Positions 1 through 64,000 of a stretch of DNA of 64,000 bases are shown here, piece after piece. A program made the translations under genes and the position numbers. The notes beneath the pieces are model-generated. The model had not been told where the DNA came from, searched no databases, and worked only from the letters and a program-made list of their open reading frames with translations. Origin of the DNA: an uncultured Roseicyclus sp. (GTDB taxonomy: Bacteria > Pseudomonadota > Alphaproteobacteria > Rhodobacterales > Rhodobacteraceae); assembly GCA_947494975.1 (NCBI GenBank), contig CANLXA010000003.1, positions 62,001 through 126,000 on the forward strand, given 5' to 3'. The stretch's first letter is position 1. Each line of letters starts with the position of its first letter.

Positions 1-1607
1 ATGGCCGCCGGCAGGGCGAAGCCGATGGAGCCGAGATAGCCCGACATCATCACGTGCTGGCCCTTGGTCTCGAAATACCGCCCGAAGGAATAGGTGTTGT
101 TGCCGACATCCACCGCGATAAGCGCATCGGCGGGGGCCACGCGCGAAAGCGCCTCGAAGATCGCGGCGGAATGCACGCCGTTTGCGGCCTCCTCCGAAAG
201 GCGGGCGGTTTTCTCGGCCCGCCACATCTCCCACCGATCTGCCAGCTCCGCCATCTGGTCCGGCGCGTCCGGATTGCGCGTCAGGTGGCGTTCAATGGCC
301 GAACAGAAGGCCCCGATCTCACCCCAGACCGGCAGGGTGACGGGGTGGAACTTGCCAAGCTGCATCCGCTCGAAATCCACCTGGATCGTGGGTTTGCCGG
401 AATTGATGCCGGTGTGGTTGGAGAACGAGGCGCCAAGCACGATCTGCAGGTCACATTCATTCATGAACCAGCTGGCAATCGGTGTGCCGGAACGGCCCAG
501 AACCCCGCCCGCATTGGGGTGGCTGTCGGCAATCAGGCCCTTGCCCTTGAAGGTCGTCACCACCGGCGCGCCCATGGTTTCGGCCAGCGCGGCGATCTGT
601 TCGCGCGCCTCCCACGCGCCGTGGCCGATAATGATGATCGGGCGCTTGGCGTCATTGATCATGCGGATCGCCTGATCCACGTCGATATCGGCGGGTTTCA
701 CGACCGGGCCGGACATGCGGCCTTCGGGCTTGCCTGCGGGCGCGTCGCTCGGCTGCGTCTGCATGTCGTCGGGGAAGATCAGGTGAGAGACGTCCCGCTC
801 GATCAGCGCGGTCTTACACGCCAGCGAGGCAAGCTCGGTGTGGTTCGACGTCGACAGGACCGGTTGCGAGAACCGGCTCACGGCCTGGAACGCGGAGAGC
901 AGATCGATATCCTGAAACGCGCCGGGGCCCATCACTTGCGTCTGGACCTGCCCGGTCAGCGCCAGAACCGGCGCGCGGTCGACTTTTGCATCCCACATGC
1001 CGGTCAGCAGATTGGTGGCGCCGGGCCCCGCGATGGTCAGGCAAGCGGCCGGTTTGCCGGTCACTTTGCCATAGGCCGATGCGGCGAAGGCGGCGGCACC
1101 CTCGTGGCGGATACCCACATAGCTCATCGCGCCGGTGAGCGTCTGGCGGCGGATCGCGTCGGCGAGGCCCAGATTGGAATGGCCGACCATCCCGAACACC
1201 CGTTTGACGCCCCAGTTCACCAGCGTTTCCGCCATCGCATCGGTGACGGTGCGGGTGTGCTCGGGCTCCGGCTCCAGCCCCACATAAACGCCGCCATCGC
1301 GCACCTCGACCGGGTAGGTTTTCTGCCCGGTATCCTCGTGCCCGCCCGGAGGCGCCCCGGTCAGCGGGTCGAAATCCCAGCCGTGCCAGGGGCAGCGGAT
1401 CCAGCATTTGTCATCGACGCCACGCTCGATCGTGCCTTCACCAAGCGGCCCGCCCTGATGCGGGCAATGGTTGTCCATCGCCGCCCAGTGGCCATCGAAA
1501 TGGGACAGGCAGATGAAGGTCGTGCGCGCGGTGACGGTCTTTACCCGGCCCTCGGGCACTTCGGCCACGTCAGCCACATGGATCCAGTCGAGGGTCTCGT
1601 CAGTCAT
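1..1607 (-). CDS. Rieske-fused TPP-dependent pyruvate-oxidase/acetolactate-synthase-like enzyme (partial)
   Basis: The frame is open to the left edge, so about 535 residues are visible and the C-terminal TPP-binding domain is mostly missing. Residues 1-110 form a Rieske [2Fe-2S] domain with ligands C48/H50 and C72/H75 (CPH and CPWH motifs). From about residue 118 a TPP-enzyme PYR domain begins: the catalytic glutamate is E169 in IRHEGAAAFA, followed by AGPGATN and a DAKVDRAPVLALTGQ stretch that resembles pyruvate oxidase (PoxB/POX) more than biosynthetic acetolactate synthase. A central domain and the start of the C-terminal domain follow. The substrate is unknown; a 2-oxo acid is expected from the family. 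The start ATG at 1607 overlaps the stop of the upstream gene; ATG codons at 1610 and 1613 are in-frame alternatives. It is the last visible gene of the leftward Rieske operon. The fusion is the odd point: the Rieske domain could carry electrons away from a flavin on the TPP enzyme (inference). Confidence 0.85.
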   Translation of the reverse strand, partial: MTDETLDWIHVADVAEVPEGRVKTVTARTTFICLSHFDGHWAAMDNHCPHQGGPLGEGTIERGVDDKCWIRCPWHGWDFDPLTGAPPGGHEDTGQKTYPVEVRDGGVYVGLEPEPEHTRTVTDAMAETLVNWGVKRVFGMVGHSNLGLADAIRRQTLTGAMSYVGIRHEGAAAFAASAYGKVTGKPAACLTIAGPGATNLLTGMWDAKVDRAPVLALTGQVQTQVMGPGAFQDIDLLSAFQAVSRFSQPVLSTSNHTELASLACKTALIERDVSHLIFPDDMQTQPSDAPAGKPEGRMSGPVVKPADIDVDQAIRMINDAKRPIIIIGHGAWEAREQIAALAETMGAPVVTTFKGKGLIADSHPNAGGVLGRSGTPIASWFMNECDLQIVLGASFSNHTGINSGKPTIQVDFERMQLGKFHPVTLPVWGEIGAFCSAIERHLTRNPDAPDQMAELADRWEMWRAEKTARLSEEAANGVHSAAIFEALSRVAPADALIAVDVGNNTYSFGRYFETKGQHVMMSGYLGSIGFALPAA

Positions 1608-1899
1608 CATCATTGTCCTTGCTTGCCGGGTCAGCGGGCGGGGCGGGGGTGAAAAAGTCGAAGAGCTTCTGCAGCCAGGTGAGGATCAGGAAGATCGCGA
1701 CGACCCAGATCAGCAATTCGAAGGGTGCGAAATCGGTGCCGCGCAGCCAGCGGGCCAAAAGCCCGCCCTGGGGCCGCAACTCCATTACGCCGAACAGGCC
1801 GTCGCGGCCCCACAGGCGGAAATCCCAGAAGCGCGACAGATAGTAGAAGACCGCCGTGATCAGGGCGACGATGGACAGAAAAACGACGCGGCGGATCAT
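1600..1899 (-). CDS. small two-helix membrane protein, unknown
   Basis: A 99-residue protein with an N-terminal hydrophobic segment (about residues 4-22), a short loop rich in R and G, a second hydrophobic segment (about residues 60-80) and an acidic tail ending KDNDDD. I recognise no family. It overlaps the upstream gene by four bases (ATGA) and its own stop overlaps the start region of the Rieske-TPP gene, so translation is coupled in a leftward operon. Its position between a single-pass secreted-domain protein and the TPP enzyme suggests a membrane-anchoring or assembly role in the same complex, but this is only inference from order. Confidence 0.75.
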   Translation of the reverse strand: MIRRVVFLSIVALITAVFYYLSRFWDFRLWGRDGLFGVMELRPQGGLLARWLRGTDFAPFELLIWVVAIFLILTWLQKLFDFFTPAPPADPASKDNDDD

Positions 1900-2657
1900 C
1901 GGGCGAGCTCCACGGTCTCGGTATCCACGGTCAGCACCAGCATGTCGCCATGGCGCGCGACATCGCCTTCCAGCGTCACATAAAGACCCACGTAATCGAT
2001 GAGGGCCGGGGGCAGCACCTCGTCGCCTTCGCCGGTGATAAGCAGGAACGCCTCGCCCTCAATCGGTTGGGTTGTCACGAAGACCGGGGGGATGCCGCCC
2101 AGAATGCAAAGGTTGGCACAGGCGCGGTGGCCGATGCCGCGCCCGGGGCGCATCGCACCGGCTTCACATTTGCCATCGCAAATCTCGCCGGTGATCTCCC
2201 AACGGCCCAGGGGCTCGGGTTCGGGGATGTCGGGGATCGCGGATTGATCCTCGGCGGCGCGAAACGCGTTGCCGCCGTTGAGCTGCAGCATGCCGAGATC
2301 GCCACGGTCAAACAGCACGCCGGTGGCCTGCACCAGCTGCCCCTCCAGCTCCATGGCGCGTTCTACGGCCCCATTCTTGCCCTGACCGGCCAGCATCAAC
2401 GTCTGGCCCTCCGGGATCGTGTCGTTGCCTTGGGTGACATGCAGGATCGGGCTGGGGGTCAATTCCAGAACGCCCAACACCGTCTGCGGGCCGAAATCGA
2501 AGCGCGGGCGCGACTGGCCGGGATCGTCCTGCGTGAGCGACAGGGCATAGGCGAGGCCCGCGGCCCCCACCAGAAGCAGCAGGCAGGTGGCGGTCAGGAA
2601 CAGGCGCAGGCCCGGCGGGACGCGCAGGTAGCCTACGAAGAACGGATCATCTTTCAT
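1896..2657 (-). CDS. single-pass membrane protein with exported C-terminal domain, unknown
   Basis: The protein has 253 residues. One transmembrane segment lies at about residues 17-40 (LFLTATCLLLLVGAAGLAYAL), and the rest (about 210 residues) is soluble and probably periplasmic. It holds four cysteines in two close pairs (CDGKC and, 20 residues on, CANLC), which could form disulfides or bind metal. No catalytic motif is recognised. It overlaps both neighbours by four bases, placing it firmly within the Rieske operon directly after the ferric-reductase-like Rieske protein. A role as the periplasmic partner of the redox complex is possible but unproven. Confidence 0.8.
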   Translation of the reverse strand: MKDDPFFVGYLRVPPGLRLFLTATCLLLLVGAAGLAYALSLTQDDPGQSRPRFDFGPQTVLGVLELTPSPILHVTQGNDTIPEGQTLMLAGQGKNGAVERAMELEGQLVQATGVLFDRGDLGMLQLNGGNAFRAAEDQSAIPDIPEPEPLGRWEITGEICDGKCEAGAMRPGRGIGHRACANLCILGGIPPVFVTTQPIEGEAFLLITGEGDEVLPPALIDYVGLYVTLEGDVARHGDMLVLTVDTETVELAR

Positions 2658-3718
2658 GCCGGTGCCTCCTGCGCTGGGGTGCCTGCGGGAGCGGGAACGG
2701 GATCGACGGGCGTGCCGGGCGGGTTCGGCTCCGGGTCCACAAACACCGCATCACCTTCCAGCTTCAGGCGATAGGTCGGCACCTTTTCGGTGAACGGAGC
2801 GGGGGATTGGCCGCTGCGCACATCGTATTGGAAGCCGTGCCAGGGGCAGGTGACGAGGCAATCGAGGATGCGCCCCTCACCCAGGGGGCCGTTTTGATGG
2901 GCGCAGGCGTTGGAAATGGCGCTGAACTGGCCTTCATGGCGGAAGACGGCGACGCGGTCGCCGGAGGGCAACAGCGCGATCCTGGCGCGGCCTTCGGGGA
3001 TGTCGCTCGCCGGTCCCACGGGTACCCAATCGGTGGCAGGCGTGGCGCGTGTCCGCTCCCGCAGGGCGGCCCAGATATGCAGGGCCACGACCAGTAGCGC
3101 GCCGACGGTGAAGATCACCGCCAGCGTCTCGTTCCCGCGCGCCTGAAACGCCCCAAGCGCCACGTGGCCCACCAGCGCCGCATAGGCCGGGTAGATCAGG
3201 AAATGCACCGCCTTCCAGACCGGCGGCGTGAGGAATTTGAGCCAGAAATCATGGCTCGTCGCCGCCAGTATCAGCAGGCAGATGAGCGCGAATATTCCAA
3301 GGCTTTCAAAGGGAAAGCCCAGGGGCTGCCCGTAGCTGGTATTGGCGAAGAGGACCGTTTCCCACTGCGTCGCGCCTTGATAGGCCGAGAAATACCAGCC
3401 AAGCACGAAATAGGCATGGCTGAGAGCCACGGCAGCCGTCATCACCCCGAAATGGCGCCGATTGTAGAGCAGCGGCAGGAACCGCCGGTCGAGGCGCGCC
3501 AGCGGGCCGATGCACAGGATGATGGTCAGCATCACAAACGCGCAGGCGCCATAGGCGCGGGCATTGCGGATCGGCGGGTTGATCGGGCGTTCGTGGTTCA
3601 GAAGGCCGGGCGCGATATGGATGAAGATCCACAAGAACAGGCCGACGCCCAGAAGCAGGACGGCATCATAACCCCATTTAGAGCGGTTCCACTGCACCGG
3701 GATATACTTGACGCTCAT
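2654..3718 (-). CDS. ferric-reductase-like transmembrane protein with C-terminal Rieske domain
   Basis: This 354-residue protein has two parts. Residues 15-220 contain about six membrane segments of the ferric-reductase/MsrQ (YedZ) superfamily, with histidines suited to heme b binding (H101 in SHAYF, H156, H172 in VHFLIYP, H185 in GHVALG). Residues 230-320 form a Rieske domain with ligands C272/H274 and C291/H294. The tail is rich in proline and alanine. A heme-bearing membrane core joined to a cytoplasmic 2Fe-2S domain suggests electron exchange between the quinone pool or periplasm and cytoplasmic partners. It is coupled by four-base overlaps to the genes on both sides. Calling it a ferric reductase would go beyond the evidence, since there is no flavin or NAD domain. 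Confidence 0.85.
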   Translation of the reverse strand: MSVKYIPVQWNRSKWGYDAVLLLGVGLFLWIFIHIAPGLLNHERPINPPIRNARAYGACAFVMLTIILCIGPLARLDRRFLPLLYNRRHFGVMTAAVALSHAYFVLGWYFSAYQGATQWETVLFANTSYGQPLGFPFESLGIFALICLLILAATSHDFWLKFLTPPVWKAVHFLIYPAYAALVGHVALGAFQARGNETLAVIFTVGALLVVALHIWAALRERTRATPATDWVPVGPASDIPEGRARIALLPSGDRVAVFRHEGQFSAISNACAHQNGPLGEGRILDCLVTCPWHGFQYDVRSGQSPAPFTEKVPTYRLKLEGDAVFVDPEPNPPGTPVDPVPAPAGTPAQEAPA

Positions 3719-4098
3719 TGCGACGCCTCCGATCCGCCATCGGGTGCAACAAGGAGATGAGGCGCGCGGTCAGCTGGCCATGTCTGGCGAATGGTGAAGC
3801 CGGTGGCGAGCGTGATCACCACGATCACCCCCATCAGGGCCGCGGCCACGCCATGGGCGGCACGCGGCGGGCTGTGGCGGCCCTGCCAGCTTGCGGCGCC
3901 GGTTTCCTCGCGCAGCCAACGCCACAGGACGAGCGGCCAGATCAGCAGGATCGCGGGGATCAGGAGCGGGCGGAACGCATAGGCCCCGCGCGCATCCTCA
4001 TCGATCCGATCCATCCCGACGGTCAGGAAGATCAGGGCCACGACCGCGCCGATCACGCAATAGCCCTGCGCCAGCGCGATGATCGCCGTCGCCGTCAT
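3715..4098 (-). CDS. small multi-pass membrane protein, unknown
   Basis: A 127-residue protein with three hydrophobic stretches (about residues 5-26, 40-60 and 82-102). The conserved-looking stretch GMDRIDEDARGAYAFRPLL followed by WPLVLWRW separates the first and second helices. The start is chosen at 4098 because this ATG overlaps the stop of the upstream glutamate-synthase-like gene as ATGA; a longer frame begins at 4152 inside that gene and is unlikely. It sits between two Rieske-domain proteins in the same coupled operon and may be a membrane subunit of the redox complex (inference). Confidence 0.8.
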   Translation of the reverse strand: MTATAIIALAQGYCVIGAVVALIFLTVGMDRIDEDARGAYAFRPLLIPAILLIWPLVLWRWLREETGAASWQGRHSPPRAAHGVAAALMGVIVVITLATGFTIRQTWPADRAPHLLVAPDGGSEASQ

Positions 4099-5708
4099 CC
4101 CGCAACGCCCCCATAGGCCACACCTGACAGATCCGCCATGTCGCGTTTCCACGTGGTCAGGTCACTCTGGTTGAAGCCCGACAGGTGCGAATGCCCGCAG
4201 GCGCGTGCCATCACCTGCATCAGCTCCACGCTGGCATCGAAGAAGTTCGCCAGCCTGCGGGCCGATTTCTCAATGACAAGACGGCTGACAAGCTCGGGCT
4301 TCTGGGTGGCAATGCCGACGGGACAATTGTTCGTATGGCAGGCCCGCATCGCGATGCAGCCGATGGCCTGCATGGCCGAGTTGGAGACCGCGATCGCATC
4401 GGCTCCCATCGCCATCGCCTTGATGAAATCGGCCGGTTTGCGCAGGCCGCCGGTGATCACCAGCGACACGTCCTTGCGCCCCAGCACATCAAGATGCCGC
4501 CGGGCGCGGGCCAGGGCCGGGATCGTGGGGACCGAGATGTTATCCCGGAAGATGATCGGGGCCGCACCGGTGCCGCCGCCGCGCCCGTCGAGGATGATGT
4601 AGTCCACACCTACCTCAAGGGCGGCATCGATATCCTTCTCCACATGCTGCGCACTGAGCTTGTAGCCGATGGGAATGCCGCCCGTGCGGTCGCGCACCTC
4701 GTCGGCGAATTCCCTGATCTGCGACGGCTCCGTCCAATCGGGGAAGCGCGGGGGTGAGATCGCGTCGGTACCCTCTTCGATCCCGCGCACTTCGGCGATC
4801 TTTCCCTTGTTCTTGGCTCCGGGGAGGTGGCCGCCGGTGCCGGTCTTGGCCCCTTGGCCACCCTTGAAGTGAAACGCCTGAACCTTGGAGAGCTTCTCCC
4901 AGTCGAACCCGAACCGGGCCGAGGCAAGCTCATAGAAGTACCGACTGTTGGCTTCCTGCTCCTCCGGCAACATGCCACCTTCGCCGGAACAGATGCCGGT
5001 GCCGGACAGCTCGGCGCCGCGCGCCAGCGCGATCTTGGCGGGTTCGGACAAGGCACCGAACGACATGTCGGAAACGAAGAGCGGGATTTTCAGGCGTAGC
5101 GGCTTCTGCGCATTGGGCCCGATCACCACATCGGTGCCGACAGGATCGTCATCCAGAAGCGGCGGCGTCTGCAACTGCGCGGTGAGGATCTGGATATCGT
5201 CCCACGATGGCAGCTCATCGCGTGGGACGCCCATGGAATCCACCACACCGTGATGGCCGGTCTTGGAGAGGCCGTCGCGGGCATATTGCTGGATCAGGCC
5301 ATTATGGGGCTCTTCCGCCGTGCCGTGGGAGGTGTCGGCATAAAGCCCCAGATAGGCGTCGCGGTTGAAGGGCTGGGGATTGTCCTCGGCCCAGGCGGCG
5401 ATTTCATCGGCATCCACGAGGATGTCGTCACCCTCCACCCACGCCTTGAATTTTGGCAGCTTTTCCTCGTTGGCATAGGCCGACACGCCGGTATCCAGGC
5501 GATAATCCCAATTGTGCAACCCGCAAATCAGGTCCTTGCCGCGCACGTAACCATCCGACATCAGAGCACCGCGATGCAGGCAGCGCCCGTAGAACACCGA
5601 CACCTCGTCATCGAAGCGCACAACGACAAGATCGACGTCCGCCACCAGGGCGTATTCCGGCGTTCGGTCTGGAAGTTCGCTGACGCGTGCAACGGATGTT
5701 TTGTTCAT
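4095..5708 (-). CDS. Rieske-fused FMN-binding glutamate-synthase-like protein
   Basis: This 537-residue protein begins with a Rieske domain (residues 1-105; ligands C43/H45 and C62/H65). The rest is the FMN-binding central barrel of glutamate synthase (GltB). The barrel's iron-sulfur cysteines are intact: C451, C457 and C462 in the C-x5-C-x4-C pattern around CHTNNCPVG, expected to hold a [3Fe-4S] cluster. The glutaminase domain and the NADPH-binding small subunit are absent. It could therefore be an FMN oxidoreductase wired through two cluster types, with the Rieske domain replacing the usual electron donor. The true substrate is unknown and glutamate synthesis should not be assumed. The gene starts three bases after the antiporter stop and overlaps the next gene by four bases. 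Confidence 0.9.
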   Translation of the reverse strand: MNKTSVARVSELPDRTPEYALVADVDLVVVRFDDEVSVFYGRCLHRGALMSDGYVRGKDLICGLHNWDYRLDTGVSAYANEEKLPKFKAWVEGDDILVDADEIAAWAEDNPQPFNRDAYLGLYADTSHGTAEEPHNGLIQQYARDGLSKTGHHGVVDSMGVPRDELPSWDDIQILTAQLQTPPLLDDDPVGTDVVIGPNAQKPLRLKIPLFVSDMSFGALSEPAKIALARGAELSGTGICSGEGGMLPEEQEANSRYFYELASARFGFDWEKLSKVQAFHFKGGQGAKTGTGGHLPGAKNKGKIAEVRGIEEGTDAISPPRFPDWTEPSQIREFADEVRDRTGGIPIGYKLSAQHVEKDIDAALEVGVDYIILDGRGGGTGAAPIIFRDNISVPTIPALARARRHLDVLGRKDVSLVITGGLRKPADFIKAMAMGADAIAVSNSAMQAIGCIAMRACHTNNCPVGIATQKPELVSRLVIEKSARRLANFFDASVELMQVMARACGHSHLSGFNQSDLTTWKRDMADLSGVAYGGVAG

Positions 5709-5711
5709 GTC

Positions 5712-6980
5712 TCAAGTCCCTGTCGGTTCAGTCTGTTTTGTTTTCAAGGCGGTGGTGGAGGGCTCTTCTGGCCGCATCTCACCATCAATCTCGCTCATCT
5801 GCGCAAGCCGACGCGCGTAAAGAGTGGCACCCGGTGCGGCGCTGATCCCGTGCAGGACGGCGCTGATCCAGACGGCGTTTACTGCAAGGTATATCACGTC
5901 TTCGGCCACCCCGTGGTCAAGCTGTTCGGCCACCAACAGGGCAAAGAGCGCGGTCGCGAGGCCGCGTGGACCGAACCAACCGAAAAAGATCCGCGAGGTG
6001 GGGGAGGCGTCGGTGCCCAGAAGCGAGAGCCAGATTGCCAGCGGGCGGACGACGACGAGACTCCCGAGGATCAGGAGGAAGGTATTGAGCGTCAGGTGGG
6101 CCACGGCCTGCGGCACGAGGACCGCGCCCAGAAGGAAGAAGGCGGCCCAGGACAGCAACTGCCCTTCGCTTTCGGTGAATTCATAGACAAAGGCGCATTG
6201 GCCGCGCACGACGGCGCCAAAGCCGAGACCGGCGGCGAAGGCCGCGATGAAGCCGTTGCCACCAATTTGGGTAGCGGCGAGGTAGCTCATGCCCGCCAGC
6301 GCCAGCGCGCCGATCCCCTCGTAGACATCCGAGGTGGAATGCGTGCGTTTGGCCCAAAGCAGGACATAGCCCGCAACAAGCCCGAGACCGATACCCACCA
6401 GCGGGCCAAGCACCACCTGCTTTAGCGTGAACAGAAGCCAGCCGCCATCGGGGGCCATCGCCTCAGGCGCGGCAAGGGCCGCCATCATCAGGACAAGCGG
6501 CAGGGCGAGCCCGTCATTGAGGCCGCTCTCGACGGTAAGGGCCCGACGGGGGCGTTCGGGGATATCCGTGTTTGTCACAACGGCCTGCCCAAGGGCGGCA
6601 TCGGTGGGCACCAGAATAGCCGCGATCAGGGCCACCACCGCGAACGGCCAGCCGGGCAGCAGGACCCACCCGAGTGCCACACCGAACAGAAACCCCAGGG
6701 GCAAGCCGATGGCGAGCATCCGAAACGGCCAGACCCGGCGACGCAGAAGCGCGCGTTGATCGATCTGGGCGGCATCCAGAAACAGCAGCACGATCAGCGC
6801 GACCTCCGCCACCACGTGCAAAGCGGCCTCGGAGCTTTGTTCAGGCACCATGCCGAACTGGGCCAGCAATGCCCCGAAGCCCAGGAAGACCATCGGAGCA
6901 GTCAAGATGGTGCCGGACAGGCGGTTCGCGACCATGCAGAACGCGGACAGGAACATGGCAATGGTCAGATAGCCCATCAT
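5712..6980 (-). CDS. CPA1-type Na+/H+ (cation/proton) antiporter
   Basis: A hydrophobic protein of 422 residues with about 12 membrane segments, of the NhaP/CPA1 monovalent cation:proton antiporter family. Family features include VPTDAALG in the middle helix (position of the transport aspartate), VESGLNDGLALPLV a little further on, and FFGWFGPRGLATALFALL near the C-terminus. The start is taken at ATG 6980 (a second ATG follows at once at 6977); a GTG at 7010 is possible but lacks a ribosome-binding site. It is the first gene of the tight leftward operon leading into the Rieske proteins, with only three bases before the next start. That placement suggests ion or pH balance linked to the redox system (inference). 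Confidence 0.88.
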   Translation of the reverse strand: MMGYLTIAMFLSAFCMVANRLSGTILTAPMVFLGFGALLAQFGMVPEQSSEAALHVVAEVALIVLLFLDAAQIDQRALLRRRVWPFRMLAIGLPLGFLFGVALGWVLLPGWPFAVVALIAAILVPTDAALGQAVVTNTDIPERPRRALTVESGLNDGLALPLVLMMAALAAPEAMAPDGGWLLFTLKQVVLGPLVGIGLGLVAGYVLLWAKRTHSTSDVYEGIGALALAGMSYLAATQIGGNGFIAAFAAGLGFGAVVRGQCAFVYEFTESEGQLLSWAAFFLLGAVLVPQAVAHLTLNTFLLILGSLVVVRPLAIWLSLLGTDASPTSRIFFGWFGPRGLATALFALLVAEQLDHGVAEDVIYLAVNAVWISAVLHGISAAPGATLYARRLAQMSEIDGEMRPEEPSTTALKTKQTEPTGT

Positions 6981-7129
6981 GCCTGCTGTCGCCCCTTCGT
7001 CCGTTCGCACGTCTCGCCGGGATGTTAGGGCGTATGAGGATGAAATAGCTATAGAATTGGTGATGTCGGGCGATCACGTTTTTCCTCGGCGGCGTGAACG
7101 CGTGGCCCCGGATCGCTGCGGCGACCGGC

Positions 7130-8638
7130 TCAAACCCCGCCGTCACGCTTGCGCGTCCAGCGGTGCAGCCAGACCGGGCTGAGAGGCGCGCCCGCCTCAT
7201 CGCGCAGGATCAGGCGCAGCTCCAGCGCGTCGGCCGCTTCCGGGGTCAGAAGGAAGGTCACGCGCGTGCCGCGCCCCTCGGGCAGGGCAAAGAGGCTAAG
7301 GCCGGTCAACAGGTCCTGCGATGGGCCGGACACCGACAGATCGGGCACGCGCCCGTCAGCCGGGCCCTCGAAATCCACCACGAACCGGCGGGTGGCTGGG
7401 AATTCATGCTCCCGCCCGCTGCGCGATTGCACGATGGCGGCGGGATGGGCCTGATCCGGGGGCGACTTGGTCCAGACGAGCTGATAATCGAAGCGATGTT
7501 CTGAGCCCGCCTCTAACGGCGCGGCGGGGCGCCAGAAGGCCACGATATTGTCGAGGAACTCGGTGCCCGTCGGGATTTCCACCAGCATCACCGCGCCGTC
7601 ACCCCAATCCCCCACGGGCCGCACAGAGGCCGAGGGGCGGTTCTGATACTGCGCCTCGGTATCCTCAAAATCCTCGTAATCCCGCGCGGTCTGGTAGAGG
7701 CCAAAGGCGGCGGGTGCGGTATCGGCGAAGGCAGAGGTCTCGATCCGCGTCGGGTTCGCGATGGGCCGCCAGAGCCGCTCCCCCGCGCCGTTTTCGATGA
7801 AGAGCACGTCACTGTCATGGACGCGCGGCCGGAAGTCATCGGATGCCGCGCCATGCATCGGCCCCTTGAGATACATCGAGGTGAGTGGTGCGATCCCGAT
7901 GGTCGTCAGCTCCGTGCGGGGCAGGAGGGTGACGGAGATCTCCATCACCGTATCCGCGCCGGGGATCAGCGTAAGGTCGACATATCCGGCAAGCGACGGG
8001 CTGTCGATCAGGCCCTCGATCCGGATGCGGCCATTCACGCCGTCATGGAGGCGCAGATGGGTGAAGCGCGGGAATTCCTCGGGCTCCGCGCCGCCCGTGC
8101 CAAGCGCGACCGTGCGCGCCGACAGCCCGTACACCATCGCCTGCCCGATGGCGCGGAAGTAGCTGGCGCCCTGAAAGACCGCGACCTCGTCCATCACTTT
8201 CGAATTGTTGAGAGGATGGCGTAGGCGCAGGCCGGAAAATCCAGCTCCCGGAGCAGTTTGCGGGATGTCGTTAAAGTAGCGTGGTTCGAAATCGAAGAGA
8301 TCCGGGGTCAGCGGCAGATCGCGCCATTCGCCGTCAACAAGGCGGTCGACCTGAACCGGATCGGGGAAGTAAAGGCCCGGCGGCAGGAGGTCGACCGCGA
8401 AGCCTTCCCCCTGGGGCAACATCGCGGCCCGTCCGGCAATCGGTCGGATGCCCCGATAGGCGTTGTAGTCCAGATCGGCAAAGGGCGCGGGCAGGGTGCC
8501 AGACGGTGGCACATATGGCACGCCCGCGAGGCGACGCGCGTCGTCAAGCAAAGAGCGGCCCTGCTGCGCCCAAACGCCGATAGGCGAGGTGGACAGGCCA
8601 CCGGCCATCAGGGCCAAAAGGGTACGGCGGTCAATCAT
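7130..8638 (-). CDS. opgG: periplasmic glucan biosynthesis protein OpgG/MdoG
   Basis: This 502-residue protein belongs to the MdoG/OpgG family, which acts in the periplasm in making or shaping osmoregulated periplasmic glucans. The N-terminus DRRTLLALMAGG with a following AQ cleavage site is a twin-arginine (Tat) type signal. Family segments are clear: the N-terminal Y.P......L.YD.YRGIR-like stretch, ISVTLLPRTEL, MYLKGPMH, HDSDVLFI, and EFLDNIVAFWRP. Start ATG 8638 is chosen because it places the signal at the N-terminus and follows the cytochrome b561 stop by 13 bases. The glucosyltransferase opgH, which usually adjoins opgG, is not in the window. Confidence 0.93.
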   Translation of the reverse strand: MIDRRTLLALMAGGLSTSPIGVWAQQGRSLLDDARRLAGVPYVPPSGTLPAPFADLDYNAYRGIRPIAGRAAMLPQGEGFAVDLLPPGLYFPDPVQVDRLVDGEWRDLPLTPDLFDFEPRYFNDIPQTAPGAGFSGLRLRHPLNNSKVMDEVAVFQGASYFRAIGQAMVYGLSARTVALGTGGAEPEEFPRFTHLRLHDGVNGRIRIEGLIDSPSLAGYVDLTLIPGADTVMEISVTLLPRTELTTIGIAPLTSMYLKGPMHGAASDDFRPRVHDSDVLFIENGAGERLWRPIANPTRIETSAFADTAPAAFGLYQTARDYEDFEDTEAQYQNRPSASVRPVGDWGDGAVMLVEIPTGTEFLDNIVAFWRPAAPLEAGSEHRFDYQLVWTKSPPDQAHPAAIVQSRSGREHEFPATRRFVVDFEGPADGRVPDLSVSGPSQDLLTGLSLFALPEGRGTRVTFLLTPEAADALELRLILRDEAGAPLSPVWLHRWTRKRDGGV

Positions 8639-8651
8639 CTGGAGCGGCGGC

Positions 8652-9206
8652 TCAATCCACGCGCCCGGCGCGCGGCCACATCCGGGAAAACACGCCATCA
8701 CGTTTGATCAGCCCATGTTGCAGCGCCGCGCCGATATGCAGAGCGATCAGCGCCACAATCACCCAGGCGCCGTAGAAATGCACCGCCTTGGCAAAATCCG
8801 CCAGGGCGTCGGAGCGGGGAACAAGGGCGGGGACGCCCAACGCATCGAGCGATTCAATCGGAAAGCCCCCGGCGCGGACCCGGACATAACCCGCCACTGG
8901 CATGAGGAAGAGCAGCGCGTAAAGCAGCCCATGGGTCAACCGGGCGATCTTGACCTGCCAGCCGGGCAGATGTGCAGGCTCCGGCGGCGGGGCATTGCGC
9001 CAGCGATAGATGATCCGGATGACGATGAGCAGCATAAGCAAGACGCCCACATTCTTGTGGAAGATAAACAAGGCGTTCTGCAGGGGCCGACCAAGCCCAT
9101 CCTGGATCATGATAAAGCCCACCGGGATCATGGGCAGAACCAGCAATGCCATCAGCCAATGAATCCACCGTGCAGGGGCGCGGTATGTCGGTGCCGGAAT
9201 TGTCAT
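8652..9206 (-). CDS. cytochrome b561 family membrane protein
   Basis: A 184-residue, four-helix protein of the prokaryotic cytochrome b561 family, which carries two b hemes and passes electrons from quinol. Likely heme histidines lie in the first helix (ARWIHWLMAL), second helix (IFHKNVGVLL), third helix (LTHGLLYALLF) and fourth helix (ALHIGAALQHG). Start ATG 9206 fits the family length. It lies just upstream of opgG in the same direction; a functional tie is not obvious, though the pair may share a promoter in the 103-base divergent gap at 9207-9309. Confidence 0.9.
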   Translation of the reverse strand: MTIPAPTYRAPARWIHWLMALLVLPMIPVGFIMIQDGLGRPLQNALFIFHKNVGVLLMLLIVIRIIYRWRNAPPPEPAHLPGWQVKIARLTHGLLYALLFLMPVAGYVRVRAGGFPIESLDALGVPALVPRSDALADFAKAVHFYGAWVIVALIALHIGAALQHGLIKRDGVFSRMWPRAGRVD

Positions 9207-9309
9207 TTTCGAGCTGCCTCGCTATGGTTTATTGATTGCGAACACGCCGTTGCGGCCAGTTTGATCCCAATAGACTACAGCGAGCAAGGGCCTCGTCCCA
9301 AAGCAAAAT

Positions 9310-10080
9310 ATGGTGTTTTCCAACAAGCCCTCAGGCGCGGGCGATGCGGCTGGTCGCTTGGCCGGAGCCGTCTGGCACGCGAAAACCTTAAGCCCAAGCG
9401 CGCAATTCGCCGCCATTTCCCTGGCTGGTTTTGCAGCGACATTCGGCCTGAGCGGAGTGCTGATCGGCGGCATCCTGCCTGCTGGCGCCATTTTCGGCGG
9501 CCTTGCCTATTTATTGGCCGTATTTGTGGCGCTCGGGGCTCTACGCGCGAGTTACCCGCACCCGGTGATCGGCTGGTGCAACGCCGTGACGGTGTTCCGG
9601 CTGGCCCAGGCAAGTGTCCTGATCGCAGGGCTGGTCTCGCCCGGCATGTCCGGGTGGGCTGTGTTCACTGTCGCCGCCCTTGCCTTTGCACTTGATGGGC
9701 TGGACGGTTGGCTGGCCCGACGGGAGGGGTACGTCTCGAGCTTCGGGGCGCGGTTCGACATGGAGGTCGACTCAGTGCTGGCGCTGGTTCTTGCGCTTCA
9801 CGCCTACCAGAGCGGGACTGTTGGGGCCTATGCGATCATTCTCGGCCTGCCGCGTTACGTATTTTTCGGCGCGCAGTTTTTTGCACCATGGCTCAAGGGG
9901 GACTTGCCGAATCGGTTCAGCCGCAAGGTCGTTTGCGTGCTGCAAATCGGGGCGCTGATCCTTTTGTTGGTGCCATTCGTGGGGCCGCCGCTCTCGAATA
10001 TCGTGGCCGGTGTGGCCGCGCTCGCGCTCGTCTGGTCGTTTGCGCTGGACGTGCGGTGGCTGTGGCGGGCGCGCGAATGA
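9310..10080 (+). CDS. CDP-alcohol phosphatidyltransferase family membrane protein
   Basis: This 256-residue integral membrane enzyme contains the full CDP-alcohol phosphotransferase signature D-G-x2-A-R-x8-G-x3-D-x3-D (DGWLARREGYVSSFGARFDMEVD overall, about residues 137-159), which binds metal and the CDP-linked donor. It transfers a phosphatidyl or similar group onto an alcohol; the acceptor cannot be read from sequence. The N-terminal extension has two extra helices before the catalytic helices. The stop overlaps the next start (ATGA at 10077), so it is coupled to an MdoB/sulfatase-like gene and a YbhN-like gene in one operon. Confidence 0.9.
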   Translation: MVFSNKPSGAGDAAGRLAGAVWHAKTLSPSAQFAAISLAGFAATFGLSGVLIGGILPAGAIFGGLAYLLAVFVALGALRASYPHPVIGWCNAVTVFRLAQASVLIAGLVSPGMSGWAVFTVAALAFALDGLDGWLARREGYVSSFGARFDMEVDSVLALVLALHAYQSGTVGAYAIILGLPRYVFFGAQFFAPWLKGDLPNRFSRKVVCVLQIGALILLLVPFVGPPLSNIVAGVAALALVWSFALDVRWLWRARE

Positions 10081-11699
10081 GGGGCCCGCTGCCGCTCCTC
10101 CTCGCGGCCCTGGTGCTGCATCTGGTCTTGATCCAGCCCAACCATCCGGCCGCGGTCGGCTGGGGTGCGTTGTTTGTATTTCCGCTGGAATTGCCAGCGA
10201 TCCTGCTGGCCCTGATCGCCCTGGGCCGCACGCGGGCGATCGGCCTCTTCCGCTTTGCACTTGTCGTCGTGCTGACGCTGATCGTGGTGTTGAAGGGAGC
10301 GGATTTCATAAGTTTCACGGCCCTGTCGCGGGGCTTTAATCCTGTCTCGGATCTCGCCCTTGTTGATGCGTTCGTCCGGCTTCTGACCGGCACACTCGGC
10401 CCGGTTTTAGCCGGTTTGACCGTGGTCGCGGCGATCTTGGCGATCACGGCCGTGGCGGCACTGATCTGGTGGGCGACGGGCGTTTGGGCCCGTGTGGCGC
10501 TGCCCCAGAGACTAACTCGTGTGACAGCTGTGGCCGCGGTGTTGGCCGGTGGCGTGGCGGTGGCGGAGGCCGGTGACACCATGGGCGCCTGGGATCTGCC
10601 CGCCACGCCACCCGGCTCGGCGTTCACCGCCCGTCTGGGCGCGGAGCGGGCGGTGATGGTACACACGACGCTTGCCGAATTGCGGGCCTTCCGCACCGAA
10701 GTGGCCAATGATCCCTACACCGCTGCGCCGGGGCTGTTCGAGGTGATTGACCGCGACGTGCTCCTTATCTTCATCGAAAGCTACGGCCGCACCAGCCTGG
10801 ATACCCCGTTCTATGCGGAACTGCACCGGGAAACGCTGGAAACCTACCAGACGCGGCTCGCCGATCTGGGCCTGACGATGCAATCGGGATACCTGACCTC
10901 CCCCACGCAGGGCGGGCAGAGCTGGCTGGCGCATTCGACATTTTCCAACGGGCTTTGGATCGACAATCAGGTGCGTTATGCGGCTGCGCTGTCCAGCGGA
11001 CGCCAGACGCTGTTCCACCACGCGGCGGATAACGGGTTCCGCACCGCAACCGTGATGCCCGCAATCACGCTGGACTGGCCGGAATCGCTCCGGATGGGGT
11101 TTGAGGATGTGCTGGTGGCCGAGGATCTGGGATATCAGGGCCTGCCGTTCAACTGGGTGACGATGCCGGATCAATTCACCCTCGCGGCCATGGATCGGTT
11201 GCTGCGCGACGGGGGCGATCCAAGGCGGCTTTTTGCGCAGGTGGCGCTAGTCTCGTCTCACGCGCCCTGGGTGCCGGTGCCCGAGATCCTGCCGTGGGAG
11301 GATCTGGGCGACGGCACGATCTACAATGAGGTTGCGGCCTCTGGCGATCCGCCCGAAGTGGTCTGGCGCGACCGGGAGCGGGTGCGGTTTCAATACCGGC
11401 TGGCCGTTGATTACGCTCTGCAATCGGTGCTGGAATATGCTGCCCTTCATGCCGATGACCCGCCGCTGATGATCGTTGTGGGGGATCATCAGGCCGCCGA
11501 ATTTATCGCGCTGGACGGGCGGCCCGACGTGCCGATCCACGTGATCGGGCCCGCGCATCTGGTGACACCGCTGTCACAAATCGCCCCCGATTCGGGCCTG
11601 TTGCCGGGGGACCATGCGCCGGTGATCGGGATGGAGAATGTGCGGGACATCATATTGGACGCCTATGCGGCCGATGTTGAAGCGAGGCTGGAGAATTGA
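10077..11699 (+). CDS. membrane-anchored sulfatase-superfamily phosphotransferase (MdoB/LTA-synthase-like)
   Basis: A protein of 540 residues. The first about 170 residues form roughly five membrane helices, and the rest is an exported alkaline-phosphatase/sulfatase-fold domain. Recognisable points are LLIFIESYGR (first metal site, glutamate), TQGGQSWLAHSTFSNG (region of the serine/threonine nucleophile) and IVVGDHQ (late metal site). The layout matches phosphoglycerol or phosphoethanolamine transferases such as MdoB, EptA and LtaS, which move a head group from a phospholipid to a glycan or lipid acceptor. Translation from ATG 10077 is coupled to the phosphatidyltransferase gene. With opgG facing it, a role in decorating periplasmic glucans is attractive but unproven. 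Confidence 0.85.
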   Translation: MRGPLPLLLAALVLHLVLIQPNHPAAVGWGALFVFPLELPAILLALIALGRTRAIGLFRFALVVVLTLIVVLKGADFISFTALSRGFNPVSDLALVDAFVRLLTGTLGPVLAGLTVVAAILAITAVAALIWWATGVWARVALPQRLTRVTAVAAVLAGGVAVAEAGDTMGAWDLPATPPGSAFTARLGAERAVMVHTTLAELRAFRTEVANDPYTAAPGLFEVIDRDVLLIFIESYGRTSLDTPFYAELHRETLETYQTRLADLGLTMQSGYLTSPTQGGQSWLAHSTFSNGLWIDNQVRYAAALSSGRQTLFHHAADNGFRTATVMPAITLDWPESLRMGFEDVLVAEDLGYQGLPFNWVTMPDQFTLAAMDRLLRDGGDPRRLFAQVALVSSHAPWVPVPEILPWEDLGDGTIYNEVAASGDPPEVVWRDRERVRFQYRLAVDYALQSVLEYAALHADDPPLMIVVGDHQAAEFIALDGRPDVPIHVIGPAHLVTPLSQIAPDSGLLPGDHAPVIGMENVRDIILDAYAADVEARLEN

Positions 11700-12652
11700 C
11701 CCGACGATGGCCGATATCGGTGCCCGGATGGGTGATCCGCACGGTGCAGGTGGCCGTCTTCGCGGCCCTCGCCGTTCTTCTCTGGCGCGCGGCGGACGGG
11801 TGGGAGGCCTTGGCGCGGCTGCAGGCGGCGGATCCGTTGTGGTTGGCCGCCGCGGCCCTGGCCCTGACGGCGCAGACCGTTCTGTCGGCCCTGCGCTGGC
11901 GGATCACGGCGGGGCAATTGGGCATCTCGATCACCTCGGGCGAGGCGATCCGCGAATACTACCTGTCTCAGGTAGTGAACCAGTCCTTGCCCGGCGGTGT
12001 GGTGGGCGATGCCAGCCGCGCGGTCCGCGCGCGGGGGCAGGCGGGGCTGATGGCGTCGGGGCAGGCGGTTTTGTTCGAACGGCTGGCCGGGCAGATCGGG
12101 CTGCTGGCTCTGCTCATCGCGGGTTTCGCCCTATCGGTTCTGGCGTCGGACCCCATCGATTGGCCGCTCTGGCTCCTGGGGCCGGTCGCCATCGCCTTTG
12201 TCGCTTTGGCGCTGATCCCCGTCGGCTTCGCCATCGCTCTTCGGGTGACGGGCCCGTCCGATCATGCCCTTCGCCGCTCTGTTCGCGCCTTCATCCACGC
12301 CCTCTGGGCACGGGACGTGCGGGGGCGGCAGGCCGCGCTGAGCCTCGGCACGGCGCTCTGCAACGTCTCCGCCTTCGCCCTCTGTGCGGTGGCGCTTGGC
12401 GTGGATCTGCCGCTTGTGGCCGTCTTCACCCTGATCCCCTTGATCCTGTTCGCGATGGTCATTCCACTGTCGATCAGCGGTTGGGGCCTGCGGGAAGGGG
12501 CCGCGGCGGCCCTGTTTCCCCTCATCGGGGCTGCGATGAGCGAAGGGCTGGCCACCAGCATCGCCTTTGGCCTTGTCTTTCTGGCGACGGTCCTTCCGGG
12601 CCTGCTGGTGACATGGATGCGACCAAATGCACCTGTCTTGGGGCGACGATGA
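11696..12652 (+). CDS. YbhN/UPF0104-like membrane protein (lysyl-PG synthase TM-domain family)
   Basis: A 318-residue protein with about eight membrane helices. The motif region REYYLSQVVNQSLPGGVVGDASRA is characteristic of the YbhN/AglD/MprF-membrane-domain superfamily, whose members are linked to lipid or lipid-linked glycan handling, including flipping. The start is TTG at 11696, overlapping the upstream stop as TTGA; no better start is present. As third gene of the operon it may flip the lipid product of the two upstream enzymes (inference). Confidence 0.85.
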   Translation: MTRRWPISVPGWVIRTVQVAVFAALAVLLWRAADGWEALARLQAADPLWLAAAALALTAQTVLSALRWRITAGQLGISITSGEAIREYYLSQVVNQSLPGGVVGDASRAVRARGQAGLMASGQAVLFERLAGQIGLLALLIAGFALSVLASDPIDWPLWLLGPVAIAFVALALIPVGFAIALRVTGPSDHALRRSVRAFIHALWARDVRGRQAALSLGTALCNVSAFALCAVALGVDLPLVAVFTLIPLILFAMVIPLSISGWGLREGAAAALFPLIGAAMSEGLATSIAFGLVFLATVLPGLLVTWMRPNAPVLGRR

Positions 12653-12726
12653 TCTAGATGACTAACTGAAACGGCGGCCGGTGCGCGAACCACGGCCGCA
12701 GGAATTTCCGGAAAGTGAGACTTGAT

Positions 12727-13728
12727 ATGACAGCGAAACCAGTGATCAACCGGCGCCATCTGCTTGCAACGGGGGCGGGCGCCATGGGGGCGGGCATCCT
12801 CGGCCTGTCGCCTCGCCAAGCCTTTGCGCAATCGCAGGTCAGCCTGCAATTGTCCTGGCTGCATTCGACGCAATTCGCGGGCAGTTACATCGCGCTGGAT
12901 CGCGGCTGGTGGGCCGAAGGCGGACTTGAGGTCTCGCTCCTGCAAGGTGGGCCGAACGCTCCGGTGGAGCCGCCGGTTGTGTCGGGCACCGCGCTCGTGG
13001 GCATTTCCGCTGCCGATTACACCGCCGCCGCCGTGGCCGAAGGCGCCCCGTTCAAGATCATCGGTGTGGCGATGCAGAACAATCCCTTTGCCATCACCTC
13101 GCTGACCGAGAATCCGGTGAATGTGCCCGCCGATCTGGGAGGCAAACGCATTGGGATGGCGCTGGCCAACACGCCGGTTCTTCAGGCACTGTGCACCCTC
13201 AACGACGTCGATTTCGATGCGATCGAGATTGTGCCCACCCAGTATTCGCCCCAGCCACTTGTTGCCGGTGAGGTCGATTGCCTGCTCAGCTGGGAAACCG
13301 ATCTGCCGGTCGCGCTCACCATTCAGGGCGTCGACAACACCACGATGCTTCTCGCCGATCATGGCTATGCCGTGCATTCGCAGACCTACATCGTGACCGA
13401 AGACAGCCTTGCCAATCGCCGCGACGAGATTGTGGCCCTGATGGCGGGCGAAGTGCGCGGCTGGGACGCCTATCGCGAGGATACCGATGCGGCCACCGAT
13501 CTCACGCTGGCAATGTTCCCCGATGCCGGCCTCGATCTTGAAACCCAGCGCCTGCAGGCCGCCCGCCAGGTGCCGCTGATGTTCTCCGATCTGACCGATG
13601 CCAACGGCTTTGGCTGGTGGAGTGACGACACCGTCGCCGCGAATATCGAAACGCTCGCGCTTCTGGATCGGTCGGTCACGCCCGATCTGTGGGACCGTTC
13701 CATTCTCGAAGAAGTCCACGGAAGCTAG
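12727..13728 (+). CDS. ABC importer substrate-binding protein, NMT1/THI5-like
   Basis: This is a 333-residue exported protein. The N-terminus NRRHLLATGAGAMGAG, ending at AFAQ, is a Tat-type signal. The mature part begins with LQLSWLHSTQFAGSYIALDRGWW, typical of the NMT1/SsuA/ThiY-like binding proteins for thiamine precursors, sulfonates, riboflavin and similar small molecules. The cysteine-rich CCCFC motif of true THI5 enzymes is absent. ATG 12727 is used, preceded by a GAAAGTGAG-like ribosome site. An ATPase and a double permease follow immediately. The ligand is undetermined; a pyrimidine or other heterocycle is a reasonable guess only. Confidence 0.88.
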   Translation: MTAKPVINRRHLLATGAGAMGAGILGLSPRQAFAQSQVSLQLSWLHSTQFAGSYIALDRGWWAEGGLEVSLLQGGPNAPVEPPVVSGTALVGISAADYTAAAVAEGAPFKIIGVAMQNNPFAITSLTENPVNVPADLGGKRIGMALANTPVLQALCTLNDVDFDAIEIVPTQYSPQPLVAGEVDCLLSWETDLPVALTIQGVDNTTMLLADHGYAVHSQTYIVTEDSLANRRDEIVALMAGEVRGWDAYREDTDAATDLTLAMFPDAGLDLETQRLQAARQVPLMFSDLTDANGFGWWSDDTVAANIETLALLDRSVTPDLWDRSILEEVHGS

Positions 13729-13735
13729 GCCCGCT

Positions 13736-14515
13736 TTGTCCGCCGCCGTCATCTGCACCGATCTGGCCAAGACCTTCAAAGGGGGGGTGGAGGCCGTTGC
13801 GCCCACCAGCCTCACCTTTGCCGCCGGGCAGACGACGGCGTTGGTGGGGCCATCGGGCTGTGGCAAATCCACCTTGCTGCGCATGATCGCGGGGCTGGAG
13901 CGGCCAAGCGCGGGACAGATCACCATTGGCGGACATCCCCCGGAGGAGACGCTGCGCAAGGCCAACCTGTCGGTCGCGTTTCAGGATCCTTCGCTTCTGC
14001 CCTGGCGGTCGGTGCGCAAGAATATCGAACTGGCGCTGGATCTGGCGCGCCGCCCCAAGAAGGCCGATGACATCGATCAGCTGATCCGGCTTGTGGGCCT
14101 GGATGGCTTTGCCGAGACCCGCCCGGCGGAGCTGTCTGGCGGGATGCGTCAGCGGGCCGCCATCGCGCGCGCGCTATCGACGAAACCCGATCTGCTCCTG
14201 CTCGATGAGCCCTTCGGCGCGGTGGATGAGCTGACGCGGCAGCAATTGGCCAATGATCTGCCGGGCATCTGGGAGGCGCGGGGGGCCACGACCATCCTTG
14301 TCACCCATTCCGTGAGCGAAGCCGTGATGCTGTCGGATCGCATCATCGTCCTGTCGCCCCGTCCCGCGCGGATTGTGGAGGATATCGCCGTGGATCTGCC
14401 CCGTCCCCGGTCCTCCGATCAGGCGCGGCGGCCCGAATTCGGCACGTTCGTGGATCAGGTTTTCGCCGCCCTGGCCAGCGGCATGGCGGAAACGCTTCCC
14501 AAGGCCGCCCAATGA
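13736..14515 (+). CDS. ABC importer ATPase (SsuB/TauB/ThiZ-like)
   Basis: A 259-residue ABC ATPase. Walker A is GPSGCGKST, the Q-loop lies in VAFQDPSLLPWRS, the signature is LSGGMRQRAAIARAL, and Walker B is LLLLDEPFGAVDE followed by the H-loop VTHSVSEAV. The PSLLPWRSV sequence is typical of nitrate/sulfonate/taurine-type importers. The start is most likely TTG 13736, seven bases after the binding-protein stop; longer frames run into that gene. It overlaps the permease gene by four bases. Confidence 0.9.
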   Translation: MSAAVICTDLAKTFKGGVEAVAPTSLTFAAGQTTALVGPSGCGKSTLLRMIAGLERPSAGQITIGGHPPEETLRKANLSVAFQDPSLLPWRSVRKNIELALDLARRPKKADDIDQLIRLVGLDGFAETRPAELSGGMRQRAAIARALSTKPDLLLLDEPFGAVDELTRQQLANDLPGIWEARGATTILVTHSVSEAVMLSDRIIVLSPRPARIVEDIAVDLPRPRSSDQARRPEFGTFVDQVFAALASGMAETLPKAAQ

Positions 14516-16083
14516 CAATGGTCATCCCGGCGAGGCGTTGGCCGGTGCGGGCAGGCCCCTATCTTGGCCCGATCCTTGCAATCGTGGTCTGGGAACTTCT
14601 GGCGCGGGCCCTCTCGGATGCCTTTGTCCTCGCCGCGCCCTCGGCCATTCTTCTCTACCTCATCGACAATGCCGGATTGATGGGCCGCGCCCTTGGCGTG
14701 ACGCTGGCCAATGCGGCGGCGGGGTTTGTCATCGGCAATCTGGCGGCGATTGCGTTGGCCACATTGGCGGTTGTCTGGCCGCGCAGCGATGCCATGGTGC
14801 GCGGCCTGGCACTTCTGGTGTTCTGCCTGCCGCTGGTGGCGACGGGCCCGATCCTGCGCGTGGTGTTCGGCCCGGGCCCGTGGCCGCAGATCGTGTTGGC
14901 GGCGCTGGCGGTCTACTACACCACGTTGATCCCCCTTCTGGTTGGCCTCCGGGCCCTGCCGACCGGTTGGCTCGATCTTGTGCGGAGCTATGGGCGCGGG
15001 CGGATGGCGGCCTTGATCCACGTGCGGGCCATGGCCGCGCTGCCCTACCTCGTGGCCGGGTTGCAGATCGCGGCGCCTGCGGCGTTTCTGGGCGCGATGG
15101 TGGGCGAGTTTACCGGGGCCGAGCGCGGTATGGGCGTGCTGACGATCCGGGCCATGCGGGGCATGAATGTCGAAATGACATGGGCGCTGGCAAGTGTGGC
15201 CACGGCGGTGGCGGTTCTCGGCTACCTTGCCATCGGCTGGATTGCGCGGGTTTTCATGACCGATGAGCCACCGGTGATCCTTGCGGCACCGGCGGAGGGC
15301 CCACGCAAGGGCCCACGCGCGCTGCTGACCGTCCTCACAGTTGCGGTGGTGATGATCGTTATCTGGTGGGGGGGGCTGAAGCTCCTGAACCTCAGCCCGT
15401 TCTTCGCCAAGGGGCCGTGGGACGTGTTCGAGGCGCTCTTTCTTGCCCCCGATGCCGCCGCAACCCGCTCGACCCTGACGGACGCGCTGCAGGAAACGGG
15501 GGTGTTCCTGCTGCCCGGTTACCTCGCCGGGTTGGCGGCCGGGGCCGTTCTGGCCATGCTGGTGGTGCTCTTTCCGGCAATCTCGGGCACGGCGATGCCG
15601 GTAGCCATCGCGCTCCGCTCCGTCCCGATCATCACGACGGCCCCGCTGGTTGTCCTGATCCTCGGGCGGGGAGCGTTGGGCACGGTGGTGCTGGTGGCGA
15701 TCATGGTCTTTTTCCCAACCTTCGTGGCCTGCCTGCATGGCCTTCGTCAGGCCCCCGGCCGCGTCATGGACGTGATGAGGAGCTATGCGGCAAGCCCGTG
15801 GCAGGTTCTGCTTCGGGTACGTATTCCCGCGATGCTGCCGGCCTTCTTCGCCGCCGCGCGGATGAACGTGCCCGCCTCGGTGCTGGCCGTGACGGTCGTG
15901 GAATGGCTCGCCACCGGCAACGGCATCGGCAGCGTGATGGCACTGTCGGCGTCGCTGTCGGATTATGACATGTTGTGGAGTTCCGTGGCGCTCGTCTGCG
16001 TGCTGTCGGCCTTGGGATATGCCCTGGTAGGCCTGCTGGAACGGCGCGTCCTTGCCGCTTATGCGCCGGAGCAGCTGGCATGA
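14512..16083 (+). CDS. ABC importer permease with two fused permease domains
   Basis: This 523-residue chain contains two successive BPD_transp_1 permease domains (about residues 60-245 and 320-515), each with its own EAA-type loop region (first: TGWLDLVRSYGRGRMAALIHVRAMAALPYL; second around GRVMDVMRSYAASPWQVLLRVRIPAMLPAF). Most NMT1/SsuA-type importers use a homodimer of a single permease of about 260 residues, so the tandem fusion is notable. It completes the binding protein-ATPase-permease operon and overlaps both neighbours by four bases. Confidence 0.9.
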   Translation: MTMVIPARRWPVRAGPYLGPILAIVVWELLARALSDAFVLAAPSAILLYLIDNAGLMGRALGVTLANAAAGFVIGNLAAIALATLAVVWPRSDAMVRGLALLVFCLPLVATGPILRVVFGPGPWPQIVLAALAVYYTTLIPLLVGLRALPTGWLDLVRSYGRGRMAALIHVRAMAALPYLVAGLQIAAPAAFLGAMVGEFTGAERGMGVLTIRAMRGMNVEMTWALASVATAVAVLGYLAIGWIARVFMTDEPPVILAAPAEGPRKGPRALLTVLTVAVVMIVIWWGGLKLLNLSPFFAKGPWDVFEALFLAPDAAATRSTLTDALQETGVFLLPGYLAGLAAGAVLAMLVVLFPAISGTAMPVAIALRSVPIITTAPLVVLILGRGALGTVVLVAIMVFFPTFVACLHGLRQAPGRVMDVMRSYAASPWQVLLRVRIPAMLPAFFAAARMNVPASVLAVTVVEWLATGNGIGSVMALSASLSDYDMLWSSVALVCVLSALGYALVGLLERRVLAAYAPEQLA

Positions 16084-17138
16084 CGAAGCGTGCCGCCGCC
16101 TTCGCCATTCCCGGCGACATCACCACCGTGACGGGCGGCTACATCTATGAACGCCGTCTGCTGGAGGAGTTGCGCGCGCTCGGCCACGACGTGGCGCATC
16201 TCCAGCTTGGCGCGTCTTTCCCCGATCCGACGCCCGCCGATATGGCCCATGCGGTGGAGGCGTTGCAGGCGCTTGATCCGGCCCGCGCGTTGATCCTTGA
16301 CGGCTTGGTCTATGGCTCGATTGATCCCGACGGTCTCGCCGGGGTCACCGCGCCCATCGTTGCCATGATCCACCATCCCTTGGCTTTGGAAACCGGCCTC
16401 AGCCCGTCGCGGCGGGCGCATCTGTTTGAAACCGAACGCACCAATCTGGTGCTGGCGGCCCATGTTCTGGTGCCAAGCAGCCACACCGCCCACATCCTGC
16501 GCACGGAGTATGAGGTGCCGTCCGAAAAGATCACCATCGCACGGCCGGGAACCGAGCAGCCGACAGCCGGGCGCGCCCCGTCCGACCCGCCGCTGATCCT
16601 GTCCGTTGGCATCCAGCATCCGCGCAAGGGCCACGATGTGTTGCTGCGCGCGCTGGCGGCGCTGACCGATCTCGACTGGCGCGCGGTGATCGTGGGGTCG
16701 GTGCATGACGCGGCCCACGCGGCGGATCTTGCCCGATTGCAGGCGGATCTGGGGCTCCGGGGGCGGGTGGATCTGGCTGGTCGCATCCCGCAGGCGCAGC
16801 TCGAGGAGCTCTATCGGCAGGCCTCCCTCTTTGCGCTGGCCACGCGCTACGAGGGCTACGGCATGGTCTTTGACGAGGCATTGGCCCGCGGGCTGCCCAT
16901 CGTCTCCTGCGCCACCGGTGCGGTGCCCCATACCGTGCCCGACGGCGCGGGCCTGCTGGTGCCCGTCGATGCGCCGGACGACCTGGCCCGCGCCGTGAAA
17001 CGCCTGCTGACCGATACGGATCTGCGCCACCGGATGGGGGAGGTTGCGGCCAAGGCCGGGGCCGCATTGCCCACCTGGCAGCAGACGGCGGCCATTGCCG
17101 GGCAGGTTCTGGATCATCTGGACGGGTCGGGCCCATAG
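16080..17138 (+). CDS. family-4-type glycosyltransferase
   Basis: This 352-residue protein has two Rossmann-like halves of GT-B fold. The C-terminal half contains LSVGIQHPRKGHDVLLRALA, a nucleotide-sugar binding loop, and FALATRYEGYGMVFDEALARGLPIVSC, the E-x7-E donor site of GT4 enzymes. The donor and acceptor are unknown. ATG 16080 overlaps the permease stop as ATGA, so this gene is coupled to the ABC importer, an unusual pairing that may simply reflect compact gene order. An FkbM methyltransferase gene follows with no gap. Confidence 0.88.
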   Translation: MTKRAAAFAIPGDITTVTGGYIYERRLLEELRALGHDVAHLQLGASFPDPTPADMAHAVEALQALDPARALILDGLVYGSIDPDGLAGVTAPIVAMIHHPLALETGLSPSRRAHLFETERTNLVLAAHVLVPSSHTAHILRTEYEVPSEKITIARPGTEQPTAGRAPSDPPLILSVGIQHPRKGHDVLLRALAALTDLDWRAVIVGSVHDAAHAADLARLQADLGLRGRVDLAGRIPQAQLEELYRQASLFALATRYEGYGMVFDEALARGLPIVSCATGAVPHTVPDGAGLLVPVDAPDDLARAVKRLLTDTDLRHRMGEVAAKAGAALPTWQQTAAIAGQVLDHLDGSGP

Positions 17139-17900
17139 ATGGCGCGCCCAAACCCCACCCTGACGGGCCGCATGTCTGCCGCCATCGGACGATCGCTCGA
17201 TGTCTATTACCGCGATGCCGCACGGGTCGCACGGATGGATCTGTTGAACGCTCAGTTCGTGCCTAAAGGCGGGTTGGCTTTCGATATCGGCGCCCATGTG
17301 GGGGACCGCACCGCCAGTTTTCTCCGTCTGGGCGCGCGGGTTGTGGCGCTTGAGCCGCAACCCCGCGTCTTTCGGGCGCTGCGCCTGATCCATGGCAGGG
17401 CCGAGGGCGCGACGCTGCGGTGCGAGGCCATCGGCGCGAAGGCCGGAACGCTGACGATGTTCGTCAATTCCGCCAACCCGACCATCTCCACCGCATCGGC
17501 CGATCTGGTGGCCAGTGCTCCGAACGCGCGGGAATGGCAGGGGCAGGTCTGGGATCGTGAGATCACGGTGCCCGTCACCACGCTGGACCATCTGATCGCG
17601 GAACATGGGCGGCCCGATTTCGTCAAGATCGATGTGGAGGGCCACGAACATGCGGCACTTGAGGGCCTCGGCATGGCGCTTCCCATGCTGTCGTTCGAGA
17701 TCACCACGCTTCAGCGGGATGTGGCACTGGTTGCCATCGCCCGCCTCGGCGCGCTGGGGCGATATGAGTTCAATCTCAGCTTGGGGGAAGATCACGCCCT
17801 GCGCCATCCTTCGTGGATAGGCCCCGCCGACATGGTGGCCGAGCTCAGGCACTTGCCCGATGCGGCGAATTCCGGGGATGTCTACGCGCGATTGTTGTAG
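17139..17900 (+). CDS. FkbM family methyltransferase
   Basis: A 253-residue SAM-dependent methyltransferase. The SAM-binding glycine loop is FDIGAHVGDRTASFLRLGARVVALEPQP, and the FkbM-type second motif is PDFVKIDVEGHEHAALEGL, with the ITTLDHL-like segment (VTTLDHLIAEHG) before it. FkbM enzymes O-methylate sugars or polyketides. It starts directly after the glycosyltransferase stop, so the two probably modify the same glycan. Confidence 0.88.
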   Translation: MARPNPTLTGRMSAAIGRSLDVYYRDAARVARMDLLNAQFVPKGGLAFDIGAHVGDRTASFLRLGARVVALEPQPRVFRALRLIHGRAEGATLRCEAIGAKAGTLTMFVNSANPTISTASADLVASAPNAREWQGQVWDREITVPVTTLDHLIAEHGRPDFVKIDVEGHEHAALEGLGMALPMLSFEITTLQRDVALVAIARLGALGRYEFNLSLGEDHALRHPSWIGPADMVAELRHLPDAANSGDVYARLL

Positions 17901-17909
17901 AAGAGCGGA

Positions 17910-19202
17910 TCAGCCGTCCGGCGCCAGGGCCTGCGCGGCGATCAGGCGCGCGGTGCCCATGGCGGCCTCGGTCTCCGGCGCGGTCTGGATGTCGCAGTTC
18001 AACACCCGCGCGCGAATGGCGGTCCAGACCGGGTTGTTCGCCCCACCTCCGGCGGTGAAGAGCGGGCCGGGCCGCGGCGCGCCTCTCGCCGACATTTTCG
18101 CGTAGCAACGCGCCTCGATCCGCGCGATGCCTTCCAGAAGCCCATGCAAGAAATCGGCGTCGTCGTCGGGCCGGGGCGTCAGGCGCGGGGCCAGTGCGGG
18201 GTCGTTGATCGGGAACCGCTCTCCGGGACCGGGCAGGGGATAGTAATCCAGCTCCGTCGCGATTGCCGGATCGATCCGTGCTGACAGCTCCGCCATCCGC
18301 GCAACGGTGAAGAAATCCCGCAACACCCCGCCCCCGGAATTGGACGCGCCGCCCACCAGCCAGCCATCCCCCAGACGGTGGGAATAGAGCCCGATCTCCG
18401 GCGCATCGATCCGCGTATTGCTCAACAACTTCACCGCCAGCGTGGTGCCGAGTGACGTGACGGCGGCCCCGATCTGCAACGGGGCGGCGGCCAGAAACGC
18501 GGCAATACTGTCGGTTGTGCCGACATGGATCATCGTCTCGGGCCTGAGGCCGAAACGCGCCGCGATGGTCGGCGAAATCGGGCCAGCGGGCGCCCCGGCG
18601 GGCAGCACCTCGGGAAGGATCTCGGTCCGCACGCCAATCGCGCCGAACCAATCAGGCCAGGCCTCCTCCGCCGGATCGAAGCCGGTTTTCAAGGCGTTGT
18701 TGTGGTCGGACACCCCACCGCGGCCTCTCAGCTTTGCCGTGATGAAATCGGCCTGATGCAGCAGATGGGCGGCGCGCTGTTCAGCGTCCTCCGCCTGCAA
18801 ATGCAACGCGCGCGCCAAGGCCGAACTGTGTCCGCGCGTGATGTGGGGGTCTGGCGCATGGGCGGCGATCACCCGCGCCTCCGCCTCGAAGCCCCCGGAA
18901 TTGTACATCAGCGCGCGGGTCACCGGGCGCAGGGCGGCGTCGGTCAGCACCATACTCCCCGACGTGCCATCGACCCCGATCCGGGCGATCTGGGCAGGGT
19001 CTTGCCCGTCGGCCAGGAGCGCGTTGATCTGGGTATCCAAACACGCCTCAACCCCCAGCCACCACGCGTTGGTGTCGATGTTCGTAGCGTCCTGCGGCCC
19101 GTATTCCGCGCGCGCCGTCGAGATGACCACGCCATCTCCATCGATCACCGCCGACCGGATGCCGGATGTGCCGAGATCGATGCCGAGCGAGAGGCCCGTC
19201 AT
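17910..19202 (-). CDS. FGGY family carbohydrate kinase (xylulokinase-like)
   Basis: A 430-residue FGGY kinase that phosphorylates a sugar or polyol with ATP. The N-terminal phosphate loop is GIDLGTSGIRSAV, the second motif IGVDGTSGSMVL, and the C-terminal adenosine-binding motif TAGGGANNPVWTAIRARVL. The length is a little short of the usual 480-500. Start ATG 19202 overlaps the upstream aldolase stop as ATGA and gives the expected N-terminus MTGLSLGIDLG. It is the last gene of the leftward catabolic operon. D-xylulose or L-ribulose are family substrates; the real one is not known. Confidence 0.88.
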   Translation of the reverse strand: MTGLSLGIDLGTSGIRSAVIDGDGVVISTARAEYGPQDATNIDTNAWWLGVEACLDTQINALLADGQDPAQIARIGVDGTSGSMVLTDAALRPVTRALMYNSGGFEAEARVIAAHAPDPHITRGHSSALARALHLQAEDAEQRAAHLLHQADFITAKLRGRGGVSDHNNALKTGFDPAEEAWPDWFGAIGVRTEILPEVLPAGAPAGPISPTIAARFGLRPETMIHVGTTDSIAAFLAAAPLQIGAAVTSLGTTLAVKLLSNTRIDAPEIGLYSHRLGDGWLVGGASNSGGGVLRDFFTVARMAELSARIDPAIATELDYYPLPGPGERFPINDPALAPRLTPRPDDDADFLHGLLEGIARIEARCYAKMSARGAPRPGPLFTAGGGANNPVWTAIRARVLNCDIQTAPETEAAMGTARLIAAQALAPDG

Positions 19203-20164
19203 GACCGCGCGGCCAGCGCCTGACGGTATTTCTCGGCATCCCAGTTCAGCAATTCCGCCTCGGCATCGGGGCCGATGGCCTCGGGCGTCCATGCGTCAGG
19301 CAGACGGCAAAGCACGTCGGAGAGGCACCGCAGCATGGCCTTTTGTGACGTCGTCGCATCCTTTCGGATCAGCACGCCCGTGCCTTTGACCAGGATCACA
19401 GGTGGCGCGCCATCATGGTCCGCCACCGGCAAGGCGGGCCCGAGGAAGACCACGTGATCCGGGTAATAGGATCCGCCGGTTGCGAGGGCACCGGCGCGCC
19501 TATCCTGCGCCAACCAGCTTTCTTCAGCCCATTCGAACCCCTCCGGTGCAGCCGCGGCGGGGCGACTTTCCGTATCGCGCCGGACCGGCAGGGACAGGCG
19601 GGCCTCAACCTCATCCATGATGGCGGCGGTCTCCGCCACGCTGGCACCGCAGCAGATCAGGCCGTGGTTTTCCAGGACGAAGATGCGGGTCTCCGGAGTG
19701 ACGCGCGCCAGGATCTGCTCCGTCAGGGGCAGGCCCGGCTTGGCATAGGGCACGAAGATCGCGGGCAGGCCGTCGAGTTTGCCTGCCGCTTCCACGCGGC
19801 CCTCCGGGCTCACGCCATGGGTCAGGGTCGCGATGGAATGGGTGTGGGCCACAACCGGCCAATCCAGCGCGGCGTGAAACGTGGTCTCAATCGATGGGCG
19901 CAGGGTATTGGCTGGGTCGAGAATCGTGGCCTTGCACGTTCCGTCGCCCGCGCCGTGGGCCTCGGCCCTTGCGGCGTCGCGATCCACCGCCACGAAGATG
20001 TCTTTCCCCTCGGCCTCTGCCAATTCGGTGCCGGAGGCCTTGATCCACATCGTTCCATCCACCTTGATCGACGTGTTCCCGCCGGGCCCCTGAACACGCA
20101 ATGGATCGGAGCCGAGCCGGGCGGAGAGCCTGCGAAAGTCGGGGAAATCGTCGGGCAGGATCAT
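19199..20164 (-). CDS. class II aldolase/adducin family protein (RhaD/AlrD-like)
   Basis: A 321-residue protein. Its N-terminal two thirds are a class II aldolase fold with GPGGNTSIK (phosphate binding), VAHTHSIATL (zinc histidines) and LENHGLICCG (third zinc histidine). The C-terminal region with YYPDHVVFLGPALPV is typical of the aldolase half of RhaD-type rhamnulose-1-phosphate aldolase/dehydrogenase proteins, but no dehydrogenase domain follows. A zinc-dependent retro-aldol cleavage of a ketose phosphate made by the coupled kinase is the simplest reading (inference). Confidence 0.87.
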   Translation of the reverse strand: MILPDDFPDFRRLSARLGSDPLRVQGPGGNTSIKVDGTMWIKASGTELAEAEGKDIFVAVDRDAARAEAHGAGDGTCKATILDPANTLRPSIETTFHAALDWPVVAHTHSIATLTHGVSPEGRVEAAGKLDGLPAIFVPYAKPGLPLTEQILARVTPETRIFVLENHGLICCGASVAETAAIMDEVEARLSLPVRRDTESRPAAAAPEGFEWAEESWLAQDRRAGALATGGSYYPDHVVFLGPALPVADHDGAPPVILVKGTGVLIRKDATTSQKAMLRCLSDVLCRLPDAWTPEAIGPDAEAELLNWDAEKYRQALAARS

Positions 20165-20167
20165 GAT

Positions 20168-21013
20168 CTATCCCAATTGGTGAAGGCTGTAGGTGGGCAT
20201 CGGGGCGCCCTCGGCGCGGGCCAAATCGGCAAGGGCGGCGGTCGGATCGGCATCGGCAAACTGCGCGGCATGGAGGCCGCCGCGGATAAAGGCCGTGGCC
20301 CATCCGGCCCCGAACCCGCCCGCAATGTCGTGCTCCAGACTGTCGCCGATCATCAACAGGCGGTCGGGCGGCACGTCTATCGCTGCCTCAACGGCGCGGA
20401 AAATCGGCAGATGCGGCTTGCCATAAAACCGTACCGCGCCGCCTTTATCAACGTGGTCATGGGCCAGCGCCCCGGGGGAGGTGACGGTAACGCCACCTGC
20501 CCGCGGCGATGCGCGATCGGGGTTGGTGCAGAGCACGGGAATATGGCGCTGACGGGCTTGATCCAATAACGCCTGGAACTGGTCTGGTACGGCACCATCT
20601 GGCAAGCCCATCAGCAAGATAGCATCGGCCTGCGCGACATTATCTGTCAGCGCCACATCGAGCCCCTCGGCCCAGGCCGCGGCGTCACCCGAAGCCCGGG
20701 TGATGGGGCAGAGCACGCGCGATGCAACACGCCCCGCCGCGATGTCCTGCCAGAGCGCTTCGCCGGAGGTCATGACGATCTCGAACGCGTCCGCCGGGAA
20801 GCCCATGGCGGTGATCCGATCCACATTCGGTGCGGCACGTTTGCCAGAATTTGATAGAATAGCCAGACGTTTACCAGATGATCTTAAAGCATCTATGGCC
20901 GCAATCGCGCCGGGATAGGGCGTGGTCCCGTCATGGAGCACGCCCCATTGGTCGAGCACCACGGCGTCGAACCGGTCCACCACCTCATCCAATCCGTCGA
21001 TGACCTCAGTCAT
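20168..21013 (-). CDS. HAD-superfamily class IIA hydrolase-like protein
   Basis: A 281-residue HAD protein of subclass IIA. Motif I is AVVLDQWGVLHDG, with the nucleophile aspartate kept but tryptophan where the usual second aspartate of DxD stands. This DxWG form is seen in a subfamily of uncharacterised HAD-IIA proteins. Motif II is ILSNSGK, and the late motif is LMIGDSLEHDIAGGFGAGW. The missing general-acid aspartate makes ordinary phosphatase activity uncertain. It lies three bases upstream of the aldolase start in the leftward operon, so a sugar-phosphate substrate is likely. Confidence 0.87.
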   Translation of the reverse strand: MTEVIDGLDEVVDRFDAVVLDQWGVLHDGTTPYPGAIAAIDALRSSGKRLAILSNSGKRAAPNVDRITAMGFPADAFEIVMTSGEALWQDIAAGRVASRVLCPITRASGDAAAWAEGLDVALTDNVAQADAILLMGLPDGAVPDQFQALLDQARQRHIPVLCTNPDRASPRAGGVTVTSPGALAHDHVDKGGAVRFYGKPHLPIFRAVEAAIDVPPDRLLMIGDSLEHDIAGGFGAGWATAFIRGGLHAAQFADADPTAALADLARAEGAPMPTYSLHQLG

Positions 21014-21019
21014 CGCCGG

Positions 21020-21946
21020 TCAGTCCGGGGTCGGGGGAATAAGGCCTGCGATATAGGCCGCCGCCTCGTCCCTGGAGAGCGCGGGCGCGGATTTGCCGAC
21101 GCTGCCTGCGGGCATGTCGCCGAAATAGAACTGGTAGCCGGGGACCACCTGCCGCCTCTTTCGGATCGGCATTCCGTCATAAGGGAATACGTCGGATCGG
21201 CCATTGGCGACCTTGTCGTGGCAGGCGAGGATGTAGTCGGCGCGCTTGTCCAGCTCCTCCACCGATTTCCAGCCCTCATAAGAATTCACGAAGCGCGCGG
21301 GCACCCAATAGCGCCAGCCTTCATCGGGGTTCGGCTCCATATTGCGTTCCTGGAAAATCGCATCACCCGCCACCACGATATCACCGGCGCTGGTCGCCAC
21401 GGTCACCGCCATATGGCCCACCGAATGGCCCGGCGTGTGGAACATGGTGATGCCCGGCAGCACCTCGCATTCATCCTCCACCGCCTCGAAGACACAGCCT
21501 GTATAGGCCGGGTCAATGCCGAGATAGCCGCTCTCATAGGTGCGGTAGTAAAGCGGCAGGGGGTTGAACGCCATTTCGATCTCGGCCTTCGGCGCGATGT
21601 AGCGGGCGTTCTTGAATTCCTTCATGTTCTGCACGTGATCCCAGTGCAGATGGGTGAAGACAATCGCATCAATCTCATCGGGGTGCACGCCAAGCTTCTG
21701 TTCCAGATGCTCATGGACCTGCAGGCAGCCGCGCTTGTCGCATTTGTGGTGGTACTTGGTGGCGCGCTCTTCGTCGCAAAGGCCGGTATCGATCAGGATC
21801 TTGTGCTCGCCCGTATCGACGTAATGGCAATAGACGGGGTTCCAGATCTTCTTGCCCGCAGGACCTTTCCAGAAGATGTAGGTGCCAAGATCGGCCTCCA
21901 ACCAGCCGGTGTTGATGGGGTAGATCTTGGTTTCCTGTACGCCCAT
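21020..21946 (-). CDS. metallo-beta-lactamase-fold hydrolase (N-acyl-homoserine-lactonase-like)
   Basis: A 308-residue metallo-hydrolase with the dinuclear zinc motif VFTHLHWDHVQN (HxHxDH) and later metal ligands in MFHTPGHSVGHM and VVAGDAIF. It resembles the AHL-lactonase subfamily, but in a sugar-catabolic operon a sugar lactonase role is more likely than quorum quenching (inference). ATG 21946 is preferred because GGAG lies six bases upstream; ATG 21958 is in frame but has a poorer ribosome site. It is the first gene of the leftward operon, 30 bases downstream of a palindromic operator. Confidence 0.85.
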   Translation of the reverse strand: MGVQETKIYPINTGWLEADLGTYIFWKGPAGKKIWNPVYCHYVDTGEHKILIDTGLCDEERATKYHHKCDKRGCLQVHEHLEQKLGVHPDEIDAIVFTHLHWDHVQNMKEFKNARYIAPKAEIEMAFNPLPLYYRTYESGYLGIDPAYTGCVFEAVEDECEVLPGITMFHTPGHSVGHMAVTVATSAGDIVVAGDAIFQERNMEPNPDEGWRYWVPARFVNSYEGWKSVEELDKRADYILACHDKVANGRSDVFPYDGMPIRKRRQVVPGYQFYFGDMPAGSVGKSAPALSRDEAAAYIAGLIPPTPD

Positions 21947-21975
21947 GGGGATCTCCATTCGCTTGCCGAGTCACA

Positions 21976-21987
21976 TTTGTATACAAA
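21976..21987. promoter_or_regulatory. GntR/FadR-type operator, left copy
   Basis: A perfect 12-base palindrome TTTGTATACAAA, flanked by TCAC on one side and GTGA on the other. It sits between the regulator gene (stop at 22033) and the metallo-hydrolase start, where it would cover a TATACA -10-like hexamer read leftward. A near copy lies at 22787-22798 in front of the ABC operon. TNGTNNACNA-type palindromes are known for FadR-subfamily regulators, so this is likely the site of the adjacent GntR protein. Confidence 0.7.
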
Positions 21988-22032
21988 GTGACAGTCTTGT
22001 GTGCGAATGCAACCCGAAAAAGCCGAAAGGCG

Positions 22033-22698
22033 CTAGTTTGCGGCCAGAGTCTCTTTGAAGGAGCGCGCCATATGGGCCCGCATCCCGTCGGAGGCTGCCG
22101 CCGAATCCTCGGAAAAGATCAGCGAAATCAGATCCGCATGGCTGTGGGCCGAGGAGAGAAGATCTTCGTTGGTGGCGAATTTCTTGGCGCGGGCCGCACC
22201 CGTGCGTTGGCGGAATTCCGTGGCGATCTCGGCCATGTAGGGATTGCCGGTGGCCCGGTAGATCGTCAGGTGGAACTGCTCGTTCGCCTTGAGGTAGGCG
22301 GCGCGGTCCCCGGCCTCGGCGGCCGCCATGCAATCGGCCTGGGCGGCCTCGATTTCCACGCGCGCCAGAAGGGTCAGGCGTTGGGCGGCGATGCGGGCAC
22401 AGGCGGCCTCGATTTCATGCATGGCTTCAAAGATTTGCGCCAATTGGGCCCGTGTATATTCCGCCACCCGAACACCCCGTTTTTCGCCCGGGATCAGGAT
22501 GCCCTGAGCCACCAGCCGCGAGAGCGCCTCCCGCACCGGCGTGCGGGAAACCCCGAAGCGCTCCGTCAGCTTCACCTCGTCGATCCGCTCCCCGGCTGCC
22601 AGCGCCCCGGCCGAGATGTCTTCGGTCAGGGCCTGTTCGATGCGGCGCACGGTGGATCCGCGGCCGCTGGGGGCAGAGGTGTCAGAGGGCGTCGCCAT
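22033..22698 (-). CDS. GntR family (FadR subfamily) transcriptional regulator
   Basis: A 221-residue regulator. The N-terminal winged helix spans about residues 15-80, with recognition segment ERFGVSRTPVREALSRLVAQGIL. The C-terminal all-helical FCD ligand domain carries ANEQFHLTIYRATGN, the usual position of metal-binding histidine in this fold. ATG 22698 is chosen; the open frame extends further upstream but without family similarity and across the operator. It lies between two near-identical operators and probably represses both catabolic operons until a pathway intermediate binds (inference). Confidence 0.88.
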   Translation of the reverse strand: MATPSDTSAPSGRGSTVRRIEQALTEDISAGALAAGERIDEVKLTERFGVSRTPVREALSRLVAQGILIPGEKRGVRVAEYTRAQLAQIFEAMHEIEAACARIAAQRLTLLARVEIEAAQADCMAAAEAGDRAAYLKANEQFHLTIYRATGNPYMAEIATEFRQRTGAARAKKFATNEDLLSSAHSHADLISLIFSEDSAAASDGMRAHMARSFKETLAAN

Positions 22699-22720
22699 GG
22701 GGGCCTCATCTAATATCACG

Positions 22721-22737
22721 CTATCATTAACTGATAG
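22721..22737. repeat. short inverted repeat upstream of the GntR gene
   Basis: CTATCA and TGATAG form a perfect six-base inverted repeat with a five-base centre (TTAAC), 23 bases upstream of the GntR start. It may be part of the regulator's own promoter or a weak second binding site; it does not share the TTTGTATACAAA core. Confidence 0.4.
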
Positions 22738-22767
22738 GCTTAGAGCATCAGCGGCAGAAAGGCAATT

Positions 22768-22796
22768 TTGGATATTTACAATCAAGTTTGTATACA
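22768..22796 (+). promoter_or_regulatory. putative sigma-70 promoter of the ABC sugar operon
   Basis: TTGGAT at 22768-22773 and TATACA at 22791-22796 are separated by 17 bases. The predicted transcript starts near 22803, about 27 bases before the ATPase ATG. The right operator copy overlaps the -10 hexamer, as expected for a repressible promoter. Confidence 0.5.
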
Positions 22797-22798
22797 GA
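22787..22798. promoter_or_regulatory. GntR/FadR-type operator, right copy
   Basis: TTTGTATACAGA matches the left palindrome at 10 of 12 positions and includes the full TTTGTATACA core. It overlaps the -10 region of the rightward promoter and lies 32 bases before the ABC ATPase start. Confidence 0.65.
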
Positions 22799-22829
22799 AT
22801 GCTAGGTGAAAGTCCGAGAAGGGGAATCG

Positions 22830-23918
22830 ATGCCAACGATCCGTCTGGAAAATTTGGTGAAGCGCTACGGCGCCGTTGAGGTGCTGCATGGCATCGAGCT
22901 GGATATGGCCGAGCACGAATTCACCGTGCTGGTCGGCCCCTCAGGCTGCGGAAAATCCACGACGCTGCGGATGCTGGCCGGGCTGGAAACCGTCTCGGAT
23001 GGGGAGATCTATATGGATGATCGCCCGATCAGCGGCCTGGACCCCAAGGATCGCGACATCGCGATGGTGTTCCAGGATTACGCGCTTTACCCGCACATGA
23101 ACGTTGCACGGAACATGTCGTTCTCGCTCCGCCTGCAAAAGACACCGCAAGCCACCATTGACAAGAAAGTGGGGGAGGTGGCCGAGATGTTGGGCCTGTC
23201 GCCCTTCCTCGGCCGCAAACCCGGCGAGCTTTCGGGTGGCCAGCGCCAGCGCGTTGCCATGGGCCGCGCGCTCTGCCGCGACGCCAGCACGTTCCTCTTC
23301 GATGAGCCGCTCTCGAACCTCGACGCCAAGCTGCGCGGGCAGATGCGCGCGGAACTGGCGTTGATGCGCCAGAACGTGAAGAAAAACATGATCTACGTGA
23401 CCCATGACCAGATCGAAGCCATGACATTGGCCGACCGGATCGTGGTGATGCATGGCGGCCATATCCAGCAGCAAGGCACGCCATCGGAGCTGTTCAGGAA
23501 CCCGGTCAACCGGTTTGTGGCAGGCTTCCTGGGTTCCCCGCCGATGAATTTCCTGGAGGCCGATCTGGTCGAGGAAAACGGCGCGCTGCATGCGAAGGGG
23601 GACGGCTTCTCGATCCGGTTGCCGGAGGACCTCGCCAAACGTGCGCGCAACAAGGTGGTGCACAAGGCAACCCTGGGCCTGCGCCCCTCGGATCTGGAAT
23701 ACACGCCCGATGCGCCGGTTGACCAATCGCTCGATCTGAATGTGGTGGTCTCCGAATATATCGGCGCGCAATCGGTTCTGATCTGCGCCTGCGGCGACGC
23801 CAAGGTGACGGTCGAGCTGAAATCCGAAACCCCCATCGCCCTTGGCGAAACCCTGCGTTTCGCTGTCCGCCCGGAGGGGCTGCACCTGTTCGATACGAAG
23901 ACGGAAGTGGCGCTGTAA
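22830..23918 (+). CDS. sugar ABC importer ATPase (UgpC/MsmK/MalK-like)
   Basis: This 362-residue CUT1-type ATPase has Walker A GPSGCGKST, Q-loop MVFQDYALYPHM, signature LSGGQRQRVAMGRAL, Walker B FLFDEPLSNLDAK and H-loop YVTHDQIEAMT. A C-terminal TOBE/OB regulatory region follows, including LGLRPSDLEY and LRFAVRPEGLHLFD. ATG 22830 follows a GAGAAGGGG ribosome site. It is first in the rightward operon. Having the ATPase ahead of the binding protein and permeases is normal for several polyol and sugar importers. Confidence 0.92.
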   Translation: MPTIRLENLVKRYGAVEVLHGIELDMAEHEFTVLVGPSGCGKSTTLRMLAGLETVSDGEIYMDDRPISGLDPKDRDIAMVFQDYALYPHMNVARNMSFSLRLQKTPQATIDKKVGEVAEMLGLSPFLGRKPGELSGGQRQRVAMGRALCRDASTFLFDEPLSNLDAKLRGQMRAELALMRQNVKKNMIYVTHDQIEAMTLADRIVVMHGGHIQQQGTPSELFRNPVNRFVAGFLGSPPMNFLEADLVEENGALHAKGDGFSIRLPEDLAKRARNKVVHKATLGLRPSDLEYTPDAPVDQSLDLNVVVSEYIGAQSVLICACGDAKVTVELKSETPIALGETLRFAVRPEGLHLFDTKTEVAL

Positions 23919-23952
23919 ACGCGCTGCACCAACCAGCAACTGGGAGGAAAAG

Positions 23953-25287
23953 ATGCTGAAATCCTTAATGACAACCACAATCGTCGGGGGGCTCGCGCTA
24001 TCCAGCGCCGCGTTCGCCGATGGGCATGGCGGCCCCTATGCGCCCTATGCGGGCACGACCCTGATCGTGAACTTTCCCGCCCATCCCCATTACAACGCCG
24101 TATTGGAGGTTCTGCCCCAGTTCACCGAGGAAACCGGCATCGAGGTTGAGGTGGACATGCTCCCCTATCTTGATATGCGCGAGCGTCAGACGTTGGAGCT
24201 GAGCCTCGATGAAGGCGCTTATGACCTGATCGCCTATGTGGTCTTTTCCAAGGCCGATTACGTCTATGCCGATCAGATCTACAATCTCGCGCCGTTCTTC
24301 ATGAACCCGCGCCTGGCCGATCCCAATTACGACGCGGCCGACCTGATTGACGGCTACGTCCAGAATATCGGCGTGGCCGGTGGCGAGCGGGGCTATCTGC
24401 CGGGCCCCACCGGGTCGCTCTATGGTCTGCCCTTCGGCTCAGAAACCTCCGTCCTCTACTACCGCACGGATGTGTTTGAAGAGCATGGGCTGGACGTGCC
24501 TGAAAACTACGATCAGCTTCTGGAACTGGCCTGCCAGATCCCGGAACTGGAAGAGGGGATGGGCGGCGTCGCCTCCCGCGCGGCCTCGGGCCACCAGGCC
24601 TCCCACGCCTTCCTGCTGCACCTTGCGCCCCTTGGCGGTCGCGTCTTCGGCGAAGGGTGGGAGCCCACGATCAACTCGCCCGAAGGTGTCGCGGCGGCGG
24701 AAGCCCTGCAAACCATCGTCGATTGCGGCCCGGAAGGCTCATCGGCCTTTGGTCCGGCGGAAGCGGCCAACGCGTTTGCCCAAGGGCAAGCGGCGATGTT
24801 CATCGACTCCATCGCGTTTGCGCCCACCTTCGAGGACGAAAGCCGCTCCACCGTGGCGGGCAATGTCGGATGGGCGCCGCATCCGGTCGGCACCCGTGCA
24901 GCCTCGCAGACCGGCGGTTTCGGCCTTGCGATCCCGCGCAACGCGGCAGAGCCCGATGCGGCCTTCCTGCTGATGCAATGGCTCACCAGCCGCGAGGGTG
25001 ATCTGGCCGTGGCCATGGCCGGCGGGAACCCGTCGCGCTTCTCCACTTACGAGAATGCGGAGCTGAACGAGCGCTATCCGTGGTCCGCGACCTTTGGTGA
25101 GGCTCTGGCCGATGCCGATCCCGACTGGCGTCCGATCATCCCGCCCTGGGGCCGGATCAACGCCGATATCGGCACCACGATGAGCCAGGTTCTGACCGAA
25201 GGCCTCGACATTCAGGAAGCGCTCGACGGCATCGCCGAACGGACCCGCACCCTGATGGAGGAAGAGGGCTACTACGTCTGGCAGTAA
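23953..25287 (+). CDS. sugar ABC importer substrate-binding protein
   Basis: A 444-residue extracellular binding protein of family 1 (CUT1). The signal peptide MLKSLMTTTIVGGLALSSAAFA is at the N-terminus, and cleavage before DGHGG is likely. The start is ATG 23953 after GGAGGAAA. The sequence shows the typical pattern of these proteins (LPQFTEETGIEVEVDMLPY, YGLPFGSETSVLYYRTDVFEEHGL, GQAAMFIDS). The ligand is unknown; the linked enzymes suggest a sugar, polyol or sugar acid. Confidence 0.9.
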   Translation: MLKSLMTTTIVGGLALSSAAFADGHGGPYAPYAGTTLIVNFPAHPHYNAVLEVLPQFTEETGIEVEVDMLPYLDMRERQTLELSLDEGAYDLIAYVVFSKADYVYADQIYNLAPFFMNPRLADPNYDAADLIDGYVQNIGVAGGERGYLPGPTGSLYGLPFGSETSVLYYRTDVFEEHGLDVPENYDQLLELACQIPELEEGMGGVASRAASGHQASHAFLLHLAPLGGRVFGEGWEPTINSPEGVAAAEALQTIVDCGPEGSSAFGPAEAANAFAQGQAAMFIDSIAFAPTFEDESRSTVAGNVGWAPHPVGTRAASQTGGFGLAIPRNAAEPDAAFLLMQWLTSREGDLAVAMAGGNPSRFSTYENAELNERYPWSATFGEALADADPDWRPIIPPWGRINADIGTTMSQVLTEGLDIQEALDGIAERTRTLMEEEGYYVWQ

Positions 25288-25376
25288 GCCCTTGAACCAA
25301 CGGCGCGTGCCCTCCTCTCCCGGGGCGCGCGCCACCCCTGTCCCGACCCGCACATTTCCGAACAAGGCGCCCCAAA

Positions 25377-26288
25377 GTGACCCGTCAGAACGTCAGCCGC
25401 CTGACCCCTTACATGTTCATCGCGCCCGCGGCGCTGGTCATGATCCTCGCGCTGTTCTACCCCATCGGCTACATGATGTGGGGCAGCTTCCGCGACTGGG
25501 ATCCGAGCCAGAGCATTTCGGAAACCGAATTTGTGGGGATGCAGAATTACGTCCGTCTTTGGATGGACGCGCAATTCTGGGAAAGCTTCTCCGTCACCCT
25601 GATTTTCGCCTTCACCGTTGTCGCGGTCGAAATGTTCCTCGGTGTCGGCCTCGCGCTCCTGCTGGATCGCAACATTCGCGGCATGTCGGTCCTGCGTACG
25701 CTGTTTATCCTGCCGATGATGATCGCGCCCGTCGTGGTCGGTCTTGTCTGGCGCTATATGTTCCACCAGACCTACGGCACGTTTAACCGGTTTCTGGAGG
25801 CGATCGGCCTCGACGGCATAGACTGGCTTGGCCAGAACCCGCTCCTGTCGGTGATGATCGCCGATATCTGGCAATGGACCCCGTTCATCTTCATCCTGTC
25901 GCTCGCCGCCCTACAATCGCTGCCCCGCTCCGCTTTGGAAGCGGCGCGGATCGACGGCGCGACGCCGTGGCAACAGATCATTCACATCAAACTGCCCCTC
26001 ATGGCCCCGGTCCTGATCGTGACGATGCTCCTGCGCCTGATCGATGCCTTCAAGGTGCTTGAGGTGATCCTGGTTCTCACCGGGGGCGGGCCGGGCCTCA
26101 GCACCGAAATCCTCGCGCTCCGCATCGCACGCACCGCCCGCGAATTCCGCGAACTGGGCGAGGCGGCGGCCATGTCGAACTACCTGCTGGTGCTTCTGAT
26201 GGTTCTGACCCTCGGCATGTTCGCCTTCACCCGCTGGCAGGAAGCCCGCGCCAGGCGCTTGAAATTCGCTGCGGAAGAGGAGGGGTAA
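25377..26288 (+). CDS. sugar ABC importer permease 1
   Basis: A 303-residue permease with six membrane segments of the CUT1 MalF/UgpA type. The EAA loop is SALEAARIDGATPWQQIIHIKLPLMAP. The start is GTG 25377 with AAGG a short way upstream; no ATG gives the N-terminal helix. It lies between the binding protein (89-base gap) and the second permease (four-base gap). Confidence 0.9.
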   Translation: MTRQNVSRLTPYMFIAPAALVMILALFYPIGYMMWGSFRDWDPSQSISETEFVGMQNYVRLWMDAQFWESFSVTLIFAFTVVAVEMFLGVGLALLLDRNIRGMSVLRTLFILPMMIAPVVVGLVWRYMFHQTYGTFNRFLEAIGLDGIDWLGQNPLLSVMIADIWQWTPFIFILSLAALQSLPRSALEAARIDGATPWQQIIHIKLPLMAPVLIVTMLLRLIDAFKVLEVILVLTGGGPGLSTEILALRIARTAREFRELGEAAAMSNYLLVLLMVLTLGMFAFTRWQEARARRLKFAAEEEG

Positions 26289-26292
26289 TCCC

Positions 26293-27228
26293 ATGGCGGA
26301 CACCAATTACGAGCGCCAGAATCCCGCCTTCTACGCGCTGATCGCGCTTCTGGTCTTCATGTCCATCGGGCCGGTTCTGCTTCTGCTGATCAACTCCCTG
26401 AAGCTCGACGTGGATATCACCAGCGGGGCGGGCGGGCTTCTGTTCATGCCCACGATCCGCAACTACGAAACAGCCCTTTGCGATATCCTCTGGTACGAGC
26501 CCGAGCATCTGCGGTTCTGCACCATCCGCTTTGGCGGGGCTTTCGTGAATTCGCTCATCATTGCGCTGATTTCCACCGCGCTGACCCTCATTTTCGGCTG
26601 CATGGCCGCCTATGCGCTGGTGCGCTTCAAGTTCATGGGCCGCGATAGCCTGTCACTCTCCACGTTGGCCGTTCGCATGATCCCGCCCGCCGTGCTGCTG
26701 GTGCCGGTCTTTGGCCTCTGGAACAATTCCTTCTGCCTCGACAATGATTACGGGCTCGGCGCCTGGATCCGCGACACATTCGGCGGGCGCGGCGATGTCT
26801 GCCTGGCGGGCACCCATTCCGGCATCATCCTGGTCTATGTCGCGATGAACCTGCCGTTTGTGATCTGGATTCTGCAAAGCTTCATCGTGCAGGTCCCCAA
26901 GTCCCTGGAGGAAGCCGCCCGGGTGGACGGGGCAGGGCCGTTTCAGGTGTTTTTCCTCGTCGTCCTGCCCCTGATCAAACCCGGTCTCGCCGCCGCGTCG
27001 ATCTTCACCTTCCGCATCGCGTGGAACGAATACCTGCTGGCCTCGGCCCTGGCGGATCGCGATACGATGACGGTCCCGATCCTGATCGTGAACAACGCGT
27101 CCGAATTCGACGGGCTCGGCACGATAATGGCCACGGGCATGTTGCTGGCCATTCCCCCGATCCTCTTCACTTTGTTCGCGTCCCGGCAGATCATCACCGG
27201 CATGACGGCAGGTGCTGTGAAGGGGTAG
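26293..27228 (+). CDS. sugar ABC importer permease 2
   Basis: A 311-residue MalG/UgpE-like permease with six membrane segments and EAA loop KSLEEAARVDGAGPFQVFFLVVLPLIKPG. A cysteine-containing extracellular insertion (FCLDNDYGLGAWIRDTFGGRGDVCLAG) between helices is longer than usual. It completes the CUT1 importer and is three bases from the UPF0261 gene. Confidence 0.9.
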   Translation: MADTNYERQNPAFYALIALLVFMSIGPVLLLLINSLKLDVDITSGAGGLLFMPTIRNYETALCDILWYEPEHLRFCTIRFGGAFVNSLIIALISTALTLIFGCMAAYALVRFKFMGRDSLSLSTLAVRMIPPAVLLVPVFGLWNNSFCLDNDYGLGAWIRDTFGGRGDVCLAGTHSGIILVYVAMNLPFVIWILQSFIVQVPKSLEEAARVDGAGPFQVFFLVVLPLIKPGLAAASIFTFRIAWNEYLLASALADRDTMTVPILIVNNASEFDGLGTIMATGMLLAIPPILFTLFASRQIITGMTAGAVKG

Positions 27229-27231
27229 GGT

Positions 27232-28374
27232 GTGACACGGGTTCTGTTGATCGGAACGGTCGAAACCAAGCGGCAGGAGATGTCCTACATGGCCGCCGCC
27301 CTGCGCGCGCATGGGCTGGAGGTCGAGATGATGGACGTTTCCCTCGGCTCCGGCGGGGCAGTCTGGTCGGGGGCCGAGAAGCTGGCGCGCATGGCCGCCC
27401 GGGCCGAAGCGGCGGCGGCCGACATCGCGGCCCGTTGCGGCGATTGCAAGGTTGCCATCGGCATCGGCGGCGGCACCGGTGGGGAGATCGTGCTGGCCGC
27501 GATCAAGGGCCTGCCCGCCACCTATCCGCGCATCCTTGTCACAACGCTGGCCTTCGATCCGCGCCCGGCGCTGGCCGACAGCTCCATCACCATCATCCCC
27601 ACCCTGTGCGATATCGAGGGGCTGAATACCCAGCTTCGGCAGGTCTTCGAAAATGCGGCTGCCATGGTTGCGGGCCTGACGCGCGCGCAACCGGTCGCGC
27701 CCGGCGACCGGCCCAATATCGCCGTCACCACCCTTGGTGCGACCGGTCGGGCGGGGGCCGAAATCTCACGCGAGTTAAGTGATCAGGGGTTCGAGGCAAC
27801 CGTCTTCCACGCCAATGGCTATGGCGGGGCCGCGTTTTCGCGCTTCGTGACGGAAGGCCACGCTGATGGTGTGATCGACATGAACGTACACGAATTGGGG
27901 CGCATCCGGCTGGCCGGTGCCCATGTGCCCATGCCCGACCGGTTCACCGGTGCCGCGACGCTGCCCCGCGTGGTTCTGCCGGGCGCGCTGAACTTCATCG
28001 GGCTTGGCGCCATCGAGACGGTCGGAGACGCCTATCTTGACCGTCCCCACTATCGCCACACGGCCCAATTCACCCATGTGAAGCTGACCGATGCCGAGAT
28101 GGAAGATCAGGCCATCGCCCTGGCCCAAGCCCTCAACCATGCCACCGCGCCGTGCCACGTCCTGATCCCCATGGGCGGCTTCAGCCACGAGGATCGGCCT
28201 GGCGGTGCCATCGAGGACGAGGCCCTCCGCCAGATTGCCGCAGAGACGCTCGAACAATATGCCCGCGCCTATAGCGTTGCGCGGCTGCCCCATCACATCA
28301 ACACGCCCGACGTGGCGCGGGCCGCCGTGGCCGCGCTGGAGGCCGCCATGACCCAAAGGACCGAACATGCCTGA
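27232..28374 (+). CDS. UPF0261 / Tm-1-like ATP-binding domain protein
   Basis: A 380-residue protein of the UPF0261 family, related to the ATP-binding domain of the plant Tm-1 resistance protein. Glycine-rich GIGGGTGGEIV and VTTLGATGRAG are the likely nucleotide-binding loops, and the C-terminal half holds VLIPMGGFSHED. The molecular function of bacterial members is not established. Here it sits inside a sugar importer-aldolase operon, overlapping the aldolase start, which points to a catalytic step in carbohydrate breakdown. The start is GTG 27232, three bases after the permease stop. Confidence 0.87.
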   Translation: MTRVLLIGTVETKRQEMSYMAAALRAHGLEVEMMDVSLGSGGAVWSGAEKLARMAARAEAAAADIAARCGDCKVAIGIGGGTGGEIVLAAIKGLPATYPRILVTTLAFDPRPALADSSITIIPTLCDIEGLNTQLRQVFENAAAMVAGLTRAQPVAPGDRPNIAVTTLGATGRAGAEISRELSDQGFEATVFHANGYGGAAFSRFVTEGHADGVIDMNVHELGRIRLAGAHVPMPDRFTGAATLPRVVLPGALNFIGLGAIETVGDAYLDRPHYRHTAQFTHVKLTDAEMEDQAIALAQALNHATAPCHVLIPMGGFSHEDRPGGAIEDEALRQIAAETLEQYARAYSVARLPHHINTPDVARAAVAALEAAMTQRTEHA

Positions 28375-29047
28375 TTTCCCCGATCTGCACGACAAGATGG
28401 ACGCCCTGATCGCTACGGCCAAACGCTGTTTCGTGGGCGGGTTGCAGACCAATGCGGGCGGCAACCTGTCGGTGCGGCTGGACGCGCGCGACGCGATTGT
28501 GATCAAGCCCTCAGGCATCGGCTTCAACGAATGCACGCGCGACAATCTGCAGGTGGTGATGCTGGACGGGACGATCCTTCCATCGGCACAGGCCCTGAAA
28601 CCTTCCAAGGACCTCGACTTTCACCTCGACCTCTACCGCTTCCGCGACGACATAAACGCCATCGTGCATTGCCACAGCCCCTGGGCCACCGGCTATGCCA
28701 GTGCCGGGATAGAAATCCCCTGCCTGACTGTGCAGACCATCGAGAAGATCGGGCGGATGCCCCTGATCCCGCTTTCGGCCAATGGCGGGCCCCAGACGGA
28801 GGTGGAGATCAGCCCCGTTTTCCGCGATCCGAATATCCGGGCGGCCGTGCTCGCCAATCATGGCACCATCGGCGCGGGACCGACCCTGATGGCGGCGCAA
28901 TACCTGGCCGAGATCATCGAAGAGACCGCGCAGATTGCCTATGTGCGCGATACGTTGATGGCCGCCCACGGCAAGACCCAGGCCGACCTGCCGCAATACG
29001 GCACCGCGATGGATGCGCGGGCCGCGGCAGGCGAGGCGATGCGGTGA
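28367..29047 (+). CDS. class II aldolase/adducin family protein (AraD/FucA-like)
   Basis: A 226-residue class II aldolase or epimerase of standard length. TNAGGNLSVRL binds phosphate, IVHCHSPWATGYA carries the zinc histidines, LDFHLDLYR holds the catalytic acidic residue region, and LANHGTIGAG supplies another zinc histidine. L-fuculose-phosphate aldolase and L-ribulose-phosphate 4-epimerase are the closest known activities. It overlaps the UPF0261 gene by eight bases. It is the second class II aldolase of the locus; the other is in the opposite operon at 19199-20164. Confidence 0.9.
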   Translation: MPDFPDLHDKMDALIATAKRCFVGGLQTNAGGNLSVRLDARDAIVIKPSGIGFNECTRDNLQVVMLDGTILPSAQALKPSKDLDFHLDLYRFRDDINAIVHCHSPWATGYASAGIEIPCLTVQTIEKIGRMPLIPLSANGGPQTEVEISPVFRDPNIRAAVLANHGTIGAGPTLMAAQYLAEIIEETAQIAYVRDTLMAAHGKTQADLPQYGTAMDARAAAGEAMR

Positions 29048-29131
29048 TCCCGGCAGGATCGAAGAACGTTCCGTGAGTGGGCGCAAGATACTGTTCGGGC
29101 CGCTAGATAAGCCAAGCCGACGCGGCCCGGC

Positions 29132-29857
29132 TCAATCCAGCTTCCGCAGCACCTTCATCGTCGCAAAATCTTCCTGCTTCGGTTCGGCGGCAAGCAGCGG
29201 CCGGCTTGGCGCTGCTTCCGCAAAGGTGGCATTGGCCTTGTGCGTTTTCGCATAGACCCGCCGCTCCAGACGGCCCAATTCACGTTTTACCAGTTCGACC
29301 TGAAATAGCAGTTGATCGCGCGACGCCCGCAATTGGGCAAGGCTGTCCGTGAGTGTCCGAACGTCTTCCTCGGAGCGGAGGTCATCCTCCGTCAGTGCGG
29401 CGATGTTGAGCGCCGGCAAAAGCACCCAGTTCAACGCCTCGCGATAGACCTGCGATGTCATTTCCTCCATCGGATAGGCAAAGCCATCATCGTCCAGCAG
29501 CGTGCGGTGCGGGTTGCCCGACACCACCGAAAACCGGACCTGGGCATGGGCGTTCTTGCGGCCAAACGAGCTGTAGATCACGCGAACCTGCCGCATGATC
29601 AGCCCGGGCAGGCGGATCACCGCATCGGGGTTGGAATACACCGCGTCGCCCGAGGTGAAGCCCGCAAGGATCGGTTCGAGAAATTCGGTGATCTCCGGGC
29701 AGAATACCTCGGACATGAATTTTTCGGACCGGAAGGAGATCCGGTGGCGCCGATCCGGGGTGCCCAACGTAATAGTGACCGGCACCCATTGCTGGGTGGC
29801 GGCATCGTTGGAAAGTGAGATCGACAGACCTTGTTCATGCCGCAGTTCGGGCATCAT
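29132..29857 (-). CDS. unknown soluble protein downstream of the CheB-CheR hybrid
   Basis: A 241-residue protein with no membrane segment. The N-terminal about 150 residues look like a mixed alpha/beta domain (VPVTITLGTPDRRHRISFRS, VRVIYSSFGRKNAHAQVRFSV). A likely coiled coil at about residues 170-205 (LTDSLAQLRASRDQLLFQVELVKRELGRLERRV) and a charged tail follow. I do not recognise the family. ATG 29857 follows AGGAG by seven bases. The gene lies 82 bases downstream of the CheB-CheR hybrid, on the same strand, and a full CtrA-type site lies 48-62 bases upstream of its start, suggesting its own cell-cycle or motility-linked promoter. Confidence 0.8.
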   Translation of the reverse strand: MMPELRHEQGLSISLSNDAATQQWVPVTITLGTPDRRHRISFRSEKFMSEVFCPEITEFLEPILAGFTSGDAVYSNPDAVIRLPGLIMRQVRVIYSSFGRKNAHAQVRFSVVSGNPHRTLLDDDGFAYPMEEMTSQVYREALNWVLLPALNIAALTEDDLRSEEDVRTLTDSLAQLRASRDQLLFQVELVKRELGRLERRVYAKTHKANATFAEAAPSRPLLAAEPKQEDFATMKVLRKLD

Positions 29858-29904
29858 CCCCAAAACTCCTATCGGCGATTTGGTTCAATTTATATCTATG
29901 CCTG

Positions 29905-29919
29905 TTAACATGTGGTTAA
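29905..29919. promoter_or_regulatory. CtrA-type binding site TTAA-N7-TTAA
   Basis: TTAACATGTGGTTAA is an exact match to the alphaproteobacterial CtrA consensus TTAA-N7-TTAA; with flanks it also reads GTTAAC-ATGTG-GTTAAC. It is intergenic, upstream of the 29132-29857 gene. AT-rich sequence (TTCAATTTATATCTATG) lies between it and that gene, as a promoter would need. Confidence 0.6.
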
Positions 29920-29939
29920 CGCGACGGGTTTCCCCGCAT

Positions 29940-32900
29940 CTATGCCTCGTCCAGCCGAAGATTGCCATAGATATGCGAGGAGGCCTCCGCCTCGTTCTTC
30001 GCGACATGCCCCTCGCCCCGGCACTTCACCACGGACCGGTCGCGCCGAACAAGCCGGGCCTGGAATTCAAAACCCTCGCCCTTTTCGATAGCGGCATCGA
30101 TCAGGTTCTGGATCCGGATCTGGTCGTCGTGGTGGAACGCGTCGATCAGCCCCGACAGCGATGGAATATGGGTCTTGGGGTTATGGCCAAGCATCTCGAA
30201 AAGCCCAGCGCTCCAATAGGGCAGCTTGTTCATGATGTCGTAGGAATAAAAGGCAAATCCAAGCTCGTTCTGCAGCTCTTCCATTTGCCGCACAATCAAC
30301 TGGATCGTGGTCAGCTCGGTGACATTCTGGAACACACCGATGATGCGAAGCGGGGTGCCGTCGGTGGCCGTGATGCGCTTGCCGACGGATTGCACCATCA
30401 CCGTGCGTCCATCGCGCCGGGTCAGGCGATTGAGAATGCGGAACGGCTCCCCGTTCTTGGCGCATTGCTCGATCTTTTCGATGATGCCGGGACGATCTTC
30501 CGGGGCATAGAAGGCGATCGCGTCGTCAAAATTCGGCACACCCTCTTGCGGATCGACGCCATGGATGCGGAAGACCTCATCGGACCAGAAGACGCTGTTG
30601 TCGCTGAGCTGCAGTTGCCAATGGCCGACATTCCCGAAGCGCTGCAGCAACTCGATGGCCTCGTTCGACGAGAAATCATCCACCAGCGTGACGACCACGC
30701 CGGCAACATCATCGGTCTGGTTGCGGAATGGCGAGACGGCAAGCCGTTTGACGCTGTGACCGGAGCTGAAGGTGATCCGGCGCTCGGCCCGGAACCGGAA
30801 GACATCGTTGCACATCTGCGCCAGCACCGACATCTGCTCGGGAAATTCGCATTGCGACAGGTGCACGCCGGTCTGCGGCAATTCGCGGATCTGGAATTCC
30901 TTCATCGCGGCGTCCGAGGCGCGGCGCACAATCAGCGCCTGGTCGATCACGAGAACGGGGAAGGGGACCACCTGAAGGGTTGCCGTCAGGTCGGTCGAGA
31001 CACGCTGAAGCTCATGGGAGTTAACCTGTAATTCCTCATTAACGGTGATGAGTTCCTCGTTGGTGGACTGCAATTCCTCGTTCGATGTCTCCAGCTCTTC
31101 ATTGGTGGCCTGAAGCTCTTCGTTGGTCGACTGCATCTCTTCATTGATGGATTGCAGCTCCTCGTTGGAGGTCTGAAGCTCCTCCACGGTTTGTTGCAGC
31201 GCCTCCCGCGTCTGCGCGATTTCCAGCTCCATCTGCCGGATATAGGTGTGCTGCTCCGTCTCGCTCATGGCTTCGAGCTCTTCGAAGGGGGTGTCCTTCA
31301 TCCGGGTCTCGATGGCGACAAGGACGTGATCCTCGTTATCTTCGGTCGACGGCAGCGGGTAGCACACGCTGCGCGCCTGGTTGAATTTGGCGCCGTCCAG
31401 ATCGTGCCAGCGCCCGGTGCGTCGTTCCTTGTTCTTCAGGGCGGTCGCGAAAAGCCCGCTGATCTCATCGCGCAGGGATTTGCGCAAGGACCGGATCCCG
31501 ATCCAGAGCGGCGCGTTTTCCGTAAGCTGCGTGAAGGGGGAGATGTCGCCGTAAACGCGCACGATCTCCCCGCTGCGGGTGAGGATGAAGCCGTTGGGCG
31601 CAACCGAGCGCGCCAGGGCCGAGAACATGCCGGCATCGAAGAAATGGCCCGGTTGGCTGTCCTCCATCTTTTTGGCGGGTGCGGCGGGGATCCAGCGGCC
31701 ATAGGCCGGATTGCCGATCTCGGGCCGGATGGAACTGGCCATGCCGAGGCGGCGCTTGGAATAAATCTTGTCGGTGCCTGAGCGTGTCTCGAACAGCGAT
31801 TCCATGTTGCCCACGGATTCCGACGTGCCCAGAAACAGGAACCCCGACGGGTTCAGCGCATAATGGATGCGGTGCAGGATGCGGTTCTGCAGTGCCGTGT
31901 TGAAGTAGATCAAGACATTGCGTAGACTGACAAAATCGAGGTTGAGGAAGGGCGGATCCTGAAAGATGTTGTGCAGGGAAAACAGCGTCAGATCGCGCAA
32001 CTCCCGCATCACTTCGATCTGGCCATCATGGACCTTGAAATACTTGTCCAAGAACTCCTCGGGGATGTCGGACGCCGCCGTGATCGGGTAGATCCCGCGC
32101 CGGGCCACCTCAAGGGCGCGGTCATCGATATCGGTGGCGAAGATCTGGATGCGGGATTTGCTCAGCTCTTCGATCCCGCCCATCGCCTCGGCCAGCATGA
32201 TCGCGATGGAATAGACCTCTTCACCGGTGGCACAGCCCGCAACCCACAGGCGCAGCTGGCCGATCTCCCGGTTGGCGGTCATCTTCTCGAATTCGTTGCG
32301 CAATTGCTCGAACTGGCCGCGATCCCGGAAAAAACGCGTGACCGAGATCAGCAGGTCCCGGTAGAGCGCGTCGACCTCCTCCACCGAGGCCCGGCAATAG
32401 GCGACATATTCGTCGTAATCCTCGATATCGAGGGCCGCCATGCGCCGGTTGATGCGGCGGCTGACGGTGGTTTCCTTGTAATCGCGGAAATCGACGCTGG
32501 TGCGCGCCAGAAGGATCTGGAACAGGTCCGATAGCTTGCTGGGGCGCTCGTTGAGGCGGCGCAGCGCCCCGAAATCGCGCGGACGGGCGAGAATCTTTTC
32601 CAGATGCTGGCCGATCTGTTCGGGCGACAGCGTCAGGTCGATGCAGCCGGTTTCGGCGGCCGAGGCCGGCATCCCGTCATATTTCGCGGTCGAGATATCC
32701 TGCGCAATCGTGATGCCGCCCGCCTCGCGGATCGCCTGCACCCCGTAGCTGCCATCGCTGCCGGTGCCCGACAATACAACGCCCACACAATTCTGCCCCT
32801 GCTCGTGGGCAAGCGATTTGAACAGCCGGTCGGCGGACGGCTTGGGGGAGGCCGTGTGGCCGCCCGGTTCCACCAATTTCAGCAGCCCGTCCTCCAAAAT

Positions 32901-33176
32901 CACATCCGTATTGGGCGGCGTGATGAAGAAGGTGTTTGCGGTCGGCACAGTCTCCCCCGTCAATTCCACCACCGGAAGCGGCGTTTCGCGTGAGATGAGC
33001 GAGGTCAGCAGGCTCTTGTGGGTGGGCGACATGTGCTGCGCCAGGATGTAGACGGCATTGGCCACGGCGGGCAGGTTCTGCACCAGCGAAGAGGCGGCTT
33101 CCAGCCCGCCTGCGGAGGCCCCGATACCCACATAGAACAGTTCATCGGCCGGAGGGCCGTCAACAATCTCATCCAT
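29940..33176 (-). CDS. CheB-CheR hybrid with coiled coil and PAS domains
   Basis: A 1078-residue protein. Residues 1-190 are a CheB methylesterase domain with the active-site triad regions GIGASAGGLEA (Ser), QHMSPTHKS (His) and LSGTGSDGS (Asp). Residues 210-470 are a CheR methyltransferase domain (RRINRRMAALDIEDYDEY, LRLWVAGCATGEEVYS, ITRF-like VTRFFRD). A long coiled coil built from repeated NEEL heptads comes next, then at least two or three PAS domains to the C-terminus. No histidine kinase domain follows, unlike many similar hybrids. ATG 33176 has GGGAG eight bases upstream. Output and partner are unknown; separate control of another signalling protein is likely. Confidence 0.9.
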   Translation of the reverse strand: MDEIVDGPPADELFYVGIGASAGGLEAASSLVQNLPAVANAVYILAQHMSPTHKSLLTSLISRETPLPVVELTGETVPTANTFFITPPNTDVILEDGLLKLVEPGGHTASPKPSADRLFKSLAHEQGQNCVGVVLSGTGSDGSYGVQAIREAGGITIAQDISTAKYDGMPASAAETGCIDLTLSPEQIGQHLEKILARPRDFGALRRLNERPSKLSDLFQILLARTSVDFRDYKETTVSRRINRRMAALDIEDYDEYVAYCRASVEEVDALYRDLLISVTRFFRDRGQFEQLRNEFEKMTANREIGQLRLWVAGCATGEEVYSIAIMLAEAMGGIEELSKSRIQIFATDIDDRALEVARRGIYPITAASDIPEEFLDKYFKVHDGQIEVMRELRDLTLFSLHNIFQDPPFLNLDFVSLRNVLIYFNTALQNRILHRIHYALNPSGFLFLGTSESVGNMESLFETRSGTDKIYSKRRLGMASSIRPEIGNPAYGRWIPAAPAKKMEDSQPGHFFDAGMFSALARSVAPNGFILTRSGEIVRVYGDISPFTQLTENAPLWIGIRSLRKSLRDEISGLFATALKNKERRTGRWHDLDGAKFNQARSVCYPLPSTEDNEDHVLVAIETRMKDTPFEELEAMSETEQHTYIRQMELEIAQTREALQQTVEELQTSNEELQSINEEMQSTNEELQATNEELETSNEELQSTNEELITVNEELQVNSHELQRVSTDLTATLQVVPFPVLVIDQALIVRRASDAAMKEFQIRELPQTGVHLSQCEFPEQMSVLAQMCNDVFRFRAERRITFSSGHSVKRLAVSPFRNQTDDVAGVVVTLVDDFSSNEAIELLQRFGNVGHWQLQLSDNSVFWSDEVFRIHGVDPQEGVPNFDDAIAFYAPEDRPGIIEKIEQCAKNGEPFRILNRLTRRDGRTVMVQSVGKRITATDGTPLRIIGVFQNVTELTTIQLIVRQMEELQNELGFAFYSYDIMNKLPYWSAGLFEMLGHNPKTHIPSLSGLIDAFHHDDQIRIQNLIDAAIEKGEGFEFQARLVRRDRSVVKCRGEGHVAKNEAEASSHIYGNLRLDEA

Positions 33177-33304
33177 CTGGCATCTCCCGCACCACAGCGA
33201 TGAGTTCGCACGGATCCCGCTTCGGGATCCGGCCACTCCCCACCGCCGCCAAACTAGGGAGGCGGCCAAACCGGCGCAATCGAAGAAGGGTTAACGGGGC
33301 GGAT

Positions 33305-33760
33305 CTACCGGGCCTCGAAGGTCAATCGGCCGGTCAAGCGTTGCGGTCCTAACCTATCCATGTCTACCACCAGCGCGCCATCGGGACCGGGGGCAAAGCC
33401 CACTCCCTGCCCATCGGGCGACGCGAGCGTCACGCTGTCCGGCGCGACCGAGCCGCTGACATTCAGATCCGCGGTCTCGGACCCGGAGAAGACGACATTG
33501 CCGCTGGCTGAACTGCCGGTGACCGCAATCTGCCATCGCCCCTCGAAGCGGCCCTGCACCGTGGCGCAGCCAAGCGTTCCGATCCAATCCGTGGCACTGG
33601 CCGCACTGGCATTCAACGTGCAGCGGATCCGGATCTGCGCGCCATCGGGCGCGGTCAGCCGGGCGGCGGTGCGCCACTCACCGGATAGCCAGGCGGGCAC
33701 ATCGGCCAAGGCGGGCAGGGGGAGCAGCAAGAGAGCGGCCAGAAACATCGTGCGGGTCAT
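33305..33760 (-). CDS. small secreted protein, unknown
   Basis: A 151-residue protein with a clear signal peptide MTRTMFLAALLLLPLPALA. The mature domain is rich in small residues, predicted beta strands and two cysteines (IRCTLNA, LGCATVQG). No family recognised. The start ATG 33760 overlaps the stop of the RND exporter as ATGA, so the two are co-translated; a periplasmic helper for the exporter is a fair guess. Confidence 0.82.
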   Translation of the reverse strand: MTRTMFLAALLLLPLPALADVPAWLSGEWRTAARLTAPDGAQIRIRCTLNASAASATDWIGTLGCATVQGRFEGRWQIAVTGSSASGNVVFSGSETADLNVSGSVAPDSVTLASPDGQGVGFAPGPDGALVVDMDRLGPQRLTGRLTFEAR

Positions 33761-35823
33761 CGTTTCACCATGCGGATCAGGGCTGGCAGGAAACCTAGGT
33801 CGGCAATCAGCGCCATCCACAGCGCCAACATCACGAATACGCCAAATTCCGGCAGGCTTGCCGTCGCGCTGAACACGGTGGCCCCGAACCCAAGCGTCAT
33901 GATCAATGTGGAGGCGATCATCGGCGGTCCGGCATGGTCGAGCGCATGGGCCAGCCGCTCATCGGGCGTGCCACCCGACAGGCGCCATCGGTTCAGGTAA
34001 TGGATCGTGTCATCCACCGCGATGCCGAAGGCGACGGTGAGCGCGAAAGCCACCGTCATCGTCATGCCCGCGCCGGTCACAACCAGCACCGCCTCAATCG
34101 CCAGCATCGGCATTGCACTGATCGCCGTGGCCAGCAGCGCCAGCACCACGGAGCGTTGCGATACGGCGACCACAAGGGCGATGGCGGCCAGCGCGATATA
34201 GAACGACAGGCGCATCGCCGCGACGGTGTCCGGCACCACCTGATGGCCCAGAAGGGATTGCCCGGCCAAGGTCGTCACCTCGCTCAGCTCCGCCGCGTCC
34301 AGCGCCGCATTCAGGCGCTCCAACTCGGCGCCGAAGCTGTCCGGGCCGATCCCCAAGGGTAGCAGGACGGGCAGCGCGACCGACAGGCCATCCTCTGCCC
34401 GGAACCGCTCCGGCACCTGCGGCGGGCCGCCTCCGGCGCCATTCCCGGCACCAGACAGGGCGGCATTCGCCACGGCGGCGATCCGGTCCCCATCCTCCGC
34501 CCCAAGGCCGGGCACGCCATCGGCATCGTCGATCACCACGAAAAGGCTGGCCGAGCCCAGGCCCTCCGCCTCCATATAGGCCAGATCCTGCCCCAGCGGG
34601 CTGGTCTCGCGGATATGTTCGGAGAGCGAAAAGGACGGCTCGGATCGGTTGAGCGCGGGCAACAGGGCAATGGCCGTCACAAACGCCAGCGCGGCCATGA
34701 GGCGCGGGCGGCACAGACCGGCGCGGGCGGGAGCGAGCGGCAGCCGGAACTGTACCGGTTGCGCGCCATCCCCGCGGATCAACAGGCGCGACATCAGCGG
34801 AAACAGGACGCAGACGGCGCTGAACCCGCAGAGCATCGCCAACGGCCCCCAGAGCGCGAGGCCCAGAAGCGCATCCGTCCCCGCTATAGCAAAGCTCGCC
34901 AAAGCCAGCGCCGAGGTGAGCGATGTCATCGCGGCCGCGGGCAACACCTCGCGGATCGCCGCCTGAAGCCCGCCGGTGTCGCGGCTGGCGTAGAACAGGT
35001 GCAACGTATCGGCGAAGGCCAGAACCATCACCAGCGTCGGCAGGGTCGCCAGCCACGGGTCCAGCGCCTGCCCGCTCCACCCCAATAGCCCCATGAACCA
35101 CACCACGCCGCAGATCGCGGGCACGGCGCAGACCAGAACCGCGGGGATCGACCGCAGGATGATCGCCCCCACGATGATGCAGATCAGGATGGCCAACGGC
35201 GTCACCACCACCTGATCGCGGATCAACGCGAAGGAAATCTGGCGTTCCACCGCCGCCTGCCCGACAGAGACGATCTGCAATGGAGCGGCGGCTTCGATCA
35301 GCGGATCGAGTTCGGCAAAGATGTCGCCCGGCGCGGCGTCAGGCGTGGCGATCACATGCAGCAGCGCCGCGGTACGATCCTCCGCGACCAGGGCACCGGC
35401 GGCCGGGCCCGCTTGGTGCAGGGCGGCAAATCGTTCGGCGAGCGGGGCCTCGGGATCTGCGAGGATCAGGGGCGTGGTCGTGCCCTCCGCTGGGAGCGAG
35501 AAGAGGCTCACCACCTCGGCCACCCCGTCGGTGAATTGCAGATCGAGGATCAGATTTTCCAATGCTTCGAACGCCGAAGGATCAGAAAAATCGCTCGTCC
35601 GAACCAGCAAGGCCTCGTCCGCACGCCCCAGCGCGAAGCGATCCTGAAAGGCGCGGTAGGCCAGATACCCCTCGCTGTCACCCGACAGCGCCGACACGAC
35701 ATCGGCATCCACATGCAGGTCCCGCGCGCCATAAGCCGCAATTGCCGTCACGATCAGCGCCAATAGGCCCGCCACCCACATCCACGGGGAAGCCCTTCGT
35801 CCTGCCATGTCAGCGTTCGTCAT
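33757..35823 (-). CDS. RND superfamily exporter (MMPL/HAE3-like)
   Basis: A 688-residue transporter with two repeats, each a membrane helix, a large periplasmic loop and five more helices (about 12 helices in all). VAFALTVAFGIAVDDTIHYLNRW holds the typical RND helix-4-like motif of the second half; the first half has TLPTLVMVLAFADTLHLFY. Such proteins export lipids, hopanoids or other hydrophobic molecules. ATG 35823 is used, with AGGCAGG just upstream; ATG 35808 is an alternative. The gene diverges from an alpha-oxoamine synthase-acyltransferase operon across 126 bases. Confidence 0.9.
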   Translation of the reverse strand: MTNADMAGRRASPWMWVAGLLALIVTAIAAYGARDLHVDADVVSALSGDSEGYLAYRAFQDRFALGRADEALLVRTSDFSDPSAFEALENLILDLQFTDGVAEVVSLFSLPAEGTTTPLILADPEAPLAERFAALHQAGPAAGALVAEDRTAALLHVIATPDAAPGDIFAELDPLIEAAAPLQIVSVGQAAVERQISFALIRDQVVVTPLAILICIIVGAIILRSIPAVLVCAVPAICGVVWFMGLLGWSGQALDPWLATLPTLVMVLAFADTLHLFYASRDTGGLQAAIREVLPAAAMTSLTSALALASFAIAGTDALLGLALWGPLAMLCGFSAVCVLFPLMSRLLIRGDGAQPVQFRLPLAPARAGLCRPRLMAALAFVTAIALLPALNRSEPSFSLSEHIRETSPLGQDLAYMEAEGLGSASLFVVIDDADGVPGLGAEDGDRIAAVANAALSGAGNGAGGGPPQVPERFRAEDGLSVALPVLLPLGIGPDSFGAELERLNAALDAAELSEVTTLAGQSLLGHQVVPDTVAAMRLSFYIALAAIALVVAVSQRSVVLALLATAISAMPMLAIEAVLVVTGAGMTMTVAFALTVAFGIAVDDTIHYLNRWRLSGGTPDERLAHALDHAGPPMIASTLIMTLGFGATVFSATASLPEFGVFVMLALWMALIADLGFLPALIRMVKR

Positions 35824-35949
35824 GCCTGCCTGCCAAATGTCGCTTCGCCGCATCATCACACGGCGGCGTCTCATTCTGCGCCCCATTAACCGTTGACCGC
35901 AGATAGGGCGCAATGCCCAAGTGGCGAGAGATCGCCGTATTGGATTGTT

Positions 35950-37149
35950 ATGACAGATTTGAAACAGGCTCTGGCGCAGCTGCGGGCGGGGCGGGGCATG
36001 GGCCTCGTGCAACAGGTCGCCGAAGATGTGGAACTGGCCGGGCGGCAGATCACGTTGAACGGCCAGACGATGCTCAATTTCGCCTCGTGCAGCTATCTCG
36101 GGCTGGAAATGGATGAGGCCCTGAAAGAGGGCGCGATTGCCGCGACACGTGCCTATGGCACGCAGTTTTCCGCGTCCCGCGCCTTCGTGTCGGCGCCGCC
36201 CTACCGGGAGGCCGAGGCGCTTCTGGCGCAGATCACGGGGCGGCCGACCTTGCTGGTGCCGTCGACATCGCTTGGCCACCAAGCCGCGCTGCCGGTTCTG
36301 GTTGGTCGCGACGATCTTGTACTGATCGATGTGCAGGCCCATGCCAGCCTGCATGTGGCCGCGTCCCTTTTGAAGGCCGCGGGGATCCGGGTGCAGACCA
36401 TCGCCCATTCCGCCCCGGATCACGTGGCGCGCAAGCTGCGCGCCAGCGATGCGCCGACCATCTGGCTGCTGATTGACGGGATTTATTCGATGATCGGGGA
36501 TATCGCGCCGTTTGACGGGCTCAATGCCCTTCTGGCGAGCGACGAGCGGCTACGGCTTTATGTCGATGACGCCCACGCGGCGGGCTGGTGCGGATCGCGG
36601 GGGCAGGGCCTTGCGCTTGGGACATGGCCGGATCACCCGCGGGTCACGGCCGCCCTGTCCCTCAACAAGAGCTTCGCCTGCGCGGGCGGGGCCTTGGCCT
36701 TGGCGTCGGAGGACGAGGCCGATGCGATCCGCGCCTTTGGCCCGGCGATGACGTTTTCCGGCCCCGTCCAGCCGCCGATGCTGGGGGCGATTGTCGCGTC
36801 GGCCCGGCTCCACCTGTCCGACGCCCTGGCACCCCGGCAAGCCGCCCTGCGGGCGCGGATCGCGCAGTTCAACGCAGGCGCGGCTGCATTGGGCCTGCCG
36901 CTGGCCTGTGCCTCGGACACCCCGATGCGCTACATCCGGACCGGGGATATCGCGGCCACCGCCTCCGCCGCGCTGGCACTGCAAAGGGCGGGGATCTACG
37001 TGGCCAGCGTTGCGCCGCCAGCGGTTGCGGCGCGCGATGTGGGCCTGCGCCTGACGCTGACCACGCATCACAAAGCCGCGGATATCGACCGGCTTCTGAC
37101 GGCCCTCGCGGATGCACTCCATGCGTCCGGCCGGGCCGTGGCCGAGTAG
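35950..37149 (+). CDS. PLP-dependent alpha-oxoamine synthase-like enzyme
   Basis: A 399-residue fold-type I enzyme of the alpha-oxoamine synthase family (AONS, KBL, serine palmitoyltransferase, CqsA), which joins an amino acid to an acyl thioester with loss of CO2. The PLP lysine is K240 in SLNKSFACAGG, the pyridine-binding aspartate region is YVDDAHAAG (residues 205-212), and H131 in VQAHASLH should stack on PLP. The AHASL context looks more like the autoinducer synthase CqsA than like BioF (by memory, not alignment). No bio genes are nearby, so biotin synthesis is unlikely. The next gene starts two bases later. Confidence 0.85.
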   Translation: MTDLKQALAQLRAGRGMGLVQQVAEDVELAGRQITLNGQTMLNFASCSYLGLEMDEALKEGAIAATRAYGTQFSASRAFVSAPPYREAEALLAQITGRPTLLVPSTSLGHQAALPVLVGRDDLVLIDVQAHASLHVAASLLKAAGIRVQTIAHSAPDHVARKLRASDAPTIWLLIDGIYSMIGDIAPFDGLNALLASDERLRLYVDDAHAAGWCGSRGQGLALGTWPDHPRVTAALSLNKSFACAGGALALASEDEADAIRAFGPAMTFSGPVQPPMLGAIVASARLHLSDALAPRQAALRARIAQFNAGAAALGLPLACASDTPMRYIRTGDIAATASAALALQRAGIYVASVAPPAVAARDVGLRLTLTTHHKAADIDRLLTALADALHASGRAVAE

Positions 37150-37151
37150 CC

Positions 37152-38282
37152 TTGTCCCTGATCCTGACCCCGGCCGAAGCGGTCCTGTTTCGCACCGGCC
37201 CGAATTGCATCACCATCCTGTTCGAGGATGCGGGCGGGACGGCGGGCGGGTTTGACCCGGCGCGCGCCTATCTTGGCCTGCATCAGATGGTGGAGGGCGC
37301 CGAGCGGTTTCACCGGGTGATCCGGCGCGGTGTGACGCCCGTCTTCGACGCGAAGGTGGAGCTGGATTGGCCGCATCATGTGGCCATTCTCGACGATCCA
37401 ACCGTCACCGACCCCGCCGCGCTGATGGACGCCATGCGGCGCCTGCGCCTGGATCCCAAGCGCCCGCTGTGGCGCGCGGTTCTGGTCAATCCGGACGGGG
37501 GAGGTTGGTCGGGCCTCGCCCTGCAATTCGACCACGCCATTGCCGATGGCACACGGATCTCGCGCCACATCACCACACGCGCCCTGCCGGAACGGGGTGA
37601 GGGCGTTGCGGTGGATGGGTTGCAACGGATCAGCTTCGCCCAATTGCGCAGGCAGGGGGATCCGCGGCTTGACCCGCCGCCCTCGGCGCTTTGCCGTTTG
37701 TCGTTCGACGGTCTGCGCCCGGCGGTGCCGGAGGCCACGGGCCATGCCGATGCGCTTTTGCGCCTTGCGCACCGGATACTGAAAGAGGACCCGGCCTTTG
37801 CCAGATTGGCAGAGAGGCGCCGCAACCGGGCCGCTGTTGCCCGTATCGAAGCCCTGCGCAGCACGGGGGGCGTCTTGGGCAATCGCGCCACGATGGAAGA
37901 GGTCGATCTTGGGGGCTCTTCCGACGCGGCACGCGCGCTGTTCGATCCGCGCAAGACGCCGCTGATGGAGCGGCTGCGCATGGGGGCGGCACGGATCATC
38001 CCGGCGCCGCTGCTCCGTCCTATCGTGCAGACCGAGTTCTCCCGGCCCGGCATCGTGCTGACCGTCGTGCCGGTGGCCCGCCGATTGCCGCCGCTGTTCG
38101 GGCTGGATCTGCGCGCCATCCATCCTGCGGCTCCGGTTCTCGGGCAACCACCCCTTGCGGTCACGGCGGTGCGCACGGGGGACGGGTTCGACACCTGCAT
38201 CACCGCGCATGACCCGACGGGGGCGGCGCGGGACACGCTGTCGCGTCGCGTGGCGGACGCGATGGTCGTTGCCGTCCAATAG
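37152..38282 (+). CDS. wax-ester-synthase/condensation-like acyltransferase
   Basis: This 376-residue protein resembles WS/DGAT-type acyltransferases: RLDPKRPLWRAVLV followed by LALQFDHAIADGTRISRH is the active-site region. The usual HHxxxDG motif reads DHAIADG here, keeping the catalytic histidine (H128) and DG. Family members join an acyl-CoA to an alcohol or amine. The start is TTG 37152, two bases after the upstream stop; no ATG fits better. Probably it acylates the product of the alpha-oxoamine synthase (inference). A LysR gene follows 45 bases later but belongs with formate dehydrogenase. Confidence 0.8.
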   Translation: MSLILTPAEAVLFRTGPNCITILFEDAGGTAGGFDPARAYLGLHQMVEGAERFHRVIRRGVTPVFDAKVELDWPHHVAILDDPTVTDPAALMDAMRRLRLDPKRPLWRAVLVNPDGGGWSGLALQFDHAIADGTRISRHITTRALPERGEGVAVDGLQRISFAQLRRQGDPRLDPPPSALCRLSFDGLRPAVPEATGHADALLRLAHRILKEDPAFARLAERRRNRAAVARIEALRSTGGVLGNRATMEEVDLGGSSDAARALFDPRKTPLMERLRMGAARIIPAPLLRPIVQTEFSRPGIVLTVVPVARRLPPLFGLDLRAIHPAAPVLGQPPLAVTAVRTGDGFDTCITAHDPTGAARDTLSRRVADAMVVAVQ

Positions 38283-38327
38283 GAAATATCGATTGATTTG
38301 GGCCGGCTTCATTGGCAAACCGCACCC

Positions 38328-39233
38328 ATGATCAACAAACTCGAGATGTTCATCGCCGTGGCCCGGGAGGGCCATTTCGGGCGCGCCGCGGAAAGCCTTG
38401 GCCTCACCCAGCCGACATTGTCCACCGGGATCAAGCAGTTGGAGGAGATGCTGGGGGTGCAACTGATCTTCCGTGGCTCGCGCTACGGGGGCCTGACACC
38501 CGAGGGTCAGCGCGCGCTGGTCTGGGCCCGCCAACTGGTCAGCGACACGCGCACCTTCCGGCAGGAGATGCGGACGGCCCGCCACGGGCTCAGCGGGATT
38601 GTGCGCCTTGCCGTGATCCCCACGGCGCTGACCTGGGCCGCGCATCTGTCGGCGCGCTTCACGGCGGCTCACCCGAACATTCGCATGACGATCCTGAGCC
38701 GGACCTCCATCGAAATCCTGTCGATGCTGGAAAACCTGGAGGCCGATGCCGGCCTTTCCTACCTCGACAACGAGCCCCTTGGCCGCGTGACCACCGAACC
38801 GCTGTATCGCGAGCGGTACACCGTTGTCGCCCATCGCAACAGCGATCTGGCCCGTCAGGAACAGGTCGAATGGGCCGATCTGTCGGGTGAACGGCTGTGT
38901 CTGCTGACGCCCAACATGCAGAACCGGCGCATCATCAACGAGAATTTCATGGAAGCCGGTGTGACGCCCGAGGCGCAGGTGGAGAGCAATTCCACCGTGG
39001 TGCTGGCCGCCCATGTGGAGGCGGGGGATTGGATTACCGTCCTGCCGATCGACATGGCCCGCTTCCTGTGTGGTGGGAAGCCGGACCTGGTGATCCGGGA
39101 GATCGCCGGGCGCGGAACCGACCATGCGGTGGGCCTTGTCGCGCCGTATCGGGAACCGCACACGCCCGTTCTGACGGCCTTGATCGCGGAGACGCGGGCG
39201 CTGGCCGACTCGGCCGCTGAGCCGACCAAGTAA
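38328..39233 (+). CDS. LysR family regulator of the formate dehydrogenase operon
   Basis: A 301-residue LysR regulator. The helix-turn-helix covers residues 1-60 (FGRAAESLGLTQPTLSTGIKQLEEMLGVQLIFR), followed by a substrate-binding-type effector domain. It lies directly upstream of fdsGBACD in the same direction, the position of the LysR regulator of fds operons in other Proteobacteria. An inverted repeat of LysR type is present in the 150-base gap downstream of it. Formate is the likely signal (inference). Confidence 0.9.
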   Translation: MINKLEMFIAVAREGHFGRAAESLGLTQPTLSTGIKQLEEMLGVQLIFRGSRYGGLTPEGQRALVWARQLVSDTRTFRQEMRTARHGLSGIVRLAVIPTALTWAAHLSARFTAAHPNIRMTILSRTSIEILSMLENLEADAGLSYLDNEPLGRVTTEPLYRERYTVVAHRNSDLARQEQVEWADLSGERLCLLTPNMQNRRIINENFMEAGVTPEAQVESNSTVVLAAHVEAGDWITVLPIDMARFLCGGKPDLVIREIAGRGTDHAVGLVAPYREPHTPVLTALIAETRALADSAAEPTK

Positions 39234-39294
39234 ATTCGTCAGGTATTACAGGTGTCTATGTCGGTTTCGGGCCCCGCAAGGTCGCACGGCTGTC

Positions 39295-39309
39295 ATTGAG
39301 AAACTCAAT
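39295..39309. promoter_or_regulatory. LysR-type inverted repeat upstream of fdsG
   Basis: ATTGAG-AAA-CTCAAT is a perfect 6-3-6 inverted repeat containing the LysR motif T-N11-A, 75 bases before the fdsG start. A second imperfect GAATG...CATTC pair lies downstream near 39340-39358. Probably the binding site of the LysR protein encoded just upstream. Confidence 0.5.
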
Positions 39310-39383
39310 CGACCAACGGGACAACGATATTGAATACTGAATGAATGGGCTGCATTCTGTGGATGAACGTTCCGGAGCACGCC

Positions 39384-39851
39384 ATGTCGACCACAGCCGC
39401 CCCGCATGATCCCGCCGAAATTGACGCGATCATCCAATCCAATATGGATCTTGAAGGGCCGCTTCTGCCCATTCTGCACGGGATGCAGGCAGCGTTCGGC
39501 TGCGTGCCCGATGCGGCCCGAGCGCCGATTGCCGATGCACTGAACATCACCGAGGCGGAATTGCACGGCGTGATCTCGTTCTACCACGATTTCCGTCGCG
39601 AACCGGCGGGGCGCCACGTGCTGAAGATCTGCCGGGCGGAGGCCTGTCAGGCCGTTGGTGCGAATGCGTTGGGCGAGGATCTGTTGGCAATACTGGGCCT
39701 TGATTGGCACGGCACATCCGCCGATGGCCGTGTGACGGTGGAGCCGGTCTATTGCCTTGGCCTGTGTGCCTGCGGGCCCGCGGCGATGGTGGACGGGCAG
39801 GTTCGGGGCCGTGTGACGGCCGAAGCGCTGGTGGCGGAGGTTTCGGCATGA
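39384..39851 (+). CDS. fdsG: formate dehydrogenase gamma subunit
   Basis: A 155-residue thioredoxin-like [2Fe-2S] protein, homologous to NuoE, that passes electrons within the soluble NAD-dependent formate dehydrogenase. The cluster cysteines lie in KICRAEACQA and VYCLGLCACGP; the first domain is the NuoE-like helical bundle (LLPILHGMQAAFGCVP). ATG 39384 has GGAG six bases upstream; an in-frame ATG at 39363 is less well placed. Its stop overlaps the fdsB start (ATGA). Confidence 0.92.
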   Translation: MSTTAAPHDPAEIDAIIQSNMDLEGPLLPILHGMQAAFGCVPDAARAPIADALNITEAELHGVISFYHDFRREPAGRHVLKICRAEACQAVGANALGEDLLAILGLDWHGTSADGRVTVEPVYCLGLCACGPAAMVDGQVRGRVTAEALVAEVSA

Positions 39852-41344
39852 AGGTCTGGGTGCCCCGCGATGCAGCGGCGAAGGCGTTGGGCGCAGATGC
39901 GGTTGCTGCCGCGTTTGAGGCGGCGGGCGCAGAGGTGGTGCGAAACGGCTCGCGCGGGATGATCTGGCTGGAGCCGCTGGTTGAGGTGGAGCAGGGCGGT
40001 GTTCGCGTGGGCTATGGCCCCGCGACGGTCGAGACTGTTGGTGCCATCATGGACGGGTCTGCCGAGAGCCTTGGGCCGGTGGAGGACATCCCGTTCTATG
40101 CCAGGCAAAACCGCCTGACCTTCCAGCGCTGCGGCGTAGTGGACCCGCTGTCGCTGGCGGACTACGAGGCCCATGGCGGCCTGACCGGCCTGCGCAATGC
40201 GCTGGAGATGTCTGCCGAAGACATCACCGCCCATGTCACCGATAGCGGCTTGCGCGGACGCGGCGGGGCGGGGTTCCCGACGGGCATCAAGTGGAACACC
40301 GTGCGGCAGGCCGAAGCGGATCAGAAATACATCGTCTGCAATGCCGATGAAGGGGATTCCGGCACCTTCGCGGATCGGATGATCATGGAGGGCGATCCGT
40401 TTTGCCTGATCGAAGGCATGGTGATTGCAGGCCTCGGGGTTGGGGCCACGAAAGGGTACATCTACCTGCGCTCGGAGTATCCCGATGCGATTGAGGTGAT
40501 GGAGCGGGCGATTGAAATTGCACGTGAAAACAACATCCTCGGGGCCGTTCTTCATTCAGAATATGAGTTCGACATGGAAGTGCGCGTGGGTGCGGGGGCT
40601 TATGTCTGCGGCGAAGAGACGTCGCTTTTGAACTCCCTGGAAGGCAAACGCGGGGTGGTGCGCGCCAAGCCGCCGCTGCCGGCCCTGGAGGGTTTCCTCG
40701 GGCGGCCCACGGTGGTGAACAATGTCATATCGCTCGCCACGGTTCCGGTGATCTTCGAGAAGGGCGCAGCGCATTACGCGAGCTTCGGGCTTGGCCGGTC
40801 CAAGGGCACGATGCCGATCCAGATCGCGGGCAACGTGAGACATGGCGGCCTGTTCGAGACCGCCTTCGGGATGCCTCTGGGTGAGCTGGTGAACGACATA
40901 GCGGGCGGTACGGCCTCCGGTCGGCCGGTGAAGGCGGTGCAGGTGGGCGGCCCGCTTGGGGCTTACTTCGCGCCGGAGAAATTCGACACGCCCTTTGCCT
41001 ACGAGCCCTTCGATGGGGCAGGCGGCCTGATCGGTCATGCGGGCGTGGTGGTGTTCGACGACAGTGCCGACATGCTCGGCATGGCGCGCTTTGCGATGGA
41101 GTTCTGTGCCATCGAGAGCTGCGGAAAGTGCACGCCGTGCCGCATTGGCGCGGTGCGCGGCGTGGAAACGCTGGATCGCATCCGCGACGGCGACGGCACC
41201 GCGATCCCGCTGCTTGTCGATCTGTGCGAGACCATGAAAGATGGCTCGCTCTGCGCGTTGGGAGGCTTCACGCCCTTCCCGGTGATGAGCGCGCTGGAGC
41301 AGTTTCCGGAAGAGTTTACCGGCGTGCGGGAGGCCGCGGAATGA
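39848..41344 (+). CDS. fdsB: formate dehydrogenase beta subunit (NADH-binding, FMN)
   Basis: A 498-residue homologue of NuoF. An N-terminal thioredoxin-like 2Fe-2S remnant region precedes the NADH/FMN domain, which contains GLRGRGGAGFPTGIKW and CNADEGDSGTFADRMIMEGDP. The [4Fe-4S] site is ESCGKCTPCRIGAVRG plus the later CALGG cysteine. It reduces NAD+ with electrons from formate. Start ATG 39848 is coupled to fdsG. Confidence 0.93.
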   Translation: MKVWVPRDAAAKALGADAVAAAFEAAGAEVVRNGSRGMIWLEPLVEVEQGGVRVGYGPATVETVGAIMDGSAESLGPVEDIPFYARQNRLTFQRCGVVDPLSLADYEAHGGLTGLRNALEMSAEDITAHVTDSGLRGRGGAGFPTGIKWNTVRQAEADQKYIVCNADEGDSGTFADRMIMEGDPFCLIEGMVIAGLGVGATKGYIYLRSEYPDAIEVMERAIEIARENNILGAVLHSEYEFDMEVRVGAGAYVCGEETSLLNSLEGKRGVVRAKPPLPALEGFLGRPTVVNNVISLATVPVIFEKGAAHYASFGLGRSKGTMPIQIAGNVRHGGLFETAFGMPLGELVNDIAGGTASGRPVKAVQVGGPLGAYFAPEKFDTPFAYEPFDGAGGLIGHAGVVVFDDSADMLGMARFAMEFCAIESCGKCTPCRIGAVRGVETLDRIRDGDGTAIPLLVDLCETMKDGSLCALGGFTPFPVMSALEQFPEEFTGVREAAE

Positions 41345-41387
41345 GACAGGATTTGACCGGTATTTCGCCGACTTCGTCGTCGACCGG

Positions 41388-41435
41388 CTGGGGGTTCCAC
41401 CCCCAGACCCCCGGGGTATTTGAAACCAGTGGAAG
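41388..41435 (+). repeat. dispersed intergenic repeat with hairpin, fdsB-fdsA gap
   Basis: In the 109-base fdsB-fdsA gap, CTGGGGGT-TCC-ACCCCCAG (41388-41406) forms a perfect eight-base-pair stem with a three-base loop. It is followed at 41408-41435 by a core of CCCCCGGGGTATTT then GAAACCAGTGGAAG. The core recurs, inverted and almost identical, at 47522-47550. The hairpin may reduce read-through or stabilise mRNA ends within the operon. Confidence 0.65.
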
Positions 41436-41453
41436 ACAGGGAGCCCTTGGCCA

Positions 41454-44348
41454 ATGAAAGATTTCATCATTCCCTGGGATGATCGCGATATGGGCACGCC
41501 TGCGGTGGAAGGTGCGCCGGTCACGTTGACGGTTGATGGCTTCGAAGTGACCGTGCCGGAGGGCACAAGCGTGATGCGCGCCGCCGCCGAGATCGGGATG
41601 TCGATCCCGAAGCTGTGTGCTTCGGACAATCTGGAGGCGTTCGGGTCCTGCCGCCTGTGTGTGGTGGAGATCGAGGGGCGGCGCGGCACGCCCGCCTCCT
41701 GCACCACGCCCGTGGCCGAGGGCATGGTGGTCCGCACCCAGTCGAGCAAGGTCAAGAAGATCCGCCGCGGCGTGATGGAGCTCTATATCTCTGACCACCC
41801 GCTGGATTGCCTGACCTGTGCGGCCAATGGCGATTGCGAGTTGCAGGACATGGCAGGGGCCGTGGGCCTGCGTGACGTGCGCTATGAGGCGCCGGAAAAT
41901 GGCGGGCTGGCCAACCATTTCGAGCCCCGCACGGGCGGCGAAGTGAACCCGGAATGGATCGCGAAGGACGATTCCAACCCCTATTTCACCTACGATCCCT
42001 CGAAATGCATCGTCTGCTCACGCTGTGTGCGGGCCTGCGAAGAGGTGCAGGGCACCTTTGCGCTGACTATTGAAGGCCGGGGCTTTGACAGCCGCGTCTC
42101 CGCCGGGGGGCCGCTGGATGAGTTCCTGACGTCCGATTGCGTGTCTTGTGGCGCGTGTGTGCAGGCTTGCCCGACGGCGACGTTGCAGGAGAAATCGGTG
42201 ATTGAACTGGGCACGCCGGAGCGGTCGGTCATCACGACGTGCGCCTATTGCGGCGTCGGCTGCTCGTTCAAGGCGGAGCTGAATGGCGATGAGCTGGTGC
42301 GGATGACGCCCTACAAGCACGGCGAGGCCAATCGCGGCCATTCCTGTGTGAAGGGGCGCTTTGCCTATGGCTATGCCAGCCATTCCGATCGCATCCTGAA
42401 CCCGATGATCCGCGATAGCATCGAAGAGCCGTGGCGCGAGGTGTCCTGGGAGGAGGCGATTGGATTTGCCGCGGACCGGATGCGCGGTTTGCAGGAGAGG
42501 TACGGGCGCAAGAGCATTGGCGTGATCACCTCCTCGCGCTGCACCAATGAAGAGACCTACCTCGTTCAGAAGCTGGCCCGTGGCGTCTTCATGAACAACA
42601 ACACAGATACCTGCGCGCGGGTGTGTCACTCGCCCACCGGCTATGGCTTGGGCCAGACATTTGGCGCCTCTGCCGGGACCCAGAACTTTGATTCCGTTGA
42701 GAAAGTGGATGTCGCCATCATCATCGGCGCCAACCCGACCGACGCGCACCCGGTCTTCGGCAGCCGCTTGAAAAGGCGGGTGCGCGCGGGCGCCAAGCTG
42801 ATCGTGATCGATCCGCGCAAGACCGATGTGGTCCGCTCCGCCCATATCGAGGCGGCGCATCACCTGCCGCTGCGTCCCGGCACGAACGTGGCCGTTGTGA
42901 CCGCGATGGCCCATGTGATCGTGGACGAGAAGCTTTACGACGAAGCATTCATCCGCGAGCGCTGCGACTGGAACGAGTTCGTGGAATATATGGAGTTCGT
43001 CCAGGACGTGCGCCATTCGCCCGAGATGACCGAGATGCTGACCGGAGTGCCCGCCGAAGAACTGCGCAAGGCGGCACGGCTTTATGCAACCGGCGGCAAC
43101 GGGGCGATCTATTACGGGCTTGGCGTGACCGAGCATTCGCAAGGCTCCACCACCGTGATGGGAATTGCCAACCTCGCCATGATGACCGGCAATATCGGCC
43201 GTGAAGGCGTTGGTGTGAACCCGCTGCGCGGCCAGAACAACGTGCAGGGCTCCTGCGACATGGGATCCTTCCCGCACGAGCTGCCCGGCTATCGCCACGT
43301 GAAGGGTGACGAGGTCCGTGCGCTGTTCGAAAGCAAGTGGGGGGTGGAGATCGATCCCGAACCCGGCCTGCGTATTCCAAACATGCTGGACGCCGCCGTC
43401 TCAGGCAGCTTCAAGGGCCTCTATTGTCAGGGCGAAGACATCCTGCAATCCGATCCCGATACCCACCACGTGGCTGCGGGCCTCGCGGCGATGGAATGTG
43501 TCATCGTCCACGACCTCTTCCTGAACGAGACGGCGAACTACGCCCATGTCTTCCTGCCCGGCTCCACCTTCCTTGAAAAGGACGGGACGTTCACCAATGC
43601 CGAACGCCGCATCAACCGCGTGCGCGAGGTGATGAAGCCCCGGAATGGCTATGCCGATTGGGAGGTCACGCAGCTGCTGGCCAAGGCCATGGGGGCGGAT
43701 TGGACCTACACCCATCCGTCGCAGATCATGGATGAGATCGCGGAGACGACGCCCGGTTTCGCCAATGTCGATTATGCGATGCTGGAAGAGCGTGGATCGG
43801 TGCAATGGCCCTGCAATGACGATGCCCCCGATGGCTCGCCCATCATGCATGTCGATGGCTTCGTACGCGGCAAGGGCCGGTTCATCGTAACGGAATACAT
43901 CCCGACGGATGAGCGCTCTGGCCCCCGCTTCCCGCTTCTGCTGACAACCGGGCGGATCCTGTCGCAATATAATGTGGGCGCGCAGACGCGGCGGACGGAG
44001 AACTCGATCTGGCACGATGAGGATGTGCTTGAGATCCACCCCCATGACGCCGAAGTGCGTGGCGTGAAGGAAGGCGATTGGGTCAAGCTGGCCTCCCGGT
44101 CTGGCGAAACGTCCCTGCGGGCGACAATCACAGACAAGGTGGTGCCCGGCGTGGTCTACACGACCTTCCACCACCCCGACACGCAGGCCAATGTCATCAC
44201 CACCGATTTCTCGGACTGGGCCACCAACTGCCCGGAATACAAGGTGACGGCGGTGCAGGTGGGCCTGAGCAATGGCCCGACCGAATGGCAGCGCCAGTAT
44301 AATGCGCAGGCCGATCGGTCGCGGCGAATTCTTCCGGCGGCCGAATGA
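41454..44348 (+). CDS. fdsA: formate dehydrogenase alpha subunit (molybdenum, catalytic)
   Basis: A 964-residue catalytic subunit that oxidises formate to CO2 at a bis-MGD molybdenum site. N-terminal clusters: [2Fe-2S] with C55, C66, C69, C83; [4Fe-4S] with H115, C119, C122, C128; two ferredoxin-type [4Fe-4S] clusters with C185/188/191/195 and C229/232/235/239; and the Mo-proximal [4Fe-4S] with C263, C266, C270, C298. The active-site pair is C391-H392 in CARVCHSP, a cysteine (not selenocysteine) enzyme. Length and cluster set match Rhodobacter-type FdsA. Its stop overlaps fdsC. Confidence 0.96.
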   Translation: MKDFIIPWDDRDMGTPAVEGAPVTLTVDGFEVTVPEGTSVMRAAAEIGMSIPKLCASDNLEAFGSCRLCVVEIEGRRGTPASCTTPVAEGMVVRTQSSKVKKIRRGVMELYISDHPLDCLTCAANGDCELQDMAGAVGLRDVRYEAPENGGLANHFEPRTGGEVNPEWIAKDDSNPYFTYDPSKCIVCSRCVRACEEVQGTFALTIEGRGFDSRVSAGGPLDEFLTSDCVSCGACVQACPTATLQEKSVIELGTPERSVITTCAYCGVGCSFKAELNGDELVRMTPYKHGEANRGHSCVKGRFAYGYASHSDRILNPMIRDSIEEPWREVSWEEAIGFAADRMRGLQERYGRKSIGVITSSRCTNEETYLVQKLARGVFMNNNTDTCARVCHSPTGYGLGQTFGASAGTQNFDSVEKVDVAIIIGANPTDAHPVFGSRLKRRVRAGAKLIVIDPRKTDVVRSAHIEAAHHLPLRPGTNVAVVTAMAHVIVDEKLYDEAFIRERCDWNEFVEYMEFVQDVRHSPEMTEMLTGVPAEELRKAARLYATGGNGAIYYGLGVTEHSQGSTTVMGIANLAMMTGNIGREGVGVNPLRGQNNVQGSCDMGSFPHELPGYRHVKGDEVRALFESKWGVEIDPEPGLRIPNMLDAAVSGSFKGLYCQGEDILQSDPDTHHVAAGLAAMECVIVHDLFLNETANYAHVFLPGSTFLEKDGTFTNAERRINRVREVMKPRNGYADWEVTQLLAKAMGADWTYTHPSQIMDEIAETTPGFANVDYAMLEERGSVQWPCNDDAPDGSPIMHVDGFVRGKGRFIVTEYIPTDERSGPRFPLLLTTGRILSQYNVGAQTRRTENSIWHDEDVLEIHPHDAEVRGVKEGDWVKLASRSGETSLRATITDKVVPGVVYTTFHHPDTQANVITTDFSDWATNCPEYKVTAVQVGLSNGPTEWQRQYNAQADRSRRILPAAE

Positions 44349-45154
44349 AGCCGGTCCGCTCCATATCCGCCCACGCTTTGGGCAAGGGCGACGCGCGGGA
44401 CATCGCGCGCTCCCTGCCCGAGGAGGTGCCGGTGGCCGTTACCGTGAACGGCACGTCGCAGGCGGTGATGATGTGCTCGCCTTCGGATCTGGAGGATTTC
44501 GCGGTGGGCTTTGTCTTCACCGAAGGGTTTGCCACGCCCGACCAGATCGACAGCGTCGAGATCGTGGAGCTGGAGACCGGGATCGAGGCGCGGCTTTGGG
44601 TGCCGGATGACGTGGCCGATGCGCTTGGCGATCGCCGGCGCGCCATGATGGGGCCGGTGGGGTGCGGCCTGTGCGGCATCGACTCGCTCGAACAGGCGCT
44701 GCGCGACCTGCCGGTGCTGGCCGATGGCGGGTCCGTCGGGTTGGACGAAGCGGCATCCGGGCCGGATCTGCTCCGCCAGAACCAGCCGCTCCACGATCTG
44801 ACCCACGCGGTGCACGCGGCGGGCCTGCTGGTGCCGGGGCAGGGGATCGTGATGGCGCGCGAAGATGTGGGCCGGCACAATGCGCTCGACAAGCTGATCG
44901 GTGCGGGATTGCGCGCCGGACTGGATATGAGCGCGGCGGCCATCGTCCTGACATCACGCGTGTCGGTTGAGATGGTGCAAAAGGCTGTTCTGGCCGGATG
45001 CCCGATCCTGATCGCCGTCTCGGCGCCGACGGCCCATGCGGTGCGTCTGGCCGATGCCGCGAACCTGACCATCGCCGCTTTCGCCCGCGACGGGCGGCTG
45101 GAGACCTTTACCCACCCGACCCGTATCGACCGGAGCCAGACCAATGCCGCATGA
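44345..45154 (+). CDS. fdsC: FdhD/FdsC sulfur carrier and cofactor-insertion protein
   Basis: A 269-residue member of the FdhD family, which delivers sulfur to the bis-MGD cofactor and helps insert it into the alpha subunit. The cysteine motif GCGLCG lies at about residues 104-109, and GIVMAREDVGRHNALDKLIG with ILTSRVSVEMVQKA follows, as in FdhD. It is coupled to fdsA by a four-base overlap and overlaps fdsD by 11 bases. Confidence 0.94.
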   Translation: MKPVRSISAHALGKGDARDIARSLPEEVPVAVTVNGTSQAVMMCSPSDLEDFAVGFVFTEGFATPDQIDSVEIVELETGIEARLWVPDDVADALGDRRRAMMGPVGCGLCGIDSLEQALRDLPVLADGGSVGLDEAASGPDLLRQNQPLHDLTHAVHAAGLLVPGQGIVMAREDVGRHNALDKLIGAGLRAGLDMSAAAIVLTSRVSVEMVQKAVLAGCPILIAVSAPTAHAVRLADAANLTIAAFARDGRLETFTHPTRIDRSQTNAA

Positions 45155-45347
45155 CAAACTGATCCGCATGGCGAACCAGATCGCCGGCTTCTTCGCGACC
45201 CAGCCGGGCCAGAATCAGGCCGAGCGGGTGGCGGCACATCTGAACGATTTCTGGGGGCCGGAGATGCGCGCCGAGCTCAAGGCCCATGCCGCCGAGGATG
45301 ATAGCGATCTGGCGCCGCTTGTCCGGGACGCCATTCCCCTGATCTGA
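45144..45347 (+). CDS. fdsD: formate dehydrogenase delta subunit
   Basis: A 67-residue cofactor-free small subunit of the FdsD family, starting DKLIRMANQIAGFFATQPG and containing VAAHLNDFWGPEMRAEL. It is required for a stable or mature complex in related systems. It overlaps the end of fdsC and closes the fds operon. Confidence 0.93.
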   Translation: MPHDKLIRMANQIAGFFATQPGQNQAERVAAHLNDFWGPEMRAELKAHAAEDDSDLAPLVRDAIPLI

Positions 45348-45654
45348 CCGAGGCGCCTGGATCGGCCTCGGGGCTCTCCCGCCCGTCATCGATGCGATCG
45401 CATCTCCTCCCGTTGGGCGTGGCGCCGTGGGCGCGCCTTTGGCGCACGGCACGGCGGTTGCGCGTTTATCGGTCGCCGGGCGCGGTAATGGAGGCGGGGC
45501 AGAACGGCCCAATCCTGCCCATGGCGCGATACGGGAGGGCCGGATTGAGTTTTTTTGCCAAGATGAAGGGGGCCGTGCGGGCTTGAGTGGCCGGCATCTG
45601 CGGGCTACACCGGTTTCAATATCCGGCCTTTAGTTTCACATATTGGAACCGCCC
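45348..45654. other. intergenic region fdsD to dehydratase, with repeat-like element
   Basis: I see no supported gene in these 307 bases; two short open frames here have no coding features. At 45541-45571 the sequence CGGATTGAGTTTTTTTGCC followed by AAGATGAAGG resembles the TATTTTTGCCAAGATGAAG part of a repeat common in Rhodobacteraceae intergenic DNA. The T-run after a GC-rich stretch may also act as the fds terminator. Confidence 0.5.
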
Positions 45655-47424
45655 ATGTCTGATACCCGTGCCAATCGACGTTACCGCAGCCAGGAATGGT
45701 TCGATAACCCCAACAACCCCGGTATGACGGCGCTTTACCTGGAGCGGTATCAGAACCAGTCCTTTACCAAAGGCGAATTGCAGGCCGAGAAGCCGGTTGT
45801 GGGGATCGCGCAGACCGGCAGCGATCTGGTGCCCTGCAACAAGATCCACGTCTTCCTGATGGATCGGATCAAGGCGGGCATCCGCGACGCCGGGGGCATT
45901 CCGCTGGAGTTTCCCGTTCATCCGATTCAGGAGACCGGCAAACGCCCCACGGCGGCGTTGGACCGGAACCTGCAATATCTGTCGCTGGTCGAGGTGCTGC
46001 ACGGCTATCCCATTGACGGCGTTGTCCTGACCACGGGCTGTGACAAGACCACGCCTGCCATGCTTATGGGGGCCGCAACGGTGGACCTGCCCGCGATTGC
46101 GCTGAACGGGGGACCGATGCTGGATGGCTGGTTCCGGGGCAAGCGCGCGGGCTCCGGCACGTCGATCTGGGAGGGGCGGCGGCTGCTGGCCAAGGGCGAG
46201 ATCGATTATGAGGAGTTCATGGAACTGGCCTGCGCGTCCTCGCCGTCGCTTGGGCATTGCAACACCATGGGCACGGCCTCCACGATGAACGCCCTGGCGG
46301 AGGCGCTTGGCATGACGCTGCCCGGTGCGGCGGCGATCCCGGCGCCCTTCCGCGAGCGGATGGAGATGGCCTATCTGACGGGCCGTCGCGCCGTTGAAAT
46401 GGTGGAGGAGGATCTCAAGCCCTCCGATATCCTGACCCGGGCGGCCTTCGAAAACGCGATCAAGGTGAACACGGCGATCGGCGGCTCCACCAATGCGCCG
46501 CCTCATTTGCAGGCGCTGGCCCGCCATGCGGGGGTGCAACTGCACGTGACGGATTGGGAAAAGATCGGCCATGCGCTGCCGCTCCTGGTGAACATGCAGC
46601 CCGCCGGGGAGTATCTGGGCGAGAGTTTCTTCCGCGCCGGTGGCGTGCCCGCGGTGATGGGGGAGTTGCTGGCCGAGGGCCGGCTGGACGGGACGGTCTT
46701 GACGGCATCCGGCAAGCCGCTTGACGAGGCCCTGAACGGTGCCAGAAGCCTCGACCAGGACGTTATCCGACCGGTCACAAATCCGCTGCGGGAAGAGGCG
46801 GGCTTCGCGGTCCTGTCCGGGAATCTCTTTGACAGCGCGCTGATGAAGACCTCGGTGATTTCCGAGGATTTCCGGGCGCGCTTCCTGAAAGACAACCAAT
46901 ATGAAGGCCGCGCCGTGGTATTCGAGGGCCCGGAGGATTACCACGACCGGATCAATGATCCGGAGCTTGCCGTGGACGAGGAGAGCATCCTGTTCATCCG
47001 GGGCGTGGGCTGCGTCGGGTATCCCGGCTCGGCAGAGGTGGTGAACATGCAGCCGCCCGATGCACTGATCAAGGACGGCATCAAGCACCTGCCCACGGTG
47101 GGCGACGGCCGGCAATCGGGTACCTCGGAAAGCCCCTCCATCCTCAACGCCTCACCGGAATCCGTGGTCGGCGGGGGGCTCGCCTATCTCCAAACCGGGG
47201 ACCGGGTGCGGCTGGACCTCAACGCGGGCACGCTGAATGCACTGGTGCCGGAGGAGGACTGGGAGGCCCGCAAGGCCGCCTGGACCCCGCCCGACCTTCA
47301 CCACCAGACGCCGTGGCAGGAACTCTACCGCAAACATGTGGGGCAGTTGGCCGATGGCGGCTGCCTGGAACTCGCCACCGCCTACCAACGCATCGCCAAG
47401 GATCTGCCGCGGGATAATCATTGA
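45655..47424 (+). CDS. IlvD/Edd family sugar-acid dehydratase
   Basis: A 589-residue dehydratase. Iron-sulfur ligands are in PCNKIHVFL (about residue 60), TTGCDKTTPAMLM (about residue 130) and SLGHCNTMGTAST (about residue 200), and KVNTAIGGSTNAPPHL and GDGRQSGTSESPSI are family active-site regions. It is closer to pentonate dehydratases (arabinonate/xylonate type) than to IlvD of branched-chain amino acid synthesis, judged by length and the N-terminal RSQEWFDNP. It removes water from a sugar acid to give a 2-keto-3-deoxy acid. ATG 45655 is used. It is monocistronic, ending at strong hairpins. Confidence 0.9.
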   Translation: MSDTRANRRYRSQEWFDNPNNPGMTALYLERYQNQSFTKGELQAEKPVVGIAQTGSDLVPCNKIHVFLMDRIKAGIRDAGGIPLEFPVHPIQETGKRPTAALDRNLQYLSLVEVLHGYPIDGVVLTTGCDKTTPAMLMGAATVDLPAIALNGGPMLDGWFRGKRAGSGTSIWEGRRLLAKGEIDYEEFMELACASSPSLGHCNTMGTASTMNALAEALGMTLPGAAAIPAPFRERMEMAYLTGRRAVEMVEEDLKPSDILTRAAFENAIKVNTAIGGSTNAPPHLQALARHAGVQLHVTDWEKIGHALPLLVNMQPAGEYLGESFFRAGGVPAVMGELLAEGRLDGTVLTASGKPLDEALNGARSLDQDVIRPVTNPLREEAGFAVLSGNLFDSALMKTSVISEDFRARFLKDNQYEGRAVVFEGPEDYHDRINDPELAVDEESILFIRGVGCVGYPGSAEVVNMQPPDALIKDGIKHLPTVGDGRQSGTSESPSILNASPESVVGGGLAYLQTGDRVRLDLNAGTLNALVPEEDWEARKAAWTPPDLHHQTPWQELYRKHVGQLADGGCLELATAYQRIAKDLPRDNH

Positions 47425-47521
47425 GGGTTATCAAGGTTGATAAGGCGTTTAAATAACTGAAATTAAATCATAAAATGGACTCAATCCATACCGTCTTGAC
47501 CTCCTGCGCATAGCGCCTTCG

Positions 47522-47550
47522 CTTCCACTGGTTCAAAATACCCCCGGGGG
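47522..47550 (-). repeat. dispersed intergenic repeat core, inverted copy
   Basis: Read on the minus strand the core is CCCCCGGGGGTATTTT followed by GAACCAGTGGAAG. It is the same as the 41408-41435 core apart from one added G and a shift of one T/A in the middle. It lies in the convergent gap between the dehydratase and the DUF1638 gene. Confidence 0.65.
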
Positions 47551-47552
47551 GA

Positions 47553-47677
47553 GCGGCTTTCCCATCGGGAAGGCCGCGCAGGGGGCAGACAGCCCCCGTC
47601 GACCTCCGCGATCCCTCGACCCATCTCCGTGATGCGCCGGGCTGGCGCCCAGGCGCGGTACGCGCCTGGGCGCCAGC
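47553..47677. terminator. cluster of hairpins in the convergent gap (bidirectional terminator)
   Basis: Three hairpins are visible: 47553-47577, eleven pairs with one G-T pair and loop ATC; 47581-47597, GGGGGC/GCCCCC; and 47641-47677, a perfect 17-base-pair stem starting GCTGGCGCCCAGG with loop GTA. They lie between convergent genes and would end transcripts from both sides. No T-run follows the largest stem. Confidence 0.6.
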
Positions 47678-47711
47678 CCCCCGGGCGACGCGCGGAGCGC
47701 GGCGCAATCCC

Positions 47712-48338
47712 TCACAAACGCGACAAAGCCACTTCCAGATCGCCGTAGCCGGTCAACCGCCGCTCGAACGCCAACCCCAATGTCTGTGCATGGCGCCGTG
47801 CCGTTTCGGTCAGGTCCGGATCATCAACCTGCGCCTGATAGACAAGCGTCGTGTAATTTCCGAAATACATGTCACGCAGCTCCGGGTGACGGTCGAGGCC
47901 GAGGGGGCGCGTCACAAACGCATCGAACTGCTTCACCAGAAAGTCGGTCAGGTAGAAGCACGTCAACTCGTCACGGGCCTCGAACACCGCATTCCCTTCG
48001 AAAAACGAGTAGCAATGGGGCCCGTCCAGCATCTCCACCCCCAATTGCGCGCAGCGGCTTTGTAACAATCCGCCGGTTCCGCAATCGGCATAGAGCACGA
48101 AAACATCATCATAATCGTCGCGGCGGGCGGTCACGGCGGCCTCGACAGCATCGGGGATCAGGTCCGGCGTGTTGTGCAGCTTGGCGGGCAGGCAGTGTAA
48201 ATCCAAATGATCCCAGGTGTTTAGCCGTTTCAGGGCCAGCACCTCATGGGCCAGCGCCCCGCAGGCCAAGAGCAGAATGCGCCCCGATTTCGGTGCATCC
48301 ATGCCGAGTTCAACCAGGTCCTGATCCTTGATGTGCAT
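47712..48338 (-). CDS. DUF1638 domain protein (corrinoid-methyltransferase associated)
   Basis: A 208-residue DUF1638 protein: RILLLACGALAHEV at the start, HCLPAKLHNTPDLIP, VLYADCGTGG and HCYSFF further on. The cysteines C32, C54-region and the CGTGG loop could bind metal or cofactor. DUF1638 genes commonly accompany corrinoid methyltransferases, and in Roseobacters they sit beside the split B12-dependent methionine synthase, whose parts lie at 51752-52459 and 54214-55230 here. ATG 48338 has AAAGG seven bases upstream. Confidence 0.85.
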   Translation of the reverse strand: MHIKDQDLVELGMDAPKSGRILLLACGALAHEVLALKRLNTWDHLDLHCLPAKLHNTPDLIPDAVEAAVTARRDDYDDVFVLYADCGTGGLLQSRCAQLGVEMLDGPHCYSFFEGNAVFEARDELTCFYLTDFLVKQFDAFVTRPLGLDRHPELRDMYFGNYTTLVYQAQVDDPDLTETARRHAQTLGLAFERRLTGYGDLEVALSRL

Positions 48339-48471
48339 TGAAACACCTTTCACACGGCTGTGCGCTCACGGAGCCGTCACTTGAGCGGAGGCGCGATTGC
48401 CCGGAGGTTCGCCCCCATCAAGGACAGAACTCAACCCCATCTCCGACATGATTTTCAAGGGACCCGACACC

Positions 48472-48981
48472 ATGGCAAGCACAACCACCAACACCGCGCC
48501 GCGCGCCGCGCTTCCGGCGATCACCCTCGACACCATCGCGCTGATCTTCTTCGCCGGCGCCGCCGGCACATTGGCCTTCGATCTCTGGGGCAAGGCCATT
48601 GCCCCGCTTCTGGGCCTCGGCAGCCTGGCGCCTGTCGGCCTGGCCCGCGGCTTTCTGGGCGCGCTTGGCCTGCCCAATGGCGCGCCCTGGGGCAACCTGA
48701 TGCACCTCTTCCTTGTCGGCGTGATTGCCTATCCCGTCGGCTGGCTCTTCATCGCGCGGCCGATCGCGGCCAGGATCACCCCCGGTCTGCATTGGTCGAT
48801 CACATCGGCGGTCTATGGCGTGGGCCTCTGGGTGTTCGCCATCGGGGGTATCGCGGCCATTGCGGGCAACCCGGCATTCCTGGGCTTTGCCCGCATCGCC
48901 TGGGTCGCCCTGGCAGGCCATGTCATCTATGCCGTGGTCGCGGCAGCCACGGTCGTTTATCTGGAACGCCGTCGCGCCTGA
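48472..48981 (+). CDS. four-helix membrane protein, unknown
   Basis: A 169-residue hydrophobic protein with about four membrane segments (about residues 17-40, 60-100, 112-135, 140-162). No motif of known function. ATG 48472 with AAGGGA upstream is preferred over ATG 48448. It is divergent from the DUF1638 gene and stands alone. Confidence 0.75.
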   Translation: MASTTTNTAPRAALPAITLDTIALIFFAGAAGTLAFDLWGKAIAPLLGLGSLAPVGLARGFLGALGLPNGAPWGNLMHLFLVGVIAYPVGWLFIARPIAARITPGLHWSITSAVYGVGLWVFAIGGIAAIAGNPAFLGFARIAWVALAGHVIYAVVAAATVVYLERRRA

Positions 48982-49015
48982 ACGCCGGGGACAGCTCGAT
49001 CACGAGACGGGTCGC

Positions 49016-49204
49016 CTAGTCCGGCGGCCCGTTCTTGCGGTTGCCGAGGGATCCGAACGGCCAGCGCACGGCCAGCGCCAGCATCAGCATGATGGTCATG
49101 GTGATCGCGCCCGCGCCGACGCCGAAGGCGGCCCCGATCCAGATCGTGGCCCCGGCCGAGGTGATGACGATGGCAAGCAGGATGATCAGAACGCGCAATG
49201 GCAT
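49016..49204 (-). CDS. small membrane protein, unknown
   Basis: A 62-residue protein with two hydrophobic segments (LRVLIILLAIVITSAGATIWIG and GAGAITMTIMLMLALAV) and a basic tail. ATG 49204 has AAGGAG six bases upstream, which supports real translation. It lies 35 bases downstream of the DMT transporter gene on the same strand. Confidence 0.7.
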   Translation of the reverse strand: MPLRVLIILLAIVITSAGATIWIGAAFGVGAGAITMTIMLMLALAVRWPFGSLGNRKNGPPD

Positions 49205-49239
49205 GGGTGTCTCCTTCGCCCTCAACATGGGGGCGCCGA

Positions 49240-50112
49240 TCAGCCTTGGGAACCCCTACGCGCCCATCGGGGCCCCAGAACCGCCAGCGCGATCCCCGCG
49301 AGGATCACCGCGCCCGAGGCCGCCTCGAACGGGCTCACCTCCTCGCCCAGAACAAGCCACGCCGTTGCGATTCCCACCACCGGGATCAGAAGGGCGAAGG
49401 GCGTGACCAGGGCGGCCTGGTGCCGGGACAGGAGCGCGCCCCAGATCGAATAGCCGATGATCGTGGAAATGATGGCCACGTAGATCACGCTGCCCCAGCC
49501 CGCCAATCCCATGGCCGCGATGGTCTGGACCGGGGCGGGGCCTTCGAACGCCATGGACAGCGCCAGCATCGGCAGCGGCGGCACAAGGCTGGCCCAGATG
49601 AACAGCGCCGGAAAATCCACGCCGGGCAGGCGGCGGAAGACAAGATTGCCACAGGCCCAGGACAGCGCCCCGCATAGCACAAGCACCAGCCCCAGCGCGG
49701 TGACATTCCCGCCACCGGCCACGCCGAACCCGGCGAGCCCGAGGCAGGCCAGCGCAATGCCCGCGATCTGGATCGCGCTGACCCGTTCGCCGTAGACGAT
49801 GGCCGCCAGCACGATTGTGAGCGGCGCCTGACTTTGTAAGATGAGCGAGGCAAGCCCGGCTGTGACATCCGCCGCCATGGCCGAGAACAGGAAGCCGAAC
49901 TGGCCCGCATTGATCAGCACGCCGACGGCGATGATCGCCTTCCACGAGGCCGGGCGCGGGAAGAATACCATGAACGGGACGAGGATCGCAAAGCGCAGCC
50001 CCACGAATAACAGCGGCGGCAACTCGTCCAGCGCCAGTTTCATCGCGGTGAAGTTGGTGCCCCAGGCCAGAACCACCAGCATCACCAACGCAAGATCGCG
50101 GGGCGGCATCAT
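49240..50112 (-). CDS. EamA/DMT family transporter
   Basis: A 290-residue protein with ten membrane segments and two EamA repeats; the first starts VLAWGTNFTAMKLAL, the second at GALSWACGNLVFRR, ending with LGEEVSPFEAASGAVILAGIAL. These drug/metabolite transporters usually export amino acids or metabolites. The substrate is not predictable. Confidence 0.9.
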   Translation of the reverse strand: MMPPRDLALVMLVVLAWGTNFTAMKLALDELPPLLFVGLRFAILVPFMVFFPRPASWKAIIAVGVLINAGQFGFLFSAMAADVTAGLASLILQSQAPLTIVLAAIVYGERVSAIQIAGIALACLGLAGFGVAGGGNVTALGLVLVLCGALSWACGNLVFRRLPGVDFPALFIWASLVPPLPMLALSMAFEGPAPVQTIAAMGLAGWGSVIYVAIISTIIGYSIWGALLSRHQAALVTPFALLIPVVGIATAWLVLGEEVSPFEAASGAVILAGIALAVLGPRWARRGSQG

Positions 50113-50178
50113 CGGGCAGGGCGGGTGCGGGGCATCATGGGGTGAGGTAAGCGTCGGAAAGCCCCCGTGTGCAAGGGC

Positions 50179-50607
50179 TTAGCCGCGCAAATCCCCGGTG
50201 AACATGGCCAGCCGCGTGCCGGTGCGCGCCCATCCGAGGCTGGTATAGAACCCCTCGGCCATATCGGTCGGATCGGCGACCACCCAGATCTCGGTACATT
50301 CCAGCGTCCGTGCAAGCGTCGAAAGCGCTGTCACGAGCCGTGTCGCAAGGCCCTGTCTGCGCCAGGGATCGGCCACCCCAAGCTCATTGATCCACATCTG
50401 CGGCGGCTTGTCGGGGTGGTGGTAATGCATGCCGGAGCACATCCCGATCAGCTGCGTGCCGTCCATGGCCACGGCGATATGCAGGCGCGGGTCGGCGAGA
50501 TAGCTGGACAGGAGGTCGGCATCCAGGGGCCCGTCGAACACGTCGTCATGGGGATGGTCGAACAGATGCGCATTGGCGGGGGTGGCGATGTGAATGGCGT
50601 AGGTCAT
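50179..50607 (-). CDS. GNAT family N-acetyltransferase
   Basis: A 142-residue GNAT protein. The acetyl-CoA loop is DPWRRQGLATRL (about residues 80-91), preceded by strand WINELGVA and followed by the ADPTDMAEGFYTSLGW C-terminal motif. The acceptor is unknown. It lies 66 bases downstream of the GFA-family gene, same strand. Confidence 0.88.
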   Translation of the reverse strand: MTYAIHIATPANAHLFDHPHDDVFDGPLDADLLSSYLADPRLHIAVAMDGTQLIGMCSGMHYHHPDKPPQMWINELGVADPWRRQGLATRLVTALSTLARTLECTEIWVVADPTDMAEGFYTSLGWARTGTRLAMFTGDLRG

Positions 50608-50673
50608 GGGCGGGATCGGCGCGCTGCTGGAGTCGCTCCGGTGATACAGGCTGGCCCGGTCCTGTAACAGCCC

Positions 50674-51180
50674 TCAGGTGCGGCGAGGTCCGATGGCGTC
50701 CGCGTCGCTCAGCGCCAGGTGGGCCGTACGCCGGGCAAGGCTTGTGGCGGGCCAGGCTGCGGCGCGGTCGTAATAATGGGGTGCCTCGATGGCACCGTCG
50801 GGGATCGGCACCCACGGTTGCTTGCTGGACGTGAAGATATGGATGTCCGGCGGGAAGAGGTGCGTATTGTCCAGTGTTCCCATCCGCACGAACAGGAAGC
50901 GGGGGCCGGCGCCGGGATAGATGCTCCAGAGCGCGATCTGGCATGTTGGGCAGCGGCTGATGATCTGGCCATCGCCGCTGTCGCTTGGCACCCTGATCGG
51001 GACCGGATCATCGCCCGTCAGAACAACCTTGCTGGCCTCGATGATGCCGTTCAGCACAAAGGCCGATCCGGTCTCCCGCTGGCACCAGGTGCAATGGCAG
51101 GCATGGATGAAAAGCGGCGTGTCAGTCAGCGCAAAGCGGACACGGCCGCAAGTGCAGGCACCGGGGAACGGCCCCCTCAT
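50674..51180 (-). CDS. GFA family (CENP-V/GFA) zinc protein
   Basis: A 168-residue protein of the glutathione-dependent formaldehyde-activating enzyme fold. Zinc cysteines are in ACTCGRVRF, HACHCTWCQRETGSAF and SRCPTCQIALWS. Real activity of most members is unknown; spontaneous glutathione-formaldehyde reaction makes the name doubtful. It overlaps the upstream gene by four bases (ATGA). Confidence 0.88.
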   Translation of the reverse strand: MRGPFPGACTCGRVRFALTDTPLFIHACHCTWCQRETGSAFVLNGIIEASKVVLTGDDPVPIRVPSDSGDGQIISRCPTCQIALWSIYPGAGPRFLFVRMGTLDNTHLFPPDIHIFTSSKQPWVPIPDGAIEAPHYYDRAAAWPATSLARRTAHLALSDADAIGPRRT

Positions 51181-51751
51181 GGCGCGATCCTGTCATCGGC
51201 CCGGGCGAGCACCGCCGCGCCGCGCGGGCTGAGGCGATATCCGACCTTGAGGCTTTCGGTCAGCCCCAGCTCCTTCAACTGGCGCACCTGCCGCTTGAAA
51301 GTCTTGGTCTCCAGCCCCTCCATCTCCGCCAGATCTGGCGCCCGGCGGGCGGGAAGGGCGGCGATGAGGTGGAGCCGGGCCAGGGGATCGAACGCCGCGC
51401 GTCGGGCCTTGGTGGCAAGCTGATCGAGAATGGCATCGGCCTCGGCATCATCTGGCACGGCTTCGCGGAGCGCTTCCCGCGGATCAGGGGCCAGCGTGAA
51501 GGTGATGCGCCAAAGCGGCGCGTCGCCGCTGAGAAAGGGATCCGCGTGCAGGGCCGCGGCATCGGCAAAGCCCGCATCCCGGGCCTCGGCATCGGTCACG
51601 GCCTCGACCTGTTTCACCTCGCCGATCTGCAACTCCCCGACGCCGGTTCTCTGCCGCCCGCCGGGTGTGGCGGGGGGCCGTTCCTGCCGCCGATAGGCCG
51701 CGGTAATCTCGTTGCGCGCGATGGCCCGGAGGGTCGCCACGCGGAACCGCA

Positions 51752-51752
<1 letters not shown>
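51177..51752 (-). CDS. unknown protein with ASCH-like N-terminus and winged-helix-like C-terminus
   Basis: A 191-residue protein. The N-terminal part (RFRVATLRAIARNEITAAYRR ... VGELQIGEVKQVEAVTDAEARDAGF) resembles ASCH-type RNA-binding domains in its pattern of strands and the VTDAEARDAGF helix. The C-terminal 50 residues (APDLAEMEGLETKTFKRQVRQLKELGLTESLKVGYRLSPRGAAVL) look like a winged helix. Family assignment is by eye and uncertain. Its ATG 51752 shares a base with the stop of the corrinoid protein (TGATG), so the two are translationally coupled, suggesting a role with methionine or B12 metabolism. Confidence 0.75.
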
Positions 51753-52459
<707 letters not shown>

Positions 52460-52581
52460 GGGCTTTGTCTCCTGCTAACCGGCGGACGGGCCGGTGTTTT
52501 TCTGACTATCTATGGCTTTCGCGCGGACGGTGATGGCGGTTTGCGACATGGGGCGTCGGCTGCGCGACGTCGATTGCAGAT

Positions 52582-52596
52582 GTTCTGCAAATGTTC
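52582..52596. promoter_or_regulatory. LexA box, alphaproteobacterial type
   Basis: GTTCTGCAAATGTTC matches GTTC-N7-GTTC exactly. It ends 13 bases before the radical SAM ATG, and TCTATACC follows directly, so the box overlaps the likely -10 region. Part of the 150-base divergent gap between the corrinoid and radical SAM genes. Confidence 0.65.
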
Positions 52597-52609
52597 TATA
52601 CCTCGCGCC

Positions 52610-53680
52610 ATGGTGATCGATCCAAAAACCGCCCGCGCGCGCGGCGCGTTGAGCAACGAGGCCGGGCGGTTTGAACGCTACGGGCGCGAACTGGTCGATG
52701 ACGGGTGGGATCTTGTGGAAGATCTGCCGCCGCTGCGCACCGAGGTCAGCGAAGAGGTGCCGCGCCGCGTCATTACCCGCAACACCTCGCCCGATATCTC
52801 GTTTGACCGCTCCATCAATCCCTATCGCGGTTGTGAGCATGGCTGCATCTATTGTTTCGCGCGGCCGACCCATGCCTATCTGGGCCTGTCGCCGGGGCTG
52901 GATTTCGAGACCAAGCTGATCGCCCGGCCCGATGCGCCCGGCGTGTTGGAGGCGGAACTGCGACGCCCGTCCTACAGCCCGGCCGTGATCGCCATCGGCA
53001 CCAATACCGATGCCTATCAGCCCATCGAGCGCGACCGCTGCATCATGCGCGGCATCCTTGGCGTGTTGCAGCGGTTCAACCATCCCGTCGGCATCGCCAC
53101 CAAGGGCACGTTGATCGAGCGGGACGCGGATATTCTGGGGGAGATGGCGGCAGATGGCCTCGCCCGGGTGGGGATGACGGTGACCACGCTCGATCCCGAT
53201 CTGGCGCGCAAGATGGAGCCGCGGGTGCCGTCGCCGGCCCGCCGATTGCGCGCGATTGAACACCTGACGCAGGCCGGGATCCCGGTGCGCGTGATGGTCT
53301 CGCCCATCGTGCCGGGCCTCAGCGATCATGAGATCGAGGGGATCGTGGCCGCCGCCCGCGATGCGGGCGCCGTGGCCGCCAGCATGATCCCCCTGCGCCT
53401 GCCGCTTGAAGTGTCGCAGCTGTGGCAGGATTGGCTGGCCGAGCATTATCCGGAGCGTGTGGGCCGTGTGATGTCGAAGCTGCGTGACATGCATGGCGGC
53501 AAGGATTATGAGGCCGAGTTCGGCAAACGCATGCGGGGGGAGGGGATCTGGGCCAATCTTCTGCAAGATCGCTTTGCGCGCGCGGTGCGGGCGGCGGGGA
53601 TGGCGCAAAAGCTGCCGCCGCTCAGGACCGATCTGTTCGAGGTTCCGTTGGCCAAGGGCGATCAACTGGCCCTGTTCTGA
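52610..53680 (+). CDS. PA0069 family radical SAM protein
   Basis: A 356-residue radical SAM protein. The cluster motif is YRGCEHGCIYCFARPTH (CxxxCxxC at about residues 75-82), preceded by the family N-terminus (ARARGALSNEAGRFERYGRE). The family is annotated as PA0069/Rv2578c-like and related in sequence to spore photoproduct lyase; its reaction is not established. No ribosome-binding site is visible before ATG 52610, so the mRNA may be leaderless. A LexA box immediately upstream suggests induction by DNA damage. Confidence 0.92.
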   Translation: MVIDPKTARARGALSNEAGRFERYGRELVDDGWDLVEDLPPLRTEVSEEVPRRVITRNTSPDISFDRSINPYRGCEHGCIYCFARPTHAYLGLSPGLDFETKLIARPDAPGVLEAELRRPSYSPAVIAIGTNTDAYQPIERDRCIMRGILGVLQRFNHPVGIATKGTLIERDADILGEMAADGLARVGMTVTTLDPDLARKMEPRVPSPARRLRAIEHLTQAGIPVRVMVSPIVPGLSDHEIEGIVAAARDAGAVAASMIPLRLPLEVSQLWQDWLAEHYPERVGRVMSKLRDMHGGKDYEAEFGKRMRGEGIWANLLQDRFARAVRAAGMAQKLPPLRTDLFEVPLAKGDQLALF

Positions 53681-53704
53681 CACAGGCAAGAGGGAGTGCC
53701 CAAG

Positions 53705-54187
53705 ATGACTGACCTGACCCTTCGCGATGCGCAGCCCGACGATTATGCGGCGGTGGCGGCGCTCTGGCATGCCGGATGGCACGAGGCGCACGGGGCGCTG
53801 GTGCCCGCCGATCTGGTGCAGATGCGCACGCTGCCGCAGTTTCAGGACCGGGTCCGGGATCATGGCGCCGAGATCCGCGTGAGCGGGGCGCCGGGCGCGC
53901 CACTGGGGCTGTGCCTGACCAAAGGCGACGAGCTTTACCAGCTTTATGTGGGAGAGGCCGCGCGGGGCACCGGCCTTGCCGGGCGGCTCCTTGCGGATGC
54001 CGAGCGCCGCATGGCGGCGCAGGGCGTGGCGCGGGGCTGGCTGGCCTGCGCCATCGGAAATGCGCGGGCCGCGCGGTTTTACGAGAAATCCGGCTGGATC
54101 CGCAGCGGCGAGCGCGAAGCGATGCTGACCGGTGCCGACGGGCCCTATCCGCTTGTCGTGTGGATCTACGAAAAACCGTTGATCTGA
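53705..54187 (+). CDS. GNAT family N-acetyltransferase
   Basis: A 160-residue acetyltransferase with the acetyl-CoA loop EAARGTGLAGRLLADAE and the C-terminal GNARAARFYEKSGW motif. ATG 53705 with GGGAG eight bases upstream is preferred; an in-frame GTG is at 53696. It follows the radical SAM gene by 24 bases and may be in its transcript. Confidence 0.88.
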   Translation: MTDLTLRDAQPDDYAAVAALWHAGWHEAHGALVPADLVQMRTLPQFQDRVRDHGAEIRVSGAPGAPLGLCLTKGDELYQLYVGEAARGTGLAGRLLADAERRMAAQGVARGWLACAIGNARAARFYEKSGWIRSGEREAMLTGADGPYPLVVWIYEKPLI

Positions 54188-54213
54188 TCGGGTTTTGGCC
54201 ATCTCGGCGCGGG

Positions 54214-55230
54214 TCAGGCCCGGGCGCGGCGACGGCCCCGCCGCTCGCGGGACGGGCCCGCATCATCGGTTCCGTCCGAGGGGGAGGAGAAGCCCCCAAG
54301 ATCGGCGGCAATCAGATCGAGGCTCGGGGCGGGCCCCTTCGCCGTCTCTTCCAGGGCCGCGCGCATCTTGGCCAGATGCTCAGGCGTGGTGCCGCAGCAG
54401 CCGCCGATTATGGTGGCGCCACAATCGCGGGCCAGGACGGCATAGCGGGCCATCAACTCCGGTGTGCCGTCGTAATGGATATGTCCGTCCACGTATTTCG
54501 GGATGCCCGCATTGCCCTTGGCGATCACGGGGCGTTCGGAGCCAACGGCCCGGAACCCCAGCGCGGTGCGCAGCAGATCCGACGCGCCGACCCCGCAATT
54601 GGCGCCATAGGCGAGCGGTTTGTGATCGAGCCGTTCCACCATGGCGGCCATCGCCGCCGAGGTCATGCCCATCATCGTCCGGCCCGCGGTGTCAAAGCTC
54701 ATCGTGCCACACCACGGCATATCGGCCAGCTTCGCGGCCTCGGCGGCGGCCTTGTATTCCTCGGGCGCGCTGATCGTCTCCACCCACAGCACATCGGCGC
54801 CGCCCGCTTTCAGGCCCTCGGCCTGTTCATGGAACATCTCAACCGCGATCTCGTGGGTCAGCGCTCCCATCGGCGCCATGATCTCACCTGTCGGGCCCAT
54901 GGATCCGGCCACGATCACATCCCGACCCGCCGCATCCGCGACCTCGCGCCCGATCTCGGCGGCGGCCTTGTTCAACTCGCCCACACGGCTTTGCGCGTCG
55001 TGCAGCTTCAGCCGCGCGGCGGTCCCACCAAAGGAATTGGTCAGGAATAGGTCTGATCCGGCCTCCACTGCGCCCTTGTAGAGCATCGCGATGCGGTCCG
55101 GATGGTCGACGTTCCACAGCTCCGGCGCATCGCCCGATTGCAGGCCCATATTGAACAGGGTCGTGCCCGTCGCCCCGTCGGCCAACAGCCAGTCACGGGT
55201 TTCCAGAAGGCGGGACAGGGCATCGGACAT
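54214..55230 (-). CDS. homocysteine S-methyltransferase (split MetH / BHMT-like)
   Basis: A 338-residue zinc-dependent methyltransferase: LLADGATGTTLFNMGL at the N-terminus, LTNSFGGTAARL, and zinc cysteines in GANCGVGA and GGCCGTTPEH. In Rhodobacterales this is the homocysteine-binding part of the split methionine synthase, taking the methyl group from the corrinoid protein. The last 40 residues are low-complexity and basic (RERRGRRRARA). ATG 55230 follows AGGAAGCTTG. Confidence 0.92.
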   Translation of the reverse strand: MSDALSRLLETRDWLLADGATGTTLFNMGLQSGDAPELWNVDHPDRIAMLYKGAVEAGSDLFLTNSFGGTAARLKLHDAQSRVGELNKAAAEIGREVADAAGRDVIVAGSMGPTGEIMAPMGALTHEIAVEMFHEQAEGLKAGGADVLWVETISAPEEYKAAAEAAKLADMPWCGTMSFDTAGRTMMGMTSAAMAAMVERLDHKPLAYGANCGVGASDLLRTALGFRAVGSERPVIAKGNAGIPKYVDGHIHYDGTPELMARYAVLARDCGATIIGGCCGTTPEHLAKMRAALEETAKGPAPSLDLIAADLGGFSSPSDGTDDAGPSRERRGRRRARA

Positions 55231-55386
55231 CAAGCTTCCTTTCAGGGATCGCGCGTGCGCGAGCCTTAGAAAGCCCGCTCAACATGAGCAATCCACAAAA
55301 TTCGCATGTTTTTCATGAGGTGGGTTCATGTTGGGGGTGCGGACGCTGCCAAACTCTTGCCGAAATCGGCAGGCAGGTTGCAATGC

Positions 55387-55857
55387 ATGAAACACGAAAT
55401 GGTCTCCAAACCCCGTGGCGGGCTTTTCGTTGATGGAGATAACATCAGTGCCAAGCGGGCGGGAGAAATCCTGACCATTGCTAAGTCGCTGGCGCGCCTG
55501 GACGTCGCCAGAGCCTATGGGGATACGACCAAGATTCATGCATGGCAGTCGATCAGCTCCATCCGGGTTGTCGATACCTGCATAGGTCAGCGAATTGACA
55601 ATGGGGATCTAAAAAACCGTTATGCGACTGACACGATGATGACGGCAGAAGCTGTGCGTTTCGCGATGTCTGGTGGCGTTGAGGTCATCATCATTGCCAC
55701 GAAGGATGGCGACTTTGCCCCTTTGGTCCAAGTCTTGCGAGAAATCGGCTGTCAGGTCTATGGAATTGGGTGTGATGCAGCGGCTGAGGTCTTTCAGGAA
55801 GCCTGCACCAAGTACTTCGATCTGCCGAAGGCTGGCATCAAACTGGCGAAGGTTTGA
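55387..55857 (+). CDS. NYN domain (PIN-like) putative RNase
   Basis: A 156-residue NYN/DUF88 protein with the acidic residues of the PIN-like active site: LFVDGDNIS near the N-terminus, KNRYATDTMMTAEAV in the middle and IIIATKDGDFAPLVQVL later. Probably a metal-dependent RNase. Codon use is less GC-biased than its neighbours (AAA, CGA, TTG, GTT and similar codons are frequent), a hint of later acquisition. It is flanked by non-coding stretches and is not in an operon. Confidence 0.85.
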   Translation: MKHEMVSKPRGGLFVDGDNISAKRAGEILTIAKSLARLDVARAYGDTTKIHAWQSISSIRVVDTCIGQRIDNGDLKNRYATDTMMTAEAVRFAMSGGVEVIIIATKDGDFAPLVQVLREIGCQVYGIGCDAAAEVFQEACTKYFDLPKAGIKLAKV

Positions 55858-55942
55858 AGCCTCAGAAAAAGGTGTCGTGCGGTGAACGACTGTGCGGTCA
55901 AGGCACGTATGCACCTCGAACTTTAGCCGTAATTGATGCGCC

Positions 55943-56257
55943 TCACACCTCGTCCATCAGCTGCGCCTTGGCGACGGTCATCAGCTCCGCATATTTCGCG
56001 CGGACCTCGGCTTCGGGGATCTTGCCGTCGAGATCGCCCATCACCTTACGCATGACGTCTTCGTGGCCGGCCTCCTCGAAGTCGGCCTTCACAACCTCGG
56101 CGGCATAGGCATTGGCGTCATCGCCGGATTTGCCAAGCGCCTCGGCCACCCACAGGCCCATCAGCTTGTTGCGGCGCGCCTCGGCCTTGAACTGCATTTC
56201 GGCGTCATGGGCGAATTTGTTCTCAAACGCGTTTTCGCGGTCGTCGAAGCTGGACAT
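55943..56257 (-). CDS. F1F0-ATPase zeta-type inhibitor (DUF1476)
   Basis: A 104-residue protein of the DUF1476 family, the zeta subunit that blocks ATP hydrolysis by F1 in alphaproteobacteria such as Paracoccus. The inhibitory N-terminus is [38 protein letters not shown] 56257 has GGGAG upstream. It is divergent from purC. Confidence 0.93.
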
Positions 56258-56431
56258 CAGGCACTCCCGGTTTGGCTGATACGTCATTTGCGCGGACCTT
56301 ACCCCCCCGCGCCCGAGCGCCGCAAGGCGAACCGGCCCTGCCGCTTGCGACACAACGCGCTTTGGCCTAAGGGGGAGCCAACGTTTTGGCGGCATTTCCG
56401 ACGGTCGCCCACAATTTCCGGGAAGACATCC

Positions 56432-57193
56432 ATGGCGCGCCGCAAGAAGGTTTACGAGGGCAAGGCGAAGATCCTGTATGAAGGCCCCGAACCCGGCACG
56501 CTGGTGCAGTATTTCAAAGACGATGCGACCGCGTTCAATGCCGAGAAGCGCGATGTGATCGACGGCAAGGGCGTGCTCAACAACCGGTTGAGCGAGTTTT
56601 TCATGACCGGTCTGACCTCAGTCGGTGTGCCGACGCATTTCATCAAGCGCATCAATATGCGGGAGCAGCTGATCCGCGCGGTCGAGATCATTCCGCTGGA
56701 AGTGGTGGTGCGCAACGTCGCCGCGGGCTCGATCTGCTCGCGTCTGGGGATCGAGGAAGGCACGCCGATGCCGCGCCCGATCGTGGAATTCTACTTCAAG
56801 AACGACGAACTGGGCGATCCGCTGGTCTCCGAAGAGCACATCATCGCGTTTGGATGGGCGGCGCAGCAGGATCTGGATGACATGGTGAGCCTGGCGCTCC
56901 GGGTGAACGATTTTCTCAGCGGCCTGATGCTGGGGGTCGGCATCAAGCTGGTGGATTTCAAGATCGAGATCGGGCGGATCTGGGACAATGAGTTCATGCG
57001 CCTGATCATCGCCGACGAGATCAGCCCGGATTCGTGCCGTTTGTGGGATATCGAGACCAACCGGAAGCTCGACAAGGATGTGTTCCGCCGCGACCTGGGC
57101 GATCTGGCCGATGCCTACACGGAAGTGGCGCGGCGCCTGGGTGTGATGCCGCAGGGGCCCTCGGGCGTGTCGAAGCCGACGCTGATCAACTGA
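56432..57193 (+). CDS. purC: phosphoribosylaminoimidazole-succinocarboxamide synthase
   Basis: A 253-residue SAICAR synthetase, which adds aspartate to CAIR with ATP. Typical motifs are [53 protein letters not shown] and [13 protein letters not shown] 56432 follows GGAAG. It is first of a purC-purS-purQ set. Confidence 0.97.
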
Positions 57194-57253
57194 CGTCCCG
57201 CCCGGCGGAGGGCGCGGGATGTGCATATATATGGAACAAAGAGGGCAGGGGGC

Positions 57254-57484
57254 ATGAAGGCAACCGTCACCGTGATGCTGAAACAGGGCGTTCTGGATCC
57301 ACAGGGCGAGGCGGTGAAATCCGCGCTTGGCGCCATGGGGTTCGACGGCGTGGCCGGTGTGCGGCAGGGCAAGGTGATCGAGCTGGACCTTGCCGACGGC
57401 ACAACCGAAGCGCAGGTGGGTGAGATGTGCGAGAAGCTGCTCGCCAATACGGTGATCGAGAGCTACCGGGTGGAGATTGCCTGA
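57254..57484 (+). CDS. purS: phosphoribosylformylglycinamidine synthase subunit PurS
   Basis: A 76-residue PurS, the bridging subunit of the three-part FGAM synthase: VTVMLKQGVLDPQGEAVKSALGAMGFDGV and a C-terminus ending ESYRVEIA. ATG 57254 follows AGGGGG. It lies 60 bases after purC. Confidence 0.95.
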   Translation: MKATVTVMLKQGVLDPQGEAVKSALGAMGFDGVAGVRQGKVIELDLADGTTEAQVGEMCEKLLANTVIESYRVEIA

Positions 57485-57538
57485 CGGGATCGGGGCCGCT
57501 GGCGGCCTTTGTGGTGGCGATGTGAAGGAGATATCGGC

Positions 57539-58207
57539 ATGAAGGCAGCCGTTGTGCAATTTCCCGGATCGAATTGCGACCGCGATCTGGCGGTGGGGTT
57601 CCGGCTGGCCGGCTTTGACGTCGAGATCGTCTGGCACAAGGATGCCAGCTTGCCCGATGATGTCGATATCGTGGGCGTGCCCGGCGGGTTTTCCTATGGC
57701 GACTATCTGCGCTGCGGCGCGATTGCGGCGCAGTCGCCGATCATGCGCGCGGTGGCCGAGTTCGCGGGCCGGGGCGGCCATGTTCTGGGCGTGTGCAACG
57801 GCTTCCAGGTGCTGTGCGAGACGCGGCTTCTGCCCGGTGTCTTGATGCGCAATGCCGGCCTCAAGTTCGTTTGCCGGTCCGAGCCCCTGAGGGTAGCGAC
57901 CGCCGACAGCCCGTTCACCAGCGGATATGCCAAGGGTGACGCGATCGCCTATCCGATCGCGCATCATGACGGCAATTACCAGATCGACGAGGACGGGCTG
58001 GCCCTGCTGCGCGCCGAGGACCGGATTGCCTTCACCTATCGCGACAATCCGAACGGGTCGCGGGCGGACATTGCGGGCGTGCTGAGCGCAAATCGGCGGG
58101 TTCTGGGCCTGATGCCTCACCCCGAGCGCGCGGTGGAGGCGAGCCATGGCAACGAGCATGGGGCGGCGATGTTCAGCGCATTGGCCGGGGCGCTTGTGGC
58201 GGCCTGA
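57539..58207 (+). CDS. purQ: phosphoribosylformylglycinamidine synthase subunit PurQ
   Basis: A 222-residue class I glutamine amidotransferase that feeds ammonia to PurL. The nucleophile cysteine is in GVCNGFQVL, and the catalytic His/Glu pair in MPHPERA. The N-terminus AAVVQFPGSNCDRD is diagnostic. purL is not in the window. Confidence 0.97.
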   Translation: MKAAVVQFPGSNCDRDLAVGFRLAGFDVEIVWHKDASLPDDVDIVGVPGGFSYGDYLRCGAIAAQSPIMRAVAEFAGRGGHVLGVCNGFQVLCETRLLPGVLMRNAGLKFVCRSEPLRVATADSPFTSGYAKGDAIAYPIAHHDGNYQIDEDGLALLRAEDRIAFTYRDNPNGSRADIAGVLSANRRVLGLMPHPERAVEASHGNEHGAAMFSALAGALVAA

Positions 58208-58255
58208 TCCATCGCGGTGCTTGAGCGGGGCGCGCGCGCGCCTTACGGTTACCCA

Positions 58256-60028
58256 ATGACTTTGGCAGATCGCCCCCTCCGCGCCCGGCGCCAGATTGCG
58301 CGGCGCCCCTGGATGCTGCGCGCGCTGATCGTGCTGTTTCTGGGCGGCGCGATTGCGATCATCTGGATTTCGAACATCTGGCTGACGGAGCGCTTTACCG
58401 AGACCACGCGGAACCGGGCCGAGCTGCGCCTGGCGATCTATTCCGGCTCGGTCATTTCCGAGATTCAGCGCCACCAGGTGGTGCCGCTCCTGCTGAGCCG
58501 CGATCCGGTGCTGATCCGTTCGCTGGAAGCGAACGATTACACCAACACGTCCCAATACCTGATTTCCTATGTCGAGGAGATCGGCGCGGCCTCGATCCTG
58601 CTGCTTGACCGCGAGGGGCGTGTGGTGGCCGCGACGGACCGGGCGCGGATCAGCGAACGGCGCAACAGCGACCCTTTCTTTGTTGAGGCCTCGCGCTCTC
58701 CGAGCACGGTTTTCACGTCCAACGAACCGGAAACCGGGCGTTTTGATTTCACCTTCTCGCGGCAGATCGAAAACGGCGACGGGCTGCTCGGTGTGATCCT
58801 TGTGGAGATCGACCTTGCGCGGCTTGTCGACCGTTGGCGCGGGACGTCGGAGGCGGTGTTCCTGGCCAATTCCCAGGGTGAGATCATCTTGTCGACCGAA
58901 CCGCGCTGGCGCGGCCGCACGGAGGCGGAGGCGATGGCGCTGCGCACGCCGCCAAGCGCCATTCAGCGCGCGCTGGAGGTGACGGGGGATTGGGCGTTCG
59001 GCGATCCCGGCCCCAACTTCTTCGGCAATGCCACGATCCGTCTGGAGACGCGCATTCCGTTCCGCGGATGGCGGATCGTCAGCTATACTGCCTATGCCTC
59101 GGTGCGGGAGCGGGTGAACGGCGTTCTGGCGCTCGAGATCATGGGATTCGCCCTGCTTCTGGCGGGTGGCTTCTATGTGCTGAGCCGACGGGCTCGGCTG
59201 CAAACCGCTGTTCTGGCACGGGAATCGGCGGAACTGCGCCGCCTCAACGCACGGCTGCAGCGGGAAATTGCCGAGCGTCAGAAGGTGGAACGGACCCTTG
59301 AGGAGGCCGAACTGAGCCTGCAGCAATCGCAGAAACTCGCCGCCCTGGGGGAGATGTCGGCGGCGGTCTCCCACGAGCTGAACCAGCCGCTGGCGGCGAT
59401 GAAGACCTACCTGGCCGGCGCGCGCCTGTTGTTGCAGCGCAAGCGGACCGAGGAGGCGGCGTCGAGCTTCCAGCGCATCGATGATCTGATCGAGCGGATG
59501 GGCGCCATCACACGGCAACTGAAATCCTATGCCCGCAAGGGCGGAGACGCCCTTGAGCCGGTCGATATGCGCGATGCGTTGAAGGGCGCTCTGACCATGA
59601 TGGAGCCGCAATTGCGGACCGATACGATCGAGATCACGCAGAGCTTACCGCGCAAACCCGCAATGGTACTGGCGGATCGGCTCAGATTGGAGCAGGTGAT
59701 CATCAACCTTCTGCGCAATGCGCTGGATGCGATGAAGGGGGCGGATCGACGGGAACTGGACCTGATGATCGTGGAAGGAGAAGAGGTTGTCTTGACCGTG
59801 CGCGATTCAGGGGACGGGATTGACGATCTGGAGGCTTTGTTCGAGCCATTCTACACAACCAAGAAACCCGGCGATGGTGTCGGGCTTGGATTGGCGATCT
59901 CATCTGGGATCGTGAATGACCTCGGCGGGCGATTGACGGCACGAAATGCCGCCCGCGCCGGCGCGGTGTTTGAAGTGCGGCTTCCGGCCCTTGCCGAAGG
60001 TGAGGGGCAGACCGAGGCCGCGGAATGA
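58256..60028 (+). CDS. dctB: sensor histidine kinase DctB-like
   Basis: A 590-residue membrane sensor for C4-dicarboxylates or a similar ligand. A transmembrane helix (LRALIVLFLGGAIAIIWISNIWL) leads into a periplasmic tandem-PAS (sCache) region of about 240 residues; a second helix at about residues 290-312 and a coiled coil follow. The phosphorylated histidine is H373 in SAAVSHELNQPLAAMK, and the ATP domain has NLLRNALDAM, DSGDGI and GVGLGLAIS. No ribosome site is obvious at ATG 58256; a GTG at 58217 is possible. It is paired with dctD 22 bases downstream. No dct transporter genes are in the window. Confidence 0.87.
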   Translation: MTLADRPLRARRQIARRPWMLRALIVLFLGGAIAIIWISNIWLTERFTETTRNRAELRLAIYSGSVISEIQRHQVVPLLLSRDPVLIRSLEANDYTNTSQYLISYVEEIGAASILLLDREGRVVAATDRARISERRNSDPFFVEASRSPSTVFTSNEPETGRFDFTFSRQIENGDGLLGVILVEIDLARLVDRWRGTSEAVFLANSQGEIILSTEPRWRGRTEAEAMALRTPPSAIQRALEVTGDWAFGDPGPNFFGNATIRLETRIPFRGWRIVSYTAYASVRERVNGVLALEIMGFALLLAGGFYVLSRRARLQTAVLARESAELRRLNARLQREIAERQKVERTLEEAELSLQQSQKLAALGEMSAAVSHELNQPLAAMKTYLAGARLLLQRKRTEEAASSFQRIDDLIERMGAITRQLKSYARKGGDALEPVDMRDALKGALTMMEPQLRTDTIEITQSLPRKPAMVLADRLRLEQVIINLLRNALDAMKGADRRELDLMIVEGEEVVLTVRDSGDGIDDLEALFEPFYTTKKPGDGVGLGLAISSGIVNDLGGRLTARNAARAGAVFEVRLPALAEGEGQTEAAE

Positions 60029-60050
60029 GACGGATAAAGGGATCTGCGAC

Positions 60051-61367
60051 ATGAAGATCGCGATTGTGGATGATGAGCAGGACATGCGGCAGTCGATCAG
60101 CCAATGGCTGGCGCTGTCGGGCTTTGACACCGACACCTATGCCAGCGCCGAAGACGCGCTGAAGGCGATCGGCCCGGATTTTCCCGGGGTTGTCGTGACC
60201 GACGTGAAGATGCCGGGCATGGACGGGATGGCGTTTCTCAAGCGTCTGATGGGCACCGATAGCGGCATTCCGGTGATCCTGATCACGGGCCATGGCGATG
60301 TGCCCATGGCCGTGGAGGCGATGCGGATCGGGGCCTATGATTTCCTGGAAAAGCCGTTCAACCCCGACCGGATGACCGATCTTGCCAAGCGCGCCGGGCA
60401 ACAGCGGCGTCTGACGCTGGACAACCGGGCGCTGCGCAAGGAACTGAGCGACGGCACCGTCCTGATGCGCAAGCTCATCGGGTCGTCGCCGGTGATGGAG
60501 CGGCTGCGCGAGGATATTCTCGATCTTGGCCAGGCTGACGGGCATGTGCTGATCACGGGCGAGACCGGCACCGGCAAGACTCTGGTGGCCCATGCGTTGC
60601 ATGCGGTGGGGCCGCGTGCAGGCAAGCATTTTGTCGTGCTGAGTTGTGCCGCCCATGACGAAGAGGAACTTGCCGCCAAGCTCTTCGGTCCGGTGGGTGA
60701 GGATCAGGACAAGCCGCTCGTCGAACAGGCCCGCGGCGGAACGCTGGTGCTTGAAGACATCGAAAGCCTGAGCCAGGCCCTTCAGGCCCGGCTCCTGACG
60801 TTCATCAACGATCAGGGCACCCCCGCCGAGACGCGGATCGTGGCCATCTGCAACGCGTCCGAGCCGGAAAACTGCGAGGCTGCCCTGCGCCCGGACCTGT
60901 TCTACCGTCTGGCCGCGATGCGGATCGACCTGCCGCCGCTCAGGGCCCGCGGCGAGGATATCCTGACGCTCTTCACCCGCTTCGGAGAGCAGTTCAGCGA
61001 GGAATACGGCACCGAAGCCCCGCAGGTGACGGCGCAGGAGGCCGCGCAGCTTCTGCAGGCGCCCTGGCCGGGCAATGTGCGCCAACTGATCAACATCGCC
61101 GAACGCGCGATCCTGCAGCAACGGCGCGGGTCGGGTACGATTGCCTCGCTCCTGATGTCCGACAATACCCAGATCGCGCCACAGGCCATTGGCGAGGGCA
61201 AACCGCTCAAGGAATACGTGGAAGCGTTCGAGCGGATGCTGATCGACAACACGATGCGCCGCCATCGCGGCTCCATCGCCAGTGTGATGGAGGAGCTGTG
61301 CCTGCCGCGCCGGACTTTGAACGAGAAGATGGCGAAGTACGGTCTGAGTCGGTCGGATTATCTGTGA
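60051..61367 (+). CDS. dctD: response regulator DctD-like, lacking GAFTGA
   Basis: A 438-residue NtrC-family regulator. The receiver domain has phosphate acceptor D51 (VVVTDVKMPGMDG). The AAA+ domain has Walker A GETGTGKT (residues 170-177), a Walker-B-like GGTLVLEDIESL, and RPDLFYRLAAMRIDLPPLR. The C-terminal Fis-type helix-turn-helix ends RRTLNEKMAKYGLSRSDYL. After LFG (residue 213) the sequence runs PVGEDQDKPLVEQARGG: the GAFTGA loop that contacts sigma-54 is missing. It therefore probably acts with the main sigma factor, as described for NtrC of Rhodobacter capsulatus. Confidence 0.88.
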   Translation: MKIAIVDDEQDMRQSISQWLALSGFDTDTYASAEDALKAIGPDFPGVVVTDVKMPGMDGMAFLKRLMGTDSGIPVILITGHGDVPMAVEAMRIGAYDFLEKPFNPDRMTDLAKRAGQQRRLTLDNRALRKELSDGTVLMRKLIGSSPVMERLREDILDLGQADGHVLITGETGTGKTLVAHALHAVGPRAGKHFVVLSCAAHDEEELAAKLFGPVGEDQDKPLVEQARGGTLVLEDIESLSQALQARLLTFINDQGTPAETRIVAICNASEPENCEAALRPDLFYRLAAMRIDLPPLRARGEDILTLFTRFGEQFSEEYGTEAPQVTAQEAAQLLQAPWPGNVRQLINIAERAILQQRRGSGTIASLLMSDNTQIAPQAIGEGKPLKEYVEAFERMLIDNTMRRHRGSIASVMEELCLPRRTLNEKMAKYGLSRSDYL

Positions 61368-61406
61368 CGGCACAGACCGCCCCCGGTGGCAGGTCTCTGA
61401 GCGGCG

Positions 61407-62279
61407 ATGGGTGACGGGCTTGGGATCTTCTATGCCGTCCTCTATGGCAGCTATCTGGCGATTCTGCTGCTGGTCCTGGGCATCGGCATCCTGCTTCTGC
61501 GCAAGGGGCTGACGATTGTCGGATGGGCTTTGATCGCGGCTGTTATCGCGTGGTGTTTCGGCCCACCCGCCTATGACCGGCTGATTGGCTTGCGCGAGCG
61601 GCAGGCCATCGATGCGGCGAATGCTCTTCCCGATACGCTGTCATTCGAAGGCCAGCGTGTCCTGGTGATCGAGGCGGGCAACACCATCTGCGCCGAGCTT
61701 TGCGGTGATATCCTTCAGCTCGGGCTTCAAGGGGAATTCTACTGGCTCGGAATCGGACACTACACCGGGGCAGGTGACGTGCCGAACCCCGATTTCGCGA
61801 TCCTCAACCACGGCGATGAGATCTTGCGGGTGGAATTGGGGCCGCCGCTGGCCGACATGGACGGCATGCGCTTTGCCGAACCCGTGGAGGCGGCCGTGAT
61901 CCCGCCCTTCGACGTGGTTCTGATCGACGATGACGGCTATTTGCGCAGCTTCGCGCCGCATTTGCTGGGGCTGCCAGCGGCGCTGGTCCCGCGCACGCAG
62001 GTGGCGCGTGTCCTGATAGAGAACTGGGGCGATCCCTTCACCGACCCGCCCCCGGACCCTACCTATCGCAGTGTCGCGCCCTGGCAGGATCTGGGTGATT
62101 TCGTCTTTTGGCCGTTGTCACGCAACGACAATGCCTATCCGTCGCTCACCCGGATGCGGGACGGCTGGTCGGAGCTTCTCTGTGCCCAGGCTGGCCCGCC
62201 GGAGGTGCGCGATGCGTTCACCTATGGCTTTCTGTGCGCGCCCGACAGCCTTGACGAGGTCCTGGGCTCGTCCGGATGA
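61407..62279 (+). CDS. two-helix membrane protein, unknown
   Basis: A 290-residue protein with two N-terminal membrane segments (IFYAVLYGSYLAILLLVLGIGILLL and IVGWALIAAVIAWCFGPPAY) and a soluble domain of about 220 residues with several cysteines (NTICAELCGD, LLCAQAG, GFLCAPD). No family recognised. It follows dctD by 39 bases and precedes the rne leader, so it may share the dctBD transcript. Confidence 0.78.
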   Translation: MGDGLGIFYAVLYGSYLAILLLVLGIGILLLRKGLTIVGWALIAAVIAWCFGPPAYDRLIGLRERQAIDAANALPDTLSFEGQRVLVIEAGNTICAELCGDILQLGLQGEFYWLGIGHYTGAGDVPNPDFAILNHGDEILRVELGPPLADMDGMRFAEPVEAAVIPPFDVVLIDDDGYLRSFAPHLLGLPAALVPRTQVARVLIENWGDPFTDPPPDPTYRSVAPWQDLGDFVFWPLSRNDNAYPSLTRMRDGWSELLCAQAGPPEVRDAFTYGFLCAPDSLDEVLGSSG

Positions 62280-62707
62280 TCGGCAAATCTGCCCTGGCGG
62301 TACGTTTGGCCATTGTCTTTTCACTCGGCGCTCCCTTAATGTGAACGGACTGGCAACTTGCCAGGCAACAGTTTCTCTGCACCCCCAACAGGTCTTGCCG
62401 CGCGATGACGCCGCACCGCCGGGGGCCGCAGGTCACTTGGCCCCTCGCGCGCGTTCGTCGCGGATGGGCCGTACCGAACCGCTCCCGCATGGGGGCATGA
62501 ATGGGGGGCGGGCCGCGTATTGGTCCAGCCGCCGGAGACAGTCGCGATGCACCGCCACGGCGCACATACGGAAAGAGTTCGGGGGCCACAGGCCGCTGCA
62601 TTCCGTGCCGGGCTCATCGCCACATCAGCACAACGTGACATGTCCACCATAGCACTGCCGGGGCTTGACCCGGGCAGCGGCGCAGGCCTGTCGCGAGCAA
62701 GGAAAAA
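62280..62707 (+). other. long untranslated leader of rne, no gene seen
   Basis: These 428 bases hold no supported gene. A weak promoter-like pair, TTGTCT at 62313-62318 and CTTAAT at 62335-62340 (16-base spacing), would give a leader of about 360 bases. Several GC-rich hairpins are possible, including one near 62659-62679 (TGCCGGGG/CCCGGGCA). E. coli rne also has a leader of about 360 bases through which RNase E controls its own mRNA. Similar control here is a guess. Confidence 0.45.
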
Positions 62708-64000
62708 ATGGCAAAGACAATGCTCATCGATGCCACCCACGCGGAAGAGACCCGCGTTGTGGTGGCAGACGGCAACAAGGTTGAGGAATTCGACTTTGAA
62801 TCGCTGAACAAGCGGCAACTCGCAGGAAATATCTATCTGGCAAAGGTCACGCGGGTCGAACCCTCGCTGCAGGCCGCCTTCATCGATTACGGCGGAAACC
62901 GGCACGGGTTCCTCGCGTTTTCGGAGATCCACCCGGATTACTACCAGATCCCCGTTGCGGATCGCGAAGCGCTTCTGGCCGAAGAACGCGCCTATGCCGA
63001 ACAGCAGGCCCGCGAAGACGACGAAGAGGCCCCCAAGCCCAAACGCCGCCGGCGCCGTCGCCGCGCGGACACCCGGGCCGAAGACACCAACGCCGATGCC
63101 GTGGCCACCGGCGCTCCGTCCGGCATGGATGTGGTCGATCTCGACGAGAGTGACGCCGAAGGGGCCGAGGACGCCGCAACGGAACCGTCGGATCCCGTCG
63201 AGGGCCTGTCCCCGATGGAGTTGGTCGCCGATACGCCGGTTGAAGAACCCGATGACGATGGCGCGGCGGAAGATGAGGGGCCGAGCGACGGCGCCGACGA
63301 TACCTCCGATGATGAGGACTCGGCAGAGACCGAGGACGACGATACCGAAACCGTTGCCGATGATGATGTGGAAGAAGACATCCGTCCGGTGCGTAAACCT
63401 CGCCCGCGCAAATACAAGATCCAGGAGGTCGTGAAGGTCCGCCAGATCATGCTGGTGCAGGTCGTCAAGGAAGAGCGTGGCAACAAGGGCGCCGCGCTGA
63501 CCACCTATCTCAGCCTGGCCGGTCGGTACTGCGTGCTGATGCCCAATACCGCCCGGGGCGGTGGCATCTCGCGCAAGATCACCAATGCTGCCGATCGCAA
63601 GAAGCTCAAGGACATCGCCACCGCGCTGGACGTACCGCAAGGCGCGGGCCTGATCGTGCGCACGGCGGGATCCCAGCGGACCAAGACCGAGATCAAGCGC
63701 GACTACGAATACCTGCAACGCCAGTGGGAACAGATCCGCGAGCTGACCCTGAAAAGCATCGCGCCCGCGCCGATCTACCAGGAAGGCGACCTGATCCACC
63801 GCACCATCCGCGACCTCTACAATCGCGATATCGGCGAAGTCATCGTGGAGGGCGAAGCGGGTTACCGCCACGCCAAGAACTTCATGAAAATGATCATGCC
63901 GTCCCACGCCAAGAACGTGAAACAGCATGTCGACCAGATGCCGCTCTTCGCCAAGCACAAGGTTGAGTCGTACCTCGCCGACATGTTCAACCCGACGGTT
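62708..64000 (+). CDS. rne: ribonuclease E (partial, runs off right edge)
   Basis: The first 431 residues of RNase E/G, the endonuclease that starts mRNA decay and processes rRNA, are visible. Residues 1-75 begin the S1 domain (KMLIDA-type start AKTMLIDATHAEETRVVV, VEPSLQAAFIDYG, GFLAFSEIHPDYY). A highly charged insertion of about 150 residues (basic KPKRRRRRRR, then a long acidic run) splits the S1 domain before KYKIQEVVKVRQIMLVQVVKEERGNKGAALT resumes. The RNase H-like and catalytic regions follow to the edge; the DNase I-like domain residues and C-terminal scaffold lie outside. The acidic insertion is typical of alphaproteobacterial enzymes. ATG 62708 follows AAGGA. Confidence 0.95.
   Translation, partial: MAKTMLIDATHAEETRVVVADGNKVEEFDFESLNKRQLAGNIYLAKVTRVEPSLQAAFIDYGGNRHGFLAFSEIHPDYYQIPVADREALLAEERAYAEQQAREDDEEAPKPKRRRRRRRADTRAEDTNADAVATGAPSGMDVVDLDESDAEGAEDAATEPSDPVEGLSPMELVADTPVEEPDDDGAAEDEGPSDGADDTSDDEDSAETEDDDTETVADDDVEEDIRPVRKPRPRKYKIQEVVKVRQIMLVQVVKEERGNKGAALTTYLSLAGRYCVLMPNTARGGGISRKITNAADRKKLKDIATALDVPQGAGLIVRTAGSQRTKTEIKRDYEYLQRQWEQIRELTLKSIAPAPIYQEGDLIHRTIRDLYNRDIGEVIVEGEAGYRHAKNFMKMIMPSHAKNVKQHVDQMPLFAKHKVESYLADMFNPTV

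What the first reader, a model, noticed from the sequence alone, without database searches (positions are those of the whole stretch)
1..6980. Seven-gene coupled operon containing three different Rieske-domain fusion proteins
Seen: seven leftward genes with gaps of at most three bases or four-base overlaps, from a CPA1 antiporter to a TPP enzyme cut by the window edge. Three of the encoded proteins (ferric-reductase-like membrane protein, glutamate-synthase-like FMN protein, pyruvate-oxidase-like TPP enzyme) each carry an intact Rieske domain with both ligand pairs; three small membrane or exported proteins of unknown family lie between them. Known: Rieske domains of this soluble type serve as electron carriers. 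Inference: the operon encodes a membrane-linked redox complex in which two cytoplasmic oxidoreductases feed or draw electrons through the heme membrane protein, with ion balance from the antiporter. I know of no described pathway with this set.
Basis: partly seen in the sequence, partly recalled or inferred. Interest (0 to 1): 0.8.

Follow-up and report, generated by a model that had tools for sequence, protein, structure and literature searches.

The report
Rieske-wired membrane redox operon
A seven-gene bacterial operon joins three enzymes that each carry the same kind of iron-sulfur plug, one of them a heme protein in the membrane, and because these genes turn up together in many genomes, sometimes even when scattered, they probably form one undescribed electron-transfer system.

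Summary
Seven leftward genes are tightly coupled; the last ends 0.37 kb left of the window, before a mobile element, so the operon is complete. All three Rieske domains keep their ligands.

In 149 genomes of the family, RieGOGAT occurs in 15, the membrane Rieske protein (FRRie) in 15, RieTPP in 9. All 9 RieTPP genomes carry RieGOGAT; 8 carry all three. In 385 genomes of the class, 7 carry all three, four of them (two genera) at separate places. Three haloarchaeal plasmids carry RieTPP plus RieGOGAT, one with an antiporter between them.

The system is modular: (a) a four-gene membrane block, often alone, with an unclassified, probably periplasmic Cys4/His protein; (b) antiporter plus RieGOGAT; (c) RieTPP.

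Best model: cytosolic Rieske-fused oxidoreductases exchange electrons with the cytosolic Rieske of a predicted diheme membrane conduit serving the periplasmic partner. Path, direction and substrates are inferred. FRD-Rieske and CDGSH-GOGAT architectures were known. I found no description of this set, or of Rieske-GOGAT or Rieske-TPP, in nine full-text searches of an open-access library.

The parts
5712..7010 (-). CPA-type Na_H_Exchanger antiporter (422-432 aa), first gene of the operon
   Evidence: Pfam PF00999 119 bits; best NCBIfam models are K+/H+ antiporter PRK05326 (103 bits, below the cut-off 355). Upstream of RieGOGAT on the same strand in 15 of 80 named loci, all 15 with RieGOGAT, and next to RieGOGAT in G157, G271 and G567 of other families
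4095..5708 (-). RieGOGAT: N-terminal Rieske + glutamate-synthase-type FMN/Fe-S domain, no glutaminase domain (537 aa)
   Evidence: Pfam Rieske 47 bits, Glu_synthase 303 bits; Rieske ligands and C451/C457/C462 in 14 of 14
3715..4098 (-). S127 (called S130 in scripts): small membrane protein, no known family
   Evidence: no Pfam/NCBIfam match; three hydrophobic segments; recognised beside FRRie in 15 of 15 family genomes, in some as a shorter ORF
2654..3718 (-). FRRie: ferric-reductase-type membrane domain with four invariant heme-type His + C-terminal Rieske (354 aa)
   Evidence: Pfam Ferric_reduct 41 bits, Rieske 58 bits; H89/H101 and H172/H185 in 68 of 68; AF2 model pLDDT 88.5 with six long helices, then the Rieske part, which matches dioxygenase ferredoxins
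1896..2657 (-). P253: membrane-anchored, probably periplasmic protein, two OB-like domains, CxxxC...HxxCxxxC motif, no known family (253 aa)
   Evidence: no Pfam/NCBIfam match; in 72 relatives no NCBIfam match to 0.01 and no Pfam match better than 0.011; C164, H177, C180, C184 in 72 of 72, C160 in 65 of 72; AF2 pLDDT 93.3; no PDB fold match at E <= 0.001
1600..1899 (-). S99: small membrane protein, no known family
   Evidence: no family match; two hydrophobic segments; recognised in 12 of 15 family loci, another small ORF in its place in 3
1..1613 (-). RieTPP: N-terminal Rieske + pyruvate-oxidase-like TPP enzyme; full length 660 aa, ends about 370 bases left of the window
   Evidence: Rieske ligands and E171 in 9 of 9; closest solved relatives PoxB 3eya/3ey9

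Best explanation
A modular Rieske-wired electron-transfer system. FRRie is a transmembrane conduit of the ferric-reductase/MsrQ/NOX kind: four invariant histidines in or at helices 3 and 5 should hold two b hemes, and its soluble-type Rieske domain should lie in the cytosol. Through Rieske-to-Rieske contact it exchanges electrons with cytosolic oxidoreductases that carry their own Rieske domain: RieTPP (a PoxB-like 2-oxo-acid oxidase, most likely for pyruvate, lacking PoxB's C-terminal membrane tail) and RieGOGAT (an FMN/3Fe-4S-type protein). As in characterised ferric-reductase-domain proteins, electrons most likely run from cytosol to periplasm, to the Cys4/His site of P253, with S127 and S99 as accessory membrane subunits. 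The antiporter goes with RieGOGAT and would balance protons and cations. Shown: gene set, domains, ligands, co-occurrence, module structure. Inferred: cofactors bound, topology, partner contacts, direction, substrates, physiological role (neighbours of relatives point to oxidant or electrophile stress rather than a catabolic pathway).
For: Four-gene membrane block complete in 78 of 80 named loci, the other two cut by contig ends. RieTPP beside this block in 38 of 80, 11 of them without RieGOGAT nearby, with varying place: downstream 33, upstream 3, opposite strand 2; its Rieske is present in 38 of 38 and that of RieGOGAT in 37 of 37. Family sample of 149: RieGOGAT-FRRie 10 shared (1.5 expected), RieGOGAT-RieTPP 9 (0.9), FRRie-RieTPP 8 (0.9); class sample of 385: 8 (0.4), 7 (0.35), 7 (0.7). 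Four of the 7 class genomes with all three hold them apart: G157 and G291 (one genus) tens of kb apart on one contig, G271 and G374 (one genus) on three contigs each. All seven genes in the same order in another family, G567. RieTPP + antiporter + RieGOGAT on a haloarchaeal plasmid. A further Rieske fusion (Rieske-FMN_red) follows FRRie in L247. The FRRie Rieske resembles soluble dioxygenase ferredoxins. Distance matrices of RieTPP and RieGOGAT correlate, r 0.90 over 18 genomes, 0 of 2000 permutations.
Against: Modules also live apart: the membrane block without RieGOGAT or RieTPP in the fetched flanks in 32 of 80 loci, RieGOGAT alone at 4 of 14 complete loci, RieTPP without FRRie or full RieGOGAT in 8 of 15 class genomes. 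Away from the family the block frays: of 12 FR loci, S127 is recognised in 8 and S99 in 1 (other small ORFs stand in some), and in L247 P253 is missing. Haloarchaeal and mycobacterial plasmid records with RieTPP hold no FR domain (the rest of those genomes was not searched), so RieTPP and RieGOGAT may work without the conduit. Co-occurrence is not corrected for phylogeny; one per genus outside the own family the overlaps shrink to 4, 3 and 3. The tree correlation partly reflects shared ancestry. The genome searches scored only a few candidates per genome (3 to 13), so misses are possible. No contact, cofactor or direction was measured. RieTPP scores well below the curated cut-offs of the pyruvate oxidase models it matches, so its substrate is open.
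Confidence: 0.45

Rival explanations
1. A stress or redox gene island: the modules answer the same condition (oxidants, electrophiles, pH or salt) and travel together, but each Rieske enzyme is fed or drained by general cytosolic reductases and there is no shared electron path through FRRie.
For: Modules separate freely; RieTPP and RieGOGAT occur on plasmid records without an FR domain. Neighbours of relatives look stress-like: CDGSH-GOGAT paralogue with pirin, GST and hemerythrin, haloarchaeal islands with pirin, peroxiredoxin, MerA-like, DsrE, FMN_red and antiporter near RieTPP.
Against: Why three unrelated enzyme scaffolds of one operon should each carry a Rieske domain is left unexplained. 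FRRie is followed by yet another Rieske fusion in L247. RieTPP sits with the membrane block even without RieGOGAT nearby in 11 of 80 loci.
Confidence: 0.3
2. A soluble couple: RieTPP oxidises pyruvate and passes electrons Rieske-to-Rieske to RieGOGAT, which reductively aminates 2-oxoglutarate or a similar acid; the membrane block is an overflow or a separate system.
For: In the family sample every RieTPP genome has RieGOGAT (9 of 9); three of four haloarchaeal plasmid records with RieTPP hold the pair, without an FR domain.
Against: RieTPP sits beside the membrane block without RieGOGAT nearby in 11 of 80 loci and occurs without a full-length RieGOGAT in 8 of 15 class genomes. RieGOGAT shows no glutaminase domain and the genome has a GltB-type gene, so glutamate synthesis is not shown.
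Confidence: 0.12
3. Reverse flow: electrons from the periplasm or quinol enter through FRRie and drive RieGOGAT reduction, the antiporter paying with ion gradients.
For: The antiporter travels with RieGOGAT (all 15 same-strand antiporter loci among the 80); electron transfer through heme proteins is in principle reversible (general knowledge).
Against: Characterised FRD proteins move electrons outward (MsrQ to periplasmic MsrP, NOX to oxygen: passages of PMC5676040); RieTPP would then have no role as donor.
Confidence: 0.06

Closest known systems
MsrPQ / YedYZ (periplasmic methionine sulfoxide reductase system)
   Same: Membrane FRD heme protein passing electrons to a periplasmic partner; weak NCBIfam match of FRRie to MsrQ (24.6 bits)
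   Different: FRRie carries its own Rieske; the neighbour is P253 (OB-like, Cys4/His), not the molybdoenzyme MsrP; two further small membrane proteins
FRD-Rieske architecture (model M4 of PMC3591440)
   Same: Ferric reductase domain combined with a Rieske domain, already listed in a figure legend
   Different: The legend lists an FMN part for M4 too; no operon, partners or function in what I read (passages and one section)
Type 5 CDGSH proteins (PMC3174974)
   Same: 2Fe-2S domain fused to the N-terminus of a glutamate-synthase FMN domain; the window's RieGOGAT is 70% identical to such a protein over 407 residues
   Different: Rieske instead of two CDGSH motifs; the 25 RieGOGATs of the tree, haloarchaea included, lie apart from four CDGSH forms (midpoint root)
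PoxB / pyruvate oxidases
   Same: TPP-enzyme scaffold, closest solved relatives PoxB 3eya/3ey9
   Different: N-terminal Rieske, no counterpart of PoxB's C-terminal end (alignment stops at PoxB residue 528), below curated cut-offs

Membership tests
MsrPQ | FRD-type membrane heme subunit with conserved His in TM3 and TM5 | tested here: met
   Pfam Ferric_reduct 41.4 bits over cut-off 28; H89, H101, H172, H185 in 68 of 68; H89 and H101 in model helix 87-112, H185 in 175-192, H172 ending the short helix before. Heme itself not testable
MsrPQ | molybdopterin methionine sulfoxide reductase partner MsrP | tested here: not met
   No such domain in the seven proteins; the gene after FRRie is P253 in 15 of 15 family loci; in L247 it is a Rieske-FMN_red fusion
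MsrPQ | above NCBIfam MsrQ cut-off | tested here: not met
   24.6 bits against 130
Pyruvate oxidase / PoxB | TPP-enzyme N, M and C domains with catalytic Glu | tested here: met
   E171 in 9 of 9; that this is the catalytic Glu is recalled
Pyruvate oxidase / PoxB | curated equivalog score | tested here: not met
   375 bits against 742 for PRK08611 and 297 against 792 for PRK09124
Pyruvate oxidase / PoxB | FAD bound, pyruvate as substrate | not testable with these tools
   needs protein
Pyruvate oxidase / PoxB | C-terminal lipid-binding segment of PoxB (recalled) | tested here: not met
   profile alignment ends at PoxB 528 of 549-572, near the end of RieTPP
Glutamate synthase (GltB) | FMN-binding synthase domain and 3Fe-4S cysteines | tested here: met
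   Glu_synthase 303 bits; C451/C457/C462 in 14 of 14, same motif in the own GltB-type gene; cluster type recalled
Glutamate synthase (GltB) | glutaminase domain | tested here: not met
   no such match in 537 aa; 126.5 bits against cut-off 1047 of the large subunit model
Type 5 CDGSH protein | tandem CDGSH motifs | tested here: not met
   Rieske in their place in the window's protein; CxH...CxxH found in 25 of 25 RieGOGATs and in 0 of 4 CDGSH forms
CPA-type antiporter | Na_H_Exchanger domain | tested here: met
   119 bits over 26.2; transported ion not testable; TIGR00831 (a_cpa1) cut-off not reached, 49 against 280
Soluble Rieske ferredoxin (dioxygenase type) | CxH...CxxH ligands and fold | tested here: met
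   FRRie model matches carbazole dioxygenase ferredoxin, TM-score 0.86 by target length

The most novel reading that the evidence does not exclude
A plug-and-socket electron bus: one transmembrane diheme protein with a cytosolic Rieske socket serves several unrelated cytosolic oxidoreductases (2-oxo-acid oxidase, GOGAT-like FMN protein, FMN reductase), each fitted with a Rieske plug, and delivers their electrons to a new periplasmic Cys4/His protein. It would be a respiration-like outlet for pyruvate and FMN enzymes that bypasses NADH and quinones.
Probability: 0.33. Interest if true: 0.85.

Novelty: new variant of a known kind. Interest (0 to 1): 0.62.

Why it matters
If right, bacteria use interchangeable Rieske domains to plug several cytosolic enzymes into one membrane heme conduit, an organisation I found no description of. 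It would give a function to proteins now annotated as thiamine pyrophosphate-binding, glutamate synthase-related, Rieske domain-containing and hypothetical, and it brings out an unclassified protein family (P253) with an invariant metal- or thiol-type site. The set occurs in named marine Rhodobacteraceae strains, so it can be tested directly.

Tried and rejected
TRAP transporter next to the operon as a substrate clue: a DctM-type match in 16 of 135 loci against 2 of 15 control loci, and of different types; no enrichment.

MdoG and cytochrome b561 upstream as further members: among the loci searched, found near the operon only in L110, the sister species, plus a 39% MdoG-like hit in L237.

Other conserved neighbours: clustering of 1911 called genes from 108 loci gave, beside the seven, one broad cluster in 38 loci that looks like ABC ATPases, and sets shared mainly within groups of near relatives (17-18 loci with a Cys/Met PLP enzyme and a 332-aa protein; 10-12 Roseobacter loci). 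These were not followed further.

A stress-sigma promoter pattern of my own making upstream of the operons: 12 of 94 loci against 14 of 470 random pieces, with duplicate genomes and a poor control (mostly coding DNA); not used.

RNA element upstream: none at gathering threshold in 6900-7300.

Family identification of P253, S127 and S99: no Pfam match up to E = 1 for the window's proteins. Among 72 P253 relatives no NCBIfam match up to 0.01; Pfam gave DUF5818 in 7 members at best 0.011, but none of ten distant members matched it up to E = 1, so it stays a weak lead. No PDB fold match at E <= 0.001 among 389 up to E = 10: the top three are single-stranded-DNA-binding proteins (0.008-0.042), then other OB-fold proteins and superantigens from 0.05, too weak to mean relationship.

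Literature: nine full-text searches listed no paper on this set. I read passages of PMC3591440 and its section 10, and passages of PMC3174974, PMC5676040 and PMC8097209; the rest only as search listings.
Full report
1. What is there. Seven leftward genes run from an antiporter (start 6980 or 7010) to a TPP enzyme cut by the window edge. Names used here: antiporter, RieGOGAT, S127 (S130 in the scripts), FRRie, P253, S99, RieTPP. Pfam finds Rieske domains in RieGOGAT (47 bits), FRRie (58) and RieTPP (58), beside Glu_synthase, Ferric_reduct and TPP-enzyme domains. S127, P253 and S99 match no family. Reading left of the window shows that RieTPP is 660 aa and complete; the next gene is an integrase, so the operon ends there.

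2. Ligands and topology. All four Rieske ligands are invariant in each fusion: 14 of 14 RieGOGAT, 68 of 68 FRRie, 9 of 9 RieTPP. RieGOGAT keeps three cysteines (C451, C457, C462, 14 of 14) that align with the same motif in the genome's GltB-type gene. FRRie keeps H89, H101, H172 and H185 (68 of 68). In its model (pLDDT 88.5) H89 and H101 lie in the third long helix (87-112), H185 in the fifth (175-192), and H172 ends the short helix before it. PMC3591440 gives four conserved heme histidines in TM3 and TM5 for this superfamily (passage), so two b hemes are likely. My hydropathy scan found only five of the model's six long helices; with six helices and a basic N-terminus (3 K/R, no acid) the C-terminal Rieske should be cytosolic. 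P253 has one N-terminal membrane helix; its charges do not settle the side, and 'periplasmic' is my reading. P253 keeps C164, H177, C180, C184 and M169 in 72 of 72 and C160 in 65 of 72.

3. Distribution in the family (149 genomes, one per genus). RieGOGAT matches reach into the Rieske part in 15 (one, G098, cut by a contig end); other GOGAT-type matches do not. FRRie is in 15, P253 in 15 with strong E-values and a sixteenth genome with a weak one, RieTPP in 9. Shared: RieGOGAT-FRRie 10, RieGOGAT-RieTPP 9, FRRie-RieTPP 8, all three 8. Linkage is not needed: in G029 RieTPP lies on another contig, in G001 and G017 the membrane block does, and in G125 it lies over 1 Mb away.

4. Modules. In 15 of 15 FRRie genomes the order S127-FRRie-P253-small ORF holds; S99 is recognised in 12 and another small ORF stands in its place in 3. 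Seven of the 15 lie behind RieGOGAT, eight do not. Of 14 complete RieGOGAT loci, RieTPP is beside it in 8, the membrane block in 7, the antiporter in 5, and 4 have none of these adjacent; in one of the four, L047, a gene clustering with the antiporters lies 3.6 kb away on the other strand.

5. Named genomes. A scan with FRRie gave 409 relatives, of which the best 80 were kept. These are biased to near relatives, several are cut by contig ends, and some are the same genomes as in the family sample (for example L123, L130, L131, L145, L166). The four-gene block is complete in 78; the other two are cut. RieGOGAT is in 37, RieTPP in 38, both in 27, RieTPP without RieGOGAT in 11, neither in 32. The antiporter is on the same strand upstream of RieGOGAT in 15 (a further hit, L134, is on the other strand at 40%). 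All seven in one locus: 10. RieTPP lies downstream of the block in 33, upstream in 3 and on the opposite strand in 2, which speaks against mere inherited order.

6. Class sample (385 genomes). RieTPP 15, FRRie 18, full RieGOGAT 9; five further GOGAT matches start at 92-130 of the query, one of them (G492) cut by a contig end. All three in 7: G000, G399, G157, G291, G244, G271, G374. In G157 and G291 (one genus) they are on one contig but apart, in G271 and G374 (one genus) on three contigs each. Fisher tests give 3.5e-11, 9.5e-10 and 7.1e-7; outside the own family and one per genus the overlaps are 4, 3 and 3 (p 7e-6, 5e-4, 7e-3). The reduced denominators there (380 and 275) were my approximations, and phylogeny is not modelled. 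These searches scored only 3 to 5 candidates per genome, so misses are possible. Away from the family the block frays: of 12 FR loci, P253 is found in 11, S127 recognised in 8 and S99 in 1. In another family, G567, all seven stand in the same order. In the phylum sample RieTPP occurs in 4 of 200, all in the window's class.

7. Beyond the class. Five plasmid records of 72,556 hold RieTPP at E <= 1e-100: four haloarchaea and one Mycobacteroides abscessus. Of seven records with a RieGOGAT match at E <= 1e-120, three include the Rieske part, all haloarchaeal and all among those four. In Halorarius the order is RieTPP, Na_H_Exchanger, potassium channel, two small genes, RieGOGAT; its exchanger is only 28% identical to the window's antiporter. 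In Salinirubellus the pair is 1.4 kb apart without an annotated antiporter between, in Halorubrum about 17 kb apart. No match to the FR part is on the five records; the rest of these genomes was not searched. An antiporter and an FMN_red protein lie near RieTPP also in the Mycobacteroides plasmid and in alphaproteobacterium G331.

8. Swappable iron-sulfur domains. A non-Rieske relative of RieGOGAT (70% over 407 residues) has two CDGSH motifs, the type 5 CISD of PMC3174974 (passages). Some RieTPPs are longer, CDGSH-Fer4_19-CDGSH-Rieske-TPP (L214). In L247 FRRie is followed by a Rieske-FMN_red fusion where P253 usually lies. On a midpoint-rooted tree 25 RieGOGATs, haloarchaeal ones included, lie apart from four CDGSH forms; RieTPP and RieGOGAT distances correlate (r 0.90, 18 genomes, 0 of 2000 permutations), though common descent contributes.

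9. P253. The model (pLDDT 93.3) has one membrane helix and two beta domains; the motif sits at the end of one strand and on two helices in the second domain. No PDB match at E <= 0.001; the top three are single-stranded-DNA-binding proteins at 0.008-0.042. OB-like is therefore a reading, not a proof.

10. Mechanism. The simplest reading of one domain type on three scaffolds that travel together, one of them a heme membrane protein, is Rieske-to-Rieske exchange with FRRie as conduit to P253. Outward flow is chosen because known FRD proteins work so (passages of PMC5676040). RieTPP is PoxB-like but below curated cut-offs, so pyruvate is a guess. RieGOGAT shows no glutaminase domain and the genome has a GltB-type gene with a 1639-aa frame, so glutamate synthesis is not implied. 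Neighbours of relatives (pirin, GST, hemerythrin, peroxiredoxin, DsrE, MerA-like) suggest oxidant or electrophile stress; this was not tested statistically, and other relatives have ordinary neighbours, for example housekeeping genes beside the membrane block in L102 and L103.

11. Verdict. Observation confirmed; linkage of the three fusions strongly supported; the fixed single complex not supported; electron path open. FRD-Rieske and 2Fe-2S-GOGAT architectures were known. The set, Rieske-GOGAT and Rieske-TPP gave no hit of substance in my nine searches of open-access text, which miss most subscription journals; P253 is in none of the family libraries I searched. The nearest named relative is an uncultured Roseicyclus (L110; 91% DNA identity over 9.1 kb).

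Noticed in passing
left of the window, L009:3705-9265 (C3:55705-61265): Mobile element (tyrosine integrase, DUF5906 primase-like protein, resolvase-like ORF by eye) inserted behind the operon; the sister locus L110 has an intact tRNA-Thr (TGT) where similarity ends.
   Followed up: partly
window 7130-9206: MdoG (periplasmic glucan) and a cytochrome b561 gene overlap by 50 bases just upstream of the operon; among the loci searched both are found again only in the sister species L110.
   Followed up: partly
L105, L236, L245, L249, L257: OpgC-like genes lie near membrane blocks in five loci; with MdoG beside the window's operon this may hint at osmoregulated glucans, or be chance.
   Followed up: no
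L214:7488-10148: Five-part protein CDGSH-Fer4_19-CDGSH-Rieske-TPP enzyme (886 aa); L215, L216 and L217 have RieTPP frames of similar length.
   Followed up: partly
L247:6257-7384: Rieske-FMN_red fusion (375 aa) directly behind FRRie, in the place where P253 usually lies.
   Followed up: partly
G123:C1:3287847-3289172 and G032:C24:1444-2775: GOGAT-like frames of about 730 aa with one internal TAA in two genomes.
   Followed up: no
L058 and related loci: CDGSH-GOGAT paralogue in a partly conserved neighbourhood with pirin, glutathione transferase-like, hemerythrin and a LysR regulator.
   Followed up: partly
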